This document shows, piece by piece, positions 1-51,328 of a DNA stretch of 51,328 bases. A program made the translations under genes and the position numbers. Position 1 is the stretch's first letter. Every line of letters starts with the position of its first letter. This stretch comes from Geodermatophilus sp. YIM 151500 (lineage in GTDB: Bacteria > Actinomycetota > Actinomycetes > Mycobacteriales > Geodermatophilaceae). The stretch spans positions 184,848 through 236,175 of the forward strand of contig NZ_JAOVZT010000006.1 in assembly GCF_025716945.1 (NCBI RefSeq), read 5' to 3'. A model generated the notes under the pieces. It searched no databases. It was not told the DNA's origin and worked only from the letters and a program-made list of their open reading frames with translations.

Positions 1-94
1 CCCCTCCCGGGTCCCGCCCCGAGCGGGCGAGGGGTGGGGAGGAGGTGGCCCCCTCCCGGGTCCCGCCCCGAGCGGGCGAGGGGTGGGGAGGAGG
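1..94. repeat. 45-bp direct repeat, two copies
   Basis: Bases 1-45 and 50-94 are identical apart from the window edge, with a 49-bp period. Each copy contains the small inverted repeat CCCGC-cccga-GCGGG and outer CCCCTC/GAGGGG arms, so it can fold. It lies just past the 3' end of ptsH on the minus strand and could act as a GC-rich terminator or be an intergenic repeat family. A diverged relative lies at 411-443. Function is inferred only. Confidence 0.75.
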
Positions 95-102
95 GGGTCC
101 TT

Positions 103-363
103 CTACTCGGCGTCGAGGTCCTGGGCCACCATGCCGGCGATCCGGTCGAGGACCTCCGGGTCCTCGCTCTCGACGACCACCTCCGCGCCCTGCTTGGCGC
201 CGAGTGTCATGATCATCAGGGGGCTGCCGGCGTCGACGGGCATGCCGCCCGGGGTCGCCAGGGTGACCGGCACGCCGGCCTTGCCGACGGCCTCGGCGAT
301 CAGTGCGGCCGGGCGGGCGTGCAGCCCGACCCGCGACCCGACGTTGACTGTCTGACTGGGCAT
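103..363 (-). CDS. ptsH: PTS phosphocarrier protein HPr
   Basis: This cytoplasmic 86-aa protein accepts phosphate from enzyme I and passes it to the sugar-specific EIIA domain. The sequence shows the HPr signature GLHARPA at residues 13-19, with His15 as the phosphorylated residue. Length is typical for HPr (about 85-90 aa). It is the last gene of a minus-strand run fruR-fruK-fruA-ptsH, 94 bases after fruA, so general and fructose-specific PTS parts are made together. A Ser at position 47 sits where Firmicute HPr has its regulatory serine, but actinobacteria generally lack HPr kinase, so no such control is claimed. The identification is secure. Confidence 0.96.
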   Translation of the reverse strand: MPSQTVNVGSRVGLHARPAALIAEAVGKAGVPVTLATPGGMPVDAGSPLMIMTLGAKQGAEVVVESEDPEVLDRIAGMVAQDLDAE

Positions 364-395
364 GCGTTCCTCTTTCCTCGACGTCGTGGGGCTGG

Positions 396-456
396 AAGGG
401 CAGCCTTGCAGGGTCCCGCCGCGAGCGTGCGAGTGGCGGAGGGCAGGGCTGCCCTT
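396..456 (-). terminator. Hairpin between fruA and ptsH
   Basis: Perfect 10-bp arms AAGGGCAGCC (396-405) and GGCTGCCCTT (447-456) flank a 41-base loop. The structure starts directly after the fruA stop codon, in the fruA-ptsH spacer. On the minus strand no U-tract follows, so partial termination or mRNA processing that uncouples ptsH from fruA is more likely than a full terminator. The loop (411-443) resembles the repeat at the window start. Confidence 0.5.
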
Positions 457-457
457 T

Positions 458-2629
458 TCAGGTGGTCACCGGGCGAGCCGTGTGCACGCCGGTCGCGGCG
501 TGCGCGTGCTCCAGGTCGACGGCGTCCTCGGGGACGTCCTCGGCCTTCGGCCGGCTGATGCTCTTCGCGACGGTGACCGCCAGGGCGCCCACCACCATGC
601 CGATCGCGATGGCCAGCAGGAACAGCAGGAAGTTGCTGATCGCGAAGAAGACGAACACGCCGCCGTGCGGGGCCCGCAGCTCGATGCCGGACGCCGCCAC
701 GATGGCGCCGGTGGTCGCGCCGCCCAGCATCATCGACGGGATCACCCGCAGCGGGTCTGCCGCGGCGAACGGGATGGCGCCCTCGGAGATGAACGACAGG
801 CCCAGCAGCCAGGCCGCCTTGCCGTTGTCCCGCTCGGCCGGGGTGTACAGCTTGGGCCGGATGACGGTGCTGAGCGCCATCGCCAGCGGGGGGACCATGC
901 CGGCGGCCATGACCGTGGCCATGATCACCAGCGGGGCGCCGGACCCGGCGGCGAGCCCGGTGGTGGCGAAGACGTAGGCCGCCTTGTTCACCGGGCCGCC
1001 GAGGTCGAAGCACATCATCAGGCCGAGGATGATCCCGAGCAGGATCGCGGAGGTGCCGGTCAGGCCGTTGAGCCAGTTGCCGAGACCGGTGAGCGCAGCG
1101 GCCAGCGGGCGGCCGAGGACGACGGCCATGAGGCCGCTGGAGATGAGCGTGGCCAGCAGCGGGATGATCACGACCGGCTGCAGCCCCCGGACGCCGGTGG
1201 GCAGCTTCCAGCGGCTGATCCACAGCGCGGCGAAGCCGGCGATGATGCCGCCGACCAGGCCGCCGATGAAGCCGGCGCCCACGGTCACGGACACGGCGCC
1301 GACGACGAAGCCGGGGACGATGCCCGGCCGGTCGGCGATCGCGTAGGCGATGTAGCCGGCCAGCGCCGGCACCAGGAAGCCGAAGGCCGCCTGGCCGAGG
1401 ACCGTGCAGACCGCGCCGAGGTAGCCCCAGAACCCGTCGTTGAGGCCCTCGATGCCCGGGGCGCTCGGCAGGTTGAAGAACGTGTTGTTGAGCGCCCAGC
1501 TGAGCGCGTAGCTCTGGCCCTCGACGTCGGGGTTGCTGTTGACGATCTGGTACCCGCCGAACAGGAAGCCCAGGGCGATGAGCAGGCCGCCCGCGGCCAC
1601 GAACGGGATCATGTAGCTCACGCCGGTGAGCAGCCAGCGCCGGATCTCGGTGGCGGTGCCCGGCCGGCTCCCGGCCGCCGCGGCGGGGGCCTCTGCGGCG
1701 GCGGCGCCGCCGGGCACCCGGCGCGCGTTCGGGTCGTCCGCGGCGGCCAGCGCCTCGCGGACCATCGCGTCGGGCTCGTTGATGGCCCGCTTGGTGCCGG
1801 ACTGCACCAGCGGCTTGCCGGCGAACCGGTCCCGGTCCTTGACGCCGACGTCGACGGCGAAGATGACCGCGTCGGCACCGCGGATGACGTCCGCGGACAA
1901 CGGCGTGGAGCCGGAGGAGCCCTGGGTCTCCACGTGCACGTCGACCCCGGCGGCCTGACCGGCCGCGGTGAGCTTGTCGGCGGCCATGTAGGTGTGCGCG
2001 ATCCCGGTCGGGCAGGCGCTGACCACGACCAGGCTCCGCTTTCGCCCGTCGGCGGCGGAGCCGGCAGCCGCCGGAGCCGTGGCGGTCGCGGACGACGTGC
2101 CCGCGGCAGCAGCCGACGAGGTGCCGCCGGCGGTGCTCGCGGACGAGGTGCCGGCCGCCGCGGTGGCCGGGGCCGGAGCGGGGGAGACGACCTCCTGCAC
2201 CAGCGCCACCACCTCGTCCGCCGATGACGCCGCGCGCAGCGACGCGACGAAGTCCGGCCGGACCAGCGCGCGGGCCAGAGCGGTCAGCAGGGTCAGGTGG
2301 TCGGCGTCGCCGTGTTCCGGTGCGGCGATGAGGAAGACCAGGTCCGCCGGACCGTCGGGTGCGCCGAAGTCGACCTTCGGCGAGAGCCGGGCGAAGGCCA
2401 GCGAGGCCTGGGTGACCGCGCCGGACCGGCAGTGCGGGATGGCGATCCCGCCGGGCAGGCCGGTCGCCGCCTGGGCCTCGCGGGCCATGGCGTCGCCGTG
2501 CAGGGCGTCGGCCGTCGTGGCCCGGCCGGCGCCGGCGACCAGGCCGGCGAGCCGGTGCACGACCGCGTTCTTGTCGACGCCGAGGTCGGCGTCGAGGGCG
2601 ACCAGCTCGGGGGTGATCAGTTCGGGCAT
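458..2629 (-). CDS. fruA: Fructose-specific PTS enzyme II, EIIABC fusion
   Basis: This 723-aa membrane permease takes up fructose and phosphorylates it to fructose 1-phosphate. Domains in order: EIIA, residues 1-150, phospho-His66 in GIAIPHCRS; an Ala/Thr/Ser linker, about 150-195; EIIB, about 197-300, phospho-Cys206 in SACPTGIAHT; and EIIC, from about 330, with the many hydrophobic segments of the Fru family. The start is the ATG at 2629, because EIIA homology begins with MPELITPELV. An open frame extends upstream to 2968 but overlaps fruK and is low-complexity. fruK ends 28 bases upstream. Alanine-rich segments at 151-190 and about 305-325 are interdomain linkers. Confidence 0.95.
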   Translation of the reverse strand: MPELITPELVALDADLGVDKNAVVHRLAGLVAGAGRATTADALHGDAMAREAQAATGLPGGIAIPHCRSGAVTQASLAFARLSPKVDFGAPDGPADLVFLIAAPEHGDADHLTLLTALARALVRPDFVASLRAASSADEVVALVQEVVSPAPAPATAAAGTSSASTAGGTSSAAAAGTSSATATAPAAAGSAADGRKRSLVVVSACPTGIAHTYMAADKLTAAGQAAGVDVHVETQGSSGSTPLSADVIRGADAVIFAVDVGVKDRDRFAGKPLVQSGTKRAINEPDAMVREALAAADDPNARRVPGGAAAAEAPAAAAGSRPGTATEIRRWLLTGVSYMIPFVAAGGLLIALGFLFGGYQIVNSNPDVEGQSYALSWALNNTFFNLPSAPGIEGLNDGFWGYLGAVCTVLGQAAFGFLVPALAGYIAYAIADRPGIVPGFVVGAVSVTVGAGFIGGLVGGIIAGFAALWISRWKLPTGVRGLQPVVIIPLLATLISSGLMAVVLGRPLAAALTGLGNWLNGLTGTSAILLGIILGLMMCFDLGGPVNKAAYVFATTGLAAGSGAPLVIMATVMAAGMVPPLAMALSTVIRPKLYTPAERDNGKAAWLLGLSFISEGAIPFAAADPLRVIPSMMLGGATTGAIVAASGIELRAPHGGVFVFFAISNFLLFLLAIAIGMVVGALAVTVAKSISRPKAEDVPEDAVDLEHAHAATGVHTARPVTT

Positions 2630-2657
2630 GGACCTCTCCGGGAACGGCTGACAGTCG

Positions 2658-3683
2658 TCAGCGGGAGTCGCGGCCGGCGGCCGGGACGGGGACGGTGCTG
2701 GCGGTGCTGGTGCCGGCAACTCCGGCGGTGACCCGTACTGCTGCTCCGTCCACCTGGGCCGGGGTGGGGACGGCGGAACCGGGGAGCGACGCGCTGGCCG
2801 CTCCGTAGGCCACGGCGGTGCGCAGCCGCTCGGCCGGCGGGGCGCCGGCCAGGTCGGCCAGGACGTAGCCGGCGAGGCTGCAGTCGCCGGCGCCGACCGT
2901 GCTGCGGACGGCGATCTCCGGCGGGTGGGCCGACCACAGCTCGCCGTCGGAGGTCGACAGCACCGCACCGTCGGCGCCGAGGGTGAGCAGCACCTCGGCG
3001 ACGCCCTGCTCGTGCAGCCGGCCGACGGCGGCCGCGAGCGCGGCCGGATCGCCGGTCAGCTCGGCCTCGGGCACGCCGGTCAGCTGGGCCAGCTCCTCGG
3101 CGTTCGGCTTGAGCAGGTCGGGCGCGGCGTCGGGACCGGCGGCGAGCAGGGCCAGCAGCGGCGCCTCGGAGGTGTCGACGGCCACCCGGACGGAGGTGTC
3201 GCGCAGCGAGCGCACCAGCGCGGCGTACCAGTCGACCGGGGCGCCCGGCGGCAGCGAGCCGGACAGCACGACCCAGCGGGCGTCGGTGGCGTGCCGGTGC
3301 AGCGCCTCGGTCAGGCTCGCGCGCACGGCGTCGTCCAGGAAGGCGCCGGGCTCGTTCAACTTCGTCGTCGTGCCGTCGGGTTCGGTGAGGGTGTAGTTGG
3401 TGCGGACGGCGGCACCGACCGGGACGGTGGCCAGCTCGAGGCCCAGCGCGTGCAGCAGCGTGACGATCGGGTCGGTGTCGGCGGCGGGCAGGACCGACAC
3501 GACGTCGGCGCCGGCCGCGGCCACCGCGCGGGCCACGTTGACCCCCTTGCCGCCCGGCTCGGTGGAGCTCGGGCCGAGCCGAACCACGGTGCCGCGGGCG
3601 AGGGGGCCGGGCAGGACCAGCGTGCGGTCCAGGCTCGGGTTGGCGGTCAGGGTGACGACCCGGCCGGCTGGTGCGGTGCTCAT
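2658..3683 (-). CDS. fruK: 1-phosphofructokinase
   Basis: This PfkB-family kinase converts fructose 1-phosphate, the product of FruA, to fructose 1,6-bisphosphate with ATP. The N-terminus VVTLTANPSLDRTL and the GGKGVNVARA motif (N-terminal PfkB signature) are typical of FruK, and the C-terminal anion-hole motif reads STVGAGDCSLAGYV with the catalytic Asp. At 341 aa it is slightly longer than most FruK proteins (about 310 aa) because of an Ala/Thr/Pro-rich tail of roughly 25 residues. Its start overlaps the fruR stop by 4 bases (ATGA), so the two are translationally coupled. The position between FruA and the DeoR regulator rules out other PfkB substrates in practice. Confidence 0.94.
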   Translation of the reverse strand: MSTAPAGRVVTLTANPSLDRTLVLPGPLARGTVVRLGPSSTEPGGKGVNVARAVAAAGADVVSVLPAADTDPIVTLLHALGLELATVPVGAAVRTNYTLTEPDGTTTKLNEPGAFLDDAVRASLTEALHRHATDARWVVLSGSLPPGAPVDWYAALVRSLRDTSVRVAVDTSEAPLLALLAAGPDAAPDLLKPNAEELAQLTGVPEAELTGDPAALAAAVGRLHEQGVAEVLLTLGADGAVLSTSDGELWSAHPPEIAVRSTVGAGDCSLAGYVLADLAGAPPAERLRTAVAYGAASASLPGSAVPTPAQVDGAAVRVTAGVAGTSTASTVPVPAAGRDSR

Positions 3684-4447
3684 GCGATCACTACCTCGAT
3701 CTCCCGGGATTCCAGTTCGCCGAGCACACCGGGATCGGCGCCGGCGTCGGTGACCAGCACGTCGACGTCCTCGACGGCGGCGAAGCGGACGAGGTGCTCG
3801 CGGCCGAGCTTGCTGCTGTCGGCGAGCACGACGACCCGGTGGGCGGCGCGGGCCATGGCCCTCTTGGTGGCGGCCTCGGTCTCGTCCGGGGTGGAGAACC
3901 CGTGCCCGGGGCTGACGCCGTTCGCGCCGAGGAAGACGACGTCGAGGCGGAGGTCGTCGAGGGCGCGGATGGTCGAGTCGCCGACCGCGGTCTGGGTGAT
4001 GCCCCGCACCCGGCCGCCGAGCACGTGCAGCGTGGCGCCGGGGTTGGCCGACACGCGGGCGGCGATCGGGACGGAGTTGGTGGCGACGTACAGCCGCCGG
4101 TCGGTCGGCAGGACGTCGGCGAGGGCGGCGGTGGTGCTGCCGCCGTCGAGCAGCACGCTGCCGTCCGTGCCGGGCAGCAGGTCGAGGGCGGCCACGGCGA
4201 TCTTGCGCTTCTGCTCGGAGCGGGTCCCGTGGCGCTCGCTCAGCCCGGTCTCGACGGGGGTGAGGGCGCCCGCGGGTACCGCGCCGCCGTGCACGCGACG
4301 CACCTGCCCGCCCCGCTCCAGGACGTCGAGGTCGCGTCGGACGGTCTCGGTCGTGACGCCGAACTGCTCGGCCAGCGCGGCCACCGAAACGCGGCCGCGC
4401 TCGGCGACGAGCGTGGTGATCGCGTGCTGTCGCTCCTCCGCGTACAT
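3680..4447 (-). CDS. fruR: DeoR-family fructose operon repressor
   Basis: This 255-aa DNA-binding regulator probably represses the fructose operon and responds to fructose 1-phosphate or fructose 1,6-bisphosphate. The N-terminal winged helix is clear (MYAEERQHAITTLVAERG, then VAALAEQFGVTTETVRRDL, residues about 1-60), followed by a DeoRC sugar-phosphate sensor domain with the SVLLDGGSTTAALAD loop. I use the ATG at 4447 rather than 4477 because GGAGGT lies 5-6 bases upstream and DeoR proteins start with M-x-x-E/A-R. It is the first gene of fruR-fruK-fruA and is divergent from ptsI; the inverted repeats in between are candidate operators. Confidence 0.92.
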   Translation of the reverse strand: MYAEERQHAITTLVAERGRVSVAALAEQFGVTTETVRRDLDVLERGGQVRRVHGGAVPAGALTPVETGLSERHGTRSEQKRKIAVAALDLLPGTDGSVLLDGGSTTAALADVLPTDRRLYVATNSVPIAARVSANPGATLHVLGGRVRGITQTAVGDSTIRALDDLRLDVVFLGANGVSPGHGFSTPDETEAATKRAMARAAHRVVVLADSSKLGREHLVRFAAVEDVDVLVTDAGADPGVLGELESREIEVVIA

Positions 4448-4471
4448 CGTCACCTCCGTCGTCGTGGTCCC

Positions 4472-4500
4472 AGCCACATCCGATGTCCGATCATGTGGCT
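4472..4500. promoter_or_regulatory. Inverted repeat upstream of fruR
   Basis: Perfect 8-bp arms AGCCACAT (4472-4479) and ATGTGGCT (4493-4500) are separated by 13 bases, 25 bases upstream of the fruR start. The position suits an operator overlapping the fruR promoter. Which protein binds is not shown; FruR autoregulation is an inference. Confidence 0.5.
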
Positions 4501-4536
4501 TGGCATCTGTGTTGGTGTTGTTCTACGCCCGAACGG

Positions 4537-4576
4537 GTTGACAAGTCAACACCTTCTCGTGATGCTCATCACGAGA
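4537..4576. promoter_or_regulatory. Two adjacent perfect palindromes in the fruR/ptsI spacer
   Basis: GTTGAC-AA-GTCAAC spans 4537-4550. A 22-bp perfect palindrome, TCTCGTGATG-CT-CATCACGAGA, spans 4555-4576. They sit back to back about 75-110 bases upstream of ptsI in an AT-richer stretch. With only two central bases, the second is a poor RNA hairpin and a good protein-binding site. These are the best candidates for FruR or global-regulator operators controlling ptsI. Confidence 0.65.
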
Positions 4577-4650
4577 CGTCCCGCACCGCCACCACCGCCA
4601 CCACTTCGTCGCCGCCCGTCCCCCGCCCGGCTCCCCCAGGAAGGTCCGCC

Positions 4651-6375
4651 ATGTCCGTCACCACCGGGTCCACCAGCACCGGCACCGCGCTCCCCACCGC
4701 CGCCTCCGCGCCGATGGTGCTGACCGGTACGCCCGTCGTCCCGGGCGTGGCGGTCGGACCGGTCGTGCGGCCCTCGGGCGCCGTCCGGCTGCCCGAGCCC
4801 GGCGCCGCTCCCGTCGCCGAGGCCGACCGCCCCGCCGAGAAGCAGCGCTTCGTCGCGGCCGCGGAACTGGTCGCCGGCCGGTTGGCCGAGCGCGCGGCCG
4901 GCGCCACCGGGGTGAGCGCCGAGGTGCTCTCCACGACGGCGGGCCTGGCGCGCGACCGCGGGCTGCTCTCGGCCGTGGAGCAGCGCATCGACGGCGGCAC
5001 CCCCGCCGCCGTGGCCGCGGTCGAGGCGGCCCAGCAGTTCGTGGACATGTTCACCGCCCTGGGTGGGCTGATGGCCGAGCGGGCCACCGACGTCCGCGAT
5101 GTCCGCGACCGCATCGTGGCCGAACTCACCGGCCAGGGCGAGCCGGGCGTGCCCCGCCCCGAGATTCCTTCCGTGCTGCTGGCCGAGGACCTGGCGCCGG
5201 CCGACACGGCCGGGCTCGACCCGACCCGCGTCATCGGGCTGGCCACCCGGCTGGGCGGCACGACCAGCCACACCGCGATCATCGCCCGGCAGCTCGGCCT
5301 GCCCTGCGTCGTGGCCGTCGGCGGGCTCGACGACGTCCCCGCCGGCGTGACCGTGCTGCTGGACGGCGAACAGGGCACCGTGACCGTCGAGCCGGACCCG
5401 GTCGAGGCGCGTGCCCGGGTGGAGGCCGCCCGGGTGGCTGCCGAGGCGCTGGCCGGTTACGCCGGTCCGGCGACGACCAAGGACGGCCATGCCGTCCAGG
5501 TGCTGGCCAACGTCCAGGACGGTGCCGGCGCGCGGGCAGCGGTGGCCGCGCACGCGGAGGGCGTCGGCCTGCTGCGCACGGAGCTGGCCTTCCTCGGGCA
5601 CGGGACCGAGCCGTCGATCGAGGAGCAGGCGGCGGGCTACGCGGACGTCTTCGAGGCGTTCGCCGGCCGCAAGGTGGTGCTGCGCACCCTGGACGCCGGC
5701 TCGGACAAGCCGCTGGCCTTCGCCACCCTGCCCGACGAGGCCAACCCGGCGCTCGGGGTGCGCGGCCTGCGCATCGCCCGGAACAACCCCGGCCTGCTCG
5801 ACCGGCAGCTCGACGCCGTCGCCGAGGCGGCGCGCCGGACCGCGTCGACCCCGTGGGTGATGGCGCCGATGGTCGCCACCGCGAGCGAGGCGGCGGACTT
5901 CGCCGCACGGGTGCGCGCGCGGGGCCTCGTGCCCGGCGTGATGATCGAGGTGCCGTCGGCCGCGCTGCACGCCGACCGGCTGCTGGAGCACGTCGACTTC
6001 CTGTCGATCGGCACCAACGACCTCTCGCAGTACACCCTGGCCGCCGACCGGCTCTCCGGCGACCTCGCCGACCTCACCGACCCGTGGCAGCCGGCCCTGC
6101 TGCTGCTCGTGCGCATGACCGCCGAAGCGGGCGAGCGGGCCGGCAAGCCGGTCGGGGTCTGCGGCGAGGCCGCGGCCGACCCGCTGCTGGCCTGCGTGCT
6201 GGTGGGGCTGGGCATCACCTCGCTGTCGTGCGCGGCCTCGGCCGTCGCGGGGGTCGGCTCCCGGCTGGGCACGGTCGACCTGGCCACCTGTCGGGAGGCG
6301 GCCGCGGCGGCCCTGGCCGCGGAGGACGCCCAGTCGGCGCGCGCGGCCGTGCGGGCGGTCCTGACCGGCCGCTGA
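4651..6375 (+). CDS. ptsI: PTS enzyme I, phosphoenolpyruvate-protein phosphotransferase
   Basis: This 574-aa cytoplasmic enzyme starts the PTS cascade by moving phosphate from phosphoenolpyruvate to HPr. The phospho-His domain motif GGTTSHTAIIARQLG is present (His207). The PEP-binding TIM barrel is recognisable from GVGLLRTELAFL, the VLRTLDAGSDKPL segment, the MIEVPSA and SIGTNDLSQYTLAADR motifs and the C-terminal GVCGEAA cysteine. I use the ATG at 4651, which follows AGGAAGG at the right distance and gives the family length; an open frame to 4483 would run through the operators. It is divergent from fruR-fruK-fruA-ptsH, so every PTS component for fructose uptake lies in this locus. Confidence 0.95.
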   Translation: MSVTTGSTSTGTALPTAASAPMVLTGTPVVPGVAVGPVVRPSGAVRLPEPGAAPVAEADRPAEKQRFVAAAELVAGRLAERAAGATGVSAEVLSTTAGLARDRGLLSAVEQRIDGGTPAAVAAVEAAQQFVDMFTALGGLMAERATDVRDVRDRIVAELTGQGEPGVPRPEIPSVLLAEDLAPADTAGLDPTRVIGLATRLGGTTSHTAIIARQLGLPCVVAVGGLDDVPAGVTVLLDGEQGTVTVEPDPVEARARVEAARVAAEALAGYAGPATTKDGHAVQVLANVQDGAGARAAVAAHAEGVGLLRTELAFLGHGTEPSIEEQAAGYADVFEAFAGRKVVLRTLDAGSDKPLAFATLPDEANPALGVRGLRIARNNPGLLDRQLDAVAEAARRTASTPWVMAPMVATASEAADFAARVRARGLVPGVMIEVPSAALHADRLLEHVDFLSIGTNDLSQYTLAADRLSGDLADLTDPWQPALLLLVRMTAEAGERAGKPVGVCGEAAADPLLACVLVGLGITSLSCAASAVAGVGSRLGTVDLATCREAAAAALAAEDAQSARAAVRAVLTGR

Positions 6376-6418
6376 GCGGCCGGGCGCAGCGTCCCCGGTC
6401 ACCTCATGTGGTGACGAA

Positions 6419-6491
6419 GTGTAGGCGAAGTCTCAATTCCTCCTCGGATCCTTCGGACATAGATGCATGTGCGCCTGTGTTACTACAGGCG
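6419..6491 (+). promoter_or_regulatory. Low-GC leader with inverted repeat before the 47-aa gene
   Basis: The stretch at about 6419-6500 is near 50% GC, far below its surroundings. It contains CGCCTGT-GTTACT-ACAGGCG at 6472-6491 (perfect 7-bp arms) and the smaller ACAT-agatgc-ATGT just before it. It lies 37 bases upstream of the start at 6528. It may be a promoter with an operator or a structured 5' leader. Nothing in it matches a riboswitch class I know. Confidence 0.5.
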
Positions 6492-6527
6492 TCGGTCATT
6501 GCACACGCACCGGAGGAAGGACTCGAG

Positions 6528-6671
6528 ATGAGCAACGTGACGGCCAGCTGGCGGCGGCGGCGGCAGCAGGCGCGGACCCGGCGGGCCCTCGCGGCGGCCC
6601 TGGCGCGCAGCAGCAGCCCGGCGATGCGCGACGAGCTCCTGACGCTCGCCAACAGCACGCCCCTCCGCTGA
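6528..6671 (+). CDS. Small basic hypothetical protein, 47 aa
   Basis: The start codon follows an excellent ribosome binding site (GGAGGAAGG) and the gene ends just before a strong terminator, so it is a monocistronic unit despite its size. The N-terminal half is very basic (SWRRRRQQARTRRAL) and the C-terminal half, PAMRDELLTLAN, is amphipathic. Small actinobacterial proteins with the same layout (Arg-rich start, then PAMR(D/N)E) occur widely as uncharacterised proteins; this is from memory. No function can be assigned. The basic helix could bind RNA, DNA or a membrane. The unusual AT-rich leader suggests that it is regulated. Confidence 0.7.
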   Translation: MSNVTASWRRRRQQARTRRALAAALARSSSPAMRDELLTLANSTPLR

Positions 6672-6692
6672 CGGAGGACCCCCCACCCCGAC

Positions 6693-6725
6693 GCGACCCC
6701 GGTCCATCCGGAGGACCGGGGTCGC
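6693..6725 (+). terminator. Strong hairpin terminator after the 47-aa gene
   Basis: Perfect 13-bp arms GCGACCCCGGTCC (6693-6705) and GGACCGGGGTCGC (6713-6725) surround a 7-base loop, 21 bases past the stop codon. There is no U-tract, as is common in high-GC actinobacteria. Confidence 0.75.
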
Positions 6726-6878
6726 TCGCTGGGCGGCGGCCTCCGGGCCCGACCCGACCGGAAGGGGTGTGCCAGGGGCCTCCGGCCCTGCTCTTGGCTG
6801 CGCAGAGCTGTCATGCTGTAGCCGTGCGTGCACGGTGTGGCTCCATGGGGACGGGTTCCCCCCGACGGGTCACCGGGC

Positions 6879-6904
6879 TCAACGGTTCCGGTGCCCGTGC
6901 CGAT
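6879..6904 (+). promoter_or_regulatory. Sigma-28-like promoter element, copy 1
   Basis: TCAA (6879-6882), a 16-base spacer, then GCCGAT (6899-6904), 29 bases upstream of the GTG start of the GGDEF protein. The same element with identical spacing precedes the other two c-di-GMP units (15526-15551 and 32192-32217). It resembles the FliA/WhiG consensus TAAA-N15-GCCGATAA. Confidence 0.6.
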
Positions 6905-6933
6905 GCCCCTGCCGTGCGCAGGGGAGGGGCGCC

Positions 6934-9000
6934 GTGATCGCGGCGGAGGCGAGGGAGACGTCGGGGGCGACCACCGGCGTCCTCCTGCGGTACGTGCGCG
7001 GCCAGGGCGGTGACGAGGCGGTCGCCGCGGTGCTCGCCCGCGCCGGCGTGCCCTGGACGCCCGAGGAGCTCGACGACCAGTCCCGCTGGTGGAGCTACGA
7101 CACCCGCATCCGGCTGTTCACCGCGGCGACCGAGGTGCTCGGCTCCCCCGACACGATGTTCCGGGTGGGAGCGGCTGCCCTGGAGAGCGGCCTGGCCCAC
7201 TCGCTGGTCATCCTGCTGCGCGCGATGGGCAGTCCCCGCCAGGTGTTCCGGCAGCTGCCCCGCGCGGTGACCAAGTTCAGCACCACCTCGACCATGGAGA
7301 TCCTCGACGTCGGTCCGACGTCGGCGGTCATCCGCTACCGGCTGCACGAGGGGTACGAGCACTCGCGGCTGGACTGCATCTACGCCCAGGGCCTGATCAG
7401 CACGGTGCCGGTCGTGTTCGGGCTCGCGCCGGCGCGCATCGAGCACGACGAGTGCGAGTCCGACGGTGCGCCCGCCTGCACCTACCGGCTGACCTGGGAG
7501 CGGCGGACCCGGCTGCCGCGCCGCCGCCGCGACCGGCCGGCCGTCGACCCCGAGCTGACGGCGCTGCGCGGCCAGCTGCAGACCCTGCAGTCCGCGGCCA
7601 CCGACCTGGTGGCCAGCGACGACCTCGGCACCGTGCTCCGGCGCATCGTCGAGCGCGCCGCGCAGGCCGTGCTCGCGCCGGCGTACCTGCTGGCGGTGTC
7701 CGCGCCGGACGGCGGGCCGCCGCTGGTGCACAGCGCGGGCCTGCCGGAGGAGGAGGTGCCGCGCCTGGCAGCCACCCTGCTCGACGGCGGCGACCTGGGC
7801 CCCGGCGCCGTCGTCGTGGACGTGGCCTCGGCGCGCCGGGCGCACGGCCGGCTGGCCGCGCTGTACCGGCCCGGTGACGGCGCGATGGGTGACGAGGCGT
7901 CGATGCTGTCGGCCTACGCGGGGCACGCGGCGGCCGCGCTCGACCTGCTCATCGCCCTGGAGGAGGCCCGCCAGGAGGCCCAGCGCGCCGGCGCGCTGCT
8001 GTCGCTGGCGCACGAACTGGCGGCCGCCGTCGACGAGGCCGCGGTGTGCGCCGTCGTCTCCGACGCGCTGCCGCGCATCGTCGGCTGCCGGCGGGCCGGC
8101 ATCCTGCTGTGGGACGCCTCGTCGGCGTCGCTGCGGTCGCGGGCCAACTCCGGCCTCGACGACCGGGCCGTGGCCCTGCTCGCGCGCAGCCCGATCCGCG
8201 CCGAGGACGCACCGGAACTGGTCGGCATGCTCACCGACCGGGCGCCGCGCATCCTGGAGGCCGAGACCAGCAGCCCGGTCATCCAGGGGCTGCTGCGGGC
8301 CATCGGGACCGCGGACCTGGTTGCGGTGCCGCTGCAGGCGGGCGGCGCGTTCCTCGGCGTCGCCACGGTGGGCTGGGAGGGCGGCGAGGCGCCGGCCTCG
8401 CTCGGCGGGGACGTGCTGGCCCGGCTGCTCGGCGTGGCCGACCAGGCCTCGACGGCGCTGCAGAAGGCCCGGCTGCTGGAGACGGTGCGCCACCAGGCCC
8501 TGCACGACCCGCTGACCGGTCTGCCCAACCGCGTCCTGTTCGTCGAGCGGCTCGAGCGCGCGGTGGAGCAGGCCGGACCCGACGCGCACCTGGCCGTGTT
8601 CTTCTGCGACCTGGACCTGTTCAAGGAGGTCAACGACAGCCTCGGGCACGCCGCCGGGGACGAGCTGCTGCGCCAGGTCGCCGCGCGGCTGCGGGCCGCC
8701 GTCCGTCCCGGGGACACCGTCGGCCGGCTCAGCGGCGACGAGTTCGCCATCATCCTGCCCGGCCTGGTGGAGCCGACCGACGTCGAAGGCCTCGTGCGCC
8801 GGGTCACCGGCTGCTTCGACGAGGCGTTCCGGCTGGAGGGCACCGACGTCACGGTGGGCACCAGCGTCGGTGTCGCCGTCCACGGGTCCGGTGGCGACCG
8901 GTCGGCCGAGCAGCTGCTCCGCGAGGCCGACGCGGCGATGTACCGCGACAAGCAACGCAACCGCACGCCCGCCGCACCCGCCGACCGACCGGCCGACTGA
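6934..9000 (+). CDS. Sensory diguanylate cyclase (V4R-like, GAF, GAF, GGDEF)
   Basis: This 688-aa protein has no membrane segment and probably makes c-di-GMP in response to a cytoplasmic signal. The first 190 residues look like a V4R/AraC-N-type ligand-binding domain ending in ECESDGAPACTYRLTW. Two GAF-like domains follow (about 205-345 and 350-510), then GGDEF from about 525 (HDPLTGLPNRVLF). The active site reads SGDEF instead of GGDEF, a substitution tolerated in some active cyclases. The inhibitory I-site RxxD (RPGD) lies five residues before it. The GTG at 6934 follows AGGGGAGGGG; the longer frame from 6769 is low-complexity and would include the promoter. It converges with the phosphatase gene, 18 bases away. 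Confidence 0.85.
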   Translation: MIAAEARETSGATTGVLLRYVRGQGGDEAVAAVLARAGVPWTPEELDDQSRWWSYDTRIRLFTAATEVLGSPDTMFRVGAAALESGLAHSLVILLRAMGSPRQVFRQLPRAVTKFSTTSTMEILDVGPTSAVIRYRLHEGYEHSRLDCIYAQGLISTVPVVFGLAPARIEHDECESDGAPACTYRLTWERRTRLPRRRRDRPAVDPELTALRGQLQTLQSAATDLVASDDLGTVLRRIVERAAQAVLAPAYLLAVSAPDGGPPLVHSAGLPEEEVPRLAATLLDGGDLGPGAVVVDVASARRAHGRLAALYRPGDGAMGDEASMLSAYAGHAAAALDLLIALEEARQEAQRAGALLSLAHELAAAVDEAAVCAVVSDALPRIVGCRRAGILLWDASSASLRSRANSGLDDRAVALLARSPIRAEDAPELVGMLTDRAPRILEAETSSPVIQGLLRAIGTADLVAVPLQAGGAFLGVATVGWEGGEAPASLGGDVLARLLGVADQASTALQKARLLETVRHQALHDPLTGLPNRVLFVERLERAVEQAGPDAHLAVFFCDLDLFKEVNDSLGHAAGDELLRQVAARLRAAVRPGDTVGRLSGDEFAIILPGLVEPTDVEGLVRRVTGCFDEAFRLEGTDVTVGTSVGVAVHGSGGDRSAEQLLREADAAMYRDKQRNRTPAAPADRPAD

Positions 9001-9018
9001 CCGGGCGGGCCCTCGGGA

Positions 9019-9852
9019 TCAGTCGCGCAGCCGCGCGCGCAACGCCCGCCGGTCGCGGGCGCCGAAGCCGTGCGCCTCCAGCCAGCCCAGCGGCCCGCCG
9101 TGCCGCTCGTCGAGGAGGGCCAGCAGGCGTGCCATGCTCGCGGCCCGCGGCGTGTGGCTGTCGACGTCGCGCCGCTCCATGTCCTCGGCGTAGGTCGGCG
9201 AGGCGGCCAGCTTGGCCACCAGCTCGTGGATCACGTCCGCGGTGAGCGCGTAGTCGGTGACGATCTCCTCCTGCGGCACGCCGGCGACCGCCAACGCCAG
9301 GGCGACGACCACCCCCGTGCGGTCCTTGCCCGCCGCGCAGTGCACGACGGTCGCCCCGTTGCCGCCGGTGGACAGCGCACGCAGGGCGGCGACCACCGCG
9401 TCGGCGCGGTCGCCGAGGTAGCCCAGGTAGGCGCGGACCGCGGGGTGCTCGTGCTCGTCGTGCGCGGCGACCTGCCGGGGGAGCACCGACTCGACCCAGT
9501 CGGCGGGAAGGTCGTCCAGCGGGTCGTCCTCCTCGACGGCGAAGACGTCGGTGCGGTGCCCCCGCTCGGGCAGCAGGGTGAAGTGCCGGTGCAGCACCTC
9601 GGGGCGTCGGCGCAGCGGCCCGCGGCCCTCCAGCAGGATCTCCGCCGTGGTGCGCAGGTCGACCACCTCCCGCACGCCGACCTCGTCGACCAGCCGCCGG
9701 ACGTCGTCGTCCGTGAGGGTCTGCAGGTTGTCGCTGCGGAGGATGCGGCCCGGCACCGTGCGACCGCCGTCGGTCGTGGGCAACCCGCCGAGGTCGCGGG
9801 TGTTGGTCGTGCCGGCCAGCCGCACCCAGCGGTCGGTGCGCGTCGAAGTCAC
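9019..9852 (-). CDS. Tyrosine-protein phosphatase, MptpB/LipA type
   Basis: This 277-aa phosphatase has the P-loop HCAAGKDRTG at residues 171-180 (Cys172 nucleophile, Arg178). The N-terminal N-T-R-D-L-G-G and ILRSDNLQTLT segments are typical of the atypical dual-specificity/lipid phosphatase family that includes Mycobacterium PtpB. The lysine in AAGKDRTG is characteristic and in homologues favours phosphoinositide as well as phosphotyrosine substrates. The GTG at 9852 overlaps the stop of the upstream gene by 4 bases, so the two are co-translated. No signal peptide is visible. The substrate is unknown. Confidence 0.9.
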   Translation of the reverse strand: MTSTRTDRWVRLAGTTNTRDLGGLPTTDGGRTVPGRILRSDNLQTLTDDDVRRLVDEVGVREVVDLRTTAEILLEGRGPLRRRPEVLHRHFTLLPERGHRTDVFAVEEDDPLDDLPADWVESVLPRQVAAHDEHEHPAVRAYLGYLGDRADAVVAALRALSTGGNGATVVHCAAGKDRTGVVVALALAVAGVPQEEIVTDYALTADVIHELVAKLAASPTYAEDMERRDVDSHTPRAASMARLLALLDERHGGPLGWLEAHGFGARDRRALRARLRD

Positions 9853-10805
9853 CGTCCGACGGTACGACGCCGGGATGGTGACCAGGCGACGTCGGCGTCG
9901 AGCAGCAGGGTGCAGACGGCGAGCAGCCGGGCGCGGAGGGCGGCGGCGCGCTCGCTGAACCGGCGCTGCGCCGCCACGTACTCCGCCTTGCCCTGCGGTG
10001 TCTCGATGCGCACCGGCGGGTGGCCGAGGTCGGCCAGGTCGTAGGGCGAGGCCCGCATGTCCAGCACCCGGATCTCGCCCGCCAGGTCGAGGCAGTCGGC
10101 CAGCAGCTCGCCGGGGACGGCGGGGGCGAGCTTGCCGGCCCACTTGAACAGGTCCATGCCCGCGTGCAGGCAGCCGGGCTGCTCGAGGTCGCGCTGGCTC
10201 TGCCGGGTCGGGCGCAGGGCGTTCAGCGGCGTCGCCCGCCGGCTGAAGAAGCGGTAGGCGTCGTGGTGGCTGCAGCGCACGCGGTGCGCGTCGACCACGG
10301 CGTCGGTGCCCGCCTGCCCGAGCCGCAGCGGCAGGTCGTGGCGCACCTCGCCGCGCTCGGGCCGGTAGACCATCGCCCACTCGTGGAGACCGAAGCAGCC
10401 GAAGTGCGCCGGCCGGCCGGCGGTGGCGCCCAGCAGGTCGGCGATCCGGACGACGGTCTCGCGCCGGCGGGCGAGGAAGGCGGGGACGTCGATGCCGACG
10501 GCGGGCACCGTGCGCCCGTCGGCGTCGACCGCCGCCACCTCGCCGTGGTGCGGCCAGGCGAGCCGCTCGCGGGCGCCCGGGCCGGCCAGCGCGACTCCCG
10601 CTCCGGGGTGCCAGCGGCGCAGCCGGCCCGGTGGCTCGGTGTAGTAGGTGAACAGGAAGTCGAGCACCGGGTGCGCCTGGCCGCGCCGGCGCCGGGCCAG
10701 GTGCGGCGCCACCCAGACGTCGATCCGCTCCCGGTGGGCCGCGGCCCGGGCCCGCCACTCGCCCTCGGCCAGCGCCACGGGGGAGGGGACGACGACCGCG
10801 ATCAC
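9849..10805 (-). CDS. Actinobacterial protein usually annotated 3-methyladenine DNA glycosylase
   Basis: This 318-aa protein belongs to a conserved actinobacterial family that, as I recall, databases label 3-methyladenine DNA glycosylase. Recognisable family blocks are HPVLDFLFTYYTEPPGRLRRWHPG, HFGCFGLHEWAMVY and LNALRPTRQSQRDLEQPGCLHAGMDLFKWA. I see no helix-hairpin-helix or AlkA-like motif, so the glycosylase name is inherited and uncertain. Conserved His, Cys and Tyr residues suggest an enzyme. The GTG start at 10805 is supported by a TACCCT -10 box six bases upstream, implying a leaderless mRNA. The phosphatase gene follows with a 4-bp overlap. Confidence 0.65.
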   Translation of the reverse strand: MIAVVVPSPVALAEGEWRARAAAHRERIDVWVAPHLARRRRGQAHPVLDFLFTYYTEPPGRLRRWHPGAGVALAGPGARERLAWPHHGEVAAVDADGRTVPAVGIDVPAFLARRRETVVRIADLLGATAGRPAHFGCFGLHEWAMVYRPERGEVRHDLPLRLGQAGTDAVVDAHRVRCSHHDAYRFFSRRATPLNALRPTRQSQRDLEQPGCLHAGMDLFKWAGKLAPAVPGELLADCLDLAGEIRVLDMRASPYDLADLGHPPVRIETPQGKAEYVAAQRRFSERAAALRARLLAVCTLLLDADVAWSPSRRRTVGR

Positions 10806-10851
10806 CGGCCCAGGGTAGGGCGGCGTGCGCCCGGCGCAGCGGCCGGAGCGA

Positions 10852-11601
10852 TCAGTGGGCGGACCACCCGCCGTCCATCACCAGGGAGCTACCGGTGACC
10901 GAGGTGGCCGCCGGCGAGCACAGCCACAGCACCGCGTCGGCGACCTCCTCCGGCTCGATCAGCCGCTTGACCGCGGCCGGCGCGAGCATGATCCGCTCGA
11001 CGACCTGGTCCTCGCTCATCCCGTGCGTCCGGGCCTGGTCGGCGATCTGGCCCTCCACCAGCGGCGTCCGCACGTAGGCGGGGTTGACGCAGGTCGACGT
11101 GACGCCGTGCTCGGCGCCCTCCAGGGCGATGACCTTCGACAGGCCCTCCAGGCCGTGCTTGGCGGTGACGTAGGCGGCCTTGTACGGCGAGGCGCGCAGG
11201 CCGTGCACGGAGCTGACGTGCACGATGCGGCCCCAGCCGCGCTCGTACATGTGCGGCAGGGCACCCCGGACGAGCCGGAAGGGTGCCTCCAGCATCAGCG
11301 TCAGGATGAGCGAGAAGCGGTCGACCGGGAACTCGTGCAGCGGGGCGACGTGCTGCAGGCCGGCGTTGTTGACCAGGACGTCGACGTCGAGGTCGAGCGC
11401 GTCGATGGCGTCGAGGTCGGTGAGGTCCACCGCGACGGCGGTGCCGCCGATCTTCTCGGCCACGGCCGCGGCGCCCTCGGCGTCCCGGTCCAGGACGACG
11501 ACCGCCGCCCCCGCCCCCGCCAGCGCCTGCGCGCAGGCCCGTCCGATGCCCGACGCGCCGCCGGTGACCAGCGCGCGCCGTCCTGCCAGATCGATCGCCA
11601 T
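10852..11601 (-). CDS. 3-hydroxybutyrate dehydrogenase (SDR family)
   Basis: This 249-aa classical short-chain dehydrogenase probably interconverts 3-hydroxybutyrate and acetoacetate with NAD. The cofactor motif TGGASGIG is at residues 14-21, NNAG follows, and the catalytic Ser, Tyr and Lys lie in HVSSVHGLRASPYKAAYVTAKHG. The NAGLQHVAPLHEFP block and the ASPYKAAYVTAKHGLEGL block are characteristic of 3-hydroxybutyrate dehydrogenase rather than of generic SDRs. The start at 11601 lies six bases after a TACCGT -10 box, so the mRNA is probably leaderless. It is divergent from an MHS transporter, which may carry an organic acid used in the same pathway. Confidence 0.85.
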   Translation of the reverse strand: MAIDLAGRRALVTGGASGIGRACAQALAGAGAAVVVLDRDAEGAAAVAEKIGGTAVAVDLTDLDAIDALDLDVDVLVNNAGLQHVAPLHEFPVDRFSLILTLMLEAPFRLVRGALPHMYERGWGRIVHVSSVHGLRASPYKAAYVTAKHGLEGLSKVIALEGAEHGVTSTCVNPAYVRTPLVEGQIADQARTHGMSEDQVVERIMLAPAAVKRLIEPEEVADAVLWLCSPAATSVTGSSLVMDGGWSAH

Positions 11602-11605
11602 GGCA

Positions 11606-11711
11606 GCACGGTAGGGGACGGCGGCCGCATGCCGCGGCCGCCCTCCACGGCTCCGGCCTGCGCCCGGGCCGGTCGTCGCGTGGTGGCCGGCGCCGAACCT
11701 CCTTACCGTGC
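11606..11711. promoter_or_regulatory. Divergent promoters between the SDR gene and the MHS transporter
   Basis: GCACGGTA (11606-11613) and TACCGTGC (11704-11711) are exact inverted copies 90 bases apart. Each supplies a TACCGT -10 hexamer for its own gene, on the minus strand for the dehydrogenase and on the plus strand for the transporter. The symmetry may simply be two similar -10 regions, or a paired binding site. Confidence 0.45.
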
Positions 11712-11762
11712 ACGGGGGCAGAGCGGCTGCCCACCACCGACCTCGACGAGGAGAACCCCCGG

Positions 11763-13127
11763 ATGTCCGCCCCCGCTGCCTCCGGCACGCGCTTCGGCCG
11801 CGTCGTCGGCGCGAGCATCGTCGGTACCACCGTCGAGTGGTACGACTTCTTCCTCTACGGCTCGGCCGCCGCGCTCGTGTTCAACCGGCTGTTCTTCCCC
11901 GAGCAATCCGACTTCGCCGGGACGCTCGCGGCCTTCGCCACGTACGCGATCGGCTTCGCCGCCCGCCCGATCGGTGCTCTCGTCTTCGGGCACTTCGGCG
12001 ACCGGGTCGGGCGCAAGAAGCTGCTGGTGATCTCGCTGCTGATGATGGGCGGCGCCACCTTCGCGATCGGCCTGCTGCCGACCTACGCCACGATCGGCGT
12101 CCTGGCGCCCGTCCTCCTGGTGCTGCTCCGGCTCGTCCAGGGCTTCGCGCTGGGCGGTGAGTGGGGCGGCGCGGTGCTCATCGTCTCCGAGCACGGCAAA
12201 CCGCAGCACCGCGGTTTCTGGGCCTCCTGGCCGCAGGCGGGCGCACCCGCCGGGCAGTTGCTCGCCACCGGGGTCCTGGCGCTGCTGGCCGTCGTCCAGT
12301 CCGACGAGGCCTTCGAGGCCTGGGGCTGGCGGATCCCGTTCCTGCTGTCCGCCGTGCTCATCCTGGTCGGCCTGTGGGTGCGGCTGGCGGTGAGCGAGTC
12401 GCCGGTGTTCGTGGAGGCGCAGCGCAAGGCCGAGGCCGCGGCCGCCGAGTCCGGGGCGGCCGAGCAGGCGCCCATCCTCACCGTGCTCAAGCGGTACAAG
12501 CGCGAGGTGCTCGTCGCCATGGGCGCCCGGATCGCGGAGAACGTGTCCTTCTACATCCTCACCGCCTTCTCCACGGCCTACCTCACCCAGGCGCTGGGCT
12601 ACGACAACTCCTTCGCGCTGAACGCGCTGCTCATCGCCTCGGCGGTGCACCTCGTGACGATCCCGGCCTGGGGCGCGCTGTCCGACCGCGTCGGCCGACG
12701 CCCGGTCTACCTCCTCGGCGCCGCCGGCATCGGCGTGTGGGGCTTCGTCCTGTTCGAGCTGTACGAGAGCGGTGCGTTCTGGCTCACGTTCGCGGGCATC
12801 GTGGTCGGCTTCCTGTTCCACGGCGCGATGTACGGCCCGCAGGCGGCCTTCTTCGCCGAGCTGTTCGGCACCAAGGCCCGCTACACCGGGGTCTCCATCG
12901 GCGCCCAGCTCGCCTCCGTGGTCGCGGGCGCCCCGGCCCCCCTGATCGCGCTCGCCCTGGTCGGTAGCTACTCCGACCCGAGCCCGGGCCGGGTGTCGAT
13001 CTACCTGGCCGTCTGCGCGGTGATCACGATCGTCGCGGTCCTCTCCTACGGTGAGACGCGGATCCGTGACCTCGCCGCGGACGACGCCGTCGAGCCGGCC
13101 GGGCGGCGCACGACCGCCGCGAGGTAG
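11763..13127 (+). CDS. MHS-family MFS transporter (organic acid/proton symporter)
   Basis: This 454-aa inner-membrane protein has the twelve-helix pattern of the major facilitator superfamily and the metabolite:H+ symporter signature: GTTVEWYDFFLYGSAAAL near the N-terminus, FGDRVGRKK in loop 2-3 and QGFALGGEWGGAVL in helix 4. Relatives transport alpha-ketoglutarate, citrate, proline or shikimate, so the substrate here is open. A GAGGAG ribosome binding site precedes the ATG. It is divergent from the 3-hydroxybutyrate dehydrogenase gene, which makes a small carboxylate plausible. The last 20 residues are hydrophilic. It ends at a bidirectional hairpin. Confidence 0.9.
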   Translation: MSAPAASGTRFGRVVGASIVGTTVEWYDFFLYGSAAALVFNRLFFPEQSDFAGTLAAFATYAIGFAARPIGALVFGHFGDRVGRKKLLVISLLMMGGATFAIGLLPTYATIGVLAPVLLVLLRLVQGFALGGEWGGAVLIVSEHGKPQHRGFWASWPQAGAPAGQLLATGVLALLAVVQSDEAFEAWGWRIPFLLSAVLILVGLWVRLAVSESPVFVEAQRKAEAAAAESGAAEQAPILTVLKRYKREVLVAMGARIAENVSFYILTAFSTAYLTQALGYDNSFALNALLIASAVHLVTIPAWGALSDRVGRRPVYLLGAAGIGVWGFVLFELYESGAFWLTFAGIVVGFLFHGAMYGPQAAFFAELFGTKARYTGVSIGAQLASVVAGAPAPLIALALVGSYSDPSPGRVSIYLAVCAVITIVAVLSYGETRIRDLAADDAVEPAGRRTTAAR

Positions 13128-13135
13128 CCGTCCGG

Positions 13136-13182
13136 CCTCCTCCAGGGCGCCCGCGAGCGTGCACGGGCCGCCCTGGAGGAGG
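13136..13182. terminator. Bidirectional terminator hairpin
   Basis: CCTCCTCCAGGGC (13136-13148) and GCCCTGGAGGAGG (13170-13182) form a perfect 13-bp stem with a further inner GCCCG/CGGGC stem. It sits between the convergent transporter gene (+) and the 57-aa gene (-), only a few bases from each stop codon. Confidence 0.75.
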
Positions 13183-13190
13183 ACCCGACC

Positions 13191-13364
13191 TCAGGCGCCC
13201 TCGTTGCCGGGCCGCACCGGCAGGTCGTCCCGCTGCGCATCGGCGTCCGTGGTGAGCGGGCTCCCGCCCTCGCCCGCGCCCGCCGTCGGCCGGCGACCGG
13301 GTGCGCCGTCGGCCGGCTTCTCGTCCGGCGGCTGCTCGTAGCCGGTCGCCTCCGGCTCGGTCAT
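13191..13364 (-). CDS. Small acidic disordered protein, 57 aa
   Basis: The ATG at 13364 is preceded by GGAGGAG at good spacing, and the product MTEPEATGYEQPPDEKPADG... is acidic, rich in Pro, Gly, Glu and Asp, and surely disordered. It ends next to the bidirectional hairpin. It shares the MTEPE start and composition with the 50-aa protein at 24193-24345, suggesting a small family. No function is known. Confidence 0.65.
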   Translation of the reverse strand: MTEPEATGYEQPPDEKPADGAPGRRPTAGAGEGGSPLTTDADAQRDDLPVRPGNEGA

Positions 13365-13539
13365 CGTCTCCTCCTCGCACACCGGCCGCGCGGTGTCCCG
13401 CTCGCGCGTCGCTGCGCGGCCTCGTCGGATCGTCGGAACAGCCGTGCCCAGGTCGCCGCCCCGGCATGCCTGGAGGCGCGACGGCGGGCGGCTCGGCCCT
13501 CGGCCGGGCACGTGCCGAGGAGCGTCACCGCCGCCGTGC
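13365..13539. other. Spacer without recognised features
   Basis: These 175 bases separate the acyl-CoA dehydrogenase stop from the 57-aa gene start, both on the minus strand. Apart from the ribosome binding site at its left edge, I see only GC-rich sequence with no clear hairpin, promoter or coding frame. Confidence 0.5.
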
Positions 13540-15384
13540 TCAGAACGCAGCCTCGTCGACCTCCATGAGCGCGTTGTCGGTGGTCTCGACGATCATCCGC
13601 TCGGCGGCCAGCCGCGGCAGCACCTGGGTGCAGAAGAAGCGGGCGGCCGCGAGCTTGCCCTCGTAGAAGTGCCGGTCGCGCTCGGACACCTCGCCGGCCA
13701 GCGCGGTGAGCGCCACCCCGGCCTGGCGGACCAGCAGCCACGCGGTCACCAGGTCGCCGGTGGCCAGCAGCAGCCGGGTGGTGTTCTGGCCGACCTCGTA
13801 GAGCCTGGTCACGTCTTCCCGGGCGGCGGTCAGCGCGCCGAACATCGCGGTCAGCATCCCTTGCACGTCGGACAGCGCGGCCGCCAGGAGCGCGCGCTCC
13901 TCCTTCAGCCGTCCGTTGCCGCCCTCGGCCTCGACGGTCGCCTGCACCTGCCCCGCGAGCCAGGTCAGCGCGACCCCGCCGTCCTTGACGATCTTGCGGA
14001 AGAAGAAGTCCTGGCCCTGGATGGCGGTCGTGCCCTCGTACAGGGTGTCGATCGTGGAGTCGCGGACGTACTGCTCGACCGGGTAGTCCTGCAGGTAGCC
14101 CGAGCCGCCGAGGGTCGGCAGCGACTCCGCGGCGAGCAGCCGCGTCGCCCGCTCGGAGCCGAAACCCTTGACCACCGGCAGCAGCAGGTCGTTGACCCGC
14201 GCGGCCAGCCGCGCCTCCTCGCCGTCGGCGGCGCCCTCCGCCTCGGCCGCGAGCACCCGGTCGCGGAGGGTCGCGGTGTACAGGTACAGCGCCCGCATGC
14301 CCTCGGTGTAGGCCTTCTGCAGCATCAGCGAGCGGCGGACGTCGGGGTGGTGGGTGATGGGAACCCGCGGCGCGTCCTTCGCCGTGGCGGTGAGGTCGGC
14401 GCCCTGCACCCGTTCCTTGGCGTAGGCCAGCGCCACCTGGTAGCCGGCCGACAGCGTGGCGATGGCCTTGGTGCCGACGAACATCCGCGCGTGCTCGATA
14501 ACCCGGAACATCTGCGCGATGCCGTCGTGCACCTCACCCACCAGCCGGCCCGTGGCCGGCACGGGGCCGTCGCCGAAGGTGAGCTCGCAGGTGGTCGACA
14601 CCTTCAGGCCCATCTTCCTCTCGACGTTCGTGACGCGGACGCCGTTGCGCTCGCCCAGCTCCCCGGTCGCGAGGTCGACGTGGAACTTCGGGACGACGAA
14701 CATCGACAGCCCCTTGGTCCCCGGACCGGCACCCTCGGGCCGGGCCAGCACCAGGTGGACGATGTTGTCCGACAGGTCGTGCTCGGCCGAGCTGATGAAC
14801 CGCTTGACGCCGGTGAGGTGCCACGATCCGTCGGGCTGCCGCACGGCCCTGGTACGGCCGGCGCCCACGTCGGAGCCGGCGTCGGGCTCGGTGAGCACCA
14901 TCGTGGCGCCCCAGCCCTTCTCGATCATCAGCTCGGCGAGCCGCTTCTGGTCCGGGGTGCCCAGGTGCCACAGCGTGGTGGCGAAGTTGGGCCCCGAGCC
15001 GTACATGTACGCGGCCGGGTTGGCGCCGAGCACCATCTCGAAGGCGGCCCAGCGCAGGGCGTGCGGAGCGCCGAAGCCGCCGAGTTCCTCGGGCAGTTCC
15101 AGCCGGAACCACTCGCCGTCGGTCATCGCCCGCATCGACCGCTTGAACGACGCGGGCAGGGTCACGGAGGAGGTGGCCGGGTCGAACACGGGCGGGTTGC
15201 GGTCGGCGTCGGCGAACGACTCCGCCAGGGGACCCTCCGCGAGGCGGCGGACCTCGGCCAGCACGCCCCGCGCGGCATCGGCGTCCATCTGCGCGAAGGG
15301 CCCGGCGCCGAAACGGTCCCTGGTGTCGAGGAACTCGAACAGGTTGAACTCGAGATCCCGGAGGTTGGCGGTGTAGTGGCTCAT
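13540..15384 (-). CDS. Acyl-CoA dehydrogenase with C-terminal extension
   Basis: This 614-aa flavoenzyme should introduce the alpha-beta double bond in an acyl-CoA. The FAD/substrate motif [19 protein letters not shown], the central beta domain ([23 protein letters not shown]) and the C-terminal helical domain with [17 protein letters not shown] are all present. The length exceeds the classic 380-aa form, as in the FadE5/AidB-like subgroup that carries an extra C-terminal helical domain. The ATG at 15384 precedes [18 protein letters not shown], the usual start for this subgroup. Its upstream region holds an operator also found before the Fe-S reductase at 44954, which could belong to the same electron-transfer route. 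The chain-length preference cannot be read from the sequence. Confidence 0.92.
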
Positions 15385-15419
15385 CCTGCGCGTGCTCCCC
15401 GTGCTCCGGCCGGCTGCTG

Positions 15420-15448
15420 CTACCAGCGGGTAACAAACGGTATTACCG
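15420..15448. promoter_or_regulatory. Operator-like repeats upstream of the acyl-CoA dehydrogenase
   Basis: CTACCAGCGGGTAAC (15420-15434) matches TTACTCACGGGTAAC at 45067-45081 in 10 of 15 positions, including the whole of CGGGTAAC. Next to it is the 11-bp palindrome CGGTA-T-TACCG (15438-15448). The site is 36-64 bases upstream of the start, where a TetR-type repressor of fatty-acid genes would act. The regulator is not identified. Confidence 0.5.
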
Positions 15449-15525
15449 GCGAGTAGCCGGCGGCAAGCAGCACCGCACCGACGGGGCGGGGCCGGGTGCG
15501 GACCCCACTCCGGGGGAGGGAGTCC

Positions 15526-15551
15526 TCAAGGACGACGGCCCCCGTGCCGAT
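15526..15551 (+). promoter_or_regulatory. Sigma-28-like promoter element, copy 2
   Basis: TCAA (15526-15529), 16 bases, GCCGAT (15546-15551). The start GTG at 15561 lies nine bases after the element and has no ribosome binding site, so transcription probably starts at or just before the GTG and the mRNA is leaderless. Confidence 0.6.
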
Positions 15552-15560
15552 GCGCCGGAC

Positions 15561-16502
15561 GTGAAGCGACCGATCCTCGCCCTCGCCGTGTCCGCACTGG
15601 CCGTCCTCTCCGCCGGGTGCGGCACCCCCGCGGGGGCCGACGAGCCCGCGGCCACCCCGACCCGGGCGCCCGAGGGCCCGCGGACGACCCTCGTCGTCGG
15701 GTCGGTCAGCGACGACCCGGAGGAGGAGGCCGAGGTCTTCCAGCCCTTCGCCGACCACGTGGCCGCCCAGCTGGCCGACGCGGGTGTCACCGGCGGCGAG
15801 GTCGCGGTGGCCGCCACGACCGAGGAGATGGCCGAACTGCTCCGCACCGGCGCGGTCGACCTGTACGTCGACAGCATGTACGGCGCCACCCGGGTGGTCG
15901 CCGACGGCGCCGCGGCTCCGCTGCTGCGCCGGTGGAAGGACGGCACGCCCGAGTACCACAGCGTGGTCGTCGCCCGGGCCGACAGCGGCCTGACCTCGCT
16001 GGCGCAGCTGGCGGGCCGCACCGTCGCCTTCGAGGAGGACACCTCGACCGACGGCTGGTTCCTCCCGGCCGCCACCGTGCTGGAGCAGGGCCTGCCGATG
16101 GTGGAGCAGGAGCGCCCCGACGCCGAGCCGGTGCCGGGGACGGTCGGGTACGTCTTCTCCGGGGACGACGAGAACACCGTGTTCCAGGTGCTCCAGGGTC
16201 TCGTCGACGCCGGGGCGCTGAGCGAGGAGGACCTCGCCGAGAACGCGGGGTCGCGCGCCGGCGAGCTGGTCGTCCTCGGTCGCACGATCGCCGTCCCCCG
16301 GCACGGCGTCGTCGCGCGGGTCGACCTCGACCCGGCGGTCCGCGACGCCGTCGTCGCGGTGCTCACCGCGCTGCACGAGGACGCCGAGGGTCGCGCGGTC
16401 CTCGAGGAGTTCGACGGCACCGCCCGCTTCGACGTGCTGCCGCCCGAGGGGCTGGAGCCCATCCTGCGGCTGCTGGCGGTCCTCGATGCCGGCACGGCGT
16501 GA
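15561..16502 (+). CDS. PhnD-like substrate-binding lipoprotein
   Basis: This 313-aa protein starts with a lipoprotein signal ([20 protein letters not shown], lipobox LSAGC), so it is probably anchored outside the membrane. The remainder is a phosphate/phosphite/phosphonate binding-protein fold of the PhnD type: [64 protein letters not shown]. No ABC permease or ATPase is nearby. It overlaps the next gene, a membrane GGDEF-EAL protein, by 17 bases, so it more likely acts as a ligand-sensing partner than as a transporter part. NspS-MbaA of Vibrio is a precedent for a binding protein paired with a GGDEF-EAL receptor. The ligand is unknown. Confidence 0.85.
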
Positions 16503-19047
16503 CCCGGCGGGACCGGGGAGGCGCCGTCCGGGCGCCCTGCTCGGGCTGCGGGCCCGCTTCGCGCTGACCGTCGCCGCCGTCGTCGTCCCGTCCGGTCTCC
16601 TCACCACCCACCTGGCGGTCGAGCAACAGGTGGCGTCCCTGGAGCGGCACGCCGAGGAGAGCGTCCGCGGCATGCTGCTCCTGCTCGACTCCGGCGTGAC
16701 CAACCTGGTCGCCGCCGGCGACGTCTCCGGCCTGCACGACGTCCTCGGTGACGTCCGCCGGCACGAGGGCGTCGTCGAGGTGTCCGTTCTCGACGAGGAC
16801 GGCGTGCTGCTGGCCGACGGCACCCCCGGCGAGGAACGGCGGTTCACCGTCCCCGAGGTGCACGACTCGCTCCTGGAGCGCGTGGCCGGCGGCGGGGACG
16901 GGCCGGTGTTCCTGCGCGACGCCGCACACGGCGGCGCCGACCACATCGACGCCGCGCTGCCCCTGACCCTCGGCAGCCGCACGGTCGGTCTGGTCGTCGC
17001 GGAGTACTCGCTCGCCGGCGTTCGGGCCGACTCGGCCACGGCCCGGCGCACCGGCTTCGCCGTCGGTCTGCTGTTCACGGTGCTCGCGGTGGCGGCCGTG
17101 GCCCTGCTCGCCGGGCGCGTCACCCGAGCCCTCCACCGCATCACCGGGGCGGCCCGGGTGGCCGCCGACCGGCACCTGCCCGCCGTGCTGGCAGCCGTCC
17201 GCGAGGGCCGGGTCGTCACCGACGACCTGCTCCCCGAGCCGGTGCCGGCCGACGGCGGGGGACCCGAGGCGCGCCGGCTGGGCGACGCCCTCAACACCTA
17301 CCGCTCGGTCGTCACCGACATGGCGCGCACGCTGGCCCGCCTGCTGCGCGAGACCGACGCCCGCTTCGCCAGCGCCTTCGACGGGTCACCCGTCGGCATG
17401 GCGATCCTCGACCCGGCCGACGGCCGTCCAGTCGCGGTCAACGCGGCCCTGGCCCGGCTGCTCGGCCGCGGCCCCGATTCGCTGCAGGCGCTGCCACTGC
17501 CCGACCTGGTGCACCCGGAGGACCGGGCGGCCTACGAGGCCCGCACGACCGCGCTGCTGGACGGCGGGACGCCGCCCGCGCCGTTCGAGCTGCGTTTCGT
17601 GCGCGGCGACGGCGAGGTCGTCTGGACGACGGCCAGCGTCGCCCTGCACCGCGACGAGGACGGCGGTGTCCAGGCGACCTTCGTGCAGCTGGTCGACGCC
17701 TCCGCGCGCAAGCGGGCGGAGAACGACCTGGTGCGCATGGCCTACCACGACGCGCTCACCGAGCTGCCCAACCGGGCGCACCTGCTCGACACCCTCGAGC
17801 GGGCGCTGGCCCACGCGCGACGCACGGGCGCGCCGATGGCCGCCCTGCTGCTCGACGTCGACCACTTCAAGGTGGTCAACGACAGCCTCGGGCACGACGC
17901 CGGCGACGTGCTGCTGCGCGAGGTGGCCGCCCGCCTGCGCCGCGGGGTCCGGGAGGGCGACACGGTGGCCCGCTTCGGCGGTGACGAGTTCGTCGTCGTC
18001 GCGGAGGTCGAGTGCGACGAGGACGGCGCCGCGCTGCTGGCCCGGCGGATCCTGGACGCGCTCGCCGTCCCGGTCGTCGTCGACGGCCGCGACGTGCACG
18101 TCTCGGCGAGCATCGGCATCGCCGTCTCGCGCGGCGAGACCGACGCCCGGGGCCTGCTGCGGGACGCCGACACCGCCGCCTACTGGGCGAAGGCGCGCGG
18201 CCGGGCCCGCTCGGAGCTGTTCGACGACGACCTCCGCCGCCGGGCCGATGCGCGGCTGGAGACCGAGCAGGAGCTGCGCCAGGCCCTCGAGCGCGACGAG
18301 CTGGTGCCGTACTACCAACCGGTCGTCTCGACGGGCACCGGGGAGCTGCTCGGCTTCGAGGCCCTGGTGCGGTGGAACCACCCGACCCGAGGGGTGCTGA
18401 CCCCGGCCGCCTTCCTCGAGGTGGCGCTGGAGACCGGCCTGGTCGTGGCGATCGGCCGGCGGATGCTCGAGATCGCCTGCCGCGACCTGGCCGCGTGGGA
18501 CGCCGCGGGTGCCGGCCGACCGTGGGTGTCCGTGAACATCGACGCCCAGCAGCTGCACCTGGACGGTTTCGCCGACGACGTCGAGCGCGTCCTGACCGAG
18601 ACGGGCACCGCGCCCGACCGGCTGCGCCTCGAGCTGACCGAGAACGCCTTCCTCGACCTGGGCTCCGTGGAGGCGACCCGCCGGCTCCGGGCCCTCGGCG
18701 TGCGCCTCGCCGTCGACGACTTCGGCACCGGCTACTCGTCGCTGCACTACCTGCGCCGGCTGCCCGTCGACATCCTGAAGATCGACCGCTCCTTCCTCGA
18801 GGACCTCTCGGCCGATCCGCAGGCCGCCGCGGTCGTGCGCGCCATCGTCGAGCTCTCGCACACCATGGCCCTGACCGTGGTCGCGGAGGGCGTGGAGACC
18901 CCCGAGCAGCTGGCCGCGCTCGACCGCATCGGCTGCGACGCCTCCCAGGGGTACCTGATCGCCCGCCCGATGCCGGCGGCGGCGGTGACCGGTTTCCTGG
19001 ACGCGGACCGGGTGGGCGGTGACGCGCTCGTCGGCGGAGCGGTCTGA
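16486..19047 (+). CDS. Membrane GGDEF-EAL c-di-GMP enzyme with PAS domain
   Basis: This 853-aa protein has one transmembrane helix (about 25-45), an extracellular sensor region (about 45-180), a second helix (about 185-210), a HAMP-like linker, a PAS domain (about 295-420), a GGDEF domain (from about 425) and an EAL domain (about 600-840). The cyclase site is intact ([11 protein letters not shown]) with an I-site REGD five residues before it. The phosphodiesterase keeps [30 protein letters not shown] and KIDRSFL. Both activities are therefore possible. It starts inside the PhnD-like lipoprotein gene, which suggests that the lipoprotein presents its ligand to the extracellular loop. Confidence 0.92.
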
Positions 19048-19055
19048 CCGCGGCC

Positions 19056-19481
19056 TCAGTCCTTCCGGCCGCGGCCCCGCAGGGCCAGCCCCGCGAGCCC
19101 GACCACGAGGCCGCCGAGGACGGCGGCGATGACCAGGGCCAGCACCAGCGGCGCGGTGACGTCGCCGAACACCAGGCTGACGGCGACGGTCTGGGTGTTG
19201 AACATGACGAAGAGCACGAGCAGGACCGTGACGAAGACCAGCAGTGCCGCTGCCAGCGTCAGGCCGACGCCCCGGCCCCGGCCGCCCTTGCGCTTTCCGA
19301 CGCGCGACGCGGTCCGGCCGGCCGCCGGTGCCGACTTCGGCGGTGCGGAGGGCCCGCCGGACGGCGGTGCGGAGGGCCCGCCGGACGGCGGTGCGGAGGA
19401 TCCGCCGGACGGCGGTGCGGAGGATCCGCCGGACGGACCCGCCGCGTTCGGGCCGGAGGGACGCGAACCCGGGCTGGTCAT
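19056..19481 (-). CDS. LapA-domain membrane protein
   Basis: This 141-aa protein has a disordered N-terminus (residues 1-65) with four GG(S/P)SAPPS repeats, then two hydrophobic helices, LTLAAALLVFVTVLLVLFVMF and the APLVLALVIAAVLGGLVVGLAG segment, joined by a short NTQTVAVSLVFGDVT turn. This pair with the N-T-Q-x-V turn is the LapA/DUF1049 signature. In other bacteria relatives assist envelope or lipopolysaccharide assembly; in actinobacteria the role is unknown. It converges with the GGDEF-EAL gene with only 8 bases between stops. The N-terminal repeats come from a 24-bp tandem DNA repeat. Confidence 0.85.
   Translation of the reverse strand: MTSPGSRPSGPNAAGPSGGSSAPPSGGSSAPPSGGPSAPPSGGPSAPPKSAPAAGRTASRVGKRKGGRGRGVGLTLAAALLVFVTVLLVLFVMFNTQTVAVSLVFGDVTAPLVLALVIAAVLGGLVVGLAGLALRGRGRKD
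19338..19433. repeat. 24-bp tandem repeat, four copies, inside the LapA-like gene
   Basis: Four consecutive 24-bp units start at 19338, 19362, 19386 and 19410. Copies 1-2 and 3-4 are pairwise near-identical (GGGCCC versus GGATCC in the centre). The units stay in frame and encode the G-G-x-S-A-P-P-S repeats, so copy-number change would be silent for the membrane domain. Confidence 0.85.
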
Positions 19482-19576
19482 GCGCCGAGTGTCCTGCGCG
19501 GACGCACCCGTGGCGAGCCCGATGGATCTTCCGTGACCGAACGGTCACCGTTCCGTCGTCGTCGCGCCCCGCGTGG

Positions 19577-20002
19577 TCAGTCCGGCAGCCCGGGACCGGC
19601 CTCGTGCCCCGGCAGCCCCCTGGTCCGCTCGCGCTGCTTCATGCGCGCCTCGTAGACGTGCCGGTCACCGCCGGCCAGCTCGGTCCGGGCCCGCTCGTCG
19701 AACGACCGGAACAGCGACCAATAGCTCGCGTCGTAGTCCTCGACGACCTGGAAGGTCCACCGGTCGGCGATGACGTTGCGGCCGACCAGATCGCGATCGA
19801 GGTCGTCGGCCAGCCTGGTGTGCCCGGCCGCGCGGAACAGCTCCACCGCGTCCTGCAGGAGCAGGTCGGCCTTGCCCGAGTGCTGGTGGAACCCGTACAG
19901 CTGGCCGCGGGCCTGCTCGACGGTCTCCAGGGCTTCGGAGAGCTTGCCCAGCGCCTCCACGGTGGTGTCGTCGAGGTCCGGGCGGCTGCGGTCGGTCGTC
20001 AC
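19577..20002 (-). CDS. Conserved actinobacterial hypothetical protein
   Basis: This 141-aa soluble protein begins at a GTG with AGGATGGGG upstream. It is mostly helical, with a coiled-coil-like stretch TVEALGKLSEALETVEQARGQLYGFHQ followed by ADLLLQDAVELFRAAGHTRLADDLDRDLVGRNV and RWTFQVVEDYDASYWSLFRSFDE. I recall close relatives in many actinobacteria, all without a function. The conserved His, Arg and acidic residues do not form a motif I know. The next gene on the same strand is the TetR regulator upstream, 131 bases away across a tandem repeat. Confidence 0.8.
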   Translation of the reverse strand: MTTDRSRPDLDDTTVEALGKLSEALETVEQARGQLYGFHQHSGKADLLLQDAVELFRAAGHTRLADDLDRDLVGRNVIADRWTFQVVEDYDASYWSLFRSFDERARTELAGGDRHVYEARMKQRERTRGLPGHEAGPGLPD

Positions 20003-20095
20003 CGCCCCATCCTGCGGTCGACTGCGACCGGCCGCGACGCGGGCGCGACCGGCAGCGCGGGCGGGCCGGGACGCCTCGCGGCGCGCCCGCGGGTC

Positions 20096-20134
20096 GTCGT
20101 CCGCGGGTGTCGTCCGCGGGTGTCGTCCGCGGGT
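20096..20134. repeat. 13-bp tandem repeat, three copies
   Basis: Three exact copies of GTCGTCCGCGGGT start at 20096, 20109 and 20122, running up to and touching the stop codon of the TetR gene. Similar GC-rich repeats with a 13-bp period occur at 24126-24190 and 28927-28952. Confidence 0.85.
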
Positions 20135-20760
20135 CAGACGCGGTCGAGGGCGACCTCGATGAGCCGCTCCGCCAGCGCCCGGCCGTGCGCGGCCGGGCCG
20201 TCGGGCCCGAGCAGACCGCCCGAGAGGTACATGCCGTCGAGGATCAGGTGGATCTGGGCCGCGAGGTCCTCGCCGCCGCCCGGCACCAGCTCCTCGGCCA
20301 GCCGCTCCAGCCGCAGGTGCAGCTCGAACTTGTAGTCGGCAGCGGCGTTCCGCGCAGGATGCTGGGGGTCGTCGTACTCGCTGCTCACGTTGGTGAAGGG
20401 GCAGCCGCGGAAGCCGGTGCGCGTGACGTCGCGCTCGACGGCCTCGACCACCGAGAGCAGCGCGGCGCGCGGGTCACCCTCCAGGCGCACCAGCTCCGCG
20501 TCGATGAAGGCCAGCACGGTGGCGGCCTTGCGCGCCAGGTAGGCGCCGACCAGGTCGTCCTTGCTCTTGAAGAGGCGGTAGACCGTCATCTTGCCCAGGC
20601 CGGTCTCGCGGACCAGCTCGTCCATGCCGACGCTGCGCGAGCTGCGGCTGGCGAACAGCCGCTCCGCGGTGTCGAGGACGATCGCCTGCCGCTCGGCACG
20701 GGTGCGACGGACCGGTGCCGAGGCGTCGTCGGCGGGGGCGAGGGAGTGGGCGGCGGTCAC
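20134..20760 (-). CDS. TetR-family transcriptional regulator
   Basis: This repressor-type regulator of about 208 aa has an N-terminal helix-turn-helix (RAERQAIVLDTAERLFASRSSRSVGMDELVRETGLGKMTVYRLFKSKDDLVGAYL). The C-terminal ligand domain contains GCPFTNVSSEYDDPQHPAR, a block seen in TetR proteins of the TetR_C_16/YcdC-like type; its ligand is unknown. I chose the GTG at 20760, since a CACCAT -10-like box lies seven bases upstream and suggests a leaderless mRNA; the frame is open to 20805. No target gene is divergent next to it, so its regulon probably lies elsewhere or it regulates itself. Confidence 0.88.
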   Translation of the reverse strand: MTAAHSLAPADDASAPVRRTRAERQAIVLDTAERLFASRSSRSVGMDELVRETGLGKMTVYRLFKSKDDLVGAYLARKAATVLAFIDAELVRLEGDPRAALLSVVEAVERDVTRTGFRGCPFTNVSSEYDDPQHPARNAAADYKFELHLRLERLAEELVPGGGEDLAAQIHLILDGMYLSGGLLGPDGPAAHGRALAERLIEVALDRV

Positions 20761-20907
20761 GGACGCGATGGTGCACCAGGAACGTGACGGAGCGGTTCGC
20801 GGCACGCCGTGGACGTCGCTCTGGGTGACGAGGGGCGGCCGGGCCGACCGGGGCGTCGGGGAAGTTTGGTACTCGTGATGCTACGCAGCGTGACCAGTAG
20901 CGCCTGG

Positions 20908-20950
20908 GCGGAGTGGATCCGTGCGCGTGACCGCGACGGATCCACTCCGC
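20908..20950. terminator. Long hairpin at the end of the znu unit
   Basis: Perfect 15-bp arms GCGGAGTGGATCCGT (20908-20922) and ACGGATCCACTCCGC (20936-20950) with a 13-base loop. It begins 25 bases past the stop of the 45-aa gene on the minus strand, so it is a natural terminator for transcripts coming from znuACB, and it insulates the TetR promoter. Confidence 0.75.
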
Positions 20951-20974
20951 TCGGGCGCTCGCCCCCGAGGTGGG

Positions 20975-21112
20975 TCAGGCCCGGCGCACCCGGCGGGGGT
21001 TGGCCAGCAGCCGGGCGACCGGCGCGGCCGGGCCGTCCGGCGCCCGCGACTCGTCGACCTGACCGGTCGCGGGGTCGTCGGTCACCCGGGGTTCGTGCTG
21101 CGTGTCGTCCAT
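20975..21112 (-). CDS. Putative 45-aa protein downstream of znuB
   Basis: An ATG frame encodes 45 residues starting MDDTQHEPRVTDDPATGQVD and ending VARLLANPRRVRRA, that is, an acidic first half and a basic C-terminal tail. It lies between znuB (79 bases upstream) and a strong hairpin 25 bases after its stop, which fits a last gene of the znu operon. There is no strong ribosome binding site and I know no homologue, so it may be spurious. Confidence 0.45.
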   Translation of the reverse strand: MDDTQHEPRVTDDPATGQVDESRAPDGPAAPVARLLANPRRVRRA

Positions 21113-21191
21113 GGCGGCCAGCCTGCCCGGCGACCGACGAGCAGAAACAGCCCCGATCCGGTGATGCTCGTCCGGCAGGGCGAGACCTTCG

Positions 21192-22091
21192 TCACGTCGC
21201 GGTGGCCCGGGGAACGTGGTGGGCGTCGACGAACGGGGTCGCCCGCCACCGCCGCCGTCGTCCTCGACCGGTCACCAGGAGGACCACGGCCCACGCGAGC
21301 ACGGCGATCCCGACGACGAAGGCGCTCGGCGGCAGCGGCAGCACCGCGGACAGCACCAGGCCGAGCCACACCGACGCGAGCGCGAGCGTGACGGCGATGG
21401 CCGCCACCCGCCCCGGCCGGGCGGTCAGCCGCAGGGCCGTGGCCGCCGGGGTGACGACGAGCGCGAAGAGCAGCAGCGTGCCCACGACCTGGACGGCCAT
21501 CGTGATGGTGAGCGCGAGCAGCACGACGAAGCCGACTCCCAGCGCGCGCACCGGCACGCCCCGGGCCTCGGCCACGGCCGGGTCGACCGACGCGAAGGCC
21601 AGCGGGCGCGCGATCCAGGCCAGCACCAGCACGACCAGCGCGGTGAAGACCGCGAACAGGCGCAACTGCCCCGACGAGATGGCCAGCAGGTTGCCGAACA
21701 GCACCGAGGTCGTCGCACCCGCGGTCGCGCCGGCCAGGGAGGCGAACAGCACGCCGAGCCCGGTGGCCGCGGCCAGGACCGTGCCGGTGGTGATCTCGCG
21801 GTCGGCCACCCGCGCGCCGGACAGGCCGATCAACAGGCCTCCGCCGACGCAGAAGACGGCCAGGCCCAGGGTGACCGGCAGCCCGAGCAGCAGCGCGCCC
21901 GTGGCACCGGGGAACCCGATGTGCGCCAGCGCGTGGGCGGCGAAAGCGTTCTGCCGGGTGACCACGAAGAACCCCAGCAGCCCCGCGGCCAGGGCGACGA
22001 GCGAGCCGCCGAGGAAGGCGTTGCGCATGAACGGCGCCTGCAGGATCTCCAGCCAGTCCGGCTGCACCGCGATCGCGGCCGGCCGGGTCAC
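21192..22091 (-). CDS. znuB: Zinc ABC transporter permease
   Basis: This 299-aa inner-membrane protein has eight to nine hydrophobic helices and the ABC-3 family pattern: PFMRNAFLGGSLVALAAGLLGFFVV at the start, then the LAHIGFPGATGALLLG loop that contacts the ATPase, and late ALVVTPAATALRLTARPGR. It forms the channel for Zn(II), or possibly Mn(II), delivered by ZnuA. The GTG start overlaps the znuC stop by 4 bases. The C-terminal tail (RRRRWRATPFVDAHHVPRATAT) is basic, with two histidines. The metal assignment rests on the Zur box and the His-rich ZnuA. Confidence 0.92.
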   Translation of the reverse strand: MTRPAAIAVQPDWLEILQAPFMRNAFLGGSLVALAAGLLGFFVVTRQNAFAAHALAHIGFPGATGALLLGLPVTLGLAVFCVGGGLLIGLSGARVADREITTGTVLAAATGLGVLFASLAGATAGATTSVLFGNLLAISSGQLRLFAVFTALVVLVLAWIARPLAFASVDPAVAEARGVPVRALGVGFVVLLALTITMAVQVVGTLLLFALVVTPAATALRLTARPGRVAAIAVTLALASVWLGLVLSAVLPLPPSAFVVGIAVLAWAVVLLVTGRGRRRRWRATPFVDAHHVPRATAT

Positions 22092-22951
22092 GAGGCACGC
22101 TCCGGCCGGTCCGCGGTCGGGGACGGCGTGCCGCGCGCGGGCAGCGCGCCGCGGGTGAACAGGTCCCCCTGCGCGGTGCGGACGACGCGCACCGGGGTGC
22201 CGTAGAGGTGGGTGAGCAGGTCCTCCTGCACGACCTCGCCGATCGGGTCGTGGTGCGGGTGGCCGTCGAGCAGGTAGAGCGCGTCGGTGAGCACCGGCAG
22301 CAGCGGGTTGAGGTCGTGCGCGACGACCATGATGGTGACGTCGCGCTCGCGGCGGAGCTCACCGAGCAGCGCGACGACCTCGTGCTGGTTGCGCAGGTCG
22401 AGGTTGGCCAGCGGCTCGTCGAGCAGCAGCAGTTCGGCGTCGTCGACGATGGCCTGGGCGATCGCGACGCGCTGCTGCTGGCCGCCGGACAGTTCCGACA
22501 TCCGCCGGTCACCCAGCTCGGCGGCGCCCACCCGGCGCAGCGCGGCGTCCACCCGGGCGTGCTGCTCGCGGGTCATCCGCCGCAGCCCGAAGCGGGCGCC
22601 GGTCAGCGCCAGGCCGACGAGATCGCGGCAGCGGACGGCGTCGCCCAGCGCTGCGGTGTAGTTCTGCGGCACGTACCCGATTCGCCGGTCGCCCCGTCTC
22701 GGCGGTGCTCCGAGCACCTCGACCCGGCCGGCCGCCACCGGCAGCAGGCCCAGCACCACCTGGAACAGCGTGGTCTTGCCCGCCCCGTTCGGACCGATGA
22801 CCCCGACCACCGAGCCCGACGGCACGGTCAGATCGCCCTGCGACCAGACGGTGTGGCCGGCGCGGGCGACCGCGACGCCGTCCAGCACCAGGGCCGGCGG
22901 GCGGCCGGCAGCAGCGCCCGTGGTGAGGGAGTCCGCGGCCGGCGCCGTCAC
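22088..22951 (-). CDS. znuC: Zinc ABC transporter ATP-binding protein
   Basis: This 287-aa ATPase drives uptake through ZnuB. Walker A is GPNGAGKTT, the Q-loop is GYVPQN, the signature is LSGGQQQRVAIAQAI, Walker B is ELLLLDEPLANLD and the switch His is in VVAHDLNPLL. I use the GTG at 22951, which overlaps the znuA stop by 4 bases, instead of an upstream start at 23002 inside znuA. The order on the mRNA is znuA, znuC, znuB, all coupled. The C-terminal 30 residues after LFTRGALP are low-complexity. Confidence 0.93.
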   Translation of the reverse strand: MTAPAADSLTTGAAAGRPPALVLDGVAVARAGHTVWSQGDLTVPSGSVVGVIGPNGAGKTTLFQVVLGLLPVAAGRVEVLGAPPRRGDRRIGYVPQNYTAALGDAVRCRDLVGLALTGARFGLRRMTREQHARVDAALRRVGAAELGDRRMSELSGGQQQRVAIAQAIVDDAELLLLDEPLANLDLRNQHEVVALLGELRRERDVTIMVVAHDLNPLLPVLTDALYLLDGHPHHDPIGEVVQEDLLTHLYGTPVRVVRTAQGDLFTRGALPARGTPSPTADRPERAS

Positions 22952-24045
22952 GGCGTCCCGCCGAGCGCGGCGGCGAGGGCGGCGAGCTGGTCGGTCTGCC
23001 ACGCGACGAAGGAACCCGCACCGTCAGGAGCCGATTCCGTCACCTCGACGACGGGGACGTCACCCTCCTCGGCGAGCGTGCGCACCTGCTCCGGCAGCGC
23101 CCCGGCCGTCTGCCCGTTCACCACGAGCACGTCGGCCCGCTGCAGCGCGTCCTGCATCGCCGCCAGGTCCGCGGGGGCGGGCTCGCCGCCCCCGGCGACG
23201 GCGTCTCGGAAGCCCTCCGGCGTGGCGTCGGCGAGGCCTACCGCCCGGGCGGTGCGGTCGAAGACGGGTTCGGTCGCGACGTAGCTGCGGCCCGCAGCGG
23301 CCCGCGTCAGCTCGTCGAGCGCCGCCCGGTACGGCTCGAGCGCCGTCGTCCAGGCCTGCGCACCGGCCGCGAAGGAATCCGTCGCACCGGGCGAGAGCTC
23401 GGTCAGGGCCGCGGCGACGGCGGTGGCGGTCTCCTCGACCAGGACCGGGTCGTTCCACAGGTGCGGGTCGGCCCCGCCGTGCTGGTGCCCGGCATGTTCG
23501 TCCGCGCCGGCTTCCCGGGCCGCGCGGGCCCCGTGCTCCTGGCCGGCCTCCTGCTCCTGGCCGGCCTCGTGCTCCTCGCCGGCCTCGTGCTCCTGGCCGG
23601 CCTCGTGCTCCTCGCCGGCCGCGCTGCCGGCGGGGGGCTCGAGGCCGGCCACCGCGGCGACGTCCACGACGGCGGGGGCCGGGTCCACGGCCGTGACGGC
23701 GTCCTCGGCCCAGCCGTCGTAGCCCGCCCCGTTGAGCACGACCAGGTCGGCGCCGCCGAACGCGGCCAGGTCACCGGTCGTCGGCTCGAACTCGTGCGGG
23801 TCGACCGATCCGGAGGTCAGCACGGTCGTGACCGACGCGCAGTCCCCGCCGACGGTCGCGACCAGGTCCGACCACTGGGCGACCGAGACGACCACGTCGA
23901 CCACGTCACCGGGGCACGCGGCCGCGTCGCCGGGCGCGGTCGCGGCCCGGTTGACCGCACCACCGTCGGCGGCGCAGCCGGCGGCCCCGGTCACGAGGCC
24001 CACGGCGAGAGCGGGGACGGCGAGCCGGACGGCGGCGCGGGGCAC
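22948..24045 (-). CDS. znuA: Zinc-binding lipoprotein of the ZnuABC transporter
   Basis: This lipoprotein of about 365 aa captures Zn(II) outside the membrane for ZnuBC. The signal peptide ends at the lipobox VTGAAGC. The cluster A-I fold shows the first metal ligand in SVDPHEFEPTTGDLAAF, a His/Glu-rich mobile loop, then the second ligand in HQHGGADPHLWNDP. The loop consists of E-A-G-(Q/E)-E-H units, typical of zinc rather than manganese binders. The GTG at 24045 is chosen because GGAGG lies 8 bases upstream; the TTG at 24069 would start inside the Zur box. First gene of the operon. Confidence 0.93.
   Translation of the reverse strand: MPRAAVRLAVPALAVGLVTGAAGCAADGGAVNRAATAPGDAAACPGDVVDVVVSVAQWSDLVATVGGDCASVTTVLTSGSVDPHEFEPTTGDLAAFGGADLVVLNGAGYDGWAEDAVTAVDPAPAVVDVAAVAGLEPPAGSAAGEEHEAGQEHEAGEEHEAGQEQEAGQEHGARAAREAGADEHAGHQHGGADPHLWNDPVLVEETATAVAAALTELSPGATDSFAAGAQAWTTALEPYRAALDELTRAAAGRSYVATEPVFDRTARAVGLADATPEGFRDAVAGGGEPAPADLAAMQDALQRADVLVVNGQTAGALPEQVRTLAEEGDVPVVEVTESAPDGAGSFVAWQTDQLAALAAALGGTP
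23533..23622. repeat. 18-bp tandem repeat encoding the ZnuA His-rich loop
   Basis: Five 18-bp units (starts 23533, 23551, 23569, 23587 and 23605) differ by one or two bases and encode E-A-G-x-E-H/Q repeats on the minus strand. One unit change alters the number of zinc-binding histidines without a frameshift. Confidence 0.85.
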
Positions 24046-24063
24046 GGCAGGAACCTCCACTAA

Positions 24064-24078
24064 TGACAATGATTGTCA
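24064..24078. promoter_or_regulatory. Zur box of the znuACB operon
   Basis: TGACAAT-G-ATTGTCA is a perfect 7-1-7 palindrome close to the actinobacterial Zur consensus TGAAAATGATTTTCA. It lies 18 bases upstream of the znuA GTG and just before its ribosome binding site. A CATACT -10-like hexamer on the minus strand at 24086-24091 would place transcription start at the box, so Zur-Zn binding would block the operon. Confidence 0.85.
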
Positions 24079-24125
24079 GTAGCAGTATGCCCCGCCGACG
24101 GGCTCCGCGGGCGCCCGGGTGCGTC

Positions 24126-24190
24126 CGGCCCGTGCCGCCGGCCCGTGCCGCCGGCCCGAGCCATCGGCCCGTGCCGCCGGCCCGTGTCCG
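24126..24190. repeat. 13-bp tandem repeat, five copies, before the Zur box
   Basis: Five units of the form CGGCCCGTGCCGC start at 24126, 24139, 24152, 24165 and 24178; units 1, 2 and 4 are identical and 3 and 5 diverge. It fills the spacer between the 50-aa gene and znuA. Confidence 0.85.
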
Positions 24191-24192
24191 GG

Positions 24193-24345
24193 TCAGCCGG
24201 GCGTGTCCGCTGCGGCGCCGCCGCCGACGTCCCCGCCCTCGGCCGGATCGTCGGGGCTCGGTGTGCGGCCGGTCTGCCCGCTCTCGTCGGGCGGGTCGCC
24301 CTCGGCGCGGTCGGGTGAGCGGGGCGGCCGTTCGGGCTCGGTCAT
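24193..24345 (-). CDS. Small acidic disordered protein, 50 aa
   Basis: The ATG at 24345 follows GAGGAGG and the product starts MTEPERPPRSPDRAEGDPPD, then continues Pro/Asp/Gly-rich to ADTPG. It resembles the 57-aa protein at 13191-13364 in start, length, charge and strong ribosome binding site. It sits between rbsK and the znu operon on the same strand but is separated from znuA by repeats and a promoter. The function is unknown and disorder is likely. Confidence 0.6.
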   Translation of the reverse strand: MTEPERPPRSPDRAEGDPPDESGQTGRTPSPDDPAEGGDVGGGAAADTPG

Positions 24346-24413
24346 GGCGGTCCTCCTCGGGTGGTGGGTTCGGCCACCCTGTGCCCGGCCGCTCGCTGCA
24401 CGAACCGCCCCGC

Positions 24414-25370
24414 TCAGCGGCCGGACCTCCCCGTCGCCGCCGCGACCGGGGGCAGTCGCGCCAGGACGCCCGCCACCGCAGCGCCGTCGGGCAGCGCGCC
24501 GCGGGCACCCGGGCGGGTGGTGGACAGGGCGGCCGCGGCGACCGCGCGGCGGGCCGCCGCGGTCAGGTCGAGGCCCTCCGCGAGCCCGGCGGCCAGCGCG
24601 CCGCAGAAGCAGTCGCCGGCGCCCGTCGTGTCGACCGGGGTCACCGGCGGCGGGAGCTGGAGCACCGGTGGCCCGTCGTCCGGCACGACGAGCGCGCCGC
24701 GCGCGCCGAGGGTCACCACGGCGGCCCGGCGCGCCACCCGCCGGGCGAGGGCCGCGAGCCCGGCCGGGTCCGCGGGGCCGGGCGCGGGGAGTCCGCCGGT
24801 CGCCGCACCGGCCAGCTGCCGCAGCTCGTGCTCGTTGGGCACCAGCACGTCGACGCGTTCCAGCAGGTCGTCGGGGAGCGGTCGCGCGGGCGCCGGGGTG
24901 AGCACGACGGTGCCGCGGGCGGCGGCCGCCGCGGCGCGGACGGTGGCCAGCGGGATCTCCAGCTGCAGCAGCAGCACGGCGGCGGCGCGCACCGCGTCGA
25001 CGTCGGCGTCCTCGGCGGTGACCCGGGCGTTGGCGCCGGGCACGACGACGATGAGGTTCTCGCCGCTGCCCCGCTCGACCGGGATGGTCGCGCTGCCGGT
25101 CGGCGTGCCCGCCGTGCGCCGCACCGCGCCGACGTCGACGCCGGCCGACACGAGGGCGGCGAGCTGGCGCTCCCCGGCGGCGTCGTCGCCGACCCGACCG
25201 ACCATCGACACCGGGCCGGTGAGCCGGGCGGCGGCCGACGCCTGGTTGGCGCCCTTGCCGCCGGGCGCCAGGGTCACCTCCCCGCCGACCACCGTCTCGC
25301 GGCGGCCGGGCAGCCGGTCGACCGGCACGAGCACGTCCTCGTTGATGCTGCCGACGACGGCGACGGACAC
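24414..25370 (-). CDS. rbsK: Ribokinase-like PfkB sugar kinase
   Basis: This 318-aa kinase probably makes ribose 5-phosphate. It begins VAVVGSINEDVLVPVDRLPGRRETVVGG, contains the GGKGANQASAAARL signature, LVPNEHELRQLAG, and the anion-hole motif DTTGAGDCFCGALAAGLAEG with the catalytic Asp. The usual ribokinase start S-I-N-x-D appears here as SINED. It stands alone, with no ribose transporter or LacI regulator nearby, so a different furanose or nucleoside substrate cannot be excluded. The start is a GTG at 25370. The last 25 residues are Ala/Pro-rich. Confidence 0.85.
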   Translation of the reverse strand: MSVAVVGSINEDVLVPVDRLPGRRETVVGGEVTLAPGGKGANQASAAARLTGPVSMVGRVGDDAAGERQLAALVSAGVDVGAVRRTAGTPTGSATIPVERGSGENLIVVVPGANARVTAEDADVDAVRAAAVLLLQLEIPLATVRAAAAAARGTVVLTPAPARPLPDDLLERVDVLVPNEHELRQLAGAATGGLPAPGPADPAGLAALARRVARRAAVVTLGARGALVVPDDGPPVLQLPPPVTPVDTTGAGDCFCGALAAGLAEGLDLTAAARRAVAAAALSTTRPGARGALPDGAAVAGVLARLPPVAAATGRSGR

Positions 25371-25406
25371 CCCTTGCTCCCCCCGGTCGCGGACGACGGC
25401 CCAGTC

Positions 25407-25913
25407 CTACCCGACGTCGTCGTCGGTGGTCCGGCGTTGCCGCAGCGGCACGGCGTACCAGGCGACGGCACCGGCGACGACGACGGCCACGCAGCCGGCG
25501 ATCCCCGGCCACCGGCCCAGGACGACGTCCAGGACGAGCAGCACCGCGCTGCTGATGCTCACCATGAGCAGGGCCAGGGCGATCAGGAGAGCGCGGTCGG
25601 CGAACGCGACGAGCTGCTCCTTGCGGTGCCGCCGGAACAGCGTGCGGTGGAACGACACGGGCGCGATGAGCAGCACGGTCGCCAGGGCGGTGCTCATCAG
25701 CGTGATCGTGTAGACGGTCTTCGGAAAGGCGCCCAGCTCACCGAAACGGGTCGTGAAGGCGAGCGTCAGCAGGAACGCGAACAGGATCTGCACGCCGGTC
25801 AGGACGACGCGCAGCTCCTGGAGCAGCTCGTTGACGTTGCGGTCGAGCAGCTCGTCGGGTGTCACGCCGCGGGCCCGCGCCGACCGTTCCACGTCGGCCC
25901 GTTTCTGCGCCAC
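25407..25913 (-). CDS. DUF6328-like four-helix membrane protein
   Basis: This 168-aa protein has a soluble start (QKRADVERSARARGVTPDELLDRNVNELLQELRVVLTGVQ) and four membrane segments: ILFAFLLTLAFTTRF, VYTITLMSTALATVLLIAPV, ALLIALALLMVSISSAVLLVLDVV and GIAGCVAVVVAGAVAWYAVPL. The N-E-L-x-Q-E-L-R-V-x-x-T-G-V-Q block and the SFHRTLFRRHRKE loop identify the DUF6328 family, whose role is unknown. The GTG at 25913 was chosen because homology begins shortly after it and a TACCGC -10-like box lies six bases before. It is divergent from the DUF3140 gene. Confidence 0.82.
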   Translation of the reverse strand: MAQKRADVERSARARGVTPDELLDRNVNELLQELRVVLTGVQILFAFLLTLAFTTRFGELGAFPKTVYTITLMSTALATVLLIAPVSFHRTLFRRHRKEQLVAFADRALLIALALLMVSISSAVLLVLDVVLGRWPGIAGCVAVVVAGAVAWYAVPLRQRRTTDDDVG

Positions 25914-25964
25914 CCCGGTGCGGTACCGCGCCGGGGACGACCCGACACCCCGGAGGGACCCCGC

Positions 25965-26309
25965 ATGGCCGGCGACGACGACCCCGACACCATCCGCCGC
26001 GAGTTCGGCGAGGCGGTCAACATGACGGCCAAGGAGCTGGAGGAGTGGCTGGAGACCGAGGAGTCCCGGTCGGTCGGCCAGAAGAGCGGCGGCTCGGGGG
26101 AGTCGACGGGGCACGAGTCCGGGCGGCGGATCGTCGAGCTGCTGCGCGCCAGGAAGGACGACCTGACCGACGACGACTACGCGCACATGCGCAAGGTGCA
26201 CGGCTACGTGCAGCGGCACCTGGCGCAGGAGCCGAAGAAGGAGGACGTCGAGTCCTCCAAGTGGAGGTATTCGCTCATGAACTGGGGTCACGACCCGCTG
26301 AAGGGATAG
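25965..26309 (+). CDS. DUF3140 family protein
   Basis: This 114-aa soluble protein starts at an ATG preceded by CGGAGGG. It contains FGEAVNMTAKELEEWLETEESRSVGQK, SGRRIVELLRARKDDLTDDDYAHMRKVHGYVQRHLAQ and WRYSLMNWGHDPLK, the conserved blocks of DUF3140. Homologues are common in actinobacteria, fungi and some proteobacteria as small proteins of unknown function. Charged helices and the KVHGYVQRHLA segment suggest nucleic-acid or protein binding, but this is a guess. It precedes the methyltransferase gene by 65 bases and is divergent from DUF6328. Confidence 0.88.
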   Translation: MAGDDDPDTIRREFGEAVNMTAKELEEWLETEESRSVGQKSGGSGESTGHESGRRIVELLRARKDDLTDDDYAHMRKVHGYVQRHLAQEPKKEDVESSKWRYSLMNWGHDPLKG

Positions 26310-26374
26310 CCGGCGGTCGCCGCGACCGGGGGCGTCGTGACCCCACCGTGCGCCCGCGGAGGGATGGGCCCGCC

Positions 26375-27088
26375 GTGATCGCCGGCAGGCGAGGGCGGGT
26401 CCGCAACGACCCGGCCCAGTACGACGAGCTGGCCGACCACTGGTGGCGCCCGCACGGCGCCTTCGCGGCGCTGCACTGGCTGGCGGCGGCCCGGGCCGAG
26501 CACGTCCCGCCCGCCCTGGACCCCGGCGCCGTCCTGGTCGACCTGGCCTGCGGTGGCGGGCTCATGGCACCGCACGTCGCGCGGCTCGGCTACCGGCACG
26601 TCGGCGTCGACCTCGGCCTGCCGGGTCTGCGCCTGGCCCGAGGGCACGGTGTCCTGCCCGTCCGGGGCTCGGTTCTCTGCGTGCCGCTGGTCGACGGCTG
26701 CGCCGACGTGGTCGTCGCGGGGGAGATCCTCGAGCACGTGGACGACGACGTCGGGGTGCTCGCCGAGTGCGCCCGGCTGCTGCGGCCCGGAGGGACGCTG
26801 GTCCTCGACGCCCTCGCCGCGGGCCGGCTGTCGACGCTGGTCAACGTCCACCTGCTGGAGCGGTTGCCGGGCGGCCCGCCGCGCGGGCTGCACGACCCGG
26901 CCCTCTTCGTCGACCGCGCCCGGCTGCTGGCCGCGGCCGATCGTCTGGGCCTGGACCTGCGGCTGGTCGGCCTGCGGCCCTCGCTGCGGCAGGCGGTCGG
27001 CTGGCTGCTCGGCCGCCGGGAACTGGTGGCGATGAAGCCGATCCGCTGGACGGGCGTCGTCTTCGCAGGTTACGGGCGCAAGAGGTGA
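26375..27088 (+). CDS. UbiG-like class I SAM methyltransferase
   Basis: This 237-aa methyltransferase has the glycine-rich motif I LVDLACGGGLMAPHVARLG, the acidic motif post I in HVGVDLG, and motif II/III blocks VVVAGEILEHVDDDVGVLAECARLLRPGGTLVLD. The start YDELADHWWRPHGAFAALH and the EILEHV block are those of UbiG-type O-methyltransferases acting on phenolic products. It precedes a type III polyketide synthase gene by 70 bases on the same strand, so its likely substrate is a resorcinol, pyrone or quinone made by that enzyme. I chose the GTG at 26375; an in-frame GTG at 26348 is the alternative. Confidence 0.88.
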   Translation: MIAGRRGRVRNDPAQYDELADHWWRPHGAFAALHWLAAARAEHVPPALDPGAVLVDLACGGGLMAPHVARLGYRHVGVDLGLPGLRLARGHGVLPVRGSVLCVPLVDGCADVVVAGEILEHVDDDVGVLAECARLLRPGGTLVLDALAAGRLSTLVNVHLLERLPGGPPRGLHDPALFVDRARLLAAADRLGLDLRLVGLRPSLRQAVGWLLGRRELVAMKPIRWTGVVFAGYGRKR

Positions 27089-27123
27089 GCGCCGACCCGG
27101 TGCCCGCACGTACCGTCGACGCC

Positions 27124-27162
27124 GTGATGCCGCGACCGACCGCCCCCGGAGGCGGCTCGTGA
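27124..27162 (+). other. Possible leaderless 12-codon ORF overlapping the PKS start
   Basis: A TACCGT -10 box (27111-27116) lies seven bases before a GTG at 27124 that opens a 12-codon frame (VMPRPTAPGGGS). Its TGA overlaps the GTG start of the polyketide synthase (GTGA at 27159). The ribosome binding site GGAGGCGG of the synthase is inside it, so translation of the small ORF could couple to the synthase. No peptide function is implied. Confidence 0.4.
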
Positions 27163-28187
27163 CGGCCGCCGTGCTCACCGGCGCAGGCTCGGCCTGGCCG
27201 GCGACGCTCGACCAGGACGCCGCGTGGGAGGGCTTCTTCGCCCGTCACTACGCCGGCGTGCGCTCGGCGCGGCGCATCTTCGCGAGCAGCGGCGTCCGCC
27301 GACGGCACGCGGTGGCCAATCCGGTCGACGAGGACCTCAGCGCGTGGAGCACCGGTGCGCGGATGGTCCGCTACGTCGAGGAGGCGCTGCCGCTCGGCAA
27401 GCAGGCAGTCGCCGGCGCGCTCGACGCGGCGGGCCTGCCCCCCGGTGGCGTCGGGATGTTCGCCGTCGCCACCTGCACCGGCTACGCCACCCCGGGGCTG
27501 GACATCCGCCTGGCCGCCGACCTCGGCATGCCGCCCGGCCTGCAGCGGCTGCTGATCGGCCACATGGGCTGCTACGCCGCCGTCCCCGGGCTCGCGGCGG
27601 TCGGCGACTACGTGACCGCGCGGGCGCGCCCGGCCGTGCTGCTCTGCTGCGAGCTGACCAGCCTGCACGTCCAGCCCGCGCAGGCCGACCTCGAGCAGGT
27701 CGTCGCGCACGCGCTGTTCTCCGACGCCGCGGCCGCGGTCGTGCTCGAGCCCGGAGCCGGTCGCGGCCGCCGGCTGGCGGGCGTGGTCGCCCGCACCGAT
27801 GCCTCCACCGCCGACCACATGACCTGGGACGTCACCGACCTCGGGTTCCGGATGGGCCTCTCCCCGCGGGTGCCCGATGTGCTCTCCCGGTACGTCGGCG
27901 AGGTGGTCGACGAACTCCTGACGCATGCGGGGCTCCGGCCCGAGGACGTCGCGGGATGGGCGGTCCACCCGGGCGGCCCGCGGATCCTCGACGTCGTCCG
28001 CGACGAGCTGGGCCTGCCCGAGACCTCCGTGGCCGCCTCGCGCCGGGTGCTCGCCGAGCACGGCAACTGCTCGTCGGCCACCGTGCTGCTCGTGCTCGAG
28101 GAACTGTCGGGCGTGGACGGGCCGGTGGTCGCCATGGCCTTCGGCCCGGGCCTGACGCTCTACGCGGCGCTGCTGCTGCCGGCCTGA
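27159..28187 (+). CDS. Type III polyketide synthase
   Basis: This 342-aa chalcone/stilbene-synthase-fold enzyme condenses a starter acyl-CoA with malonyl-CoA units. The catalytic triad is visible: Cys138 in IGHMGCYAAVPGL, His270 in GWAVHPGGPRILD and Asn303 in EHGNCSSATVLLVL. The C-terminal GPGLTLYAALLL replaces the usual GFGPG loop region. The partner methyltransferase upstream resembles the synthase-methyltransferase pairs that make alkylresorcinols or alkylpyrones (SrsA/SrsB, BpsA/BpsB), but the starter unit cannot be predicted. RppA-type tetrahydroxynaphthalene synthesis is the main alternative. The GTG start has GGAGGCGG upstream. Confidence 0.92.
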   Translation: MTAAVLTGAGSAWPATLDQDAAWEGFFARHYAGVRSARRIFASSGVRRRHAVANPVDEDLSAWSTGARMVRYVEEALPLGKQAVAGALDAAGLPPGGVGMFAVATCTGYATPGLDIRLAADLGMPPGLQRLLIGHMGCYAAVPGLAAVGDYVTARARPAVLLCCELTSLHVQPAQADLEQVVAHALFSDAAAAVVLEPGAGRGRRLAGVVARTDASTADHMTWDVTDLGFRMGLSPRVPDVLSRYVGEVVDELLTHAGLRPEDVAGWAVHPGGPRILDVVRDELGLPETSVAASRRVLAEHGNCSSATVLLVLEELSGVDGPVVAMAFGPGLTLYAALLLPA

Positions 28188-28268
28188 CCAGCCTCCGCGC
28201 GGGGGTGCCGGTCGTCGTCCCCCCGCCCTACCCTCGTCCGCAGCATGCGCGCGGGGGAGGAGGTCGTG

Positions 28269-28913
28269 GTGCCCCAGACCTCCGGCGTGCGCGTCTTCCT
28301 CGTCGACGACCACGAGGTGGTCCGCCGGGGCGTCGCCGAGGTGCTCGAGGACGACCCGGGCATCACCGTCGCCGGCGAGGCCGGCACCGTGGCCGAGGCG
28401 CTGGCCCGGGTGCCCGCGGTCCGCCCCGACGTCGTCGTCGTCGACATGCGCCTGCCCGACGGCAGCGGGGCCGAGGTCTGCCGCCGCCTGATCGAGCGGC
28501 TGCCGGGACTGCGGTGCCTGGTGCTGACCAGCTTCCCCGACGAGGACGCGCTGGACGCCGCGGTTCGGGCCGGGGCCTCCGGCTACCTGCTCAAGCAGAT
28601 CCGGGGGCCGGCGCTGGTGTCGGCGGTGCGCGCGGTCGCGGCGGGCGGGACGATGTTCGACGACCTGGGGCAACCCCAGCCCCGCCCCGCGTCGCCGGAC
28701 GGCCAGGACCGCCTCGCGGGCCTGACCGAGCAGGAGCGCACGGTGCTGCGGCTCATCGGCGAAGGCCTGACCAACCGGCAGATCGGCGCCCGGATGGGGC
28801 TGGCCGAGAAGACCGTGAAGAACTACACCAGCCACCTGCTGGCCAAGCTGGGCTTCGAGCGGCGCACCCAGGCGGCGATCCTGGCGACCGAGCTGCGGGA
28901 CCGCCCGCGCTGA
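28269..28913 (+). CDS. DevR/DosR-type response regulator
   Basis: This 214-aa NarL-family regulator is very close to mycobacterial DevR. The receiver shows [15 protein letters not shown] and phospho-Asp in [16 protein letters not shown], and the LuxR helix-turn-helix reads [52 protein letters not shown]. In mycobacteria DevR turns on genes for hypoxia and nitric-oxide survival. GTG 28269 is chosen because AGGAGG ends five bases upstream; ATG 28245 is possible, since a TACCCT -10 box lies ten bases before it. It converges with the DevS-like kinase instead of forming the usual operon. Confidence 0.9.
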
Positions 28914-28926
28914 GCGCCGCGGGTGC

Positions 28927-29012
28927 CCGCCGTCCTCGTCCGCCGTCCTCGTCCGCCGTCCGCCGTCCGCGGCCCTCGGTCCGCCGTCGTCCCCCGGTCC
29001 GCCGTCGTCCCC
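28927..29012. repeat. Tandem repeats in the devR/devS 3' spacer
   Basis: CCGCCGTCCTCGT is repeated at 28927 and 28940 (13-bp period) with partial copies after it, then GGTCCGCCGTCGTCCCC occurs at 28978 and 28996. No stable hairpin is seen, so this convergent spacer lacks an obvious terminator. Confidence 0.75.
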
Positions 29013-29026
29013 GTCGCCGGGCCCGG

Positions 29027-30724
29027 TCAGCCCCCGGCCGCCAGCGGGACGATCCAGCGGACCTCGGTGCCCGTCGAGCCGCCGTTCGCCGTGAGCCGGC
29101 CGCCGCGCCGCTCGGCGCGGTCGGCGAGGTTGACCAGCCCGCTGCGCGCGGCCTGCGTCGGAAGGCCGACCCCGTCGTCGGCGACGACCACGCGCACGTC
29201 CGCGCCGACGGTCACGGTCACCGACACCCGGCCGGCCCGGGCGTGCCGGACGACGTTGGTGACCAGCTCGCGGACGACGGCGACCAGATCGGGCAGCAGG
29301 TCGCGCGGCAACTCGTCCGCGCTGCCGCGCAGCCGGACGTCGCGGCGCAGCGGGTGGCCCTCGGTCACCTGGCGGACGATGTCGGCGAGCTGCTGCTCGA
29401 GGCTGGTCCCCGGTCGGCCGTCCTGCTCGTGGAGCTCGAAGATGGCCGCCCGGATCTCCTCCATCGTGCCGTCGAGCTCGTCGACGCTGCGGGCGAGCTG
29501 GGCGGCCTCGCCGGGGCAGCAGGGCGCCAGCGTCCGGCTGAGCCGGTCCAGCGACAGGGCCGTGGCGAAGATCCGCTGCACGACGTGGTCGTGCAGGTCG
29601 CGCGCGATGCGGTCGCGGTCGGCCTGGACCTGCAGCCGCCGCTCGCGCTGCTGGCTGTGCGCCAGCTCCAGCACGACGGCGGCCTGCGTGGCGAAGGCCC
29701 CCAGCAGGTCGAGGTCCTCCCGGTCGAACGGCTCGCGGCCGACCCGGCGCAGCGTCGCGACCAGGCCGAGCGCGGGCGCGGCGCCCAGGGGGACGACCAT
29801 GGCCGGCCCGTACTTCCCGGCGAGCTCGTTGGACACCGCCGCCCGCGGGCCCTCGACGGGGGCGTTGGCGATGTCGTCGAGCAGGCGGGGGGTGCCGGCC
29901 CGCCAGGTGGCACCCATCGTGGTCCCCTGCAGCGGGACGCGGACGCCCTCCAGCTCGTCGGCGGCGTCACCGACGGCGGCCACGATCGTCAGCGAGCTCT
30001 CGTCGTCCGGGCTCGGCGCCATCACGCCGGCCACGTCGCCGCCGCTGAGCGCGGAGACGTGCGTGGACAGGGTGCGCAGGACGTCGTCGGGGTCGGCGCC
30101 GGACAGGAGGGCGGTCGCCATCTCGGTGGCCGCCTGGTCCCACCGCCGCCGGCGCTCGGTCCGCTCGGCGAGCCGGGCGTTCTCGATGGCCAGGCCGGCG
30201 ACCGCGGCGAGGGCCTGGGCGACCTCGACGTCCGCGGGCGTGAACCGGCCTCCGGTGCGCTTCTCGGTGAGGTACAGGTTCCCGAAGACGGCGTCCCGGA
30301 CCCGGACCGGCACGCCGAGGAAGGAGCGCATCGGCGGGTGGCCGGCGGGGAAACCGGTCGACGCGGGGTGGGTGGTCAGGTCGTCGAGACGCAGCGCGAT
30401 GGGCTGCTCGACCAGCAGGCCGAGGATGCCCTTGCCCGTGGGCAGCCGACGGATGCGCTCCCCGTCGTCGTCCTCCATGCCGACGATGACGAACCGGTCG
30501 AGCCGGCGCCCGTCCGGGGTGAGCACGCCCATCGCGCCGTAGCGGGCGTCGACGTGCTCGACCGCCGCGGTGACGATGTCGTGCAGGGTCGCCTCGAGCT
30601 GGCTGCCGGACGTCGCGGCCAGGACGGCGGCCGCGGTGAGCACCGGCGCGGGCGGCGGTCGCTCGGTCTCGGCCGGTGCGGGAGCGCCGGGGTCCGGTGG
30701 CGCCGGGAGGTCGGGCGGGGGCAC
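29027..30724 (-). CDS. DevS/DosS-type GAF-GAF sensor histidine kinase
   Basis: This 565-aa soluble kinase has the layout of mycobacterial DevS: GAF-A (about 40-190), GAF-B (about 215-360), a HisKA_3 dimerisation domain with phospho-His in IARDLHDHVVQRIFATALSL, and a HATPase domain ending ADDGVGLPTQAARSGLVNLADRAERRGG. GAF-A keeps THPASTGFPAGHPPMRSFLGVPVRVRDAVFGNLYLTEK; His129 of HPPM, or less likely His119, corresponds to the DevS heme ligand. So it probably binds heme and senses O2, NO or CO or redox state. It follows the usp gene by 98 bases on the same strand. GTG at 30724 is the likely start. Confidence 0.9.
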   Translation of the reverse strand: MPPPDLPAPPDPGAPAPAETERPPPAPVLTAAAVLAATSGSQLEATLHDIVTAAVEHVDARYGAMGVLTPDGRRLDRFVIVGMEDDDGERIRRLPTGKGILGLLVEQPIALRLDDLTTHPASTGFPAGHPPMRSFLGVPVRVRDAVFGNLYLTEKRTGGRFTPADVEVAQALAAVAGLAIENARLAERTERRRRWDQAATEMATALLSGADPDDVLRTLSTHVSALSGGDVAGVMAPSPDDESSLTIVAAVGDAADELEGVRVPLQGTTMGATWRAGTPRLLDDIANAPVEGPRAAVSNELAGKYGPAMVVPLGAAPALGLVATLRRVGREPFDREDLDLLGAFATQAAVVLELAHSQQRERRLQVQADRDRIARDLHDHVVQRIFATALSLDRLSRTLAPCCPGEAAQLARSVDELDGTMEEIRAAIFELHEQDGRPGTSLEQQLADIVRQVTEGHPLRRDVRLRGSADELPRDLLPDLVAVVRELVTNVVRHARAGRVSVTVTVGADVRVVVADDGVGLPTQAARSGLVNLADRAERRGGRLTANGGSTGTEVRWIVPLAAGG

Positions 30725-30822
30725 GGCCCGACCGTAGGTGTCCGAGGGCGGTGCGGGAAGCCGGAGGCCTCCTGCCCCCCGGACGTCATCCGGCGCGCGC
30801 AGGACGCGACGGACGGGTGTCC

Positions 30823-31455
30823 TCAGGCGCCGCGGGCCAGCCGCCGGGCGGGCGGGCGGGGCACGGCCTGCCGCAGCAGCGCCTTGCCGTTCGTGCCGAC
30901 CAGGACGAGGTCGGCGCCCCGTCCGGCCGCGCAGAGGGCCTCGTGGAGGACCCGGTCGACCACGGCCGTGCGGCTGCGTCCGTGCACGCCGGTCTCCGCG
31001 ATGGCCCGCAGCAGCTGCGCCTCCAGCCGCTCCCGCGCGGCCTCGTGCGCGCGGGAGGATGCGCGACCGCCCCCGCCGAGGGGGTCGCCGTCCGGGTCGT
31101 CGAGGACGCTGACCGCCACCACGGTCGCCTCGCGACGGGCGGCCTCGCGCAGCGCCCACACGAGGGCGCTGTGCGCGCCGGGGGAGTCGTCGACCTCGAC
31201 GAGGAGCCAGGGGTGGTGCCGGCGGGGCAGCAGGGCCGGCAGCCGGAACGTGTCGACCTCGGTCGGGCGGGACGACCGGCGGGCGGGCGCGGACTCGGAC
31301 GGACCATCGGAGCCGCCAGGACGACCGTCGGAGCCCTCGGAGCGACCGTCGGAGCGGCCGCCGGCGTCCTGGAGGTGTCGGGTCGGTGGGGGGCTCGCCT
31401 GCTCCGCCCCGGGCTCCGGCTCCGGTGCCGGAAGGGACGGACGGGTTTCGCTCAT
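30823..31455 (-). CDS. Universal stress protein domain protein (Rv3134c-like context)
   Basis: This 210-aa protein has a disordered N-terminus of about 75 residues with DGRSEGSDGRPGGSDG repeats, then one Usp domain: HPWLLVEVDDSPGAHSALVWALREAARREATVVAVSVLDD ... ADLVLVGTNGKALLRQAV. The ATP-binding G-x2-G-x9-G motif is only partly kept, so nucleotide binding is doubtful. Mycobacterial Rv3134c, a two-domain Usp, is co-transcribed with devR-devS; here the Usp gene is upstream of devS on the same strand. A DevR-box-like site 34 bases before the ATG suggests activation by DevR under low oxygen. Confidence 0.82.
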   Translation of the reverse strand: MSETRPSLPAPEPEPGAEQASPPPTRHLQDAGGRSDGRSEGSDGRPGGSDGPSESAPARRSSRPTEVDTFRLPALLPRRHHPWLLVEVDDSPGAHSALVWALREAARREATVVAVSVLDDPDGDPLGGGGRASSRAHEAARERLEAQLLRAIAETGVHGRSRTAVVDRVLHEALCAAGRGADLVLVGTNGKALLRQAVPRPPARRLARGA

Positions 31456-31488
31456 GTGACAGATCGTGTCGGCGCGGCGCCGGGGATG

Positions 31489-31508
31489 ACAGGGACCTAG
31501 GGCCCGAG
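31489..31508. promoter_or_regulatory. DevR (DosR) box-like site
   Basis: The 20-mer ACAGGGACCTAGGGCCCGAG fits the DevR consensus TTSGGGACTWWAGTCCCSAA in 13 of 20 positions, including both GGGAC and CCC half-site cores. It sits 34-53 bases upstream of the usp ATG, where it would overlap the -35 region. It is also 152 bases upstream of the divergent VOC gene. Confidence 0.6.
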
Positions 31509-31659
31509 CCGGATCATGGAGCTCTTCGGCGGACGCATCCGTACCGCGTGCCGGGCGTGTCGCTGCCTGACGGATCGGCGCGGTCATGGAGAGTCACGGC
31601 CGTACGGGACCGGGCCGCGGACCGTGGAACGGGGCAGCGGCGAGGTGCAGGCTCGACGG

Positions 31660-32148
31660 ATGGAGCAGCGCCTGACCATGGTGACACTCGGCGTCACCGA
31701 TCTCGACTCCGCACGTCGCTTCTACCTCGACGGGCTCGGCTGGCGCCCGCTGCTCGACGCGGGCGAGGCGGTCTTCCTGCAGGTCGGACCGGGGATCCTG
31801 CTCGCGCTGTACGGCCGGGCCGACCTGGCCGCCGAGGCCGGCACGGTCGCCGGCGAGGTGCCGCCGCCTCCGTTCTCCCTCGCGCACAACGTGGGCAGCG
31901 AGGAGGAGGTCCGTCGCGTGGTCGAGCGCATGGTCGCGGCCGGGGGCGAGCTGGTGGCGCCACCCGCACGTGCGCCCTGGGGCGGCTTCACCGCGTACGT
32001 CGGCGATCCGGACGGCTTCCGCTGGGAGATCGCCCACAACCCGGGTCTGGTCGTGCGGCCCGACGGCTCCGTGCGGTTCGGCGCCGTGGAGGAGGACGGC
32101 CCGGCCGGTCCGGCCGTCGCGGACGCCCCGACGTCGGCGCCGGGCTGA
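31660..32148 (+). CDS. VOC-superfamily (glyoxalase-like) protein
   Basis: This 162-aa protein has the vicinal-oxygen-chelate fold: MVTLGVTDLDSARRFYLDGLGWRPLL with FLQVGPGILLALYG in the first half, and FSLAHNV, GGFTAYVGDPDGFRWEIAHNP in the second. His in LAHNV and Glu in WEIAHN are potential metal ligands. Relatives include glyoxalases, dioxygenases and antibiotic-binding proteins, so no substrate can be given. The ATG at 31660 is used because homology starts there; the frame is open to 31516. It is divergent from usp across a 204-base spacer with the DevR-like box. Confidence 0.85.
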   Translation: MEQRLTMVTLGVTDLDSARRFYLDGLGWRPLLDAGEAVFLQVGPGILLALYGRADLAAEAGTVAGEVPPPPFSLAHNVGSEEEVRRVVERMVAAGGELVAPPARAPWGGFTAYVGDPDGFRWEIAHNPGLVVRPDGSVRFGAVEEDGPAGPAVADAPTSAPG

Positions 32149-32191
32149 ACGCGGCGGATCACCCCGAGGGGTGCCGCTCCCGGCGGACGGC

Positions 32192-32217
32192 TCAAGCCGA
32201 CGGCCGTTCGGACCGAT
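32192..32217 (+). promoter_or_regulatory. Sigma-28-like promoter element, copy 3
   Basis: TCAA (32192-32195), 16 bases, ACCGAT (32212-32217). The GTG start at 32227 is nine bases further and lacks a ribosome binding site, as at copy 2, so a leaderless transcript is likely. Confidence 0.6.
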
Positions 32218-32226
32218 CCCGGCGGC

Positions 32227-34284
32227 GTGGCCCTCCTCCGCCGTCTGCGCACCAGCAGCCTGCTGCTGCGTTTCGGCGTGCTCAGCCTGCTGCTGACCCT
32301 GGGCGTCGGTGCGCTGTTGTCCACGGTGCTGAGCCGGTCGATCACCGAACGGGCCCGCGAGCAGGCGGAGTGGACGGTCATCAGCACCGTCCGGCTGGGC
32401 CTCCAGCCGCAGTTGCACCCGTACGACCTGACGAACGGCTTCGACCCCGACCGGCTCGACCGGGTGCAGCGCGCGGTGCGGGCCGCGGAGGACAACCTGG
32501 ACGAGGGCGGGGCCTTCGACGACCTGGACCCCGTGGCGCTGAAGATCTTCGACGCGGACGGTGAGGTGGTCTGGGCCGACGACCACCGCCTGATCGGCCA
32601 ACGGTCGGAGTCCGACGAGCTCGCCGCCGCCCTGCGCGGCCACGTCGTGTCCGGCTTCACGACCGGCACGGACGACGCCGTCGAGGATCCGGACGGCGGG
32701 CGGCTGCTCGAGGTGTACGTGCCCATCCGGTACGAGGGGTGGCCGGAGCCCTCCGGCGTCATGGAGCTGTACCTGCCCTACGCGCCGGTCGAGGCGGCGA
32801 TCGCCGAGGACGTGCGCACGCTCACCCTCGTCCTGGCCGGCAGCCTGGCCGTCTTCTACGGGGCTGTCTTCGACCTCGTCGCCCGGGCGTCCCGACGCCT
32901 GCGGCGGCAGACCGAGGCGCTGCGGATCTCGGCCGACCGCAACCGCCACCAGGCGATGCACGACGCGCTCACCGGGCTGCCCAACCGGGTGCTGCTGCGC
33001 GACCGCACCGAGCAGGCGCTGACCGCGGCCGCACGGTCGGCCGGCGAGGTCGCCGTCCTGCTGGTGGACCTCGACCGGTTCAAGGAGATCAACGACACGC
33101 TCGGGCACTCCTACGGCGACGAGCTGATCTGCCAGATCGGTCCGCGCATCCGGTCGGTGCTCCGCGAGGGCGACACCGTCGCGCGGCTGGGCGGTGACGA
33201 GTTCGCCGTCCTGCTGCCGACCGTGGACGGCGCCGCGGAGGCCCGCGTGGTCGCCGAGCGGCTGCGGGCGGCGCTGCACCGACGGTTCGCCGTGCAGGAC
33301 GTCGCCCTCGACGTGGAGGCCAGCATCGGCATCGCGCTCTCCCCCTGGCACGGCACCGATCCCGAGGAACTCCTGCGCAGCGCCGACATCGCCATGTACG
33401 AGGCCAAGGAGGTCAAGGCCGGGGCCGTGCTCTTCGCCCCCGAGGTGCACGTCGCCGGCCCGTCCCGGCTCACCGTGCTCGGCGACCTCCGCGCCGCGCT
33501 CGAGTCGCGGGACGAACTGTTCCTCCACTTCCAGCCCAAGGTCACCCTCGACGGCACCCGGGTGGAGGGTGCGGAGGCGCTGCTCCGGTGGCGGCAGCCG
33601 GACCGCGGGAACGTGCCGCCGGCGGAGTTCGTGCCCGTCGCGGAAGGCACGGGCATCATCATCGACCTGACCGAGCGGGTGCTCGGCCTCGCGCTCGGCC
33701 AGCTGCGCGAGTGGTCGGACGAGGGTCTCGCCGTCCCGGTGGCCGTGAACCTGTCCGCCCGGTGCCTGCTCGACGCGTCGCTGCCCGACCGGGTGGCCCG
33801 GCTGCTGCGGGCGCACGGCGTGCCGGCCGGCCTGCTGCGCCTCGAGGTCACCGAGAGCGCGGTCATGAGCGACGTCGCCCGGTGCACGGACGTGCTCCAG
33901 CGCCTGCACGACCTGGGCGTCTCGCTCTCGATCGACGACTTCGGCACCGGCTACAGCTCGATGGTGCACCTGCGCCGGCTGCCGGTCGACGAGCTCAAGG
34001 TCGACCGCTCGTTCGTGCTCGGGATGACCACCAGCTCGGCCGACGCCGTCCTGGTGCGCACCGCGGTCGACCTCGGGCACAACCTGGGGCTGACCGTCGT
34101 CGCCGAGGGCGTCGAGGACGAGGAGCACGTGGCGGCGCTGCGTGCGCTCGGCTGCGACCTGGCGCAGGGCTACCACTTCGCCCGGCCGATGGCGGCGGAG
34201 GCGCTCACCGCCCTGCTGCGGGAGGCGCGGGCCGGCACGGGGCGCGCGCTGCCGGTATCCGCCGCCGGTCCGGTCGCGGTGTAG
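32227..34284 (+). CDS. Membrane GGDEF-EAL c-di-GMP enzyme
   Basis: This 685-aa protein has a transmembrane helix (about 12-35), an extracellular sensor domain (about 36-195), a second helix (about 197-218), then GGDEF (from about 240, HDALTGLPNRVLL) and EAL (about 415-665). The cyclase motif is intact (LGGDEFAVLLP) with I-site REGD five residues before it; the phosphodiesterase keeps [29 protein letters not shown] and KVDRSFV. Both reactions are possible and the net activity is unknown. The sensor region has the KIFDADGEVVWADDHRLIGQ pattern of single Cache/PAS-like periplasmic domains. It is monocistronic and ends at a hairpin. Confidence 0.92.
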   Translation: MALLRRLRTSSLLLRFGVLSLLLTLGVGALLSTVLSRSITERAREQAEWTVISTVRLGLQPQLHPYDLTNGFDPDRLDRVQRAVRAAEDNLDEGGAFDDLDPVALKIFDADGEVVWADDHRLIGQRSESDELAAALRGHVVSGFTTGTDDAVEDPDGGRLLEVYVPIRYEGWPEPSGVMELYLPYAPVEAAIAEDVRTLTLVLAGSLAVFYGAVFDLVARASRRLRRQTEALRISADRNRHQAMHDALTGLPNRVLLRDRTEQALTAAARSAGEVAVLLVDLDRFKEINDTLGHSYGDELICQIGPRIRSVLREGDTVARLGGDEFAVLLPTVDGAAEARVVAERLRAALHRRFAVQDVALDVEASIGIALSPWHGTDPEELLRSADIAMYEAKEVKAGAVLFAPEVHVAGPSRLTVLGDLRAALESRDELFLHFQPKVTLDGTRVEGAEALLRWRQPDRGNVPPAEFVPVAEGTGIIIDLTERVLGLALGQLREWSDEGLAVPVAVNLSARCLLDASLPDRVARLLRAHGVPAGLLRLEVTESAVMSDVARCTDVLQRLHDLGVSLSIDDFGTGYSSMVHLRRLPVDELKVDRSFVLGMTTSSADAVLVRTAVDLGHNLGLTVVAEGVEDEEHVAALRALGCDLAQGYHFARPMAAEALTALLREARAGTGRALPVSAAGPVAV

Positions 34285-34295
34285 CGGTCCGGGGC

Positions 34296-34320
34296 CTCCT
34301 CCCGCCGGCCCCGGGAGGAG
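34296..34320. terminator. Bidirectional hairpin terminator
   Basis: CTCCTCCCG (34296-34304) and CGGGAGGAG (34312-34320) form a perfect 9-bp stem with a 7-base loop between the convergent GGDEF-EAL gene and the membrane protein gene at 34370. Confidence 0.75.
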
Positions 34321-34369
34321 AACCGCCGGCCGGAGGGCGGCGCGGGCGGCGGTCGCGGCGATCAGCGGA

Positions 34370-35071
34370 TCAGCGGACGAGCCCGCCGGCGGGGTCCGGC
34401 TGCGGCTCGTCCCGCCGTGCGGCCGCGGCCTCGACCGAGGCCGTGCCCTGCCGGACGCGGACCGCCAGCACGGCCCCCGTCCCGACCAGGAGGACGCCGG
34501 CGACCGGACCGATCGGGGTGCCGGGCGGCGCCACGATGCCGGTGAGGACGCCGACCAGGTGGCCCAGCACCAGCCAGCGGGGCACGCTGCGGGCGACGAG
34601 CAGCGCCGCGCCGAGGAGCAGGCTGCTCACGACGGCCGCCAGGAACCCGACGGGGATGAGGGCGAACTCCGGCGTCGCGACGAAGGCGTCGGCGAGGGCC
34701 ACGGCGGCGTCGTCGTCGATCGGCGCGGTGGCGGCCAGCCGCAGGACGCTCGCCTCCGCGATGAACGAGACGGCCAGCGCGAGCGCGGCGACGACCGACA
34801 CCGCGACCCCGGCCGTCGCCAGCCGCTGGATCCGCCCGCCGACCAGGGAGCGCAACCCCACGGCCGCGGGGACGAGCAGCAGCGCGCCCACGGCGGCCGA
34901 GAGGTGGACGGCGGACCAGGTACCGGGGGACTCGGCCGTTCCGTGGAGCAGACCGTGCCCGGAGAGCTCCACGGGCGGGTGCAGCAGCGTGTTGACCGCG
35001 ATGAGCACGGGCTGGGCCACCACGGCGATCGCGAGCACGAGCGAGCCTCGGGACGGGACGGGATCGGACAC
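34370..35071 (-). CDS. Six-helix membrane protein, DUF4386-like
   Basis: This 233-aa protein has about six hydrophobic helices (LVLAIAVVAQPVLIAVNTLL, AVHLSAAVGALLLVPAAVGL, AGVAVSVVAALALAVSFIAEA, ALIPVGFLAAVVSSLLLGAALL, WLVLGHLVGVLTGIVAPP, GPVAGVLLVGTGAVLAVRV). The pattern resembles DUF4386 proteins of unknown role, but I am not sure of the family. GTG at 35071 follows GGAGG closely. It is 108 bases from the response regulator on the same strand and upstream of nothing else, so it is probably a separate unit. Confidence 0.75.
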   Translation of the reverse strand: MSDPVPSRGSLVLAIAVVAQPVLIAVNTLLHPPVELSGHGLLHGTAESPGTWSAVHLSAAVGALLLVPAAVGLRSLVGGRIQRLATAGVAVSVVAALALAVSFIAEASVLRLAATAPIDDDAAVALADAFVATPEFALIPVGFLAAVVSSLLLGAALLVARSVPRWLVLGHLVGVLTGIVAPPGTPIGPVAGVLLVGTGAVLAVRVRQGTASVEAAAARRDEPQPDPAGGLVR

Positions 35072-35179
35072 GGCCTACCTCCTCGGGAGGTCGTCGGGGG
35101 ACGGCCACACCGTCGCGGCCGACGTGTCCCGGGGGGAAGGGCGCAGGTGTCCCGATGCGACCGGGGCGAGCGGTCCCGC

Positions 35180-35824
35180 TCAGCCGGCCCCGAGCCCCGC
35201 ATCGCGGGCCCGGGCGACGGCCTCGCCGCGGTCGGTCACGTGAAGCTTGCCGAAGACGTTGGACACGTGGTTGCGCACCGTCTTCTCCGACAGGGACAAC
35301 CGCTGCGCGATCGCCGGGTTGGTCAGCCCGTGAGCAACCAGGTCGAGGACCTCCCGCTCGCGGTCGGTCAGCCCCGGGAAGGGCGCGGGAGGTCGGGTGC
35401 TCCCACCGGCGAACCAGGCGAGCACCCGGGCCGCGATGCCGGCGCTGAAGACGACCTCACCGTGGGCCACCGTCTCCAGGGCGCGGGCGATCTCCCGCCG
35501 GTCGGCGCCCTTGAGCAGGTAGCCCCTGGCCCCGGCGCGCATCGCGGCGAACACCGGCTCCTCGCCCTCGAGCATCGTCAGCACCAGCACCGCCGTCTCC
35601 GGGGCCCGGGCAACGATCGCGCGGGTCGCCTCGATGCCGTTGAGGCCGGGCAGGTTGAGGTCCATGACGACGACGTCCGGTGCCAGCTCGACCGCCCGCT
35701 CGACCGCCGCGGCGCCGTCACCGGCCTCGCCGACGACCTCGACCCCCGTCAGGGATGCCAGCGCGGTGACCAGGCCGTCCCGGTAGAGGGGGTGGTCGTC
35801 GACGACGAGCACGCGCACCGTCAC
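35180..35824 (-). CDS. NarL/LuxR-type response regulator
   Basis: This 214-aa regulator has a receiver domain (VRVLVVDDHPLYRDGLV, phospho-Asp in APDVVVMDLNLPGLNG, conserved Lys in GYLLKGADR) and a LuxR-type helix-turn-helix (LTDREREVLDLVAHGLTNPAIAQRLSLSEKTVRNHVSNVFGKLHVTDRGEAVARAR). The GTG at 35824 overlaps the stop of the kinase gene by 4 bases (GTGA), so kinase and regulator are a cognate pair. Targets are unknown; membrane-kinase/NarL pairs of this type often control envelope stress or drug-efflux genes, which is only a generality. Confidence 0.92.
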   Translation of the reverse strand: MTVRVLVVDDHPLYRDGLVTALASLTGVEVVGEAGDGAAAVERAVELAPDVVVMDLNLPGLNGIEATRAIVARAPETAVLVLTMLEGEEPVFAAMRAGARGYLLKGADRREIARALETVAHGEVVFSAGIAARVLAWFAGGSTRPPAPFPGLTDREREVLDLVAHGLTNPAIAQRLSLSEKTVRNHVSNVFGKLHVTDRGEAVARARDAGLGAG

Positions 35825-37860
35825 GGCGCCTCCAGCGGCAGGACGACCTCCACGCGCGTGCCCGGGCCGGGCTCCCGGCGGGCCACCACGCAGCTTCCGC
35901 CGAGCTCCGCGGCGCGTGCCCGCATCGAGGCCAGCCCGACCCCGGGCACCGATGCGGCGGGGATGCCGGTGCCGTCGTCGTCCACCCGGACACGCAACGT
36001 GCCGGCGGTGCGCCGCACCTGGACCTCGATCCGGGACGGCGCGGCGTGCCGGGCCGCGTTGGCCACCGCCTCGGTGACGATCCGGTAGGCGGCCACTTCC
36101 GCGGCGGCGGGCAGCTCGCCGATGTCGGCGGCGGACACCTCGACGGTGGTGCCGGGTGCGGCGAACCGGGAGCCGAACTCGCGGAGGGCACCGCCGAGGC
36201 CCAGGTCGTCCAGCGCAAGCGGGCGCAGCCCGCTGACCACGCCCCGCACCTCGCCGACGGCGGTCTTGAGGCCGGGCACGACGCGGTCGAGCACCGCGAC
36301 AGCGGCGGCCGGGTCCGCGTCGACGAGGTCGCGGGCGGTCTCGGCCTGCAGCGCCAGCGCGGCCAGTGACGGGCCGAGCCCGTCGTGCAGCTCCCGGTGC
36401 AGCCGCCGCCGCTCCTCCTCGCGGGCGGTGACCACCTGCTCGCGCGAGTGGTCGAGGTCGCGGGTCAGCAGCACGGTGCGCACGGCGACGGCGGCCTGCC
36501 GGGCCAGCCCGGTCAGCAGCCGCCGCTCCTGCCGGCGCATCCCGCCGGGGCGGACGCCGACCACCAGGCGGCCGACGTCGGTGCCGCCATAGGTGAGCGG
36601 CACGGTCTCGATCGGTCCCTGCCGCCGGCCGTGCGCGACGACCTCGCCGTCGGCGAGCTCCACGGCGACGAAGGGCAGCCGCAGCGCGGTGGCCACCGAG
36701 GCCACCAGCTCCGGCAGCACCTCGTCGGTGACCGCGTCGGCGTCGCGGGTGGCCTCCAGTCGCGCACCGAGCCGGCCGAGCAGCGCGTAGGGCTCCTCCC
36801 GGTCGCCGTGCACCAGCCGGTTCACCCCGACCCGCAGCCGCCGCAGCAGCGGCTCGGCCAGCAGCGCGACCACCGCGGTGACCACGATCGGCGCGCCCGT
36901 GGTGGGCCCGAGCAGCCAGCCCAGCAGGCCGACGACGGCGACGTAGGCGGCGAGCACGCACGCGGTCAGCGCGCCGTAGACCAGTGACCGGCTGATCGCC
37001 ACGTCGGCGTCCCACAGGCCGTGCCGCAGCGCCGCCACGAGGCAGGCGGCCGGCAGCGGGACCATCGCCAGCGCGGTGACCAGCGGCCCGGCCGCGAAGC
37101 CGGCGGCGTACAGCAGCACGGTGGCGACCCCGCCCAGCAGCAGCCACTCGAGCTGTTCGCGCTCCTCGCCGGCGGACGCCCGCCAGCGGCTGAACAGGGC
37201 GGCGAAGGCGGCGGCTACGGCGCCGACGGCCAGCAGCGCCACCGGGACGGCGACCCAGCCGGCGACCACCCAGTCGGCGCCGAACGGGTTGCGCGCTCCG
37301 GCTGCGACCAGGTCCGGCGGGGCCCAGTCGTCATAGGGGGTGAGCGCCCAGGACGCCGCCGTGGTGACGACCGCGGTCAGCGACAGGGCGAGCGCCGGGC
37401 GCCAGCGCGGCGACGGCAGCCGGCCGTCGGGCAGCAGCAGCGGCAGCAGCGTGCCGAGGGCGACCAGCGACGCCGACCACAGCCAGACCGACGCCCACAG
37501 CGCCACTGCGGGGAGGGCGCCGGCCTCTCCCCGGGCGAAGGCGCCGACGCCGTACTCCGTGGTCAGCAGCGCGAGCGCCTGGGTGGCGCCGATGCCGAGC
37601 AGCAGCCACCCGGTGATCGACCGCGGGCGGGCACGCGCGAGCCAGGCCCCGGTCGTGCTGTAGGCCAGCGCCGCGGTGCCCTGCATGAGCCACCAGTCGG
37701 TGACCCCGGCGGTGATCGGCCCCGGACGGTCGGTCAGGTGCAGCACGCCGCCGGCCAGGGCGGCCAGCACCGCGGCGCCGCCGAGGGCGATCGGCACGGA
37801 CCCGGAGACCCTGGGCCGGGGCGCCGCCCACCGCAGGCGCACCGCCGACGGAACGATCAC
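35821..37860 (-). CDS. Membrane sensor histidine kinase (HisKA_3)
   Basis: This kinase of about 679 aa has nine or so membrane helices in its first half, including SVPIALGGAAVLAALAGGVLHL, WLLLGIGATQALALL, ALWASVWLWSASLVALGTLLPLLLP and a pair around 295-345. A GAF-like segment (about 360-480) follows, then the HisKA_3 H-box REEERRRLHRELHDGLGPSLAALALQ and the ATPase domain with N-box RIVTEAVANAARHA and VDDDGTGIP. GTG 37860 is chosen because a CACCAT -10-like box lies six bases upstream; an open frame to 37902 would nearly touch the tRNA. It pairs with the overlapping response regulator. Confidence 0.9.
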   Translation of the reverse strand: MIVPSAVRLRWAAPRPRVSGSVPIALGGAAVLAALAGGVLHLTDRPGPITAGVTDWWLMQGTAALAYSTTGAWLARARPRSITGWLLLGIGATQALALLTTEYGVGAFARGEAGALPAVALWASVWLWSASLVALGTLLPLLLPDGRLPSPRWRPALALSLTAVVTTAASWALTPYDDWAPPDLVAAGARNPFGADWVVAGWVAVPVALLAVGAVAAAFAALFSRWRASAGEEREQLEWLLLGGVATVLLYAAGFAAGPLVTALAMVPLPAACLVAALRHGLWDADVAISRSLVYGALTACVLAAYVAVVGLLGWLLGPTTGAPIVVTAVVALLAEPLLRRLRVGVNRLVHGDREEPYALLGRLGARLEATRDADAVTDEVLPELVASVATALRLPFVAVELADGEVVAHGRRQGPIETVPLTYGGTDVGRLVVGVRPGGMRRQERRLLTGLARQAAVAVRTVLLTRDLDHSREQVVTAREEERRRLHRELHDGLGPSLAALALQAETARDLVDADPAAAVAVLDRVVPGLKTAVGEVRGVVSGLRPLALDDLGLGGALREFGSRFAAPGTTVEVSAADIGELPAAAEVAAYRIVTEAVANAARHAAPSRIEVQVRRTAGTLRVRVDDDGTGIPAASVPGVGLASMRARAAELGGSCVVARREPGPGTRVEVVLPLEAP

Positions 37861-37910
37861 CGGCCCATGGTGGAGTAGCGCGGCTCCGGCGTCACGGGAC
37901 ATCGCAGCGG

Positions 37911-37981
37911 AGCGGGTGAAGGGAATCGAACCCTCACTGTCAGCTTGGGAAGCTGATGTTCTGCCATTGAACTACACCCGC
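37911..37981 (-). tRNA. tRNA-Gly, anticodon CCC
   Basis: Read on the minus strand this folds as a 71-nt tRNA: acceptor GCGGGTG pairs with CACCCGC and the discriminator is U. The T arm contains GGTTCGATTCC, the D arm AGTTCAATGGCAGAA, and the anticodon loop TTCCCAA gives CCC for GGG glycine codons. The 3' CCA is not encoded (CCG follows). As I recall, Mycobacterium also has a glycine tRNA close to dcd. Confidence 0.95.
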
Positions 37982-38040
37982 GGGTGCCCGACAGACTACC
38001 CGGCCCGCGCCGACGCCTCGACACGGGCCGGGCGGCGTCG

Positions 38041-40788
38041 TCAGATCGCGACGCCGGTGCAGGAGGCCGAGCAGTCCAGCGACCAGATGCCACCGAGGGC
38101 GGCGAACCGGGACGAGCGGACCAGACGCTCACCGGCGGGGCCGCTCCGCACGACGGGGCCGGCGTCCGTGCCGGGCGCCGAGCCGTCGCCGGGCTCCTGG
38201 CCCGTGTCGGGCTCCGAGCCGTCGTCGGGATCGGTCCCGTCGTCCGTGCCGGGGTCCGTGCCGCCGGTGCCCGGACCGGTGCCGCCCGGGCCGGGATCGG
38301 TCCCGTCGGCGGGGTCGCCGCCGTCCGTGCCTGGGCCTGCTCCGCCGGGTCCGTCACCCGGGGCGGGAGCGTCCTCGGCGTACGTCAGCGCCCGGCTGAG
38401 CACGGTCGCCCGCCGGTCGGCCGACCAGATCGCGACGTCGTAGGCGCCGGCCACGCGTGCGGGAGCCCGGAAGACCAGCTTCGTCGTCGACGCGCTGACC
38501 ACCTCGGCGGTCGCGCTGGACCCGACGAGCACCGTCGGCTCCGCCGGCAACGCCCGGCCGGTCACGGTGACCAGCGTGCCGCCCGCGGTCGAGACGCGCG
38601 TCGGGCTCAGCGACGTGACCCGCCACTCGCCGACCTCGGGGTAGGTGCGCGTGCCGCCGTCGGCCGGCGTCCCCGGCGTCACGGGCGAGCCACCGGTGCC
38701 GGGCGGCGGGGTGGTGCCGCCGGTACCGTCCGGCGTGTCCGGTCCGGACGGCGGCTCGCCGCCGTCCTCCCCGCCGGGCCCGGTGCCGTCGCCGGTGCCG
38801 GCATCCCCGCCGGTGCCGGGAGCGCCGACCGGACCGGATCCGCCGCCCGCGCCGGGGCCGACCGGCCCGTCCGCGTCCTCGCCGTGGCCGCTGTCGTCGC
38901 CGCCGGTGCCCGGAGACGTGTCGAGGTCCCGCGGTCCTCCGGTGCCGCCGGGGGGCGTCGGCAGGGGGGATGTGCCCGGATCGGGCGCGGTCGTCCCGCC
39001 GCCCGGCGGTGTGCCGGGCACGGTGCCCGTCCCCGTCCCGGGCGGGGTGCCCGGTGACGTGCCGGGGGAGGTGTCCGGTGACGTGCCACCCGGCGCGGAC
39101 GGCGGCTCGGCCGCCGCACCCACCAGCAGCGGCGCGGCGTACGTGCGACCGACCGGCTCGCCGTCACGGTGGAGCTGCACGGTCAGCACGTACCGGCCGT
39201 CACCCAGCTGCACGGTCGGCGACAGGCGCAGGCCCTCGACGCCGCTCCGGCTGCCCAGGGGGAACACCGCGTCACCGGCGTCGTCCGTCGCGACGGTGAC
39301 GCCGTCCAGCGTGACGTCCTTGCCGGACAGCGCCCAGATCTCCCCGGCGGTCTCCATGCCGAGGCCCAGGGCGACCGAGTACGCGCCTTCGCCGTCCGGG
39401 CCGCTCGCGCCGATCACCGGCGACACCTCCCCGGCCGGCGCGGTCATCGACGAGAACGCGTAGCGCACCTGGGAGGCGCTGGCACCGGCCAGTGCCGCCA
39501 CGGAGAGCCGGCCGCCGGTGACCGACCGGCCCGCGAACGCGGGCACGGGATCGACGTCGGCCAACAGCGCCTGCTTGATCTCCTGGGCACCCGCCGCCGG
39601 CAGCGCCGACCGGTGGAGGGCGACGGCGGCCGCGACGAGCGGGGCCGAGAAGGACGTGCCGTCCAGGAGCCCGTATCCACCGGTGTCCGTCGTGACGAAG
39701 ACCTGGGTGCCCGGCGCGAACAGGTCGACCGACGTCGCGCCGTAGGCGGAGAAGGAGCTCACCGTGTCGGCGGCGGTCGAGGCGCCGACGGTGACGACGT
39801 TCGCGTCGGTGAGGCTGGCCGGGTAGGAGACCTGCGTGTCGCGGTTGGCGGAGTCGTTGCCGGCCGCGGCCACGACGAGCACGTCGTGCGCCGCCGCGTA
39901 GGCCACCGCCGAGCGCAGCGCTCCCAGCGCGGTGCCGGTCACCGCGCCGCCCCACGAGGCGTTGATGACGTCGGCGCCGTGGTCGACGGCGTAGCGGATG
40001 GCCTCCGCGCCGAGGAAGACGTCCATGGTGCGGCCGCCACCCACCACCAGCGGCATGATCGTCGTGTCCGGCGCGAGGCCGGCCAGCCCGTGGCCGTTGC
40101 CCGCTCGGGCGCCCACGACACCGGAGACGGCCGCGCCGTGCAGGCCCATGCCGCCGTTGTCGACGTCGGGCGAGTGCGCGTAGAAGTTCCAGCCGTGGCA
40201 GTCGCCGGCCTTGCCGTTGCCGTCGGTGTCGACGCTGCCGCAGGGCTCGTCCGGATTGGTCCACAGCGAGCCGGCCAGGTCGGGGTGGTCGGAGTCGAAG
40301 CCGCTGTCGATGACCGCGACCACCGTCCCCGCCCCCGTGGCGGCGTCCCACGCTTCCGGTGCGTCCACGTCGGCGTCGGCGACGGCCGGCTGCCCGTAGG
40401 CGTTGCTGCCGGTGTTGTCCAGGTGCCAGCCGTAGCCCGCGAAGTAGGGGTCGGTCACCGCGCCGAGCAGCGGCAGGGAGACGGACGGCTCGACACCGGC
40501 CACGCCGGGCACCGAGGCGAGGTCGCCCGCGGACAGGTCGTCGGTGGCCACCAGCACGCGGCCGTCGCTGAGCGCCTGGGCGCTGACGACGCCGTCCACC
40601 GTCTCGAGGGCTGCCGGCAGGTCGCTGCCGGCAGCCGTCACGACATAGCGGGTCAGGCCGTCGCCCTCGCCCAGGTCGGTGATCACCGGGACGGCGGGGC
40701 CGGCCAACGCCGCCCAAGCCGCCGCCCCGGCGTACCCCGCGACCGCTGCCGCCGTCAGCAGCACAGCCTGTGCGCGCTTGCCCCTCAT
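38041..40788 (-). CDS. Secreted subtilisin-like serine protease with IPT domain
   Basis: This 915-aa S8 peptidase starts with a signal peptide or anchor ([27 protein letters not shown]). The catalytic triad is intact: Asp161 in [16 protein letters not shown], His217 in [10 protein letters not shown] and Ser381 in [13 protein letters not shown], with oxyanion Asn311 in AAAGNDS. GLHGAA replaces the usual HGTHVAG, so the His motif is atypical. After a beta-rich domain come long Gly/Pro/Thr/Asp repeats (about 560-740), an IPT/TIG domain ([28 protein letters not shown]...), a second disordered linker and a C-terminal [14 protein letters not shown] with two Cys. It is divergent from dcd; the ribosome binding site is GGAGG. 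Confidence 0.92.
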
Positions 40789-40941
40789 GCCCGTCCTCCG
40801 GACGCGACCGCCCCGGCCCCTCCGGTGCGGGCCCGCGGTCCGGCGGGCAGGCGTCGTCCCAGCGGAGAGCGGCAGGTCGGGGACGGGACCTGAGCCGTCC
40901 GGCCGTCCGCTCACCCGTGAGGAGGAGGGACGCCGCTTCCC

Positions 40942-40947
40942 TACACT
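40942..40947 (+). promoter_or_regulatory. -10 element of dcd
   Basis: TACACT lies seven bases before the ATG at 40955, with no ribosome binding site between, so dcd is probably read from a leaderless transcript. Confidence 0.5.
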
Positions 40948-40954
40948 CCGGCGC

Positions 40955-41542
40955 ATGCTGCTGAGCGACCGCGACATCACGGCCGCGATCGCCGAGGGCC
41001 GCCTCGGCATCGAGCCCTACGACGCGGCCCTGGTGCAGCCCTCGAGCATCGACGTCCGGCTCGACCGGTTCTTCCGGGTGTTCAACAACGCGCGGTACAC
41101 CCACATCGACCCGGCGGTGCAGCAGGACGACCTCACCACGCTCGTGGAGCCCGACGGTGACGACCCGTTCGTGCTGCACCCCGGTGAGTTCGTGCTGGGG
41201 TCGACGTTGGAGGTCGTCACCGTCCCCGACGACCTCGCCGCCCGCCTCGAGGGCAAATCGAGTCTAGGCCGTCTCGGATTGCTGACGCACTCGACGGCGG
41301 GCTTCGTCGACCCGGGGTTCTCCGGGCACATCACCCTCGAGCTGTCGAACGTGGCGAACCTGCCGATCACGCTGTGGCCCGGCATGAAGATCGGCCAGCT
41401 GTGCCTGTTCCGGCTGACCACGCCCGCGGAGCACCCCTACGGTTCGGCGGTCTACGGCTCGCGGTACCAGGACCAGCGCGGGCCGACGCCGTCCCGCTCG
41501 TTCCGCAACTTCACCCGCGCGGAGACCCGCCGGCCGGTGTGA
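40955..41542 (+). CDS. dcd: dCTP deaminase
   Basis: This 195-aa enzyme deaminates dCTP, either to dUTP or, in the bifunctional form known in Mycobacterium, directly to dUMP. It starts [23 protein letters not shown], followed by [54 protein letters not shown] and [13 protein letters not shown], the full trimeric dUTPase-fold signature with the catalytic Glu in LELSN. The tail [17 protein letters not shown] is also typical. Actinobacterial Dcd is often bifunctional, so either reaction is possible. The position near the Fe-S reductase and dnaK operon follows the mycobacterial order (Rv0321, Rv0338c, Rv0350). Confidence 0.95.
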
Positions 41543-41584
41543 CGGACCCGTCCGGTCGGGCGGACGACGCGGCGACGGTGCGCG

Positions 41585-42577
41585 TCACGGGGCGGCGGCG
41601 GTGGTCGGCGGGATGGTCGGCGGGATGGTCGGCGGGATGGTCCGGGGGAGCGTGCGGGGCATCCGGTGCCACACGCTGCGCTGCACGGCCAGCGTGCCGG
41701 TGGCCGCCACGACGATGCCCACGAGGTTGATGCCCAACTGGGTCGCGGCCCGCACGAACTCGCCGCCCCCGCCCAGGGCGAGCGACAGCGCCATGTCGGC
41801 GGCGGCGGGCACCGTGGTCACCGAGATGAAGACGCCGACCAGCGCCCCGCTCTTGGCCGACGTCAGGGAGAGCACGCCGGCCACCCCGGCCAGGATGGCC
41901 ACCACGAGCGACCACCGGTCCGGCGACGTGATGAAGCCGGTCTCGGGGCGCTCCACGGTGAGCAGGCCGCGGTCGATCCAGCCGAGGGCCCGGGCCAGCA
42001 GCGCGGCGAGGGTGGTGAGCAGGATCGCCAACCCGAAGCCAGCCAGGAGCGACACCGCGGCACGGCGGGTCATCGCGCGCCGGCCGGAGACGACGCCGAC
42101 GGCGAGGGCGGCGAGCGGTGCGAACTCCGGGCCGAGCACCATCGCACCGATGGTGAGGATCGCCGAGTCGTTCACGATCGCGATCGCGGCCAGCAGCGTC
42201 GCGATGGACAGGAACGCCAGGTAGGCCACCGACAGCGTCGACTCGCCCGCCGTCGTCCGCACCACCTGCTCCCAGACGACGGCGTCCGCACCCTCCCCGG
42301 GCGCCTCCTCCTCGGCCCGCTCGGCCGCGCGGGAGACCGCCGCGTCGACGGCCGAGATCGACAGGCCGCCGTCCCGGTCGACGTGCAGCCGCCGCAGGTC
42401 GGCCACGAGGCCGTCGGCGGACTCCCGGGCGACGTCGGCGAGCAGCAGGTCGCCCTCCGGGGCCAGCGACGCCCCGGGCAGGACGGCGACGTGCGCGGTG
42501 CCGGGGCACCGCTCGAACAGCTCGCGGACCTCGACGGCGCGGTCGGATGGCACGGTCACCCGCAGGTGGAGCAGCAC
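41585..42577 (-). CDS. DUF389 family membrane protein
   Basis: This 330-aa protein has an N-terminal soluble ACT-like region (VLLHLRVTVPSDRAVEVRELFERCPGTAHVAVLPG, to about 120) and six or seven membrane helices with the DUF389 core LAFLSIATLLAAIAIVNDSAILTIGAMVLGPEFAPLAALAVGVVSGR and LVGVFISVTTVPAAADMALSLALG. The function of DUF389 is unknown. GTG 42577 keeps the gene clear of the Fe-S reductase stop at 42630. The tail (PRTLPRTIPPTIPPTIPPTTAAAP) comes from a 12-bp DNA repeat. It converges with dcd. Confidence 0.88.
   Translation of the reverse strand: MLLHLRVTVPSDRAVEVRELFERCPGTAHVAVLPGASLAPEGDLLLADVARESADGLVADLRRLHVDRDGGLSISAVDAAVSRAAERAEEEAPGEGADAVVWEQVVRTTAGESTLSVAYLAFLSIATLLAAIAIVNDSAILTIGAMVLGPEFAPLAALAVGVVSGRRAMTRRAAVSLLAGFGLAILLTTLAALLARALGWIDRGLLTVERPETGFITSPDRWSLVVAILAGVAGVLSLTSAKSGALVGVFISVTTVPAAADMALSLALGGGGEFVRAATQLGINLVGIVVAATGTLAVQRSVWHRMPRTLPRTIPPTIPPTIPPTTAAAP
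41603..41638. repeat. 12-bp tandem repeat, three copies, in the DUF389 tail
   Basis: GGTCGGCGGGAT is repeated exactly at 41603, 41615 and 41627 and encodes TIPP repeats on the minus strand. Copy number could vary in frame. Confidence 0.85.
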
Positions 42578-42629
42578 GGGGGCTGTTCCTACCGGACGTC
42601 GGCCGGGGCCGAGAGGGCGCGGCGCTCGC

Positions 42630-44954
42630 TCAGCTCGTCGTGCCGCGGTCGACCGGGCCGCCGTGGCCGGTGACACCCGGCTCGGTCAGCGCCGACCGAG
42701 CAGAGGGGTCGTCGGCGCCCGGGGTGCCGACCTCGGCGCCGTGCTCGGTGCCCGGGGTGCCGACCGGGGCCAGCGACCGCAGCAGGATCTGGCTGACGTC
42801 GAGCACCTCGACGTGCTCGCCGGCCTCACCGTTCTGCTTCTTGGTGGTCAGCGCGTCGGACAGCATCGTGATGCAGAACGGGCAGGCGGTGGAGATGACG
42901 TCGGGGTCCAGCGCCAGCGCCTCGTCGGTGCGCTCGACGTTGATCCGCTTGCCGATCTTCTCCTCCATCCACATGCGCGCGCCGCCGGCGCCGCAGCAGA
43001 AGCCGCGGTCCTTGCAGCGGTGCATCTCCTGCGTCCGGAGGCCGTCGACGGCGCCGAGGATCTCCCGCGGCGGGGTGTACACCTTGTTGTGCCGGCCCAG
43101 GAAGCACGGGTCGTGGTAGGTCACCTTGCGGTCGACGGGCGTGACGGGGGTGAGCCGCCCCTCCTCGACCAGCCTGCCGAGGAGCTGGGTGTGGTGCACG
43201 ACGTCGTAGTCGCCGCCGAGCTGCGGGTACTCGCGGCCCAGCGAGTTGAAGCAGTGCGGGCAGGTGGCCACGATCGTGCGGCGGCCGGGCTCCCGCCCCT
43301 CGAAGACGCCGTCCAGCGTGGCCACGTTCTCGGCGGCGAGCATCTGGAAGACGAACTCGTTGCCCATGCGGCGGGCCGGGTCACCGGAGCAGGTCTCGCC
43401 CGAGCCGAGGACGGCGAACTCGACGCCGGCGGTGTGCAGCAGCTCGGCGACGGCCTTGGTCACCTTCTTGGCGCGGTCGTCGATGGCGCCGGCGCAGCCG
43501 ACCCAGAACAGGTACTCGACGTCGTCGTCCAGCGGCCCGTCGGCCCGCCGCACCTCGAAGTCGAGGTCCTTCGTCCACTCGTCGCGGGTCCCCGGGCTGA
43601 CGCCCCACGGGTTGCCGCGGTTCTCCAGATTCCGCAGCATCACCCCGGCCTCGCTCGGGAAGCTGGACTCGATCAGCGTCTGGTAGCGGCGCATGTCCAT
43701 GATGTGGTCGACGTGCTCGATGTCGACCGGGCACTGTTCCACGCAGGCGCCGCAGCTCGTGCACGACCACAGGACGTCGGGATCGATGACCCCGCCCTCC
43801 TCGAGCGTGCCCACCAGGGGGCGGTGCGCCTGCGCGTCGTTGGTGCCCGGGATGCGCGCGTACCCGCTGGTCCAGGCCTGCTCGTCGCTGGGCCGCAGGA
43901 CGTCGAAGTCGGGGGCGGTCTCGCTCGCCGTCCGCTCGCCGAGCAGGTACGGGGCCTTCGCGTACAGGTGGTCCCGCAGGTCCATGATCACCATCTTGGG
44001 GCTGAGCGGCTTGCCCGTGTTCCACGCCGGGCACTGGCTCTGGCACCGCCCGCACTCGGTGCAGGTGGTGAAGTCGAGCATCCCCTTCCAGGTGAAGTCC
44101 TCGACCTTGCCCCGCCCGAAGGTCGCGTCCTCGTCGGGGTCCTCGAAGTCGATCGGCTCCCCGCCGCTGGTCATCGGCTGCAGCGGGCCGAGGGCGACGG
44201 CGCCGTCCGCCTCGCGCTTGAAGTAGATGTTGAAGAAGGCGCTGAAGCGGTGCCAGGCCACGCCCATGTTGAGCAGCCGGGCGATCACCATCAGCCAGAC
44301 CAGCGAGACGACGACCTTGACGAACGCCAGGACGCTCACCAGGTCGGGGGCGTCCGGGAAGACGCCGGCGAGCGCGCTCGACACCGGGTGGCCCCAGGCG
44401 GGCGTCTCGTCGAGGCCGGAGGCGATCTTCGCGGCGTGGATGCCCAGGATGCACAGACCGATGACCAGGACGACGGCCTCGACGAAGTAGCCGCGCCCCT
44501 GGTTCGAGCCCGCGAACCGGCTGGCCCGGCCCTGGCGGCGCGGGTGGTCCTTCTGGCGCCGGTAGATCAGGTAGAGGATGCCGAGCACCGTGGCCGTGCC
44601 GATCAGGTCCACGAAGAGCGTCCACAGGAAGAAGTCCCCGATCAGCGGAACGTGGAAGCCCGGGTCCCACACCTCGCCGAAGGCCTGGACGAGGGTCAGG
44701 AACAGCCCGTAGAAGCCGACCATCACGAACCAGTGCGCGACGCCGATGGTCGACCACTTGAGCATCCGGGTGTGCCCCAGCGATTCGACGAGCAGCGTCT
44801 TCAGGCGCGTCTTGACCGGGCCGAATCGCGTGCCGTCGGGCTGGCCGGTGCGGATGATGCGGACCATCGCCCGGACGGCGCGGTAGGCGTACACCACCGC
44901 GACGACCAGGAACAGCAGGCTGACCGTGCCCAGGACGGTCTGCAACGGGTCCAT
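42630..44954 (-). CDS. Membrane-bound Fe-S reductase (HdrD-like, Rv0338c homologue)
   Basis: This 774-aa protein has five or six N-terminal membrane helices of the nitrate-reductase-gamma type (to about 270), then two [4Fe-4S] motifs, CTECGRCQSQCP and CTSCGACVEQCPVD, and two cysteine-rich CCG domains (VGCAGAIDD ... CSGDP; DPCFLGRHN ... GFCCGAGGARMWMEEK). This is the heterodisulfide-reductase-D/GlpC architecture. Mycobacterial Rv0338c has the same layout and is thought to pass electrons from beta-oxidation flavoproteins to quinone. The ATG at 44954 follows GAGAGGGAGAG. Its promoter carries the operator shared with the acyl-CoA dehydrogenase, in line with that role. Confidence 0.92.
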   Translation of the reverse strand: MDPLQTVLGTVSLLFLVVAVVYAYRAVRAMVRIIRTGQPDGTRFGPVKTRLKTLLVESLGHTRMLKWSTIGVAHWFVMVGFYGLFLTLVQAFGEVWDPGFHVPLIGDFFLWTLFVDLIGTATVLGILYLIYRRQKDHPRRQGRASRFAGSNQGRGYFVEAVVLVIGLCILGIHAAKIASGLDETPAWGHPVSSALAGVFPDAPDLVSVLAFVKVVVSLVWLMVIARLLNMGVAWHRFSAFFNIYFKREADGAVALGPLQPMTSGGEPIDFEDPDEDATFGRGKVEDFTWKGMLDFTTCTECGRCQSQCPAWNTGKPLSPKMVIMDLRDHLYAKAPYLLGERTASETAPDFDVLRPSDEQAWTSGYARIPGTNDAQAHRPLVGTLEEGGVIDPDVLWSCTSCGACVEQCPVDIEHVDHIMDMRRYQTLIESSFPSEAGVMLRNLENRGNPWGVSPGTRDEWTKDLDFEVRRADGPLDDDVEYLFWVGCAGAIDDRAKKVTKAVAELLHTAGVEFAVLGSGETCSGDPARRMGNEFVFQMLAAENVATLDGVFEGREPGRRTIVATCPHCFNSLGREYPQLGGDYDVVHHTQLLGRLVEEGRLTPVTPVDRKVTYHDPCFLGRHNKVYTPPREILGAVDGLRTQEMHRCKDRGFCCGAGGARMWMEEKIGKRINVERTDEALALDPDVISTACPFCITMLSDALTTKKQNGEAGEHVEVLDVSQILLRSLAPVGTPGTEHGAEVGTPGADDPSARSALTEPGVTGHGGPVDRGTTS

Positions 44955-45043
44955 GGCTCTCCCTCTCCCCGCGTCGACTCCACGGCCGTCGACCGGGGGA
45001 CCGACGAGCGGTCCGGCGGGTCTCGCCGACCGACCTCTCCCGC

Positions 45044-45081
45044 ACGATAGCTCCCGCCGGATGTCGTTACTCACGGGTAAC
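45044..45081. promoter_or_regulatory. Promoter and operator of the Fe-S reductase
   Basis: On the minus strand TATCGT (45044-45049) is a good -10 box and the inverted repeat TTAC-TCACGG-GTAA (45067-45080, shared 15-mer to 45081) overlaps the -35 region. The same element is at 15420-15434 before the acyl-CoA dehydrogenase. A repressor of fatty-acid oxidation genes is the likely ligand. Confidence 0.55.
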
Positions 45082-45086
45082 CACCC

Positions 45087-45229
45087 GTCCGCGGCGCCGG
45101 GTGGTCGCCGTCCGCGGCTGGCGGGGATCACGCGTCCGCGGCGCAGGGTGGTCGCCGTGCGCGGCTGGCGGCAGCCCACCCGTCCGCGGCGCCGGGTGGT
45201 CGCCGTCCGCGGCTGGCGGCAGCCCACCC
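45087..45229. repeat. 47-48-bp tandem repeat, three copies
   Basis: Units begin with GTCCGCGGCG at 45087, 45134 and 45182 and continue with GTGGTCGCCGTCCGCGGCTGGCGG-like sequence; copies differ by a few bases. They fill the spacer upstream of the Fe-S reductase promoter. No coding frame is convincing here. Confidence 0.85.
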
Positions 45230-45267
45230 GGACCGCCTCACCCGGGACCGCGGACCCGACCACCGCG

Positions 45268-45311
45268 CGTGGTGCCCGACCTCACCCTGCAGCGTGAGGT
45301 CGGGCACCACG
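45268..45311. repeat. Dispersed palindromic repeat, copy A
   Basis: Perfect 18-bp arms CGTGGTGCCCGACCTCAC (45268-45285) and GTGAGGTCGGGCACCACG (45294-45311) with the loop CCTGCAGC. The core is repeated in opposite orientation at 46373-46412. It begins 13 bases past the stop of the broken AbiEi/DUF559 gene and could end its transcript. Confidence 0.85.
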
Positions 45312-45323
45312 GGGAGTGGTCGG

Positions 45324-46284
45324 TCACGCCGACCGGCGACGACCCGCCGTCCGGCGTGTGGCCGTGAAGCGCCGGTCCGCGGGAGGCGGACGTGACAGGG
45401 CCCGGCGCAGGTGCGCCTCGGCGCGCGGCCAACCGCGACCCACGTGCGCCCTGGTGAGGCGGACGACGCCGATGTCGAGCGCGCGGAGCTCGTCCTCGCG
45501 CCGCTTCTCGTCCCACAGCACCCGACCGGCGTCCCGCCACGGATCGGTGTACTTGACCAGACTCCTCGTACCAGGCGTCGACGACCGCGACCACCTTCCC
45601 CTCGGCGCGGATCTCCACCTGCAGCTCGTCCGGCGCGAGTTCCGCGCCGACCAGCCGCAGCCGCCCGAGCGTCTCGAGCGGCGACTCCGCCCGGCCGTCG
45701 GCGAGGTCGACGGCCCGTCTCGCCTGGGTCGCCCCACGCCACGACTGCTGGGACGTCGCCACCTGTCGCAGTCCGGCCGACGTCGTCGCCCCCGCCAGCA
45801 GGGCCGCATCCATCGCGACGACGGCGTCCTCGAGCGGCCACTCGCGTGCGCAGTCGACCAACGTCCTCGCCGCCGACGTGAGGCGGTACGGCCCGCGCTC
45901 CCACACGTGCTCCGGTGGGAGCGGCGCGCAGGCCATGCGGTAACCGGGTCGCGACCGCCACTGCGCGGGGTCGGTCAACCGGACGGTCCGGTCGAGACCC
46001 GTCCAGACCGGCCAGCCGTGCAGCCGGGCGGCCGACCCGTGGCTGATCACCGCGGTCGGCCGGTCGAGCGAGAGCTGGACGGCCAGGCACGCCGTCGCGT
46101 GGGACCGGCCTGCCGGCGTCGCGGCGAGCTCGGCGGTCGTGAAGACGCCGCGCCGCAGCCGCACCCAGGTCCCGGCCGAACAGAGGGCGCGGATCTCGTC
46201 GTGCCCGTGGCCCGCACGGCGGGCGTCGGCGGAGGTGAACAGGCCGGCCTGCCGTTCGGCGGCCGCACGCAGCAGCGGGTGCAC
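45324..46284 (-). pseudogene. AbiEi-type/DUF559 protein, frameshifted
   Basis: From the GTG at 46284 the product reads [34 protein letters not shown]..., an AbiEi-antitoxin-like winged helix, followed by a middle domain and the start of a DUF559/Vsr-like nuclease domain ([42 protein letters not shown]). Near 45560-45567 the frame changes: [36 protein letters not shown] continues in the next frame to the stop at 45324. The segment that normally carries E-F-D-G between these parts is missing, so a small deletion destroyed the nuclease core. An ACACTT -10 box before the GTG suggests that it was once leaderless. It is flanked by inverted copies of one palindrome. Confidence 0.8.
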
Positions 46285-46372
46285 GGTGGCAAGTGTGTCG
46301 GCCGCGCGCCGCGGGTCCGCGTGGTCGCCGGCCGCTGTGGACGACGTGGTCCTCCGTACGGACCTCGCCTGC

Positions 46373-46412
46373 CGGTGCCCGACCTCGCGCTGCAGGGTGA
46401 GGCCGGGCACCG
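46373..46412. repeat. Dispersed palindromic repeat, copy B (inverted)
   Basis: CGGTGCCCGACCTC (46373-46386) and GAGGCCGGGCACCG (46399-46412) pair with one mismatch around a CTGCAG centre. The off-centre core is the reverse complement of copy A at 45268-45311, so the two copies are in opposite orientation about 1.06 kb apart. Confidence 0.8.
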
Positions 46413-46555
46413 CGACGTGCGGACGGCGGACGGCGTACGGCGGACGGCGATGGTCAAGAACATCGTGCGGACGGCGCACGCGTGCGGACGGCGGACCACG
46501 GACGGCAGACGCGATCCGCGAACGCATGCCGTTCGGCACCTCGGGAACACCCGCG
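46413..46555. other. Repeat-like spacer upstream of dnaK
   Basis: This stretch contains imperfect iterations of GTGCGGACGGCG(GA) and no convincing open frame. With copy B it separates the pseudogene promoter from the dnaK promoter. I see no further gene or RNA in it. Confidence 0.5.
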
Positions 46556-46584
46556 CCGGACGTGCCGTTATCCTCGGCAGGAAA

Positions 46585-46605
46585 GTTGAGTGCACCCGGC
46601 GCAAG
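46585..46605. promoter_or_regulatory. HAIR-type HspR operator of the dnaK operon
   Basis: GTTGAGT-GCACCCG-GCGCAAG matches the HspR-associated inverted repeat CTTGAGT-N7-ACTCAAG in 11 of 14 defined positions with exact 7-base spacing, 75 bases upstream of dnaK. TTGAGT may double as a -35 box, with TATCGC (46611-46616) as -10. HspR, the last gene of the operon, would bind here together with DnaK. Confidence 0.75.
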
Positions 46606-46680
46606 GCGGGTATCGCTCGGCTCGCTCCAGAAGCCAGCACCACCCCCGGCACACGAGAAGCACGGAAGAGAGGCCCCTCC

Positions 46681-48566
<1,886 letters not shown>

Positions 48567-48570
<4 letters not shown>

Positions 48571-49376
48571 GCGAGCCGCAGGAGGATGCGCCGCGGGTCG
48601 TCATCCGCGACAAGCGCCGCATCGACCCGATCAGCGGCGAGGTGCGGGCGCCGGCCGGCGGGCAGCCGGCCGGCGCCCGGCCCGGTCCGTCGGCCGGGGC
48701 TCCTCCCGCCGCGAACGCCCGAGAGGACCAGATGAGCGAGCAGGACACCACCCTGGCCGAGCAGCAGCCCGCGGGCGCCGAGGCCGACGGCGACCTCGTC
48801 CGGCAGTTGGCGGAACGCACCGAGGACCTCCAGCGGGTCACCGCCGAGTACGCCAACTACCGGCGCCGCGTCGACCGCGACCGGTCCCTGGTGGCCGACC
48901 AGGCCGCCGAGCGGTTCGCCGTCCAGCTGTTCCCGATCGCCGACGACATCGAGCGGGCGCGTGACCACGGCGACCTGACCGGCGCCTTCAAGGTGGTGGC
49001 CGACCGCGTGCTCGGCCTGCTCGACGGGTTGGGCGTGGAGCCCTTCGGCGTGGCGGGCGACCCGTTCGACCCGGCGATGCACGAGGCGGTCATCCACGAC
49101 ACGTCGACCGAGGTCGACGTCCCCACCGCGACGACGGTGCTGCGGCAGGGTTTCCGCCGCGGCGAGCGGGTGCTGCGGACGGCGATGGTCGCCGTCAGCG
49201 ACCCGGCGTCGCCGGCGGCCGCGCCGGGCGGGCAGGTACCGGCCGGGCAGCCCGGCGAGCCGCCCGCCGAGCCCTCCGCCGAGCCCGCCGCCGCCCAGCA
49301 GCCGGACACCGTGCAGCCCGAGGGACCGGCCGCGCCGCCGGCCGGCGGCGCGGCGGGTGAGCGGCCGTCCGGCTGA
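48567..49376 (+). CDS. grpE: Nucleotide exchange factor GrpE
   Basis: This 269-aa co-chaperone releases ADP from DnaK. The conserved part runs from [33 protein letters not shown] (long coiled coil, about 75-115) through [54 protein letters not shown] to the beta domain [22 protein letters not shown]. It is longer than most GrpE proteins because of disordered ends: about 70 residues before and 65 after, rich in Ala, Pro and Glu. The ATG overlaps the dnaK stop by 4 bases. An internal ATG ([12 protein letters not shown]) is an alternative start. Confidence 0.95.
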
Positions 49377-49451
49377 GCGCGCCCGGCACCTGCACCGCGG
49401 GTGGGCGGCTCCGGCCGCCCGCCCGCACCGTCATGAGGAAGGGGGCGCCGG

Positions 49452-50666
49452 GTGAGCACCCGGGACTTCATCGAGAAGGACTACTACGCCGCACTCGGCG
49501 TTCCCAAGGACGCCGACGCCGCGGCGATCAAGAAGGCCTACCGCAAGCTGGCGCGTGACCTGCACCCGGACAAGAACCCGGGCAACGCGGACGCGGAGAC
49601 CCGCTTCAAGGAGGTCTCCGAGGCCTACGACGTGCTGTCCGACGCCAAGCGCCGAGCCGAGTACGACGAGGCGCGCCGGCTGTTCGGCGCCGGGGCCCGC
49701 GGCGGGTTCCCCGGTGGCTTCCCGGGTGGCGGGGCCGGTGGCTTCCCCGGTGGGAGCCAGCCCTTCGACCTCGGGGACCTGTTCGGCGGCGCGGGCACGG
49801 CCGCCGGGGGTCGGGGGACCGGCGGGCTCGGCGACCTGCTCGGCGGGCTGTTCGGCGGCGGGGGAGCGGCCACCGCGCGGGGCCGCGGGACCGCGGCCGG
49901 CCCGGCCCGCGGTCAGGACGTCGAGACCGAGGCGACGCTCTCCTTCGAGGAGGCGGTGCTCGGGGTGACCGTGCCGCTGCGCATGCAGAGCCCGGGCACC
50001 TGCCCGACCTGCGCCGGCAGCGGTGCCCGCCCCGGTACCAGCCCGCACACCTGCCCGGTGTGTGCCGGCGCGGGCGTCACCAGCCGCAGCCAGGGCGCGT
50101 TCGCGTTCTCCGAACCGTGCCGCAACTGCCGCGGCACGGGCCGGGTCGTCGACGACCCCTGCCCGACCTGCACCGGCAGCGGCATCACGACCCAGACGCG
50201 CACCATCACCGTCCGCATCCCCGCCGGCGTGAAGGACGGACAGCGCATCCGGCTCCCCGGCAAGGGTGCGCCCGGCCGCCGCGGCGGTCCGGCGGGCGAC
50301 CTGTTCGTCGTCGTGCACGTCAGCGAGCACCCGCTGTTCGGGCGGAAGGGCGACGACCTCACGCTCACCGTGCCCATCACGTTCGTCGAGGCCACCCTCG
50401 GGACGACGCTGACCGTGCCCACCCTCGAGGGCAGCGTGTCGCTCAAGGTCCCGGCCGGGACGGCGAGCGGACGCACGCTGCGGGTCCGCGGCCGTGGCGT
50501 CCCCGGCAAGGGCCGCGCCGGCGACCTGCTGGTGACCGTGGAGGTCGCGGTGCCGGTCCGGTTGACACCCGACCAGCGGGCGCTGCTGGAGAAGCTCGCC
50601 GTCGAGATGGACGAGGACCCCCGTCCGCAGATCACCGCAGCCGTGCGCGAGGGAGGTGCCCGGTGA
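49452..50666 (+). CDS. dnaJ: Co-chaperone DnaJ
   Basis: This 404-aa Hsp40 delivers substrates to DnaK and stimulates its ATPase. The J-domain shows [35 protein letters not shown] with the HPD triad, then a Gly/Phe-rich region (about 75-140). Next comes a zinc-finger domain with four CxxCxGxG motifs ([32 protein letters not shown]) and the C-terminal substrate domains ([33 protein letters not shown]). This corresponds to DnaJ1 of mycobacteria. The GTG at 49452 follows GAGGAAGGGGG. Its stop overlaps hspR. Confidence 0.96.
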
Positions 50667-51115
50667 GTGACCTTCGCGAGACGGCGCGCGCGCTCGCTGA
50701 GGACGCGCCGGTCTTCGTCATCTCCGTCGCCGCGCAGCTGGCCGGCATGCACGCGCAGACGTTGCGCCAGTACGACCGGCTGGGTCTGGTCAGCCCGGGC
50801 CGGACGCCGGGCGGTGGCCGGCGGTACAGCCCGCGGGACGTCGCCCTGCTGCGCGAGGTGCAGCGGCTCTCCCAGGAGGACGGCGTCAACCTCGCCGGTA
50901 TCAAGCGGATCATCGAACTCGAGTCGCAGGTCGAGGCGCTGCAGGCCCGGGTGCGCGAGCTGCTCGCGGAGCTGGAGGCCGCCGAGAGCCGGCGGATCGC
51001 CGCCGAGACGGCGATGCAGGCGACGGTCCAGGCCGGGTACGGCCGGGGCGATCTCGTGCCGATGACCCCGCGCACCAGCGCCCTCGTCATCTGGCGCCCG
51101 GAGCGCGGACGGTAG
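50663..51115 (+). CDS. hspR: MerR-family heat shock repressor HspR
   Basis: This 150-aa repressor shuts off the dnaK operon in the absence of stress, needing DnaK as co-repressor. The MerR-type helix-turn-helix reads [72 protein letters not shown], followed by a coiled coil ([19 protein letters not shown]). The GTG start overlaps the dnaJ stop by 4 bases with GGGAGGTG upstream. The HAIR-like site at 46585-46605 is its expected target, giving a closed feedback loop. Confidence 0.96.
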
Positions 51116-51170
51116 CTGCACGACCGACGACGCCGGTCCTCCCGATCACGCCACGGCCCCCGCAGGGCAA

Positions 51171-51328
51171 GGCGCTCTGCGGGGTCGGGCGCGGGGACGG
51201 GCCCGGAGGGTTCTCCCCGGGTGCGGCGGAAGGGCTCGACGCACCCGGGGGACGGCACGTGGCCGCGGTGCCCTCGCCGGGCGAGGCGCTCTGCGGGGTC
51301 GGGCGCGGGGACGGGCCCGGAGGGTTCT
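51171..51328. repeat. 44-bp direct repeat at the window end
   Basis: 51171-51214 and 51285-51328 are identical 44-bp sequences beginning GGCGCTCTGCGGGGTCGGGC, 114 bases apart; the second runs into the window edge. No gene is seen between hspR and the edge. The repeat may continue outside the window or belong to an intergenic repeat family. Confidence 0.75.

Follow-up and report, generated by a model that had tools for sequence, protein, structure and literature searches.

The closest described relative of the locus studied here is the receptor-diguanylate cyclase pair XAC2383-XAC2382 of Xanthomonas citri (Teixeira et al. 2018, J Biol Chem 293:10767, as listed among the references of PMC10380989). 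A second system, outlined in PMC8967002, is that of Vibrio cholerae, in which the binding protein NspS switches the GGDEF-EAL enzyme MbaA between making and breaking c-di-GMP. PhnD-like binding proteins are also known to sense through a membrane partner in the AioX-AioS and ArrX systems, where the relevant sections of PMC5908839 give arsenic oxyanions as the ligands.

The window, i.e. the whole stretch of 51,328 nucleotides of Geodermatophilus sp. YIM 151500 DNA that was analysed, carries a pair of overlapping genes that can be compared with each of these systems. As in XAC2383-XAC2382, a PF12974 binding protein, which here shares the clade and the fold of XAC2383, is paired with a c-di-GMP enzyme. 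As would be expected of a system of that kind, the partner is encoded by a co-directional adjacent gene and is a membrane protein with an extracytoplasmic domain and a GGDEF output. The host, however, is an actinobacterium. With NspS-MbaA, as outlined in the cited text, the locus shares a binding protein joined to a membrane GGDEF-EAL enzyme with both catalytic motifs, as well as overlapping coding regions. With AioX and ArrX it shares the use of a PhnD-like binding protein for sensing through a membrane partner, but in the sections cited that partner is a histidine kinase, whereas here it is a GGDEF-EAL protein.

A binding lipoprotein gene overlaps a membrane GGDEF-EAL gene

The first gene of the pair (15561..16502, forward strand; GTG start, 313 residues) encodes a PhnD-like solute-binding lipoprotein that Pfam assigns to PF12974 (Phosphonate-bd, E 2.3e-46). 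Its N-terminus contains a hydrophobic stretch at residues 3-24 and the lipobox LSAGC, whose cysteine is the single one of the protein. No lipobox is visible in the X. sacchari orthologue described below.

The second gene (16486..19047, forward strand; ATG start, 853 residues) encodes a membrane receptor-enzyme in which a transmembrane helix, a predicted extracellular Cache domain, a second transmembrane helix, a HAMP-like linker and PAS, GGDEF and EAL domains follow one another. According to hydropathy, hydrophobic stretches at residues ~16-45 and 188-216 flank about 140 extracellular residues (~46-187; 16621..17046, forward strand), for which a model and its fold matches predict a Cache fold. 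Two weaker hydrophobic calls, at 514-532 and 637-656, lie inside the GGDEF and EAL domains. The PAS domain (residues 298-410; 17377..17715), the GGDEF domain (residues 419-574; 17740..18207) and the EAL domain (residues 595-828; 18268..18969), all on the forward strand, obtain strong Pfam scores. The GGDEF motif and an inhibitory RxxD I-site are present, and the EAL domain shows the motifs usual for such a domain (EAL, N..Q, E.TE, DDFGTG, KID, EGVE and QG). The partner may therefore have both GGDEF and EAL activities.

The two reading frames overlap by 17 bases (16486..16502, forward strand). The orthologous pairs found in two other genomes (L022 and L035, see below) overlap likewise, by 14 bases each, and the overlap probably reflects translational coupling. 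Although their frames overlap, lipoprotein and partner are not fused; each is a protein of its own. Third-position GC is 0.97 in the lipoprotein frame and 0.96 in the partner frame, which fits the expectation for coding DNA.

The sole ABC genes noticed near the pair in the window form a ZnuABC-like set on the opposite strand (21192-24069), which begins about 2 kb past the end of the partner gene; phnC and phnE are absent next to the pair. Thus, open reading frames, Pfam and hydropathy confirmed the original prediction of a PhnD-like lipoprotein overlapping a membrane PAS-GGDEF-EAL protein by 17 bases, and its claim that the pair lacks an ABC transporter was borne out as well. In L022 and L035, an ABC ATPase-like match (~30-34% to PhnC) lies upstream of the pair, at a distance of ~4-5 kb. 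It was not counted as the pair's transporter because a similar match occurs in this region in genomes devoid of the pair and because no PhnE-like match lies alongside.

A search for a sigma-70-like promoter and for a terminator gave no result, which carries little weight at 75% GC. A palindrome at 15429-15447 was considered as a regulatory site of the pair and set aside: the stretch containing it gives short matches upstream of the dehydrogenase gene in pair-less genomes, and the palindrome is more probably a part of the latter gene's control region.

Neighbourhoods of the homologues

The lipoprotein was searched for in 96 Geodermatophilaceae genomes and the neighbours at each matched place were tested by tblastn. 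Matches were obtained at 21 places in 20 genomes. At three of these places (window, G069, whose locus is L022, and G061; 64-100% identity), the GGDEF-EAL partner adjoins. Sixteen places, which correspond to distant matches, have an ABC ATPase within 1.5 kb, and two (L017, L020) have neither the partner nor an ABC ATPase, with no PhnC or PhnE within ~6 kb. The sensor region of the partner was found in 3 of 112 Geodermatophilaceae genomes, the same three that have the close lipoprotein match among the 96 searched.

Wider samples were then considered. Among 298 genomes of the order (E 1e-12), four gave a lipoprotein match, two of them paired (window, G061) and two ABC-linked. The window genome was the only one matched among 396 genomes of the phylum (1e-15), among 394 genomes of the class searched with a profile (1e-25) and among 200 genomes of the order searched with a sensor profile. 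Therefore, in actinobacteria as sampled, the pair is confined to Geodermatophilaceae.

Relatives from other phyla were few and came all from plasmid records, 87 of which matched at 1e-8; neighbours were inspected in 11. Five of the 11 belong to the signalling clade defined below, namely four Leisingera records with a histidine kinase beside the binding protein and one X. sacchari record with a GGDEF-EAL protein. The other six, outside the clade, have PhnC and PhnE adjoining (by annotation, or by tblastn for L027 and L028). The four Leisingera binding proteins are 44.7-46.5% identical to the lipoprotein. Their kinase neighbour is annotated 'ATP-binding protein'; HisKA, HATPase and HAMP domains were shown for L024 and the kinase half was matched in all four. 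The X. sacchari binding protein (32% identity) is overlapped by four bases by a Cache-HAMP-GGDEF-EAL protein. Unlike the window partner, this protein has no PAS domain.

The original prediction had named two outcomes that would refute it. Of these, an association of homologues with PhnC and PhnE is observed for the distant ones but for none of the eight clade members inspected. As to the second, a lack of conservation beyond close relatives, binding proteins of other phyla are likewise paired with a membrane sensor, although the pair is rare within Geodermatophilaceae.

The lipoprotein belongs to the XAC2383 clade

With the lipoprotein as a single-protein query, the best match among solved structures was 5ub3 (E 1.4e-33), the next one being at 2.4e-8. 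From the PDB titles, 5ub3 is XAC2383 of X. citri with chloride and 5ub7 is the same protein with ATP; a table of PMC10942540 also enters 5ub3 as XAC2383. A profile of six clade members gave 2.7e-91 to 5ub3 as compared to 2.1e-21 to PtxB. However, one of these members, the X. sacchari protein, is very near XAC2383 (4.7e-118 to 5ub3), and the single-protein score is therefore the fairer one. Identity between the lipoprotein and XAC2383 is 29-30%. The AlphaFold2 model of the lipoprotein (mean pLDDT 88.9) matched XAC2383 with a Z of 33.7 and 2.4 A over 273 residues, the next family being PtxB (Z 24.6); beyond the PhnD-like proteins, the nearest folds are those of transferrin lobes.

The lipoprotein does not reach the cut-off of the PhnD equivalog TIGR03431 (77.1 bits, cut-off 261.1) or that of TIGR01098 (94, cut-off 112). 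Its only Pfam matches are PF12974 and a sub-threshold NMT1, and no polyamine-type family was matched. NspS belongs to another family, of the PotD-like polyamine type. Membership in the NspS-MbaA group was accordingly rejected on family, and the likeness to NspS-MbaA that had been proposed is kept as a working analogy.

A maximum-likelihood tree was calculated from 27 homologue rows, 8 signalling-linked, 17 ABC-linked and 2 unlinked. All eight signalling-linked rows, including the lipoprotein, form one clade with a support of 100/99, in a tree that has long branches, notably that of X. sacchari. These rows represent three lineages: three Geodermatophilaceae, four near-identical Leisingera and one Xanthomonas. 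None of 500 label shuffles clustered the signalling-linked rows equally well. The 17 ABC-linked rows lie outside the clade and are not a single group on the drawn tree, and the unlinked L017 and L020 make a branch of their own. In two alignments, an insertion SD[DEN]P, located at the loop of the pocket-latching Asp16 of PtxB, occurs in all 8 signalling rows but in none of the 25 others, which represent 24 genes. Sequence and model comparisons assign the lipoprotein to the same PF12974 clade as XAC2383, its placement in the tree being made via the X. sacchari orthologue. The label 'phosphonate transporter binding protein', tempting for this lipoprotein, is hereby corrected.

The ligand pocket

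The site of P. stutzeri PtxB, as given in the passages of PMC5700983 on ligand binding, comprises Tyr49, Tyr94, Ser124, Thr125, Ser126 and His155, partly assigned by correspondence with a Trichodesmium protein, and is capped by Tyr203 and Asp16. In the alignment, the lipoprotein equivalents are, in the same order, Thr87, Tyr132, Ser162, Thr163, Asp164 and Asp203 for the site and His248 and Asp51 for the cap. Thus, the fold and four of the eight residues (Asp51, Tyr132, Ser162 and Thr163) are shared with PhnD, PtxB and HtxB as described there, but the lipoprotein has no PhnC or PhnE, falls in a separate clade and has a changed STS-H motif, of which two of the four residues are aspartate. Asp164 is found in S162-T163-D164-G165 (16044..16055, forward strand), an altered version of the oxyanion motif that reads STS in PtxB. 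Asp203, at the position of the ligand residue His155 of PtxB, is found in G201-D202-D203-E204-N205 (16161..16175, forward strand). Cys106 of the AioX site, as described in PMC5908839, has no equivalent, the lipoprotein having no cysteine beyond the lipobox.

Both aspartates are identical in all three actinobacterial pairs. In contrast, STS and His are kept in 15 of 15 aligned ABC-linked Geodermatophilaceae proteins (one from the same genome as the pair, L002/L036, and 14 from other genomes, L005-L016, L018 and L019; the sixteenth, L021, is not in the alignment). Six ABC-linked plasmid proteins have STS, SAS or SES, with His in three and Tyr in three. Within the clade, the pocket carries SSS with Asp in Leisingera and STS with Glu in X. 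sacchari; XAC2383, with STS and Lys, also differs from the lipoprotein at these positions.

Because the oxyanion residues are changed while the ABC-linked relatives of the family keep STS and His, plain phosphate or phosphonate is an unlikely ligand; phosphate should be repelled where aspartates have taken the place of two oxyanion-binding residues. The original prediction of phosphorus-compound sensing is therefore not supported. We would give little credit to the broader version in which the pair senses phosphate, a phosphonate or a nucleotide, the replacement of PtxB Ser126 and His155 being common to all three pairs, even though the PF12974 fold, the four retained PtxB-type residues and the crystallisation of XAC2383 with ATP, as well as with chloride, are in its favour. 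It also gains from the Tyr that stands for His in half of the ABC-linked plasmid proteins, and from AioX and ArrX, which show that specificity is not determined by the residues of the site alone (PMC5908839). Overall, we infer that the ligand is probably not a simple phosphorus oxyanion.

The same residues can be read as a switch to another class of ligand. Since Asp164 and Asp203 replace the Ser and His of the oxyanion site, and Tyr132 and His248 are located at hinge and cap, the lipoprotein might bind a cationic or metal-containing ligand, either an amine or, in the manner of the transferrin fold, a metal plus an anion. It would then report this ligand to c-di-GMP metabolism in a Gram-positive bacterium. 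We give this suggestion a low probability. Its metal variant comes from the rank of transferrin lobes among the fold neighbours of the model and from the nature of the transferrin site.

The sensor domain of the partner

Pfam found no Cache domain in the window sensor. The family sCache_3_2 is sub-threshold in the G069 sensor (0.015) and properly matched in the X. sacchari partner (5.6e-8). Plain BLAST of the window sensor against the Leisingera and X. sacchari sensors gave weak matches (E 0.008-0.036), and as a single query against 72,556 plasmid records the window sensor gave no match at E 0.01. Using hhalign, with few sequences per profile, the three actinobacterial sensors matched those of Leisingera (E 8e-10, probability 96.5) and that of the X. 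sacchari partner, not XAC2382 itself (E 3.2e-8, probability 95.1). A sensor model of medium confidence, calculated from three sequences (pLDDT 71.9), shows a long helix followed by a mixed sheet; its fold matches are the sensor domains of WalK, DctB and CitA.

These profile comparisons show homology between the sensors of the kinase and GGDEF-EAL partners. The association of binding protein and Cache sensor has therefore been kept while the outputs differ, GGDEF-EAL in one case and histidine kinase in the other; the two form a module with different outputs. The Cache domain is expected to be the docking site of the lipoprotein. Some Cache domains bind small ligands by themselves, so that the lipoprotein is a presumed rather than a proven input; the fold matches indeed include the direct binders DctB with succinate and CitA with citrate. 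A receptor whose Cache domain itself binds the ligand, the lipoprotein being a modulator or dispensable, nevertheless seems improbable, as it fits poorly with a binding protein kept beside homologous sensors with different outputs in distant phyla.

Chromosomal place and history of the pair

All three pairs are located at one shared chromosomal place. One side is formed by a LapA-domain gene, a small conserved gene and a TetR gene. On the other side is an acyl-CoA dehydrogenase gene (window, L035); in L022, where no dehydrogenase match was found, an SDR gene lies ~5 kb off. The small conserved gene is present in 98 of 112 genomes, and 30 of these 98 places were inspected for the EAL end of the partner. 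The partner is intact at three places and only a remnant is left at three others (L049, L056, L057), while 18 extend to the dehydrogenase without any match to the partner and the remaining 6 contain neither within the stretch.

Longer stretches from eight genomes gave remnants of 116-162, 126-138 and 774-788 bases, depending on the query pair, at 80-90% identity, the longest being matched as four pieces in different frames. No remnant was found at that place in the other five of the eight genomes, and no lipoprotein remnant was seen in these longer stretches. In L077, a GGDEF-like match of 42% was taken for another enzyme, as it lies ~8 kb away.

The common place and the remnants of the EAL end suggest that the pair was present in an ancestor of these genera and was lost several times. 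Transfer into the window genome alone was rejected because the same place is used in three genomes and partner remnants lie there in three others. As the pair is rare and has decayed in some relatives, selection for it is not strong everywhere. The window genome has 19 EAL matches and 5 PF12974 matches, 3 of the latter over cut-off, so that the pair is one input among many.

Discussion

The clade, the pairing, the shared Cache-type sensor and the absence of PhnC and PhnE together support the predicted two-part receptor controlling c-di-GMP. We consider it likely that the pair is an extracytoplasmic receptor in two parts, like XAC2383-XAC2382, in which the lipoprotein would dock on its partner and switch it. 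The lipoprotein, anchored outside the cytoplasmic membrane, would close on a small ligand, and one of its two states would dock on the extracellular Cache domain of a presumably dimeric partner. The signal would then travel through the second transmembrane helix and the HAMP-like linker to the PAS domain and shift the balance between c-di-GMP synthesis by the GGDEF domain and breakdown by the EAL domain. By analogy with NspS-MbaA, we propose that the ligand state of the lipoprotein sets the balance of the two activities via the Cache domain.

That the lipoprotein is instead an orphan binding protein feeding a phosphate or phosphonate ABC transporter encoded elsewhere, with an incidental GGDEF-EAL neighbour, is very improbable and was rejected on clade, neighbourhood and pocket: such a transporter does exist in the genome, where contig C53 carries one PhnC-like and two PhnE-like genes together with a PhnD-type gene, but it has its own binding protein (best solved relative 7s6g, PhnD with bound phosphate), while the lipoprotein belongs to another clade whose eight sampled members sit beside membrane signalling proteins, has an altered oxyanion motif and is encoded by an open reading frame whose overlap with that of the partner is kept in three genomes.

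The receptor of the XAC2383-XAC2382 kind proposed here is a distant cousin of the Xanthomonas receptor and thus has a precedent. With a comparable pair already published for X. citri, as cited above, the novelty initially supposed is only partial. What stands is that a search of part of the open-access literature yielded no report of an actinobacterial pair of this kind; within that scope, the present pair, with its actinobacterial host, lipid anchor, acidic pocket and PAS-GGDEF-EAL partner, is a variant of a receptor type already described.

Together with close genomes in which the pair is missing or reduced to a remnant, the three genomes with an intact pair offer a natural set for testing the purpose of the receptor. 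More generally, a receptor design known from proteobacteria is carried into actinobacteria, and the same binding-protein/Cache module is used with different outputs in different bacteria. Should the cationic or metal-ligand reading be true, the binding-protein/Cache unit would be a portable input module, joined to GGDEF-EAL proteins and to histidine kinases across phyla.

Palindromic site and LapA-like gene flanking the pair

Between the pair and the divergent acyl-CoA dehydrogenase gene lies a palindromic site, GGTAAC-N5-GTATTACC, at positions 15429-15447 of the window. No occurrence of this site is expected in shuffled sequence, and a similar site is carried by L035, a Geodermatophilaceae locus with an orthologous pair. 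The palindrome is likely an operator of the acyl-CoA dehydrogenase gene.

Beside the pair, an ORF on the minus strand (19056-19481) encodes a small membrane protein, named LapA-like by resemblance. Its matches in relatives are mostly limited to the membrane part. The N-terminal tail is repeated and rich in Pro, Ser and Gly. In three relatives without an intact pair (L073, L074 and L075), a leftover of the EAL end of the partner gene was found, with the LapA-domain gene on one side and the dehydrogenase gene on the other.

Homologues of the lipoprotein at other loci

The PhnD-like proteins of L033 and L034 form a separate branch of the homologue tree, and neither PhnC nor PhnE was found within about 6 kb of their genes. 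As read from the sequence of L033 alone, its PhnD-like protein has no evident signal peptide and its gene adjoins an acyl-CoA dehydrogenase-like ORF. On the four Leisingera plasmids (L024, L025, L037 and L038), the binding protein and histidine kinase genes have TRAP transporter and IclR genes on one side and rep genes on the other. A partial EAL match was also observed in the Variovorax plasmid record L028 (8415-8573), at the stretch edge, about 2 kb past the PhnE-like gene.

Other GGDEF and binding-protein genes in the window

A second GGDEF protein is encoded on the plus strand (6769-9000, start uncertain), with a sensory region upstream of its GGDEF domain (about 8494-8964, plus strand; match 7e-44). 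Its signature motif, read from the translation, is SGDEF. On the minus strand, the ORF of a ZnuA-like lipoprotein (22948-24069) adjoins ABC ATPase and permease genes; the protein contains a repeated Glu/His-rich stretch.
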